This document shows, piece by piece, positions 1-25,426 of a DNA stretch of 25,426 nt. Below the pieces are notes generated by a model. That model did not search any database and had not been told where the DNA came from. It worked only from the letters and a program-made list of their open reading frames with translations. Location of the stretch: IMG/VR virus record IMGVR_UViG_3300022540_000299, positions 1 through 25,426 of that record; one strand, 5' to 3'. This stretch comes from a virus. Position numbers and translations under genes: made by a program. The first letter of the stretch is position 1; the number at the start of each line of letters is the position of its first letter.

Positions 1-114
1 ATGAAGGATTTCTTTTGGATACAATATTACACATTAAAATACTTTGCTCAAGGAGATACGTGGAAGGATGCAAGATACCTTGCTAATTATTTAGTGAAGG
101 GGTGGAAGGAATGA
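1..114 (+). CDS. Small hypothetical protein (possibly partial)
   Basis: An open frame begins with ATG at the first base of the window and encodes 37 aa rich in aromatic and basic residues (starts MKDFFWIQYY, ends VKGWKE). Its TGA overlaps the ATG of the phosphoesterase gene in an ATGA junction, the same coupling used by the next genes, which argues that it is translated. The true start could lie upstream of the window, so completeness is unknown. No membrane segment, cysteine motif or known domain is visible and I do not recognise the family. Confidence 0.55.
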   Translation: MKDFFWIQYYTLKYFAQGDTWKDARYLANYLVKGWKE

Positions 115-806
115 AAAATACTATCTTCGTCTCAGACTGCCATGCACCATTTCACCACAAAGACACCCTCCGCTTCTTGGAAGCTGTCAAAGATGGTTAT
201 GGAATAGAAGAAGCTAAGAGTGTAGGGGATGTAGTGGACAACCATTTCAGCTCCTTCCACCCCATTGAATATGGCACACTATCAGCTGAAGCTGAACATA
301 AGGAGGCTAAGAAGTTTATACAACAACTTCATGCTCTGTTCCCTAAGATGACCATCTCCTTAGGGAATCATTGTGTGATGAGCGAGAGGAAGGCCAAGAT
401 GGCTAACATCCCTCTCGACCACCTCAAGAGCTACAATGATATGTATGAGATAGAGGGGTGGACGTGGACAGACAAGGACTATTTCAAGGTGGACAAGTAT
501 AACAACTGCCTAATGGTTCATGCTATGTCTAAGACAACCCTCACCAATGCTAAGACACACAGCCATCATTCTGTACAAGGTCACCATCATGGAACCTTCG
601 GTATAGAATACTTTGCAGATACAGAGGTGCTACGTTGGAGTATGACTGTGGGGTGTTTGATTGATACAAGCCACCCTGCATTCAACTACTCTCGTGGGTA
701 TACAAACAACAAGCCCATCTTGGGCGTGGGATGTATAGTTGAGGATAGGCCATTGCTGTGTCCGATGCAGTTGACCAAATCCGGTAGATGGAATTTTAAA
801 ATATGA
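111..806 (+). CDS. Calcineurin-like metallophosphoesterase
   Basis: A 231-aa protein with the metal-binding signature of the calcineurin-like phosphoesterase superfamily, in order: D9-x-H11 (SDCHAP), G39-D40-x-x-D43 (GDVVDNH), G85-N86-H87, H137 in VHAM, and the GHHHG stretch with H158 and H160. These residues normally bind two metal ions and hydrolyse a phosphomono- or diester. The substrate cannot be read from sequence; nucleic acid or nucleotide phosphoesters are plausible because the gene sits with RNR and RNA ligase. The ATG at 111 is preferred over an in-frame GTG at 102 because AAGGGG (96-101) is well spaced for it and it forms an ATGA overlap with the preceding ORF. No signal peptide is seen, so it should be cytoplasmic. 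It is coupled downstream by another ATGA overlap. Confidence 0.85.
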   Translation: MKNTIFVSDCHAPFHHKDTLRFLEAVKDGYGIEEAKSVGDVVDNHFSSFHPIEYGTLSAEAEHKEAKKFIQQLHALFPKMTISLGNHCVMSERKAKMANIPLDHLKSYNDMYEIEGWTWTDKDYFKVDKYNNCLMVHAMSKTTLTNAKTHSHHSVQGHHHGTFGIEYFADTEVLRWSMTVGCLIDTSHPAFNYSRGYTNNKPILGVGCIVEDRPLLCPMQLTKSGRWNFKI

Positions 807-913
807 TATGTGAGTATTGGGACTGCGGGTGGTGCTACCACCCCTCGAACAAGTATCCTACTGGGTGTGTAGGCCTTGATTTATGTACAATAAAGATGAA
901 GGAGAAGAAGTGA
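803..913 (+). CDS. Cysteine-rich 36-aa miniprotein
   Basis: A 36-aa ORF lies between the phosphoesterase and RNR genes. Its ATG overlaps the upstream stop (ATGA) and its TGA overlaps the GTG start of RNR (GTGA), so it is locked into the operon at both ends. It contains five cysteines (C3, C8, C11, C22, C28), the first three in CEYWDCGWCY, and a basic tail (KMKEKK). The C-x4-C-x2-C spacing with later cysteines looks like a small metal-binding or redox knuckle, but no fold is assigned. A weak GGAA lies about 9 nt before the start. A role next to a reductase that needs cysteine reduction is tempting but is only inference. It is too short for standard gene-length cut-offs. Confidence 0.65.
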   Translation: MICEYWDCGWCYHPSNKYPTGCVGLDLCTIKMKEKK

Positions 914-2634
914 GCGAACGATATGGCCCAACATTAGAAATTAGTGAACAGACACATGCAAGTAAGTACAGAGGAGAAGGGGAAGCTTTCTCTGAGGGGT
1001 GTGCTAGATTCAGCCACACCCTAGCAGACAACCCCGAACACTTCCGAGCTGTATATGAAATCCTCCTGAACATGAGGTTCATGGGAGGTGGGCGTACACA
1101 AGCTGCTATAGGAGCACCAAGAAATGTTACAGCGTTTAACTGCTTTGTATCTGGCACTGTCGAGGACAGTATGGATGCTATTATGGGTACAGCTGCCGAA
1201 GCTGCTCAAACAATGCGTCTCGGTGGAGGGATTGGCTATGACTTTAGTAATCTTAGGCCTCGTGGGGATCGTATTGTCTCTCTTGGGAGTAAGAGTTCCG
1301 GCCCCATAACCTTCATGGACATCTACAACTCTGTATGCAAGACCATAAGCTCAGCAGGCCATCGTAGAGGAGCTCAGATGGGCTCCCTAAGGGTTGACCA
1401 TCCAGACATTGAAGAGTTCATTAGAGCTAAGCAGAATGAGACTGAGCTACGTCAGTTCAATCTCTCTATTGGTGTGACAGATGAATTCATGCAGGCTGTA
1501 GAGGATGGAACAGAGTTTGATCTTGAGTTTGATGGTCAAGTGTATGAAACTGTCAATGCTGCATTCCTCTATGAGGAAATTATGAGGAGTACATGGGATT
1601 GGGCAGAGCCGGGGTTTCTCCTGATTGACACCATTAACAAGTGGAACAACCTACACTACTGCGAGACTGTTGAAACCACCAACCCTTGTGGTGAACAGCC
1701 TTTGCCCCCTTATGGTGCATGTCTGTTAGGTAGCTACAATCTGGTTAAATACATTGAAGTGGTTAGTGAGACACCTGAGGATATAATTTACCACTTCGGT
1801 ATGGAACAACTTCGTCAAGACATCCCTGTTGTTGTACGAGCAATGGACAACATCATTGACAACACCACCTACCCTCTCCCTCAACAGGAGGAGGAAGCAA
1901 AGGCTAAGCGTAGGATGGGGCTTGGTATTACAGGTGTAGCGAATGCGGGGGAGATACTTGGCTATCCTTATGCCTCTCCTGAGTTTCTTAATTGGTTTGA
2001 AGAAGTGTTAGAGGTGATACGAGATGAAACATATAGAGCAAGTGTCGAGCTGGCTAAAGAAAAAGGCCCATTCCCATTATGGGACAGCGTGGAGTACAGT
2101 AAGGGATTATTCATCCAAACTCTCCCCGACTCTCTCCAAGCTGAAATCAAAGAGCATGGTATACGGAATAGTCATCTTCTATCTGTGGCCCCTACTGGTA
2201 CTATTAGCTTATGTGCTGACAATGTGTCTAGTGGCATTGAGCCTGTCTTTGCTCATACTACTAATCGAACTATTCAAACGTTTGATGGCCCTACTAATGT
2301 CATTGTGGAGGACTATGCGTACAGGGAATACGGGATAGAGGGGAAGACAGCTGACCAGTGTACAGCAGATGACCATTTGAATATGTTAGCTCTCACTCAG
2401 AGGTATGTAGATAGTGCAGTGAGTAAGACTATTAATGTTGATCCTGACATCCCTTGGGAAGACTTCAAGGCAATCTACATGAAGGCGTGGAAGATGGGGT
2501 GTAAAGGTTGCACTACATTCAACGCAAGTGGGAAGAGGTTTGGAATACTTAATGCTGTAAAGACAGAGAAGAGTGACGAAGGTGCAAAAGCTTGTTATAT
2601 TGACCTTGAGACAGGAAATAAGGAGTGTAGCTAA
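910..2634 (+). CDS. nrdJ: Adenosylcobalamin-dependent (class II) ribonucleotide reductase
   Basis: A 574-aa protein that would reduce ribonucleotides to deoxyribonucleotides for phage DNA synthesis, using a cobalamin-generated thiyl radical. Visible landmarks are C78 in FNCFVSG and C271 in GACLLGS as the reducible pair; N258, C260 and E262 in TTNPCGEQPL as the active-site Asn, thiyl-radical Cys and Glu; the APTGTIS loop; and a C-terminal cysteine pair C562/C573 that would re-reduce the active site. The C260-C271 spacing of 11 matches class II enzymes. There is no N-terminal ATP-cone, so overall activity control by dATP is probably absent. GTG 910 is chosen over ATG 883 because AAGGAG (899-904) sits 5 nt upstream and it gives a GTGA overlap. 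The frame is uninterrupted, with no intron, intein or frameshift. No separate radical-generating small subunit is seen nearby. Confidence 0.9.
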   Translation: MSERYGPTLEISEQTHASKYRGEGEAFSEGCARFSHTLADNPEHFRAVYEILLNMRFMGGGRTQAAIGAPRNVTAFNCFVSGTVEDSMDAIMGTAAEAAQTMRLGGGIGYDFSNLRPRGDRIVSLGSKSSGPITFMDIYNSVCKTISSAGHRRGAQMGSLRVDHPDIEEFIRAKQNETELRQFNLSIGVTDEFMQAVEDGTEFDLEFDGQVYETVNAAFLYEEIMRSTWDWAEPGFLLIDTINKWNNLHYCETVETTNPCGEQPLPPYGACLLGSYNLVKYIEVVSETPEDIIYHFGMEQLRQDIPVVVRAMDNIIDNTTYPLPQQEEEAKAKRRMGLGITGVANAGEILGYPYASPEFLNWFEEVLEVIRDETYRASVELAKEKGPFPLWDSVEYSKGLFIQTLPDSLQAEIKEHGIRNSHLLSVAPTGTISLCADNVSSGIEPVFAHTTNRTIQTFDGPTNVIVEDYAYREYGIEGKTADQCTADDHLNMLALTQRYVDSAVSKTINVDPDIPWEDFKAIYMKAWKMGCKGCTTFNASGKRFGILNAVKTEKSDEGAKACYIDLETGNKECS

Positions 2635-3167
2635 TGAGTGTAGAGTTTAAAGCTTGGCCTAAGATACCAAGAGATAAAGGAAGTGGTGTTACAATTACGG
2701 AGAAGATAGATGGAACTAATGCCTGTATCATTATTGAAGAAGGAGTGATTGTTGGTGTTCAGTCTCGTAAGAGACTCATAACACCAGAAGATGATAACTT
2801 CGGTTTTGCTCAATGGGTGCAAGATAATAATGAAGGCTTGTTGCAGCTAGGGGATGGTTATCATTATGGGGAGTGGGCGGGCGAAGGTATACAAAAGAAC
2901 CCCCACCAGATGAAAGGGAAGCATCTATTTCTTTTTAACACTATAAGATGGAACCCGGACAACCCTAACCTCCCTGAGTGTTGTAGTGTTGTTCCTATTC
3001 TATACCAAGGAAAGATGACATCCGACTGCATCACGGATGCTATGGAGGAGCTTCTTGATACAGCTGACAAGTGGGAAAAACCTGAAGGTGTCGTTGTTTA
3101 CCACCACGCATTCAGACATCTTGTTAAATATACTTTTGAGAATACAAAAGGGAAGTGGTGTAATTGA
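2634..3167 (+). CDS. Small RNA ligase (nucleotidyltransferase core)
   Basis: A 177-aa protein with the covalent nucleotidyltransferase motifs of the Rnl2-like RNA ligase family: motif I EKIDGTNA with the AMP-accepting lysine K24, a following SRKRL segment, a motif III-like YGEWAGEG (78-85), a motif IIIa-like FLFNTIRW (99-106), motif IV EGVVVY (151-156) and a motif V-like HLVKYT with K165. It would adenylate itself with ATP and seal RNA (or RNA/DNA) nicks. At 177 aa it is about half the length of T4 Rnl2 and has only the catalytic core, without an added C-terminal domain. The start is the ATG of a TAATG overlap with the RNR stop, implying translational coupling. It is the last gene of the plus-strand operon. 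The DNA-ligase alternative is less likely given its size and motif spacing. Confidence 0.8.
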   Translation: MSVEFKAWPKIPRDKGSGVTITEKIDGTNACIIIEEGVIVGVQSRKRLITPEDDNFGFAQWVQDNNEGLLQLGDGYHYGEWAGEGIQKNPHQMKGKHLFLFNTIRWNPDNPNLPECCSVVPILYQGKMTSDCITDAMEELLDTADKWEKPEGVVVYHHAFRHLVKYTFENTKGKWCN

Positions 3168-3171
3168 ACCC

Positions 3172-3190
3172 CCAAGGAAGAGACCCTTGG
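3172..3190. other. Weak hairpin in the convergent intergenic gap
   Basis: CCAAGG (3172-3177) and CCTTGG (3185-3190) form a 6-bp stem with a 7-nt loop just after the RNA ligase stop, in the only non-coding gap (3168-3224) between the two convergent operons. Neither strand shows a T-run after the stem, so it is a poor intrinsic terminator. It may simply be an RNA 3'-end structure. Nothing else is visible in the gap. Confidence 0.3.
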
Positions 3191-3224
3191 TTCTGGATAG
3201 GCTGGACGCTAGTGGCAAGTCTTA

Positions 3225-3404
3225 TCATATACACTGGAGTCCAGATATTTTCTCTACATCCAACCTAGCAATATCAATCAACTCCCTTGGAGGGATGTTT
3301 ACTTCCTCTGAGGGATTCTGATATTGATACCTGATAGCATCATTGTTAGTGATGATGCCTACAGGCTCTCCACAAAGAAACAATAACACTACCAGTATTT
3401 TCAT
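3225..3404 (-). CDS. Small exported or membrane-anchored protein, 59 aa, end of the lysis cassette
   Basis: A 59-aa ORF that is the last gene of the late operon. Its ATG overlaps the TGA of the 85-aa gene (ATGA), and AGAGGAG lies 9 nt upstream, a convincing ribosome binding site. The N-terminus (MKILVVLLFLCGEP) has one lysine followed by a short hydrophobic run and a cysteine at position 11, like a signal or anchor sequence. The residues before the cysteine (LFL) do not fit a strict lipobox. The rest is polar (YQYQNPSEEV, then a helical ELIDIARLDVEK stretch), with a second cysteine near the end. Position after holin and endolysin suggests a spanin-like or other envelope role, but no spanin signature is certain. 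Confidence 0.7.
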   Translation of the reverse strand: MKILVVLLFLCGEPVGIITNNDAIRYQYQNPSEEVNIPPRELIDIARLDVEKISGLQCI

Positions 3405-3658
3405 TCTCTATCACTCCTCTCTACGATACATTTCTTCATCAAGAACATAGCATCTGAGAGGTCTCCATTCTCCCACACGTTGCTGCAAAGCACGACCATC
3501 TGCTTATTCTCATAAGCAAGAAGCCCGACATACTCTCCGTAGTATGGTCGGGCTTTTTCTTTTATAGCTTCCAGAGTTGTATCCCCTGTGTCAGTCCAGT
3601 GGTCTGCCCACTTGATTCTAACTGAGGGGTATTCCTTAGAAGGGGCTGTAGTCGTCAT
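3401..3658 (-). CDS. Hypothetical 85-aa phage protein containing an antisense terminator
   Basis: An 85-aa soluble protein (starts MTTTAPSKEYPSVRI). The start at 3658 is chosen over an upstream in-frame ATG because AAGGAGG lies 9 nt before it, giving a 23-nt overlap with the holin gene. Aromatic and charged motifs (KWADHWTDTGD, RPYYGEYVG, CSNVWENGDLSD) look like a conserved compact domain, but I cannot name the family. No membrane segment or signal peptide is present. The RPYYGEYVGLL codons coincide with the plus-strand terminator hairpin at 3521-3563, so this coding sequence carries a second function on the other strand. It sits between the holin and the 59-aa exported protein, so a late or lysis-timed role is possible but unproven. 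Confidence 0.75.
   Translation of the reverse strand: MTTTAPSKEYPSVRIKWADHWTDTGDTTLEAIKEKARPYYGEYVGLLAYENKQMVVLCSNVWENGDLSDAMFLMKKCIVERSDRE
3521..3563 (+). terminator. Intrinsic terminator for the plus-strand operon, inside a minus-strand gene
   Basis: On the plus strand AAGCCCGAC (3521-3529) pairs perfectly with GTCGGGCTT (3547-3555). ATACT (3530-3534) pairs with AGTAT (3541-3545), giving a 9+5 bp stem with a single bulged G3546 and a 6-nt loop. It is followed at once by T-runs at 3554-3558 and 3560-3563. This is a textbook factor-independent terminator for transcripts coming from the RNR and ligase genes. On the minus strand the same hairpin is followed by a much poorer T-tract (TTCTTGCTTATG), so it is mainly plus-directed. 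Confidence 0.85.
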
Positions 3659-4043
3659 CCTCCCAGACCTCCTTAGAAGCCTTCTGAGAGGTTTTCTTCT
3701 TCTCCTGATGCCTTGATGCACCCCAAGCAGGGAACGCCCCGTAGAGGAGCACCTGAAGCCCCTCAGAGAGGTTTATACCATTAACCTCAGCGTAAGCTGC
3801 AAATACAAACATAAGGGCAGAGACAACAGGACGGAATAACCCCTTGATAATAGCTTCAGCTGCATAAGCAAGCTTCACCAACCCGTCCACCCAAGGGTAG
3901 GTCTTAGTCTCAAGCATCTTCTCCATGAACTTCTGAGCCATCTCCTGAACCTTAAACACATATTCAGCTCGCTGGTCAGCGTCTTGTATCAGCTTACCTC
4001 CTACCTTGAAGAGGCTTGGTAATATTCCTAGTAATGCTCCCAT
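3636..4043 (-). CDS. Holin (GTA_holin_3TM-like)
   Basis: A 135-aa protein resembling the 'holin of 3TMs' family found in marine phages and gene transfer agents. It would form holes in the inner membrane at the end of infection so the M15 endolysin reaches the wall. Visible parts are an amphipathic N-terminus (1-20), a charged helix (21-48), hydrophobic helices around 53-69, 71-88 (VVSALMFVFAAYAEV) and 94-110 (GLQVLLYGAFPAWGAS), then a charged cytoplasmic tail (EKKKTSQK, EDDDYSPF). The ATG has AGGAG 6 nt upstream. The family call rests on the TYPWVDGL...RP...FPAWGASR pattern and on its position near an endolysin; an unrelated membrane protein remains possible. Confidence 0.75.
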   Translation of the reverse strand: MGALLGILPSLFKVGGKLIQDADQRAEYVFKVQEMAQKFMEKMLETKTYPWVDGLVKLAYAAEAIIKGLFRPVVSALMFVFAAYAEVNGINLSEGLQVLLYGAFPAWGASRHQEKKKTSQKASKEVWEDDDYSPF

Positions 4044-4052
4044 CTCAATCTC

Positions 4053-4841
4053 CTATTGATTGTATCCGTAGCCAATAGGGGCTAAGGCAATAGCGGCTGT
4101 ATTGTATGTGCTATAGTGTCTTAACTTGAATACCACAGCTGAATCTACAGGTATTTTAATACCGTTAGCTATTAATTGGCCTCTAAGATTTCCAGCTGCG
4201 TTCACATATCCTCCTATATATTGTATGCGTGTAGTTTGCCCTAAGTTCTCTGTTCCCCCATTTGCTATAGCGTTCATTAACAAGGAGTGGTAAGCCTCTG
4301 GCGTGCCTCCAGTGGTTACACAGTCTATATGTATGTTTACTTCTACCCAATCTACCCCCAGAGGGATACTATCAAGACCAGCGTAGACATTGTCTGCACC
4401 GCTACCAGTGGGGCCGATACTCTCCCATGTGGCTGAGGCCAGATTACTGTCTACATCATAAATACTAGTTACCCCTAATAGCGGAAACCCAATAGAACTT
4501 GTAACAAACGTACTGAGACCATCTCCCCACGAAGCATCTGTGCCATCTGTAGTTAAGAGCTTTCCAGAGTTTCCTGCCTGAGGAGGGAGGCCACTGGTGA
4601 TAACTGCATCTGCATAGGTTTTATTAACAACATCCCCACCAGAGGTAGGGGAGGCTACATTCACTACCTTATTACTATTCATATCAAGATTAGTAGACAT
4701 AGTGTTAGGTGTAGTGCCATCCCTGCTTAAAGTGTTTTCCATAGCCACTTCAATAGAAGCATTGTTAGCGTTTATGTTTGTCTCAGCAGAGCCGGGGTTC
4801 CCTGAGAGGTTAGATATATCTGTTGTAACTAATTTTGCCAT
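4053..4841 (-). CDS. Tail fibre/appendage protein 2, sharing an N-terminal module with fibre 1
   Basis: A 262-aa protein. Residues 1-56 resemble the N-terminus of the fibre gene at 24113-25324: MAK, then NANNASIE (24-31), a following RD, then NTM and LDMNS (52-56). This is followed by a segment common in phage fibres (VVNKTYAD about 71-78, SGKLLTTDGTDASWGDG). The C-terminal part is beta-rich and probably a trimeric receptor- or glycan-binding head. The shared N-terminus is probably the virion-attachment end. The TTG start farther upstream is rejected because the ATG at 4841 forms a TAATG overlap with the endolysin stop and has GGAG 7 nt upstream. It is unusual in sitting between endolysin and holin, within the lysis genes. 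Confidence 0.75.
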   Translation of the reverse strand: MAKLVTTDISNLSGNPGSAETNINANNASIEVAMENTLSRDGTTPNTMSTNLDMNSNKVVNVASPTSGGDVVNKTYADAVITSGLPPQAGNSGKLLTTDGTDASWGDGLSTFVTSSIGFPLLGVTSIYDVDSNLASATWESIGPTGSGADNVYAGLDSIPLGVDWVEVNIHIDCVTTGGTPEAYHSLLMNAIANGGTENLGQTTRIQYIGGYVNAAGNLRGQLIANGIKIPVDSAVVFKLRHYSTYNTAAIALAPIGYGYNQ

Positions 4842-5203
4842 TAGTAGCTCCAAACCGCTGCATGTTCACGGTTGTCTATGTGAATGAATCGTTGACTGTT
4901 GTTTCCCTTAGCTGAGATACCTACCCCCATGAAGCCATATCTCCTCACAAGGCTCAGCAGCTTGTGTGCCTTAGCTCCATACACCTGTAAATCTACAGCT
5001 CTACCGAGGACATGGTAGGACTTGGGGTAGCCCCCTACCTTCTTGTTATACTCCTCACAACGGTAAGCAGACGTAAGCTTAAAAGGGAAGGAACAGTGTT
5101 CTCTCAGCTCAATAAGCCTTTCCATGAACTCTGTGTCCATCTTAGTCTCACATTCGTCGCAGCTACAGGCAAGCTCTTTCTCAGAGAAGTATTTATAGTT
5201 CAT
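4841..5203 (-). CDS. Endolysin, peptidase M15 (D-Ala-D-Ala carboxypeptidase type)
   Basis: A 120-aa zinc peptidase of the M15A type. Visible catalytic elements are the SAYRC segment (45-49), SYHVLGRAVD with zinc ligands H64 and D71, and FIHID with H108 and D110. The enzyme would cleave peptide cross-links in peptidoglycan at lysis. The length is normal for a single-domain M15A endolysin and there is no separate wall-binding domain. There is no signal peptide, so export should depend on the holin. Cysteines C13, C15 and C18 are close together at the N-terminus, and C37 and C49 lie further in. Start and stop are both in TAATG overlaps with the neighbouring genes. Confidence 0.88.
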   Translation of the reverse strand: MNYKYFSEKELACSCDECETKMDTEFMERLIELREHCSFPFKLTSAYRCEEYNKKVGGYPKSYHVLGRAVDLQVYGAKAHKLLSLVRRYGFMGVGISAKGNNSQRFIHIDNREHAAVWSY

Positions 5204-5475
5204 TAGAACATCAACTTTATTAACTTAAGGAATTCATTATTGCCTGAGGAGAGCCAAAGAACAACCATACCTCCAAACAATATCCATTTATACTTAATAA
5301 TATCTGCTATGTGTCCCTTCATCTCCTTTCGGTCACGTTCCTCACTCTCCATATGAGCCACCATAGTCTCATTGATATGGATTTGTGTTAGGTTTACGTT
5401 AGACATTTCTTTCTCTACTAGTGAAACCCGTGTATCGAGGTTATATACTTTATCTTCTAGGGTTGGCATTCTCAT
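5203..5475 (-). CDS. Coiled-coil protein with a C-terminal membrane anchor, lysis-associated
   Basis: A 90-aa protein. Residues 5-58 are charged and heptad-like (LEDKVYNLDTRVSLVEKEMS, then a segment rich in E, R and K), and a single membrane segment follows around 64-77 (WILFGGMVVLWLSS) with a short basic tail. This layout is seen in XhlA-type and other small phage lysis accessory proteins and could also suit an i-spanin-like function, although i-spanins usually have the membrane helix first. It is directly upstream of the endolysin with TAATG overlaps at both ends. Two nearby ATGs (5475 and 5469) are possible starts; the first is chosen for the overlap. Confidence 0.65.
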   Translation of the reverse strand: MRMPTLEDKVYNLDTRVSLVEKEMSNVNLTQIHINETMVAHMESEERDRKEMKGHIADIIKYKWILFGGMVVLWLSSGNNEFLKLIKLMF

Positions 5476-7283
5476 TATTCCTCTTCGTCTTCTGTAAAGA
5501 GGGGTCTTACAGGTATTTTACCTTTCATTTCCCCATAGAGAGCTTGTCCTACATCTGCATATTTATCACTACCATTGATGTGGGCAGTTCCTTGGACAAG
5601 ATACATCCACTTCTCACTGAACTTACGTTGAAGTTTACCAGTCTCTATCCGAAGGTATTGCTGTTCTCTTAGAGAGAGGTTGGCAGCATCCACCTTATCT
5701 CTATCCACTACAAATGTAAGTCCCCCTGTCTCCTCACTCACCACTGTAGCAATATAATCACCAGCTCTCTTAGCATCTTCATCATGGAAGCCTCCCACTT
5801 GGAGGGTGCTGGATTGCATCTTAGCGATGTCATTAGCTAAGGAAGGAAGCCACCTGGTCTCTGCATACGAATGTAGGAATCTTTTTGTATTATCTATAGC
5901 TGTCTGAGCTTCTATAGATTTATTAGGATCGTTGACAGCATCTTTGAAACCCTCACGAGAGGTTGTCTTCAACACCGTATTATAGGTTTCAATGTTTGTA
6001 GTCTTACCGGGAGTGGTGTTCAGTGTCAACCCCCCCACCATATTAATCACTACATCAGCAGAGATGCTCCCATTCTCTCCTTTATTCTTCTTATATTCAT
6101 CGACAGTGGCCGTTAATACATGGTTAACACCTTCCGCATATTCTTTCTTTCCTTCGGTATCAACTGGTGCTGAATCATTCAGATTAACTAAAGCACCATT
6201 CATCAGGCTAAAGTAACTAGCCATTAACTGAGGATGATTAGTGAAGTACTTTGAATCAAGCCTCACTCCTGACATTGAAACAAAAGCTTGGAACTCAGCT
6301 GCTCCGGGTTGGTTTATTAACTTATTCTCAGACACAGCTTTTATATTAGCTGTATCTGACTTAGCAGCCTCAGCGGTGGTTGCCCCACTAGCCACTCGTT
6401 TAGCTATATCACGAGCACTCTTTAAGAGAGTTGTTCTCCTTTCAAGGTCTCCTGAATCTAAAGCGCCTTGGTTAGCTTGACTAAGCCCAGCCACAGCTTG
6501 CTGATAGTCTATCTCTATCGACTGTAACTTCTTATCTAAAGGGAGATCAGAGTCTATAGTAGTTTGAAACCCATCATTCAAGTCCTCATACTTCTTAGCA
6601 ATAAGAGCAGGCATACCTCTAGCAATCTTCTTCTGTTGAGCTTCGTAAGTAGCTTCCACCTGAGCGTTATTCTCCTCAACTATAGCAGCATCGGCCTTAA
6701 CCCTCTCCCGTCTATTAACCTCCTCAACAAGCTCAGGCCAAGGTGTACTTGGTGGGATGTGAAGCTCAGCTGCTCTCTTTAAGTATGCCTTCTGCATCGC
6801 TGCACTCTGCTTAGCTCTGGCCCGTTGGTCAGCTGCTACAGAGTCAATGACAGCATCGTAGCCCCCCAACGTCTGAGCAGACACCTTACGGAAGTTGTCT
6901 GCTAATCCGGGAGCTCTATTAATATAGCCCCTCATCATAGCCTGAAGACGTATACGCATCTGACCTTCTGTCATAGCTCCAGAGGAGACAGCTGTGGAAA
7001 GCTTCCCAGCCCTTTGACGAGCCTCTACAACAGTGGGGTCGTTGTCTAGGTTGGTCTCTCCTGCACTATTCACACCATTAGAAGAAAGGAAATCCTCTAT
7101 AACCTCTGTAGATTCACCTCTGAGCTTATTCGTCTGGTATGTATTATATACACTTGTAGCTGCATTACCGAAGGTAGTGATCAGTTCTGCCTTAGATGTA
7201 TCAATAGGTTTGACGTATGTATCAACCTCTGGCTGAACCAGCACTGGATTAATCTCGCCAATATCTCTCTGGAAACCAGCCAT
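5475..7283 (-). CDS. Internal virion (DNA ejection) protein, 602 aa
   Basis: A largely helical, Ala/Glu/Lys-rich 602-aa protein without signal peptide or clear membrane segment. It is the third member of a trio of proteins after the tail tube genes, the position occupied by gp14-gp15-gp16 in T7, whose products are ejected to form a channel. Charged helices are seen around 145-230 (DQRARAKQ, VEEVNRRERVKAD), with a strongly acidic C-terminus (TEDEEE). The start ATG overlaps the stop of the 1566-aa gene (TAATG), with AGGAG upstream. No enzymatic motif is visible. The role is inferred from size, composition and position. Confidence 0.65.
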   Translation of the reverse strand: MAGFQRDIGEINPVLVQPEVDTYVKPIDTSKAELITTFGNAATSVYNTYQTNKLRGESTEVIEDFLSSNGVNSAGETNLDNDPTVVEARQRAGKLSTAVSSGAMTEGQMRIRLQAMMRGYINRAPGLADNFRKVSAQTLGGYDAVIDSVAADQRARAKQSAAMQKAYLKRAAELHIPPSTPWPELVEEVNRRERVKADAAIVEENNAQVEATYEAQQKKIARGMPALIAKKYEDLNDGFQTTIDSDLPLDKKLQSIEIDYQQAVAGLSQANQGALDSGDLERRTTLLKSARDIAKRVASGATTAEAAKSDTANIKAVSENKLINQPGAAEFQAFVSMSGVRLDSKYFTNHPQLMASYFSLMNGALVNLNDSAPVDTEGKKEYAEGVNHVLTATVDEYKKNKGENGSISADVVINMVGGLTLNTTPGKTTNIETYNTVLKTTSREGFKDAVNDPNKSIEAQTAIDNTKRFLHSYAETRWLPSLANDIAKMQSSTLQVGGFHDEDAKRAGDYIATVVSEETGGLTFVVDRDKVDAANLSLREQQYLRIETGKLQRKFSEKWMYLVQGTAHINGSDKYADVGQALYGEMKGKIPVRPLFTEDEEE

Positions 7284-10200
7284 TATTTATTCACTCCTGA
7301 CATATTGTCCAACATCTCATTTAACAGTTGTTTATTCTCTTCACTTATATTAGGATCGTTCATATAGTTGTCTCTTGCCATAGAACTGAAGTCCCCTACC
7401 ATCCTAAGAGCGCGTTCTAGTTGATGGTTGTGGAAACCCTCTCCCTTATTCTTGAAGTCTCTCTGTGACCTAGAGGTGATTCTATCAATAAATAGCTCTC
7501 TTGCTATAGGATCATCTGACATAAGATTGAATGCTGCTTTAAGCCCCCGCAGTTCCAGTGCATAGTCATCATCTGAGAGGTTTCTAGCCTTAATTGAGAA
7601 GGCGCTATCATACCAATCGTCAGCTTTGCTCATAACATCTTTACGCATATCGGAGTAGTCCATTATAGATTTATAATGAGCCTCTTGTTTGTATGTAGAG
7701 ATACCAAAACCCAGCATACTAGCCCCAGCATCAGAGATGGTTACAGTTTCGTGTCCCTTAGAATCTATGAGTTTGTTATACTTCTGAGCATATTTCATCT
7801 TGAAGTAGTTGTTAGGGCCACTCAGGATGCTGGCAAAGGCTTCTAAGCTTCCAAGGATTTGCTCTGGAGTGTCCTCAGGGTTAGCTGTAACAACGTGTTG
7901 AGCATCTCTAAAGGCTCTGGCTATCTTACTACCGACAGTGCCAGAGGCTCCGCCTACAGCTTCTAGCATAGGCTTTTCCCAGAAGGCAATAGTAACTTCA
8001 CCGAGCCTACCAAAGAGGCTATTAGTGGGGGCCATAGCATCAGCCAGCTTAAACTGATCTTCAAGGCCCTTGGAGTCATCCATCATGTGATCAATAGCTG
8101 AAGAAACACCCCAATCCACAATACCACCTTTCACCTTCACCCACGTCTCTTGGTCAAGATCAATGTTATATGTTTCTCTAGCTCCATCAAGCATGGTGTT
8201 GAAGCCCATGAAGCCTAAGCTTGTTCCCCCGAAGAGGACAATATTTGTAGCAGCTAGACGAGCTTTCTCTTCTCTCGTGTAGGCCTTGCTCGTAGTCATA
8301 GCTAGGAAAGCCTTGTGAGGGACAGACATAAACTGGAAAGGAATAGAGAGATATTCAGAGAATGAGGAAGTAGAATACCCCTGATACCCCATCTTACCGG
8401 CTCTATTCATAGACCATGAAAGCTGACGAGCATCTAGCCCTATCTCATCCTGTGCTTTAGGACTATTCATATTCCCCTTAGGATTCTTCTTAGCCCACCT
8501 ACGTCGAGCCACTAGCCAATGCCCAGCCAAGTTAACAAACTCACCGGGGATGAAGCCCAATGATTTACCTGCCTGTACAGCGCCCTTAGCGGCTGATACA
8601 GGAGCATCAATAATCTTCTGGAAAGGTGTACGGCTATGTAAAGAAACGTCTGCCTTGGTCACTACGCTCTCTATCAAAGCATGTTGATCCATACTGGTAG
8701 GCAGGCCTGTGGCCTTAAACTGCTTCATCACCTGATTGAATTCTTTCTCAGATACACCTAATAGCTTAGCCCCTCCCTTGGTCATTCCAAACATACCAGC
8801 AGAGATGCCAGCAATATCCTTAAACATCATACCTGAGAGCAGGTACTTTGGATCAATGGCTAGGGTTTGAAGGAGCTGAGAAGCCTGTAGAGGGAAATGT
8901 CTCAAGGGGTTCATAGCAATGAAGGAGATGAAGGCAGAGCCCTTAGCGAGCTTTAGAGGGTCTACAGCAGCAGCTCCTCGGATAACTGCTGAAAGCTTAG
9001 GAGCCTTCTCTGTGAGCTCAGCAAGGTTTAGCATCATATTCTGCATACCCCTTGAGCGAGGTGTAGGTCGGCCTTCCATCATCTTAATGTATTCAAATAC
9101 AGAGAGCGCCTGCCCCTTCTCCTTTCTAGTGAGAGAGGAGGAACCAAGTTTGTCCTGTAAGCTCTCCAGAGTGGCAGGGAACCTGCCCTCGTCTGTGAGG
9201 TCTACAAAGGTCTTACTCCAGCGAGCTTTCATTGTATCAAACCACCCACCCAGAGCAACACGCTTAGAGAGGGCCTGAGAGGAGCGTACAAGGGCTGTCA
9301 TGGGGTCTTCTATCTTGGCTAACCCTGTGACATCCTCTAGGCGTTCTCCTCTGTGACGGGCTGACGTTAAGCCTCGCTTGTGTATATTCTCCCAATCAGC
9401 TGTAGCACCTTCACTCGAAGGAAGGCCACGCTCTCTCTCAGCTGTGTAAATAACTCCTTTATCTTTATTATCTCTTACAGCAGCGGCCACAAGCTCGTCT
9501 GCTTCTGTCTTAGTGGCAGCAAAAGCAATAGCTTCTTTATTCCCACCAGTGACAGGGCTCCCGTTCAACATACCACCTGTGTACACTTTTCGTACAACAT
9601 AGGGGTCTTTGTATATGCGCTGGTAGTAACCTTCCTTGTAGTTTAAGGGTGTACGACTAAGAGGCTTAAGGAGGCTCGTCCCGCCTTTAAAAGGAGAGCT
9701 CCCCACCACCACCATATCAAACTTATTCTTTCCTACATAGACAGGGCTATTCATTCTAGCAATAGAATTACCACCTGCATACAACTCACTCACCTCATCA
9801 GTTGACAATAGCTTAGTGGTGTTTGTGTTAGCATCATACACAGGGACAGAGCTCTTGCCTTGAACGGCTGAGCTTTCATCTATCTTCTTAGCAAATATCT
9901 TAGCTTCTTTCCCACCTACATAAAGAGACTCATAACCACCCCTCTGTAGGCTCTGATATACCTCTCTATTGTGGAGAGCGTGTTCAAGGTCTTGTCCTTT
10001 ACGGTAGTCGAAGTATGCTACAGCTTCCTTAGCGTCCATGTTGAAGCCTGTTACCAGCTCCTCATAGCCCCAATTCCTTTCTTCCTTATAGCCTTGTTCA
10101 ATAGCCTCAAGAACCTTGTGCTTACTCTTGTCTCCTAATTTAAGGAGTCTTTTAGAGGACAGGTCAAGGAGCCTCTTCTCTAGGCCAGAGGCTTGATCTG

Positions 10201-11983
10201 TATAGACGAGAGCACCATTCTTAATTACATCATCGAACCTGTTAACAGCATCTTGAAGATATTTGCCTACATAAGGCACTGAGCCTATACGTGACACAAT
10301 GTTCTCACCAAAGACAGCCACCACTGAAGGATCGTATGTGTGTGTATAATCAAACTGTACAAAGAACTCTCCGTCCTCAACAGCCTGCCCTGCCTCTGAG
10401 TTTACATCATAGTGCTTCGTAGGATTGGCAGGGTCTCTCACCCTAATAGATATGGGTTGTCCTTTGCCAAACACTTTAGTGCCAGCGTTCTTTGCCCCCT
10501 GTAATGTAGCCCACCCTGAGTCCTCACTAGAGCCATAGATAGCTCTGATATTAAAGCCTCTATCCCCTTTACCTATCTCTGTAGATACCTCAGCATATTG
10601 AGACATACCTACGTGCAGTTTAGCCCCTGTAATAGACTCTAAATACTCGAAGGCTTTCTCTTGTGTCTGAGCTAGTTCTTCTGTCTCATAGAGGAGACGT
10701 TGTCCACCAGAGGTGGCAAAGATGTCAGCTGCTTCCACATCAGACTTCCCCAACGTCTCAACAACAGAAGCGGGAGCCCCTGAGAGGTCAGAGCCCCAAG
10801 GCTTAGGCATAGAAGCGCCTACAGCATCCTCTGGAGAGAGGCCTACATCCTCACCTATCTTCCCTGACTTATCCTTAAGAACATCTGCATGAATGTCAGA
10901 GGCAGCAGCAGGGTTGGCACTATCCACAGCACCAGCAGGAGAACCACCATGACTGTTGCTTGTAATCTTAGCAACCTTCTTAGCAATTCCAATAGGAGCG
11001 AGGAGAAGACCTAGTGCGTCTACAACACCAAAGATGTTATCAGCCCACACCGTACCTGTACCCATGTTACCATCAATTACATCATGTTCATATATCTTAG
11101 ATATTGTACTAGAGCCTAGCCACGTATCAGCCTTGCCCTCAATAACCTCCTTAAGGAGCTCTACAACTTGTCTCTGTTTCTCAGGCTGAGCTGAGAGGGC
11201 AAGGAGAGCCTCTTGTGCATCTTGTTTAGTACGCCCTATAAAGATGTAATCTAATGGAGAGATGTCTCCACCTAGAGCTTCTTTAGCAGCTACAGCTGTT
11301 GGCCCTTCTGCTAGAGGGAAGAGGAGCATAGCAAAACTAGCAACCGTACTTAATGTGTCCTCGTCTTCTTCAATAGAATAACGATTCCCTTCTTTACTCC
11401 TCTCTTCATACCCTAGTATAATTCTATCAGATTGAGAAACTCTCTTATCCTGCACCCTAGCATCTTCTTCTATACGAGCGTTATCTAGGACAGTGAGCCC
11501 TACTAACATCTCTGTAACTAGGTCTGCATCTGTACCACGTAGTGCAGCATAGTTTGTTATAATCTCTTGAACATCTTCTACAGAGTTACGAGGGTCAGAC
11601 ACCACAGCAATAACAGCATCTCTTCGACGTGCATCTAAATCATTATATATGTAGTCTGTAATCTTACTGAGGGTGGGAGAGTTTCCTATTGTATCAAATT
11701 CTGTTTTAATCCGCTCAGAGTTATTATGTGTTTTATCAGAAGAAAGAGAAGCGCCAGCGAAGGCCTCCATCTTCTTCTGGCTCTCTGGCATACCTGAGTC
11801 TTGTAGGAGAGGCCCGCCTAGGTCAAAGTCTTCAGACTGAGGGTCTAGATATATCTCTCTTTGACTGGCCTCATCAGCAGACCTATTGAGGAAGTCTGTC
11901 ATCTCAGGATCATCAGGGACAAAGCCTTGTAGAGGAACATCTCTACTTGCCAGCACTTGATTACCAAACTCTGTATTAGCCAT
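7283..11983 (-). CDS. Giant internal virion/DNA ejection protein, 1566 aa
   Basis: The largest gene in the window, without interruption. By size and position it corresponds to the T7 gp16 type of internal core protein that enters the cell with the DNA. The N-terminal third is acidic and includes a hydrophobic stretch near residues 325-345 (VVDALGLLLAPIGIAKKV). The middle is rich in Tyr and Gly. The C-terminal third has hydrophobic helices (for example LPTSMDQH and IVLFGGTSLGFMGFN) that could insert in membrane. I see no lytic transglycosylase or peptidase signature, unlike T7 gp16, so any wall-degrading activity is unsupported. The start is within a TAATG overlap and has no clear Shine-Dalgarno, suggesting coupling to the 265-aa gene. 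Confidence 0.65.
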   Translation of the reverse strand: MANTEFGNQVLASRDVPLQGFVPDDPEMTDFLNRSADEASQREIYLDPQSEDFDLGGPLLQDSGMPESQKKMEAFAGASLSSDKTHNNSERIKTEFDTIGNSPTLSKITDYIYNDLDARRRDAVIAVVSDPRNSVEDVQEIITNYAALRGTDADLVTEMLVGLTVLDNARIEEDARVQDKRVSQSDRIILGYEERSKEGNRYSIEEDEDTLSTVASFAMLLFPLAEGPTAVAAKEALGGDISPLDYIFIGRTKQDAQEALLALSAQPEKQRQVVELLKEVIEGKADTWLGSSTISKIYEHDVIDGNMGTGTVWADNIFGVVDALGLLLAPIGIAKKVAKITSNSHGGSPAGAVDSANPAAASDIHADVLKDKSGKIGEDVGLSPEDAVGASMPKPWGSDLSGAPASVVETLGKSDVEAADIFATSGGQRLLYETEELAQTQEKAFEYLESITGAKLHVGMSQYAEVSTEIGKGDRGFNIRAIYGSSEDSGWATLQGAKNAGTKVFGKGQPISIRVRDPANPTKHYDVNSEAGQAVEDGEFFVQFDYTHTYDPSVVAVFGENIVSRIGSVPYVGKYLQDAVNRFDDVIKNGALVYTDQASGLEKRLLDLSSKRLLKLGDKSKHKVLEAIEQGYKEERNWGYEELVTGFNMDAKEAVAYFDYRKGQDLEHALHNREVYQSLQRGGYESLYVGGKEAKIFAKKIDESSAVQGKSSVPVYDANTNTTKLLSTDEVSELYAGGNSIARMNSPVYVGKNKFDMVVVGSSPFKGGTSLLKPLSRTPLNYKEGYYQRIYKDPYVVRKVYTGGMLNGSPVTGGNKEAIAFAATKTEADELVAAAVRDNKDKGVIYTAERERGLPSSEGATADWENIHKRGLTSARHRGERLEDVTGLAKIEDPMTALVRSSQALSKRVALGGWFDTMKARWSKTFVDLTDEGRFPATLESLQDKLGSSSLTRKEKGQALSVFEYIKMMEGRPTPRSRGMQNMMLNLAELTEKAPKLSAVIRGAAAVDPLKLAKGSAFISFIAMNPLRHFPLQASQLLQTLAIDPKYLLSGMMFKDIAGISAGMFGMTKGGAKLLGVSEKEFNQVMKQFKATGLPTSMDQHALIESVVTKADVSLHSRTPFQKIIDAPVSAAKGAVQAGKSLGFIPGEFVNLAGHWLVARRRWAKKNPKGNMNSPKAQDEIGLDARQLSWSMNRAGKMGYQGYSTSSFSEYLSIPFQFMSVPHKAFLAMTTSKAYTREEKARLAATNIVLFGGTSLGFMGFNTMLDGARETYNIDLDQETWVKVKGGIVDWGVSSAIDHMMDDSKGLEDQFKLADAMAPTNSLFGRLGEVTIAFWEKPMLEAVGGASGTVGSKIARAFRDAQHVVTANPEDTPEQILGSLEAFASILSGPNNYFKMKYAQKYNKLIDSKGHETVTISDAGASMLGFGISTYKQEAHYKSIMDYSDMRKDVMSKADDWYDSAFSIKARNLSDDDYALELRGLKAAFNLMSDDPIARELFIDRITSRSQRDFKNKGEGFHNHQLERALRMVGDFSSMARDNYMNDPNISEENKQLLNEMLDNMSGVNK

Positions 11984-12780
11984 TATGAATTAAATATCGA
12001 AGGTTCAGAGGTCACAGACCCGGAGGAATAATTTTGTGTTGATACTTCTGTCGTAGTTTCGTCACCAGAGAAAGCCCCACCGAAGGTGCTATAAGCTTGC
12101 AAAGCTGTCTGTGTCCATGCCTGAATCTCAGCCTTCTCCTCTTGTAGCCTGTTAAACTTATCTTCAGCTTCTTTAGCTCTAGTTGCAAACGTACCTGCAC
12201 GTTTACTTAGCTCTTGAACTATGCTTTCGTATTGAAGCTCTCCCTGTAGCTGAGCTGTAATATTACCTGTAGCCCCTGCTTGGCCACTACCCCTAACACC
12301 AGAAGCGGTGGTTTGAGAAACAACTGAGGCTCTCTCTGTAATGGCTCTGTTGATTACAGACATTCTAGCACGTCTAGCTTGTAGACCTGAGATGGCGTTC
12401 TTGGCTGTTATAGACTTTCTAGCGTTAGCTCTAGCTGCTTCATCTAATGGGCCTTGCTCAGCCTCAGCATCTTCTCTAGCCTTCTGTTCCGCTAGGCCAC
12501 CAAATGTACCGACAAGCCCTCCTACAACAGCACCTACCCAGCCAAACTTAGAGCCTGAGGCAGCTCCCGCTGCTGTACTCTTCCAAACATCTGGATCCCA
12601 TTCATTAAAGTCTGTCTCATACCCCGTACCAGCAACAGCCTCTACATTCTGAGCAGTTTCTATTGTATTCTGTATTGGGTTCATAGAGAATGTAGGGCCA
12701 CCCTCAGTCTTACTCCCCCCAACCCCAGCCGGGTCTACGAAATTGATTGGTTCAAATGGACTTGGTAATTTAAATCCCAT
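11983..12780 (-). CDS. Internal virion protein, T7 gp14-like by position
   Basis: A 265-aa protein with a Gly/Ala-rich hydrophobic segment at about 84-98 (FGWVGAVVGGLVGTFGG), then an Ala/Arg-rich helical region and a long coiled stretch near 190-220 (KEAEDKFNRLQEEKAEIQ), ending in a Ser/Thr-rich tail. T7 gp14 is likewise a small internal protein that inserts into the outer membrane to start the ejection conduit. The glycine-zipper-like segment followed by coiled coil fits such a role, but sequence identity to gp14 is not visible by eye. It starts 3 nt after the tail tube B stop, behind a purine-rich AAGGAGAAGG. Confidence 0.6.
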   Translation of the reverse strand: MGFKLPSPFEPINFVDPAGVGGSKTEGGPTFSMNPIQNTIETAQNVEAVAGTGYETDFNEWDPDVWKSTAAGAASGSKFGWVGAVVGGLVGTFGGLAEQKAREDAEAEQGPLDEAARANARKSITAKNAISGLQARRARMSVINRAITERASVVSQTTASGVRGSGQAGATGNITAQLQGELQYESIVQELSKRAGTFATRAKEAEDKFNRLQEEKAEIQAWTQTALQAYSTFGGAFSGDETTTEVSTQNYSSGSVTSEPSIFNS

Positions 12781-12783
12781 AAT

Positions 12784-15126
12784 CTATACCTTCTCCTTCC
12801 CTTTATATTCAATCTGCCAACCAAGGAGGTGCATATCCTTGCCTGTCTCGGAGGTGAACTTCAAGTGGCTTGATCGACCTACGCCTCTAAGCTTATTCTT
12901 TGTAGAGGTGATAGGGAAGCCGTTGTCAAATGATTCTGGAAGAGTTCCTGTAGGTGTATAAAGCCTCTTCAGCCTATAAATCTGCTGTTCGCTCCCCCAC
13001 TTCCCTGAGTTGGAATGGTCTGCCCAATCCCATCTAGCCTGTAGTGTACAACCTGATTGGTTGTCTAGGATGGCTCCACCAGCTCCATCAGAAATGAAGT
13101 TGTCTTCTGTTCTATCAAAGTGAGCTGTCATATATACAGCTTGTCTACGTCGAGCTATATCATCTAGGGCTTCATACCCCGTAATCAAATAACTTACAAA
13201 GTCTATCCCTGTGCTATCCTCAGAATACCAATCGAGGTAAGAAGTGTTGAGGTAGTCTCCGAAGGTGTAGCCTGTGGGAGAGTAGCATATGTAAATAGGC
13301 CTTGGACCTTGAGCTGAGAAAGCAGGGACATTTACCTGCACCTGTACACCGTCAGCCTCCACTAACACACCATTAGCTACTACATCCGTAAGCTGGTTGT
13401 AGGAGTTTACAATAGGGACGTTGAGAGCTCCAATGATGTAAGGGGTGTTGCTTGCTAAAGGAGAGATAGTGTTTACAGACCAAGCTTTTAACACTAGGTC
13501 GTAAGACAGCTCCTTGGTCTTTCTCCACTTATAAGCTATACCATCAAAAGAAGGATCGTTATTATACAACCAACTCACCTGCCTCTCTGATGTATCTAGG
13601 AAGCCTGTAGCAGTTTTCTTTGCTACGTCAGGAATGTCTTGATAAAGGGTTTGTATTGAACTCTCTGTTATGTTCTGTGTTCTAATATCCTGAGATTCTG
13701 CATCAACAGCTAAAGCATAGATACCAGAAAGGCTCCAGTAGACAAGTGAGCCTTCCACCTCAACAACACTCTTAGATGAAATACAACCAACATTACTCAC
13801 CTTTCTTACAGTGTAGTCTGATGCAGTGAAGCCACCTCTACCACCTGTAACCGTCCATATACCATTATCTGCTAGAACAACTAAGAAGTTGTGGAGAGAA
13901 ACCAATCTCTGTATCTTACCAGCACCAGCCAGTTCTATTGTACCTCCATCTGTATCTAAAATGGTAGAGAAGTCTTTAGAGGTGGGGTCGTTCTGCTGGT
14001 AGCAGTTAGACGCATGTTCATATGTTTCTAATATCTGACTAAAGAATAAGGTGGAGTTATACCTCACCTTATCATCAAAGGTAGAGGTATCTACCAGAGC
14101 AGACTCTACTCCTGCATACCACACTCTTCCTGCAAATGTCTCTATGAGGGTGGGGGAACCTTTATCTTGAGACTCAGTGCCAGAGTATACAACACTCGTC
14201 TTACTGCTTCTATCCTTAATAAAGGCCTTAATGATAAACTTGCCCTTAGGCATCTGAAGGTGTAGGAGAGGGTTTGTAGTAAGCTTATCAGGACGATACA
14301 TCTCCACATTAGTTGGAGCTACACCTGCGGTCAGGAGGCCATATGAGAGGTAGTAGCTATCAGCAAGAGAAGGGGCATACCCGAAGTCAGCGAGAGTTTG
14401 ATCAATCGGATTGGCTGTAATTACACCGCCTCCAGAGAGAGGAGGGGTTCCTGTGGAGGTGGACATAAGGACAGCTTCATCAGGCCACCCTTGGTTAGCA
14501 AGGTTATATCTGTGTTGCCATCCATCGTTTCCTGTAAGAGTTGCAGGGTGGTTTGTGATATCTGTAGCAATACCTAGAGGAACACCCCAGATATCCCTAA
14601 CACTAATCTCATAATTAACTAGAGAGAAAAGGTCTGTATCTGCATCGTATGTGATATAGAAAGGGGTGGATGTCTTCTGTACACAATAGAGAGCTCCGTT
14701 AGCTGAAGTGAAGCCAACAGCGTATTTAGGACGAAGGTCAGACGTGCCTCCATAAGGGATGGCAGTTGTGTCTACACCAATTGTATACCTCTTCTTTGAG
14801 ACCCCATATATACCTAAGGTAGACTCAAAGATGTCTATATAACGACCAGCTTGAACAACAATAAAGCTTTTATCAGAGGAGTTACCTGCATTGTTCCATG
14901 CAAAGTAAGAAACCTCTGACTCAACTTCAGTGGCAAAGTCAACAGAAGTTTTAGAGAAGCCACTCTCGTAGTTAATACCTAGCCGCCTCTCCCTTGAACC
15001 ATCTCTATGTAGATGAAAGTTCTCTTCATCCACTGAGGCATTCTCAGGAAAGCTGATGGCATTAGCTTCAGTAATAAGCCCCCTTACAAAGGTGCTATAT
15101 TTCTTGGTGACTTGTTTCTCGCCCAC
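12784..15126 (-). CDS. Tail tubular protein B (T7 gp12-like, tail nozzle)
   Basis: A 780-aa protein matching the gp12/tail tube B type. The N-terminus (STFVRGLITEAN, SFPENASVDEENF, DGSRERRLG) carries the motif typical of that family, followed by a long beta-rich body consistent with a propeller. In T7 six copies form the nozzle below gp11. The start is GTG (15126) preceded by an unusually purine-rich but weak ribosome site (AAGAAAAGAAAATAA), 3 nt after the stop of the 57-aa gene. There is no in-frame ATG near the conserved N-terminal motif, so the GTG start is firm. Confidence 0.85.
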   Translation of the reverse strand: MGEKQVTKKYSTFVRGLITEANAISFPENASVDEENFHLHRDGSRERRLGINYESGFSKTSVDFATEVESEVSYFAWNNAGNSSDKSFIVVQAGRYIDIFESTLGIYGVSKKRYTIGVDTTAIPYGGTSDLRPKYAVGFTSANGALYCVQKTSTPFYITYDADTDLFSLVNYEISVRDIWGVPLGIATDITNHPATLTGNDGWQHRYNLANQGWPDEAVLMSTSTGTPPLSGGGVITANPIDQTLADFGYAPSLADSYYLSYGLLTAGVAPTNVEMYRPDKLTTNPLLHLQMPKGKFIIKAFIKDRSSKTSVVYSGTESQDKGSPTLIETFAGRVWYAGVESALVDTSTFDDKVRYNSTLFFSQILETYEHASNCYQQNDPTSKDFSTILDTDGGTIELAGAGKIQRLVSLHNFLVVLADNGIWTVTGGRGGFTASDYTVRKVSNVGCISSKSVVEVEGSLVYWSLSGIYALAVDAESQDIRTQNITESSIQTLYQDIPDVAKKTATGFLDTSERQVSWLYNNDPSFDGIAYKWRKTKELSYDLVLKAWSVNTISPLASNTPYIIGALNVPIVNSYNQLTDVVANGVLVEADGVQVQVNVPAFSAQGPRPIYICYSPTGYTFGDYLNTSYLDWYSEDSTGIDFVSYLITGYEALDDIARRRQAVYMTAHFDRTEDNFISDGAGGAILDNQSGCTLQARWDWADHSNSGKWGSEQQIYRLKRLYTPTGTLPESFDNGFPITSTKNKLRGVGRSSHLKFTSETGKDMHLLGWQIEYKGKEKV

Positions 15127-15129
15127 TGC

Positions 15130-15303
15130 TTATTTTCTTTTCTTTTCTTTTGACTTCACATATGTATCAATAGCGGATTGAGCTGAACTCATATTCGTCC
15201 AATGCCCTGTAAGGGCGTAAGGCACTTCTCCGCCACCTTCCCAACCAATAACATAATGGGGGCCACTTTTGTTGGGCATTACTTTTAAAGCTTTTGTATT
15301 CAT
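15130..15303 (-). CDS. Small hypothetical protein between the tail tube genes, 57 aa
   Basis: A 57-aa ORF fills the space between tail tube A and tail tube B. The ATG at 15303 has AGGAG 5 nt upstream and starts 12 nt after the tail tube A stop; the TAA ends 3 nt before the GTG of tail tube B. The protein (MNTKALKVMP...) has Gly and aromatic residues in a beta-like core (PHYVIGWEGGGEVPYAL, GHWTN) and a highly basic tail (SKEKKRK). It is cytoplasmic or structural with no signal. I do not know the family. Exact operon fit and a good ribosome site make it a real gene although it is shorter than common cut-offs. Confidence 0.75.
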   Translation of the reverse strand: MNTKALKVMPNKSGPHYVIGWEGGGEVPYALTGHWTNMSSAQSAIDTYVKSKEKKRK

Positions 15304-15315
15304 TGTATCTCCTAT

Positions 15316-16074
15316 TTAACGTCCGTATCCGGGGTATGTACTTTGGTCGTGTGCTCTCCACTTCTTACGCTTCTGCCACGTCCTTTGCCGCTTGTTTCGT
15401 ATAACCTCTTCCCTATAAGAAGTGTCGTTTAAATCTACTTGCTTCAGCTTTGCTAGACAGTGTCTCTTAGCTTCTGAGACAAGGTAGGGGAAGGACTCAG
15501 AAGGGAGGTCAGGAATAGAAGCATCTGCTAATACAAGAGATGGTTCTAAATAACCTAGCACTTGTGTCTTACTATTCTGTAGATTAGTCTCTATTGAGCT
15601 GTCATAGCTGTCAAAGACAATGTATTCATCATCAAAAGATGTCCAGTATTGGGGGGCTGTATCATTGACGATCTTTAGGTTGGCCCCACCAAAGTCTGCA
15701 ATCAGGTCTGTATCTGAGTGGTCTGTGTTCCTGTTGTTTGTTAACGCAAGGAAGTCTAAATTCTCCAGATAGGTTATTTCTTGAAAGTATTGATTCGTCT
15801 GAGTGGAGGTACGTATATCATACCCTACAGAAATAAGCTCCATCACCTCTACAGGCATCTTCATGTGTGAGGGGGTGGCAGAGGTTGTTGAATCAAGTTT
15901 GAATAAACTCTTTAAATGAGGCTGATGTTCCCTTACCATCAAGTCCACATAAGTTGTCTTAACAATCTGAGCTACTTGTAAGGACTCCGTAGTATCAGAT
16001 ATTGAATTCACTTCATCACTATCTAGGTCGGAAAGCACATCTTGTACTATATCTAAGAGCGTCTGTTTTGCCAT
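15316..16074 (-). CDS. Tail tubular protein A (T7 gp11-like, head-tail adaptor)
   Basis: A 252-aa protein of the gp11 type, which joins the portal to the nozzle. It begins with a helical segment (TLLDIVQDVLSDLDSDEV) typical of the family, followed by a beta region (HMKMPVEVMELISVGYD) and a C-terminal helical part (YLVSEAKRHCLAKLKQVD) ending in a basic tail (KRQRTWQKRKKW). Length is close to the usual 190-250 aa. It lies two genes upstream of tail tube B, as in the T7 order except for the inserted 57-aa gene. The start is in a TAATG overlap. Confidence 0.82.
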   Translation of the reverse strand: MAKQTLLDIVQDVLSDLDSDEVNSISDTTESLQVAQIVKTTYVDLMVREHQPHLKSLFKLDSTTSATPSHMKMPVEVMELISVGYDIRTSTQTNQYFQEITYLENLDFLALTNNRNTDHSDTDLIADFGGANLKIVNDTAPQYWTSFDDEYIVFDSYDSSIETNLQNSKTQVLGYLEPSLVLADASIPDLPSESFPYLVSEAKRHCLAKLKQVDLNDTSYREEVIRNKRQRTWQKRKKWRAHDQSTYPGYGR

Positions 16075-16622
16075 TATCCCGGCATTCCCATCATAAACAT
16101 ATACATCTTATGTATAATTATATTGCCTGAAGCAGTCTTAGCAAAGATTTCAAAGTAGTCATTGGTGACAAGTTCTTCATCCCAGTGCATAGAAATCTTT
16201 TGGTAGTTTGCGCTATCAGCGGTTTGAACCATATCGGCCCCTGCCTCTTCAACCCCATTATGGAAAACAGTAAAGAATACATCTTGACCACTCCCTGTGG
16301 AGTGTTTAAAAACTATATCCGCAACCATATGTACGTGCCTATTAGCTGCACCTGTGTAGGTTAGCCTCCCTGCACCATCACTAGTGAAGTCACGTAGATG
16401 AGTAGAAGTTGTAGATACCGCAACCTTTGTGTATGCTGTAGGAGCAGTTAAGGTTGTACCTGTACCTATATCTGAATAGTATATACCCCCATGAGGGTTG
16501 GCGAACTCCCATCCTCCACTCCCTACGCCATCTGCGACATATACTTCAGATGAAGTAGCAGCAGCAATACCCTTAGGTTCAGGGAGTTCAGGATCAGTGA
16601 CAGTGTTTAGTTCTATAGCCAA
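16074..16622 (-). CDS. Beta-rich structural protein, 182 aa, TTG start
   Basis: A 182-aa protein with a Gly/Thr/Ser-rich first half (AAATSSEVYVADG, GGIYYSDIG) and a second half of alternating hydrophobic strands (HVHMVADIVFKH, DVFFTVFHNGVEE, DYFEIFAKTAS) that looks like a jelly-roll or C1q-like head. This would suit a capsid decoration or a small appendage. The only start is TTG at 16622, with GGAG 6 nt upstream; the next in-frame Met is about 97 residues in, so TTG must be used. The stop overlaps the tail tube A start. No family name can be given from reading alone. Confidence 0.65.
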   Translation of the reverse strand: MAIELNTVTDPELPEPKGIAAATSSEVYVADGVGSGGWEFANPHGGIYYSDIGTGTTLTAPTAYTKVAVSTTSTHLRDFTSDGAGRLTYTGAANRHVHMVADIVFKHSTGSGQDVFFTVFHNGVEEAGADMVQTADSANYQKISMHWDEELVTNDYFEIFAKTASGNIIIHKMYMFMMGMPG

Positions 16623-16634
16623 AATAGTCTCCTA

Positions 16635-16883
16635 TTAAGCGTCAGCCATTAAGCCATGAGCTTCTAAAATATCTAAGATAGCGTTAATCTTACCACCAAG
16701 AACACCATCGTTTGCTTCTAATTCATCTACAGTAGGAGTGGCACTAGTTGTCAGTGTATCTCCTGTGAGGGTTGCTCCATCTAATGCGTCTACACAATCA
16801 GCTACAAGTGTCTGTTGGTCAGCAATCAATGGATTACCACTACCGTCCGCTGTAAAACCTTTTTCTGCAATTGGATTTGCCAT
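16635..16883 (-). CDS. Small structural protein, 82 aa
   Basis: An 82-aa acidic protein with the sequence style of short phage head or neck proteins (starts MANPIAEKGFTADG, Thr-rich middle, ends in a helix AILDILEAHGLMADA). AAGGAAA lies 5 nt before the ATG. It is the first gene after the mid-operon terminator, so its transcript level should depend on terminator read-through or on an unseen promoter. A head-fibre or decoration role is a guess from composition and neighbours. Confidence 0.6.
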   Translation of the reverse strand: MANPIAEKGFTADGSGNPLIADQQTLVADCVDALDGATLTGDTLTTSATPTVDELEANDGVLGGKINAILDILEAHGLMADA

Positions 16884-16900
16884 TTTAATTTCCTTTAATT

Positions 16901-16936
16901 AGTAAGAAAGCCCTCACATGCAAGCAGAGGTGAGGG
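16901..16936 (-). terminator. Mid-operon intrinsic terminator after the capsid genes
   Basis: On the minus strand CCCTCAC pairs perfectly with GTGAGGG (7 bp, 12-nt loop; plus-strand arms 16911-16917 and 16930-16936), followed by CTTTCTTACT. It falls in the only sizeable gap of the late operon (16884-16953), just after the coat and possible decoration genes. The U-tract is interrupted, so partial termination is more likely than a full stop. The position matches T7 Tphi, which sits right after the coat gene and lowers expression of later genes. Confidence 0.65.
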
Positions 16937-16953
16937 ACGTATCTATTTACAGT

Positions 16954-17433
16954 TTAAACGATGTATTCTACAACAACACGAGCCTTGCCTGTCAACAGAT
17001 CGTCAGCAGAAGGGGCTACATATAGTTCACCAGCGGCAGTACCAACGGTAAGGCCAACCAAAGCACCAGAACCAACGGTACGACTACCTACAACAGCAAT
17101 AACTGTCTGTGTAAGATTAGCCGCTGTTAACAGACCATCAAGATCAATGTCTGTACCGTCAGCTTGCTCCAAGCCAATCAGAAGATCGGACGTGGTGGAA
17201 GTAGAAGTGAACGCAGTGAGAACCTCGAAGTGAGCCGAGACAATCGTTGCATTAGCTGGAATAGAGACTTCCTGATTAGTGGAGCCTCCCGTGGGAAGAT
17301 CATCATAGTCGAAAATCCATGTAGCAATCTTCTTCTGATCTTTACTTGTGTATGTGCCACCATACTTTTCATCTACAGAACGAGGGCCGTAATGGCTATT
17401 CACTCCGCGAACGGCATCTGCTTCTAAACCCAT
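16954..17433 (-). CDS. Possible head decoration protein, 159 aa
   Basis: A 159-aa protein directly downstream of the major coat gene. Start 17433 is preferred over an upstream in-frame ATG because AAGGAG lies 7 nt before it and the longer version would overlap the coat gene. The C-terminal two thirds is beta-rich and hydrophobic (QEVSIPANATIVSAHFEVL, TVIAVVGSRTVGSGALVGLT, KARVVVEYIV), like a compact virion-surface protein. There is no signal peptide. Being placed between coat and terminator implies co-expression with the coat at a high level, which fits a stoichiometric decoration protein. The family is not recognised. Confidence 0.65.
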   Translation of the reverse strand: MGLEADAVRGVNSHYGPRSVDEKYGGTYTSKDQKKIATWIFDYDDLPTGGSTNQEVSIPANATIVSAHFEVLTAFTSTSTTSDLLIGLEQADGTDIDLDGLLTAANLTQTVIAVVGSRTVGSGALVGLTVGTAAGELYVAPSADDLLTGKARVVVEYIV

Positions 17434-17444
17434 AATAGTTCTCC

Positions 17445-18425
17445 TTAGTATGTTGAAGCTGAGGTGATGATGCAAGCCAAAGTGTCAACACGTTGAGCGC
17501 CGAAGCCAAAACGAGCAGAAGTCTGGAACTTATCTTCACGGTTTTCAGAATCTCTCCAACCTTCTACGGATGGTTGAGTGCGGGTGGCCTTCATCATTGG
17601 CTTGGTATTGTCATCAAGTACAGACATGAAGATGTTAAATACATCCCCAACAACACTTGAATCATTAGCCAAGCTGTAGGAAGAAGCATCAATAGCTTCT
17701 ACAGCGGCAGCTACAGGTAGCTTGTTAGAGGTGTAGAAGTCAAAACCAAAGATATTACGGATGAATTTATGATCACGCGCAAAACCTTCGGTGACAATAC
17801 CCTCGAACATTGGGTTGTTGCTTACATTGACAATATTGGTGAGGCTATTAAGTGTAGCTTCAACAACAGAATCAACAATAGCAATACGACCAGCCTGAGG
17901 TACGTTAGCTTTATCGAAAGCAAGCTTCATGGCTACGATGTCAGCCATAGTCATATTACGACTAGTACCACCATCACCACCAGCAATCCAACGATGTGGA
18001 CGACCGTTGACTAAGTTTACACTAGCAGCGGTCTGAGCATCATTACAAGCCTGAAGATATTTAGTCTCCGTGCTCTCAGCAATACCGCGAGTGGCTTCCA
18101 TTGCTTGCATAGCCATCAGGCTTTCAATCTGACTACCATCTTGACGCAGTTCATCACTTACTAACCAAGCATCACCAATGTAATCTGTGATGGTGAGGGT
18201 AAGAGTGTTTGTATCAATTGGAGTGAAGTTCATTGGTGTACCTTCAGCTACATCCTGAACTGTACGTGAACCTACCGTTTTGATATTAAGGGTTGTACCA
18301 GAGGCGAAGTCGCTAACATCACGAGCGAATCCTTCTGGTAAGGCCATATCGGGCAAATTCTCAACGATAAACGCGCTGTATTGCTGTGCCTCGATAAAAG
18401 CAGTTGTGTTATTACGATCTGACAT
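17445..18425 (-). CDS. Major capsid (coat) protein
   Basis: A 326-aa protein that would assemble the icosahedral shell, probably with the HK97 fold. Support is its place after the scaffold, its length, and coat-like features: an N-terminal helix (AFIEAQQYSAFIVENL), a beta/E-loop-like region (GTTLNIKTVGSRTVQDVAEG), a long spine-like helix (ESLMAMQAMEATRGIAEST), and A-domain-like strands and helices (RIAIVDSVVEATLN, FIRNIFGFDFYTSN). It ends with a beta-rich segment (GFGAQRVDTLACIITS). AGGAGA lies 7 nt upstream of the ATG, a good ribosome site as expected for an abundant protein. No protease gene lies nearby, so a non-cleaved coat is likely. Confidence 0.82.
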   Translation of the reverse strand: MSDRNNTTAFIEAQQYSAFIVENLPDMALPEGFARDVSDFASGTTLNIKTVGSRTVQDVAEGTPMNFTPIDTNTLTLTITDYIGDAWLVSDELRQDGSQIESLMAMQAMEATRGIAESTETKYLQACNDAQTAASVNLVNGRPHRWIAGGDGGTSRNMTMADIVAMKLAFDKANVPQAGRIAIVDSVVEATLNSLTNIVNVSNNPMFEGIVTEGFARDHKFIRNIFGFDFYTSNKLPVAAAVEAIDASSYSLANDSSVVGDVFNIFMSVLDDNTKPMMKATRTQPSVEGWRDSENREDKFQTSARFGFGAQRVDTLACIITSASTY

Positions 18426-18445
18426 TTATATGTCTCCTGAGATAA

Positions 18446-19177
18446 TTATGGATTCTCAGCTAGTACCTTTTGGCCTGCGGCTCTCCACCCTGAAATGAGG
18501 TCTTTAGTGTTCCCACTCATACCTACATTAATCGAAGGTGCTTCTGCTTGCTTACCTAAGTTAATAGCATCTGAATTGATAGTGGAAGTCTCAACATGAG
18601 GCATACCACTATTTGATCTCGAACTATCTGATACCAACTTCAGGAAGGCTTTAGGTGATCTAGCAGCGGCTTCTGCGAGGAAGCTCACTGACACTCCTAA
18701 TTCCTTTGCTACAGCAGTGGTCACTGCCTCGCGCTTATCTCCATATAACTCCAGCATAGCGTCATCGGCGGCTTTAAGATTTGCTGCCTGACTCTCCTCT
18801 GCTGTAATCTGTTGGTATACACTTCGAGCTTCTTCTCTCATTGTTTTCTGATCTGGGGCAGGAGCCGCTGGTATGGCGGTCTGATCGTTGTCAGCTTCTA
18901 ATCGAGATACTACATCGTCTAGTTTGGTAGCGTTGGCCTCGGCCTCTCTTAATCGAGCGTTCTCGGCTTCTAGGTTCTCAATATGCTGTTGAGCATGTGG
19001 AATAGCCCCTAGAGCTACTTCAACTGAACTATACTTCTTTCCTTCTCCTACAAACTCTGAGGCTATGGTCGGCACTACAGGGGCAGCTGGAGCTGGTGCA
19101 GGGGGTGTAACCGTGGTTACAACTTCTGCGGGCACATCGGTCGATGCTTCAAACGAACTGGATGGTTGGTCACTCAT
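18446..19177 (-). CDS. Capsid assembly scaffolding protein
   Basis: A 243-aa protein just before the coat gene. It has a disordered Pro/Ala/Thr-rich N-terminus (about 1-45, with PPAPAPAAPVVP), a coiled-coil segment (about 60-98, HIENLEAENARLREAEA), a charged helical middle (KTMREEARSVYQQITAEE), and a C-terminal helix-rich end (LISGWRAAGQKVLAENP) of the kind that binds coat in other scaffolds. T7 gp9 and P22 gp8 share this acidic, helical character. It would direct procapsid formation and be lost on packaging. AAAGGA lies about 10 nt upstream. Confidence 0.75.
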   Translation of the reverse strand: MSDQPSSSFEASTDVPAEVVTTVTPPAPAPAAPVVPTIASEFVGEGKKYSSVEVALGAIPHAQQHIENLEAENARLREAEANATKLDDVVSRLEADNDQTAIPAAPAPDQKTMREEARSVYQQITAEESQAANLKAADDAMLELYGDKREAVTTAVAKELGVSVSFLAEAAARSPKAFLKLVSDSSRSNSGMPHVETSTINSDAINLGKQAEAPSINVGMSGNTKDLISGWRAAGQKVLAENP

Positions 19178-19180
19178 CTT

Positions 19181-19429
19181 TTATTTATCCTTTGGTAATA
19201 GGTCAATTACTTTTCTATATGTACGTTGTTCACCAAGCTTATCTGCCTGAAATTCAGGCCAAGCAGATAGGGAATAGTGATCCTTTTTTGCAGCATCCTT
19301 GAGAGAAGCTGCTAAATCTTCCTCTAAGATTTCTCTTAGTGTTTGAAAGAGCTCTAACTGAGAAAGAGCTAATCTCTTAAACTTTTCTTTCTCTTCTTTA
19401 TTCTTATTCTTAAACCATTTTATATTCAT
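19181..19429 (-). CDS. Charged helical hypothetical protein, 82 aa
   Basis: An 82-aa protein that begins with a very lysine-rich helix (WFKNKNKEEKEKFKRL), then a Leu-rich helical stretch (ALSQLELFQTLREILEEDL) and a conserved-looking C-terminal half (HYSLSAWPEFQADKLGEQRT, KVIDLLPKD). No membrane segment. The only possible start is ATG 19429, which has no Shine-Dalgarno at normal distance; the nearest good one (AGGAAA, 19456-19461) is separated by an inverted repeat. Located between the basic proteins and the scaffold, it is likely a head-assembly accessory protein, but I do not recognise it. Confidence 0.65.
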   Translation of the reverse strand: MNIKWFKNKNKEEKEKFKRLALSQLELFQTLREILEEDLAASLKDAAKKDHYSLSAWPEFQADKLGEQRTYRKVIDLLPKDK

Positions 19430-19462
19430 ATATAAGTATATACTGTCTGTATATATTTCCTA
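19430..19462 (-). promoter_or_regulatory. Shine-Dalgarno/hairpin/start-codon element upstream of the 82-aa and scaffold genes
   Basis: Reading the minus strand, TAGGAAA (TAG is the stop of the basic 86-aa gene) is followed by TATATAC-AGACA-GTATATA, a perfect 7-bp inverted repeat (19437-19455), then CTTATAT and the ATG at 19429. If the repeat folds, AGGAAA comes within 7 nt of the start; unfolded, it is 26 nt away. The A/T-rich stem is weak, so folding would be conditional. Alternative readings are a protein-binding operator or part of a promoter (a TATACT hexamer overlaps the repeat, but no -35 is convincing). Confidence 0.5.
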
Positions 19463-19720
19463 TTTCGTTACACTCTTCCTCAATCTTTTCTCAATTGAGC
19501 TACTCATCCGTTTGAGTTCAGCTGTATCTTTGTCAGCTTGCTTGGTTAGCTTTTCGGCATGTTTCTTGCCTCTTGCTTGCTGGAAAGGTATCTTCTTAGG
19601 GGCAGCTTTCTTCTTCTTCGCTTTCTTCTTGAGAGGCTTCTTTGCCTTGCTCTTTCTTACAGCCACTTTACCAGCCGCTATGAGAGCCGTAGCTGCACTC
19701 TTCAATAGTCTACTAGCCAT
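19460..19720 (-). CDS. Lysine-rich basic protein A, 86 aa
   Basis: An 86-aa protein with about 24 lysines and 6 arginines, packed into runs (KKPLKKKAKKKKAAPKK at about 27-43) after a short Ala-rich helix (AATALIAAGKVAV). The Lys/Ala/Pro style is like histone H1 tails or other DNA-condensing phage proteins. GGAAG lies 8 nt before the ATG, which overlaps the stop of the adjacent basic gene (TAATG). Position between portal and scaffold suggests a virion or packaging role such as DNA binding in the head, but that is inference. Low-complexity composition limits homology calls. Confidence 0.65.
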   Translation of the reverse strand: MASRLLKSAATALIAAGKVAVRKSKAKKPLKKKAKKKKAAPKKIPFQQARGKKHAEKLTKQADKDTAELKRMSSSIEKRLRKSVTK

Positions 19721-19992
19721 TATTTAGTCTTCCTTTTTGCTGATTTAGTTCGCTTAAAGCTCCTATTCTTACTAGGACTCTGTAGCTTAGTGGAGCCTTT
19801 GGCCTTAGGTTTTGAATGAGCTACGTCCTTTCCATCACCGTTACCATATGTCCCAGCATTACGGTTCGCTTTGTTGTTCTCAGCCCGCCTCTTCTTTACC
19901 GCTTTCTTCTTATGGTAGTTCTTATACTCAGACTTGTAGTCCCTGCCAGTGGCTTTTGTAGTACCTTTCTTTTTCTTCTTCTTGATTGGCAT
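19720..19992 (-). CDS. Lysine-rich basic protein B with HNH-like remnant motif, 90 aa
   Basis: A 90-aa protein with about 26 lysines, starting with MPIKKKKKKG. Beyond the basic runs it has an ordered-looking pattern: DYKSEYKNYH, KKRRAENNKANR, GDGKDVAHSKP, then SPSKNRSFKR. This resembles a family of short phage basic proteins with a DGKDVxH...N pattern reminiscent of the first half of an HNH nuclease. The second histidine pair is not evident, so catalysis is doubtful. GGAGG lies 6 nt before the ATG, which overlaps the portal stop (TAATG). A DNA-binding role near portal and terminase is plausible. Confidence 0.65.
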   Translation of the reverse strand: MPIKKKKKKGTTKATGRDYKSEYKNYHKKKAVKKRRAENNKANRNAGTYGNGDGKDVAHSKPKAKGSTKLQSPSKNRSFKRTKSAKRKTK

Positions 19993-21785
19993 TACAAACC
20001 TCCTCCTTGAACAACCTCTTCATCAGCCCCCGGTTCTAGGGAGGTCATATTCTCTGCCTGTAGCTCCTGTACAGCTGAGTTAACAATCTGCTGTGTCTCT
20101 GCTTGCTCTAGTACAGCTATATTATCCTGTACTAAATCATGCTTAGCTAGGCCCGGAAGGTCTTCAAACAACAGACGAGCAAGCTTCTTATCAGATACAT
20201 GGTTAAGGATTCCCGGCTTTATAGCAGCCATTTGCATAGCCCCAGAGAGGTTCTGAATGAGCTGGGCTGTAGCAGCGAAGTGTCGAGCCCCTACAGGACG
20301 TAGCTTACCTGAGGCTGTAATATCCTCTTTAGTAATATTAATAAACTCAGCTACGCCTACATCATCGTCCATCACTCGAATGAGGTCTGAGCTGTCTAAA
20401 TTACGTCTAGCCACCTCTAAGAACTGATTCAATACCTTCTCAATGATATTAATTTCAAAGTTGGTGGTCTTCTCTTGGAAGATACGTCCAGCTGCATTAT
20501 CTAAGCTCTGCACTTCAAAGGCTGTCTTCTCACCGGGGGTACGAATCCCCATAGCTTGTTTAGGAGCACCAGCCATCTCTTCCATCTTAGCTTCTAATAT
20601 TTCAATCTTATTCTCAGCTGAGATTACACCACTGAGGTTCTTCCCTAGCTCAATAATCTCTGCATCTTCACCACCAATAATCTCAGCCCCCGGCTCCCAG
20701 ACATACTGCTCTACATCGCCCTTGATTAATACAGGGGGGAGAACAGAGAGGTCTTGTGCATCAGCGCCTAGATTCTCTAAGTGGTTGATACGGTATTGTA
20801 AGCCTACGAGGTTGTCTAGTGGCCCCATTGCATATAGGTTATCTGGACGAAGTCTCCAACCACAATGTGTTTTAGTAGAAGCACCGAGCCAAGAAGGGTT
20901 GGGTTCACTACGAGCAATGTAAGACCTGTCATACACCGTAATACGATAGTCTTTTAGCATTGTATGTGTATAGCGGTCGTAGATAGTTCCTTCAAACTCT
21001 AGGATTTCTACATAGTTTGATTGGTAGTAATCCAATAGAGAACTGAAGCCATCAACTGAATAGCCTGTAGCCTTCGCTACATCGTTAGCATCATATGTCC
21101 CGATGTTATTACGGACAGCCTTCATATTATCAAGGATAGTCTGATAATGTGCATTCTCTGGATGAGACTCTAGTTCTAGCTGTATCTCACCAAACGTCTT
21201 TAAATGACGTGTGATCTTAGGTGTGTCTTCAAAGGAGGCAGCTGTAGGGTTGAATACAATATCTAGAGGGCTCCTACGCAATAACTTAGGGCCGATATAC
21301 CCCGGAATCTCTTCGCCTGTATGGGGGTCAATCTTCAGCTCTTTTACATATGTCACTTCACCAATACAATTACCATAATCAATATAGTCATACAAGAGTT
21401 GGCTAATCGTCTGTCTGAAATCTGACAGCTTTATCTTATTCTCCATATAAGCAAGGATGGCTTCTCGTTTCTGCTTAGTATCTCCTTCTTTGTCTGCTCC
21501 TTCCCATTTCATCCAATCATCGTTGGGGAAGATAGCTGAGATGTAGTTAGCGTGGAGGTTATCTCTTATCTGACATATCTTGGGAAGATGTGTACTATTC
21601 TTCCAAGGGAGTTTATTATTCGTAGTGCTCTTTGTATCTGTAGCAAAGATGTAGTTGCGTAGTTCGGTTTTCTCCTCAACCCAGCCCCCACGCTTATCTT
21701 TAAACTGAACGTAGGTGTCTACAATGTCAGCTGCTAAGTCTTCCTGACTTAGTATGTTTTCAAGTTCGAGTACCTTACCTGACAA
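19992..21785 (-). CDS. Portal (head-tail connector) protein, TTG start
   Basis: A 597-aa protein at the position and size of podovirus portals, which form the dodecameric DNA gate in the head. Features include an N-terminal helical region (VDTYVQFKDKRGGWVEEKTE), aromatic-rich wing segments, the GAPKQAMGIRTPGEKTAFEV stretch common in connectors of this type, and a Gln/Glu-rich helical C-terminal barrel region (VLEQAETQQIVNSAVQELQAE). The start is TTG at 21785 with AAGGGG 8 nt upstream; the next in-frame Met is about 90 residues in and would lose conserved-looking sequence, so TTG is favoured. It follows large terminase with a 12-nt gap. Confidence 0.85.
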   Translation of the reverse strand: MSGKVLELENILSQEDLAADIVDTYVQFKDKRGGWVEEKTELRNYIFATDTKSTTNNKLPWKNSTHLPKICQIRDNLHANYISAIFPNDDWMKWEGADKEGDTKQKREAILAYMENKIKLSDFRQTISQLLYDYIDYGNCIGEVTYVKELKIDPHTGEEIPGYIGPKLLRRSPLDIVFNPTAASFEDTPKITRHLKTFGEIQLELESHPENAHYQTILDNMKAVRNNIGTYDANDVAKATGYSVDGFSSLLDYYQSNYVEILEFEGTIYDRYTHTMLKDYRITVYDRSYIARSEPNPSWLGASTKTHCGWRLRPDNLYAMGPLDNLVGLQYRINHLENLGADAQDLSVLPPVLIKGDVEQYVWEPGAEIIGGEDAEIIELGKNLSGVISAENKIEILEAKMEEMAGAPKQAMGIRTPGEKTAFEVQSLDNAAGRIFQEKTTNFEINIIEKVLNQFLEVARRNLDSSDLIRVMDDDVGVAEFINITKEDITASGKLRPVGARHFAATAQLIQNLSGAMQMAAIKPGILNHVSDKKLARLLFEDLPGLAKHDLVQDNIAVLEQAETQQIVNSAVQELQAENMTSLEPGADEEVVQGGGL

Positions 21786-21797
21786 GATTTTATCCCC

Positions 21798-23366
21798 TTA
21801 TGACACGCCGCCGAAGCGAGTGTTGTATATGACTTTTCTTTCTCTGTTCACACCTTGATTCATACGCCTAGGTGGAACAGCTACATCAATAGCTGATGCT
21901 ACGCTATCCTTAACATCATCATGTGGTGGATGGGCTAAGATGAGCTCCTCTTCCAACGTCTGACAATGACCACCTCGATAATGCCACATAGCCATGTTAT
22001 CATACCTTGGCTCTAAGATAGCTGACATTCTTTCTTCTTTGTTCCCTTCATTCCTACTTGGGCGAAACTCATCTATCTTTAAGTTAAGACCGTGAGACTT
22101 TACATATTCATCTTTCAGCTCTCTGACAATAGCTGCCTGAGCTACCGTTACCTCAGCCCTTAGTTTCTTAAACTGCCAAGTGGTGTGGAGCCTGAGAATG
22201 TGTTCAAAGTATACAGAAATCTTATCTGTTTTAAACCTGTCAATATCCAGGATGTATATGTTCCTGTCACAGTCTATTCCTATTACAGCTATGGAGGTGT
22301 AATCGGCTCTTTTACTTAAGCTGAATGCAAAATCAATAGCTGAGAAGAGGTTAAGCTTGTTCTCTTTATAATACCAAGAACCTCCTCGATACTCCAGAAA
22401 CTTCTTATCGTAATATTGAAACCTATCTGTACCTATTAAGGCATTATCTGGGTCGTTTGGGTTATTATAATACTGAGCCCGGAATTGAGATTTATCAAGG
22501 TACTTTGCCCTCTTACGAGCCAACACCTTTAGGTCAAAACCAAACCACTTCCCTGTAGAAGACTGTTGACGAGGCCAGAGGAATTCTCCTGTACCATCCC
22601 CAATATCCTCCACCTCCTTCTGCCACACTTCATAGACAGAGTTGGTGGAGACCTTCTCCCCTTCTTCACTAAAGATGTCTTCTTCCATCTGAATCAAGTC
22701 AGAGTAGAGATCGCGAGGGTCATACCTTGTTCCTACAATCCATTCCTCAGCACTTACAGAATCTTTATCTGTCCCTGTGGATTCAATAGAGGACAGGAGG
22801 GAGTATTGACTCCTCACCTTTCTTCGTCCTTCTTCTGTGTAGGCATTTTCCCTCACCACCACATCGTCCATAACTGCGTGTGTGAAGTGGAACCCTGTTA
22901 AGCTTGTTGTAAGTCCAGCTGTCTTGATTGTAGAATCACGTATCCCTTCTTTCTTACGGAGGGGGTGGTCAATCATAATCTCACTGGTAGTCCATCTCTC
23001 TCTCTTACCTTCTTCGCTATTGACCATATCAGGCCAATAGCGATTGTATGTCTTAGATGTTAAGATGTTCTTAATAAAATATAGCTGTGCCTCTGCTAGG
23101 CCTGACGTAGAGGAGATGTACAGGAATGTGCTTGTAGGGTCTCTTGTTATCTGCCAAGCCACCCTGTAGGCGATCATTGCACTCTTCTGATGATCACGAG
23201 GCATTAATACAAGCTGATGATCTTTCCCATCTTCTCTGCACCACCACCTAATCATATCTACATGTATTGCCCCTAACACTCGATGAGGGGCAACCAGCTT
23301 TATGAAGAAGACTAAATCACTTTCAGCTGCAATCCTAATCTCTTCATCTGTTTCAGATAGAGGCAT
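21798..23366 (-). CDS. Terminase large subunit
   Basis: A 522-aa packaging motor with an N-terminal ATPase and a C-terminal nuclease. A Walker A-like loop is at 54-62 (LMPRDHQKS, which lacks the usual glycine before the lysine, a known variation in phage terminases). Walker B is AVMDD (164-168) and a possible coupling motif is GTR (212-214). The nuclease part shows D345 in SAIDFAFS, E405 in RAEVTVAQ, and D483/D484/D487 in PPHDDVKDS, which fit an RNase H-like two-metal site. It drives ATP-powered DNA translocation through the portal and cuts concatemers. The ATG overlaps the small terminase stop (TAATG). Confidence 0.9.
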   Translation of the reverse strand: MPLSETDEEIRIAAESDLVFFIKLVAPHRVLGAIHVDMIRWWCREDGKDHQLVLMPRDHQKSAMIAYRVAWQITRDPTSTFLYISSTSGLAEAQLYFIKNILTSKTYNRYWPDMVNSEEGKRERWTTSEIMIDHPLRKKEGIRDSTIKTAGLTTSLTGFHFTHAVMDDVVVRENAYTEEGRRKVRSQYSLLSSIESTGTDKDSVSAEEWIVGTRYDPRDLYSDLIQMEEDIFSEEGEKVSTNSVYEVWQKEVEDIGDGTGEFLWPRQQSSTGKWFGFDLKVLARKRAKYLDKSQFRAQYYNNPNDPDNALIGTDRFQYYDKKFLEYRGGSWYYKENKLNLFSAIDFAFSLSKRADYTSIAVIGIDCDRNIYILDIDRFKTDKISVYFEHILRLHTTWQFKKLRAEVTVAQAAIVRELKDEYVKSHGLNLKIDEFRPSRNEGNKEERMSAILEPRYDNMAMWHYRGGHCQTLEEELILAHPPHDDVKDSVASAIDVAVPPRRMNQGVNRERKVIYNTRFGGVS

Positions 23367-23878
23367 TATTGTTTACTTTGATGCTCTTTTAGTAACTGTA
23401 AATGAGACTCTGTCTCTTTATCCACACCAGCTGCTATCTTGGCCTGACGCTCTCTGTCAGCCTTTGTGGGGCGGCCTTTGCCGCTATTGAAGCCACCTGT
23501 GGCTAACCACTTAGCTGCTGTAGTGCCCTTAGAACCAGCTGTCAGAGCTGTATCAACCATCGCCCCAATAGCCTTAGCCTTAAGCTTAATCTCTAATTCT
23601 TCACGCCATTTCTTAATGTGTTCAAAAACGAGAGCACTGTTACAAAGTTTCTGCCAATGATCCCAACTACCTAGCACTTCCTGTGCGAAGAGATACTCTG
23701 TAGGGTCTTCCATCTCCAAGTAGAGCTTCCGCATGGAGGTGTAATGAACGCCTTCATATTCATGGTCTTGCTCTTTAAAAGTAAAGGTAGCATCAAAGCC
23801 CTTTGTCCTTGACTCAAAGAACATAGCATGAGTAAGGTAGCGGTAGATGCTATCTTTATTGCAACGTAGTTCAATCAT
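23366..23878 (-). CDS. Probable terminase small subunit
   Basis: A 170-aa protein directly before large terminase, where the DNA-recognition subunit normally lies. It has a helical N-terminal part (KDSIYRYLTHAMFFESR), an aromatic/charged middle (EVLGSWDHWQKLCNSALVFE), a helix rich in Ala/Lys (LEIKLKAKAIGAMVDTAL), and a basic KGRPTKADRERQAK segment near 134-147 seen in many phage terminase small-subunit-like proteins. A clear helix-turn-helix is not evident by eye. The ATG overlaps the lipoprotein stop (ATGA). Assignment rests mostly on position and on the basic C-terminal motif. Confidence 0.7.
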   Translation of the reverse strand: MIELRCNKDSIYRYLTHAMFFESRTKGFDATFTFKEQDHEYEGVHYTSMRKLYLEMEDPTEYLFAQEVLGSWDHWQKLCNSALVFEHIKKWREELEIKLKAKAIGAMVDTALTAGSKGTTAAKWLATGGFNSGKGRPTKADRERQAKIAAGVDKETESHLQLLKEHQSKQ

Positions 23879-24120
23879 TTTAGTCTTATTAAACCTCCAC
23901 AGTGGTTAAACCCATATCCCTGTTCATAAGTTGGGATAGAGCTCAAATGTTCACAAAATATCTTAGTGGTATTATTTAAGGGTATTTCTCCACGAATTAT
24001 TCCTATAGGGTTCTCCATCCCTTGTATTTCAGGTTTATCATAGTGCTCCGTATGAGCAGAGAGGCCTCCATAGACAGTACACCCACTTAACAAAAAAATA
24101 ATAAAGATTATTTTAAGCAT
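23875..24120 (-). CDS. Small outer-membrane-type lipoprotein
   Basis: An 81-aa protein with a compact lipoprotein signal: Lys3, a hydrophobic run (IIFIIFLL), and the lipobox LSGC with the lipidated cysteine at position 14. The mature part begins CTVYGGLSAHTEH and contains two further cysteines, in FCEHLSS and NHCGG, possibly a disulfide. Possible roles are an o-spanin-like lysis protein or a surface lipoprotein that blocks superinfection. ATG 24120 is chosen because it gives the most signal-like N-terminus; GTG 24138 and ATG 24129 are alternatives in the same frame. The gene overlaps the fibre stop and the small terminase start, so it is firmly in the late operon but far from the other lysis genes. 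Confidence 0.75.
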   Translation of the reverse strand: MLKIIFIIFLLSGCTVYGGLSAHTEHYDKPEIQGMENPIGIIRGEIPLNNTTKIFCEHLSSIPTYEQGYGFNHCGGLIRLK

Positions 24121-25324
24121 CTGTAACATAAACAGCACTTACCATTAAGGTGCCTGCCGCAGTACAATGTACATCTGTCAGTGAAGTTGTACTCCCTGCC
24201 GTACTGTCCCAAAGATATAAAAGCATATAGTCAAGATTTTGTTGAATAAGACCACCAATCGAGGTTCCTGCGGTAATAGCTAATCCACTACCATAACCTA
24301 CATTGATAGGGCTATAAGAGTTTGCTACATTTGTATTAGGGAAAGGTAATCCACTTATTCTCACAGGCCCAGAGACAGACCCCAAGGAACTCCAACCAAC
24401 ACGAGCCTGAACTATAATATGGTCATCCATTCTTACATATGTTCCATGAGTATTAAACATAGTGGCATTGTTTGTGCCATCAGATATTATAGGTGTCCAT
24501 GCACCTGTTGAGACTAACCCATCTGGTGCAGTTGAGGCTCTTTGATACCTCAAACAACGCCAATCACCTGTAGCATATTCAACAAATTCAGCTTCATCTC
24601 CAGCAGCAGTTGTTATGTTAGCAGCTCCCGGAAGGACTAAGTCTGTAGCGTGGTGTGTAAGTACTGCTGCTGCATCGAAATGTAACCTCACAACAGTGCC
24701 AATACCCTTAGCGACGATAGAGGTGATGGCAGTTGTGCCTGTTACATCAAAGTAATTTCCATCCCCTAATGTAAGAGCTGTAGCTGAAGCTACGTCTGCA
24801 CCCTTAACTTGTTTTAAGGTTTTAGATAGTGTGACATCTTCTGTTGCAGCTAGTGATGCGTTTAATGTCACAGCCCCGTCTAGTTGTGTTGTACCATCTA
24901 CCTCTAAAGTGCCAGTAAGTATTGTAGTACCAGAGAAGGTTTTATCTCCTGCTACTGTTTCGTTGCCAGCGAGTCCTACCTTCTCTGTATCAAGCTCATT
25001 CAAGGCTGCTTGTACATCTGTAGCTGCAATATTACCAGCCGCTACATTAGGGATGCTTGCGGCTGTAGGAACAGTTACCGTGTCACTCCCTGCAACAATA
25101 CCTACGCCGCCAATCGTGAGAGCAGTTGTATTCAATGTATTTACATTATTTACATCTTTACTATTCATATCCAATGCTTGCTGCATTGTATTAGCTTCAC
25201 CTGTAGGGTTGTCCCTATAAAGCACCTTGTCATTTAGGTGTTCCTCAATAGAAGCGTTGTTCGCATTCTGAGCCGTGGCTGTCTGAAAGCCACTACCTAC
25301 ATCTGTTAAATCTATTTTAGCCAT
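24113..25324 (-). CDS. Tail fibre protein 1
   Basis: A 403-aa protein with fibre-like architecture. It has an N-terminal module shared with fibre 2 (NANNASIE at 20-27, then RD, NTM and LDMNS at 51-55), a repetitive Thr/Ala/Val/Gly beta-helix-like stalk (about 65-190, e.g. TTILTGTLEVDGTTQLDGAV), an AAFN-type helical insert (AATDVQAALNELDTEK), and a C-terminal beta-rich head (GTYVRMDDHIIVQARVGW). It would trimerise and bind a host surface receptor. The ATG follows the preceding stop directly (TAG-ATG) with GGAAG about 9 nt upstream. No chaperone or depolymerase motif is evident. Confidence 0.8.
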   Translation of the reverse strand: MAKIDLTDVGSGFQTATAQNANNASIEEHLNDKVLYRDNPTGEANTMQQALDMNSKDVNNVNTLNTTALTIGGVGIVAGSDTVTVPTAASIPNVAAGNIAATDVQAALNELDTEKVGLAGNETVAGDKTFSGTTILTGTLEVDGTTQLDGAVTLNASLAATEDVTLSKTLKQVKGADVASATALTLGDGNYFDVTGTTAITSIVAKGIGTVVRLHFDAAAVLTHHATDLVLPGAANITTAAGDEAEFVEYATGDWRCLRYQRASTAPDGLVSTGAWTPIISDGTNNATMFNTHGTYVRMDDHIIVQARVGWSSLGSVSGPVRISGLPFPNTNVANSYSPINVGYGSGLAITAGTSIGGLIQQNLDYMLLYLWDSTAGSTTSLTDVHCTAAGTLMVSAVYVTDA

Positions 25325-25426
25325 CTAAGCATTCTTCCATTGGTAGTAAGCATCATTGAATGTTTTTGCATTTGCATAAAGCGTCTGTAAATACCTGAGC
25401 CATAGGTCTTCCATTGAGCCTGTAGA
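25325..25426 (-). CDS. C-terminal end of a gene running off the window
   Basis: An open frame enters from the window edge and ends with TAG directly before the fibre 1 ATG. The visible 33 residues (STGSMEDLWLRYLQTLYANA and onward) are helical and aromatic and end in YYQWKNA. An internal ATG (MEDLW) exists but lacks a clear ribosome site, so the gene probably begins outside. It is in the late-operon orientation. The product is not recognised. Confidence 0.6.
   Translation of the reverse strand, partial: STGSMEDLWLRYLQTLYANAKTFNDAYYQWKNA

Follow-up and report, generated by a model that had tools for sequence, protein, structure and literature searches.

A predicted intrinsic terminator within the codons of an opposing gene at a convergent phage operon junction

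In bacteria, long 3' untranslated regions (UTRs) overlap convergent genes when the terminator is located far downstream (PMC7154746), and in E. coli can and hpt share a bidirectional terminator, with a whole gene covered by antisense RNA (PMC6131387). Bidirectional terminators between convergent genes are also known (PMC7566282), antisense 3' ends are a routine class in Term-seq data (PMC7815308) and phage antisense RNAs are on record (PMC10134795). The density of double-stranded RNA in E. coli is 37.9-fold lower at 3' convergent than at 5' overlaps (PMC7373196). The locus described here comes from a contig of 25,426 nt from an uncultured phage, the whole of which is referred to as the window. 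On the evidence of sequence and predicted RNA structure, a site at 3521-3563 of the plus strand is probably a functional intrinsic (Rho-independent) terminator of a plus-strand operon, and it is positioned inside an 85-aa gene of the opposing operon.

The plus operon encodes a metallophosphoesterase (102-806), the large subunit of ribonucleotide reductase (RNR; 883-2634, phrog_84, E 2e-145) and an RNA ligase (2634-3167; PF09414, E 4e-14; phrog_548, E 1.5e-27), which is the last plus-strand gene. The minus operon contains the terminase, head-tail adaptor, major head protein and tail genes. It ends, in order, with an endolysin-like M15 peptidase (4841-5203; PF08291, E 1e-20; phrog_894, E 3e-28), a fibre-like protein, a 135-aa holin-like protein (3636-4043), the 85-aa gene (3401-3658) and a 59-aa gene (3225-3404). 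The holin-like protein has a weak match to the holin family phrog_3427 (E 0.002) and relatives in several viral loci. The 85-aa gene starts inside the holin-like gene and joins the 59-aa gene through an ATGA overlap; the 59-aa gene has GGAG upstream of its ATG and its product carries a hydrophobic stretch at the N-terminus. Both small genes are very likely real, as judged from the ATGA overlap and from the retention of their order in a related locus, L002 (59-aa homologue at L002:452-637, 46%). The 85-aa protein gave no PHROG or Pfam match and no significant PDB match, and its fold prediction, made from three sequences, was uninformative (pLDDT 46.5). Elsewhere in the minus operon, the strongest RNA fold of the window (17601-17800, minus strand; 200-nt z -8.3) lies inside the major head protein gene (17445-18425), the end of which is overlapped by 31 nt by an ORF at 16954-17475. 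No known RNA families or tRNAs were found in the window.

The putative terminator hairpin (3521-3555, plus strand) consists of a 5' arm, AAGCCCGAC (3521-3529) followed by ATACT (3530-3534), a 6-nt loop, CTCCGT (3535-3540), and a 3' arm formed by AGTAT (3541-3545), a bulged G (3546) and GTCGGGCTT (3547-3555), after which the strand continues with TTTCTTTTAT. The core of the stem is a 7-bp GC-rich helix (3523-3529/3547-3553). Immediately 3' of the stem is the U-tract TTTTTCTTTT (3554-3563), with a tail score of 5.55, and from its position the RNA 3' ends are predicted at about 3558-3563. The initial annotation had described a 9-bp plus 5-bp hairpin with one bulge and a T-run; these elements are present as described, except that two Ts were counted in both stem and tail. 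The first two Ts of TTTTTCTTTT already form the two terminal A-U pairs of the '9-bp' stem, and the site can be described equivalently with a 10-base T-run after a 7+5-bp stem or with TTTCTTTT after a 9+5-bp stem. The hairpin starts 353 nt past the RNA ligase stop (3167), in agreement with the roughly 350 nt given at the outset, and the site was also correctly placed wholly within the 85-aa gene, where it occupies codons about 35-47, KARPYYGEYVGLL. Directly upstream is a further 7-bp hairpin, TGCTTAT-TCTC-ATAAGCA (3501-3518), that has no counterpart in L002. The 31-nt core folds with -16.6 kcal/mol, and the region 3500-3565, which includes the upstream hairpin, with -27.6 kcal/mol (RNAfold; z -6.7, none of 200 shuffles as good). 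A potential internal start or second reading frame at the loop (GGAGAGTATG, minus strand) is short and not kept in L002.

The site was scored with D, a standard terminator score. On the plus strand D is 35.6, compared with 6.5 on the minus strand, where the U-tract is poorer (TTCTTGCTTATG) and the signal weak. The stem itself is about equally stable on the minus strand (-17.1 kcal), as would be expected if it served as a translation or stability element of the late mRNA with an incidental plus-strand T-run. That reading is very improbable: the stem is in the middle of the gene, the asymmetry of the T-run favours the plus strand and the homologous mRNAs are without the stem.

The gap between the two operons (3168-3224) holds a weak 6-bp hairpin (3173-3191, D -19) that is not a terminator. 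The initial annotation had noted this hairpin, and was right that the gap is without a good terminator; it missed two further plus-strand hairpins nearby. The first, at 3202-3244, reaches from the gap into the end of the 59-aa gene and is unlikely to be a terminator, having a 17-nt loop and an offset T-run (-17.1 kcal, D -25). The second (3283-3315) is a 13-bp hairpin inside the 59-aa gene (-18.6 kcal, D +1.8) and is a possible partial terminator. It is better paired on the plus strand, on which three G-U pairs replace what are mismatches on the minus strand, and on the plus strand the segment around it (3201-3400; z -5.0) ranks with the most structured of the contig. A two-stage 3' end can be envisaged, in which some transcripts stop at 3283-3315 and the rest at 3555 as a fail-safe. 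Such an arrangement is compatible with a terminator at 3521-3563 but is on balance unlikely, as the tail at 3315 (TTCTGATATT) is poor, D is only near threshold and the hairpin is no outlier in the synonymous test described below. The earlier proposal that plus-strand RNA runs antisense through the whole 59-aa gene is accordingly made uncertain by this borderline hairpin, which could stop some transcripts. No minus-strand terminator scoring well was found past 3225. The orientation and position of the 3521-3563 site fit a convergent junction that has no terminator in its gap.

Such a stem and T-run could also arise by chance from codon choice and the lysine-rich IKEKA segment of the protein, with the plus operon ending Rho-dependently or elsewhere. 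The site is the only one with D ≥ 20 on either strand of the 25.4-kb window; 100 dinucleotide shuffles contained on average 0.05 sites at D ≥ 20, and none reached D 30. When the 85-aa protein was held fixed and its codons were redrawn according to codon usage in the phage, neither D 35.6 nor the stem energy was reached in any of 40,000 synonymous recodings, and a scan of the whole gene under a looser rule found an equivalent in 1 of 20,000. The codons of the stem are uncommon choices (GCC 0.17, CGA 0.07, CCA 0.17, GTC 0.11), as are those of the tail (AAA GAA AAA). These figures, the correct strand and a convergent junction otherwise without a terminator argue against chance. In its favour, the tail alone is attained in 1.5% of synonymous recodings and so is not far from what the protein provides, and under a looser criterion of hairpin energy -20.3 kcal/mol was reached in 2 of 40 shuffles. 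Moreover, a hairpin without a T-run in the terminase gene (23007-23054), an inverted repeat CGCTATTG...CAATAGCG, is the largest structural outlier to synonymous recoding (z -7.1), exceeding the 3521-3563 site, and therefore unusual stems in this genome can have other causes. Because of this larger outlier, the looser-rule result and the choice of the site for testing on account of its conspicuousness, its improbability is not proof of selection. Chance is nonetheless an improbable explanation. A stable GC-rich hairpin, an immediate U-tract and a score beyond chance are among the features looked for in an intrinsic terminator, and all three are found at 3521-3563.

Only two loci in IMG/VR yielded a homologue of the 85-aa protein, L002 (60% identity) and L057 (46%); none was added by searches of phage records and genome contigs, or of IMG/VR by pattern or alignment. 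Compared directly, L002:204-455 is 61% identical to the 85-aa protein, and L057 is 56% identical to L002. The layout of L002 is convergent with an RNR operon, and the holin/85-aa/59-aa order and overlaps are as in the window. The RNR-side operon of L002 has a holin-family gene of its own (L002:945-1202, minus strand; phrog_7045, E 1e-13), opposite the other holin-like gene. In L057 the locus is not convergent: the 85-aa homologue (L057:4464-4799) is codirectional with and upstream of a terminase-like gene, and no 59-aa homologue was noticed adjacent to it.

The initial annotation had asked whether stem pairing is kept through compensatory synonymous changes in the 85-aa gene, and had named as a refuting outcome homologues with the protein retained but the stem complementarity and T-run gone. 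That outcome is the one seen: both homologues keep the protein and lose the outer stem and the T-run. L002 has codons in common with the window in the inner part (CCATAC-ACGGAGAGTATG), which would account for the inner 5-bp stem on the chance explanation; its outer arms carry 8 differences. At the corresponding position L002 is without this hairpin, and neither its gap nor its 85-aa and 59-aa genes contain a well-scoring one; this junction can therefore do without an intrinsic terminator. The absence of the site from both homologues favours chance as well. On these sequences long-standing conserved dual coding is ruled out, which does not in itself rule out activity in this phage.

The alignment of the 85-aa protein with both homologues contains no gap at the stem codons; the differences at the site are therefore substitutions, and an origin by insertion was rejected. 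As two homologues are without the site, its gain by substitution in the lineage of the window is the simpler reading of what is an unrooted, three-sequence comparison. Residues 37, 46 and 48 set the window apart from both L002 and L057, and residues 37 and 46 are encoded in the stem arms. The changes at these two positions (K to R at 37, Y to L at 46) may be tied to the origin of the site, and are suggestive only, given that 14 window-only columns are scattered over the protein.

On the most likely account, the plus operon ends by ordinary intrinsic termination at a site that, the gap being without a terminator, has moved inside the opposing gene. RNA of the plus strand beyond the ligase stop (3167) would be untranslated, leaving the hairpin free to form, and the polymerase would stop in the U-tract near 3558-3563. 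Ribosomes are able to mask the stems of intragenic terminators. The minus-strand mRNA would contain the same stem, and ribosomes on the 85-aa frame together with the poorer U-tract would spare the late transcripts. Point substitutions in this lineage, among them those behind the rare codons and behind the altered residues 37 and 46, would have built the site. The outcome would be a 3' UTR of about 390 nt, antisense to the whole of the 59-aa gene and to roughly half of the 85-aa one.

This predicted overlap raises the question of regulation by antisense RNA. In an excludon-like arrangement, a structured plus-strand 3' UTR, the length of which is set by the terminator, would delay the 59-aa and 85-aa genes by pairing with the lysis-region mRNA at its end. 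The geometry of the overlap of about 390 nt is consistent with this, as is the unusual structure of 3168-3565 on both strands (z -5.4 and -5.1), which includes long hairpins in the 59-aa gene and takes in the top-ranking plus-strand windows of the contig; precedents are provided by excludons with 3' overlaps (PMC7154746) and by phage antisense RNAs (PMC10134795). Against it, the arrangement is not conserved, the corresponding region of L002 being unstructured (z -0.2 and -1.5) and without a terminator, and the double-stranded RNA density at 3' convergent overlaps in E. coli is far lower (PMC7373196). Antisense regulation is accordingly doubtful, and the fuller proposal, of a terminator recently evolved in opposing codons with the changes at residues 37 and 46 and a structured antisense 3' UTR whose pairing with the end of the lysis-region transcript delays it, is more doubtful still. 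A regulatory role for the overlap is a possibility raised by its geometry, and is not claimed here; the preferred interpretation remains that of an intrinsic terminator of the plus operon.

Looser relatives, in which the junction has a more usual form, and an unrelated phage lend further support to the terminator reading. In L052, the RNR of which is 61% identical, a terminator (L052:2303-2317) is located in the gap between the RNR operon and a holin gene, with D of 39 in one direction and 23 in the other. In L003 a terminator of D 36 is found just past a holin-like gene and serves a convergent gene without assigned function. Both are plus-equivalent and lie in the gap at a junction of a holin-family and a convergent gene. 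Automatic ORF classification of terminators in opposing genes proved too crude, as the window's own site was misfiled and most 'antisense-inside' cases had no protein match; a single case, in L016, was accepted. This terminator (L016:1835-1856, minus strand; D 32.8) falls within the codons for KKKGAEAP at the 3' end of a DnaB-like helicase gene that opposes it, and 3 nt away is the end of a small L016 gene with an HTH-like sequence (1877-2104, minus strand).

The window offers a clean, quantified case of a terminator built from the codons of an opposing gene. It suggests that a single phage lineage can acquire such sites through point substitution. It also warns that dual coding, however striking, is no guarantee of conservation and that, where a gap is without a terminator, the inside of the opposing genes should be searched.

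In its GC-rich stem, short loop, immediate U-tract and location downstream of an operon, the predicted terminator is like intrinsic terminators in general, but it differs in being 353 nt past the last gene and in opposing coding sequence. With the 3'-overlap and excludon arrangements (PMC7154746, PMC6131387, PMC7815308) it shares a far-downstream terminator that would give a 3' UTR antisense to a convergent gene, whereas it is itself made of codons and is lineage-specific. Bidirectional terminators (PMC7566282; L052:2303-2317) similarly serve a junction at which an operon converges on one that ends in a holin gene; these lie in the gap, and that of L052 scores both ways, while that of the window is inside a gene and scores well one way only. 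The L016 terminator is likewise strong and within opposing codons, with its U-tract opposite lysine codons (KKKGAEAP, compared with KEKARP in the window), although it lies at the very end of the opposing gene and not in the middle, and the genes are unrelated. A terminator inside an opposing gene is an arrangement already known and recurring, of which the site in the window is a lineage-specific example.
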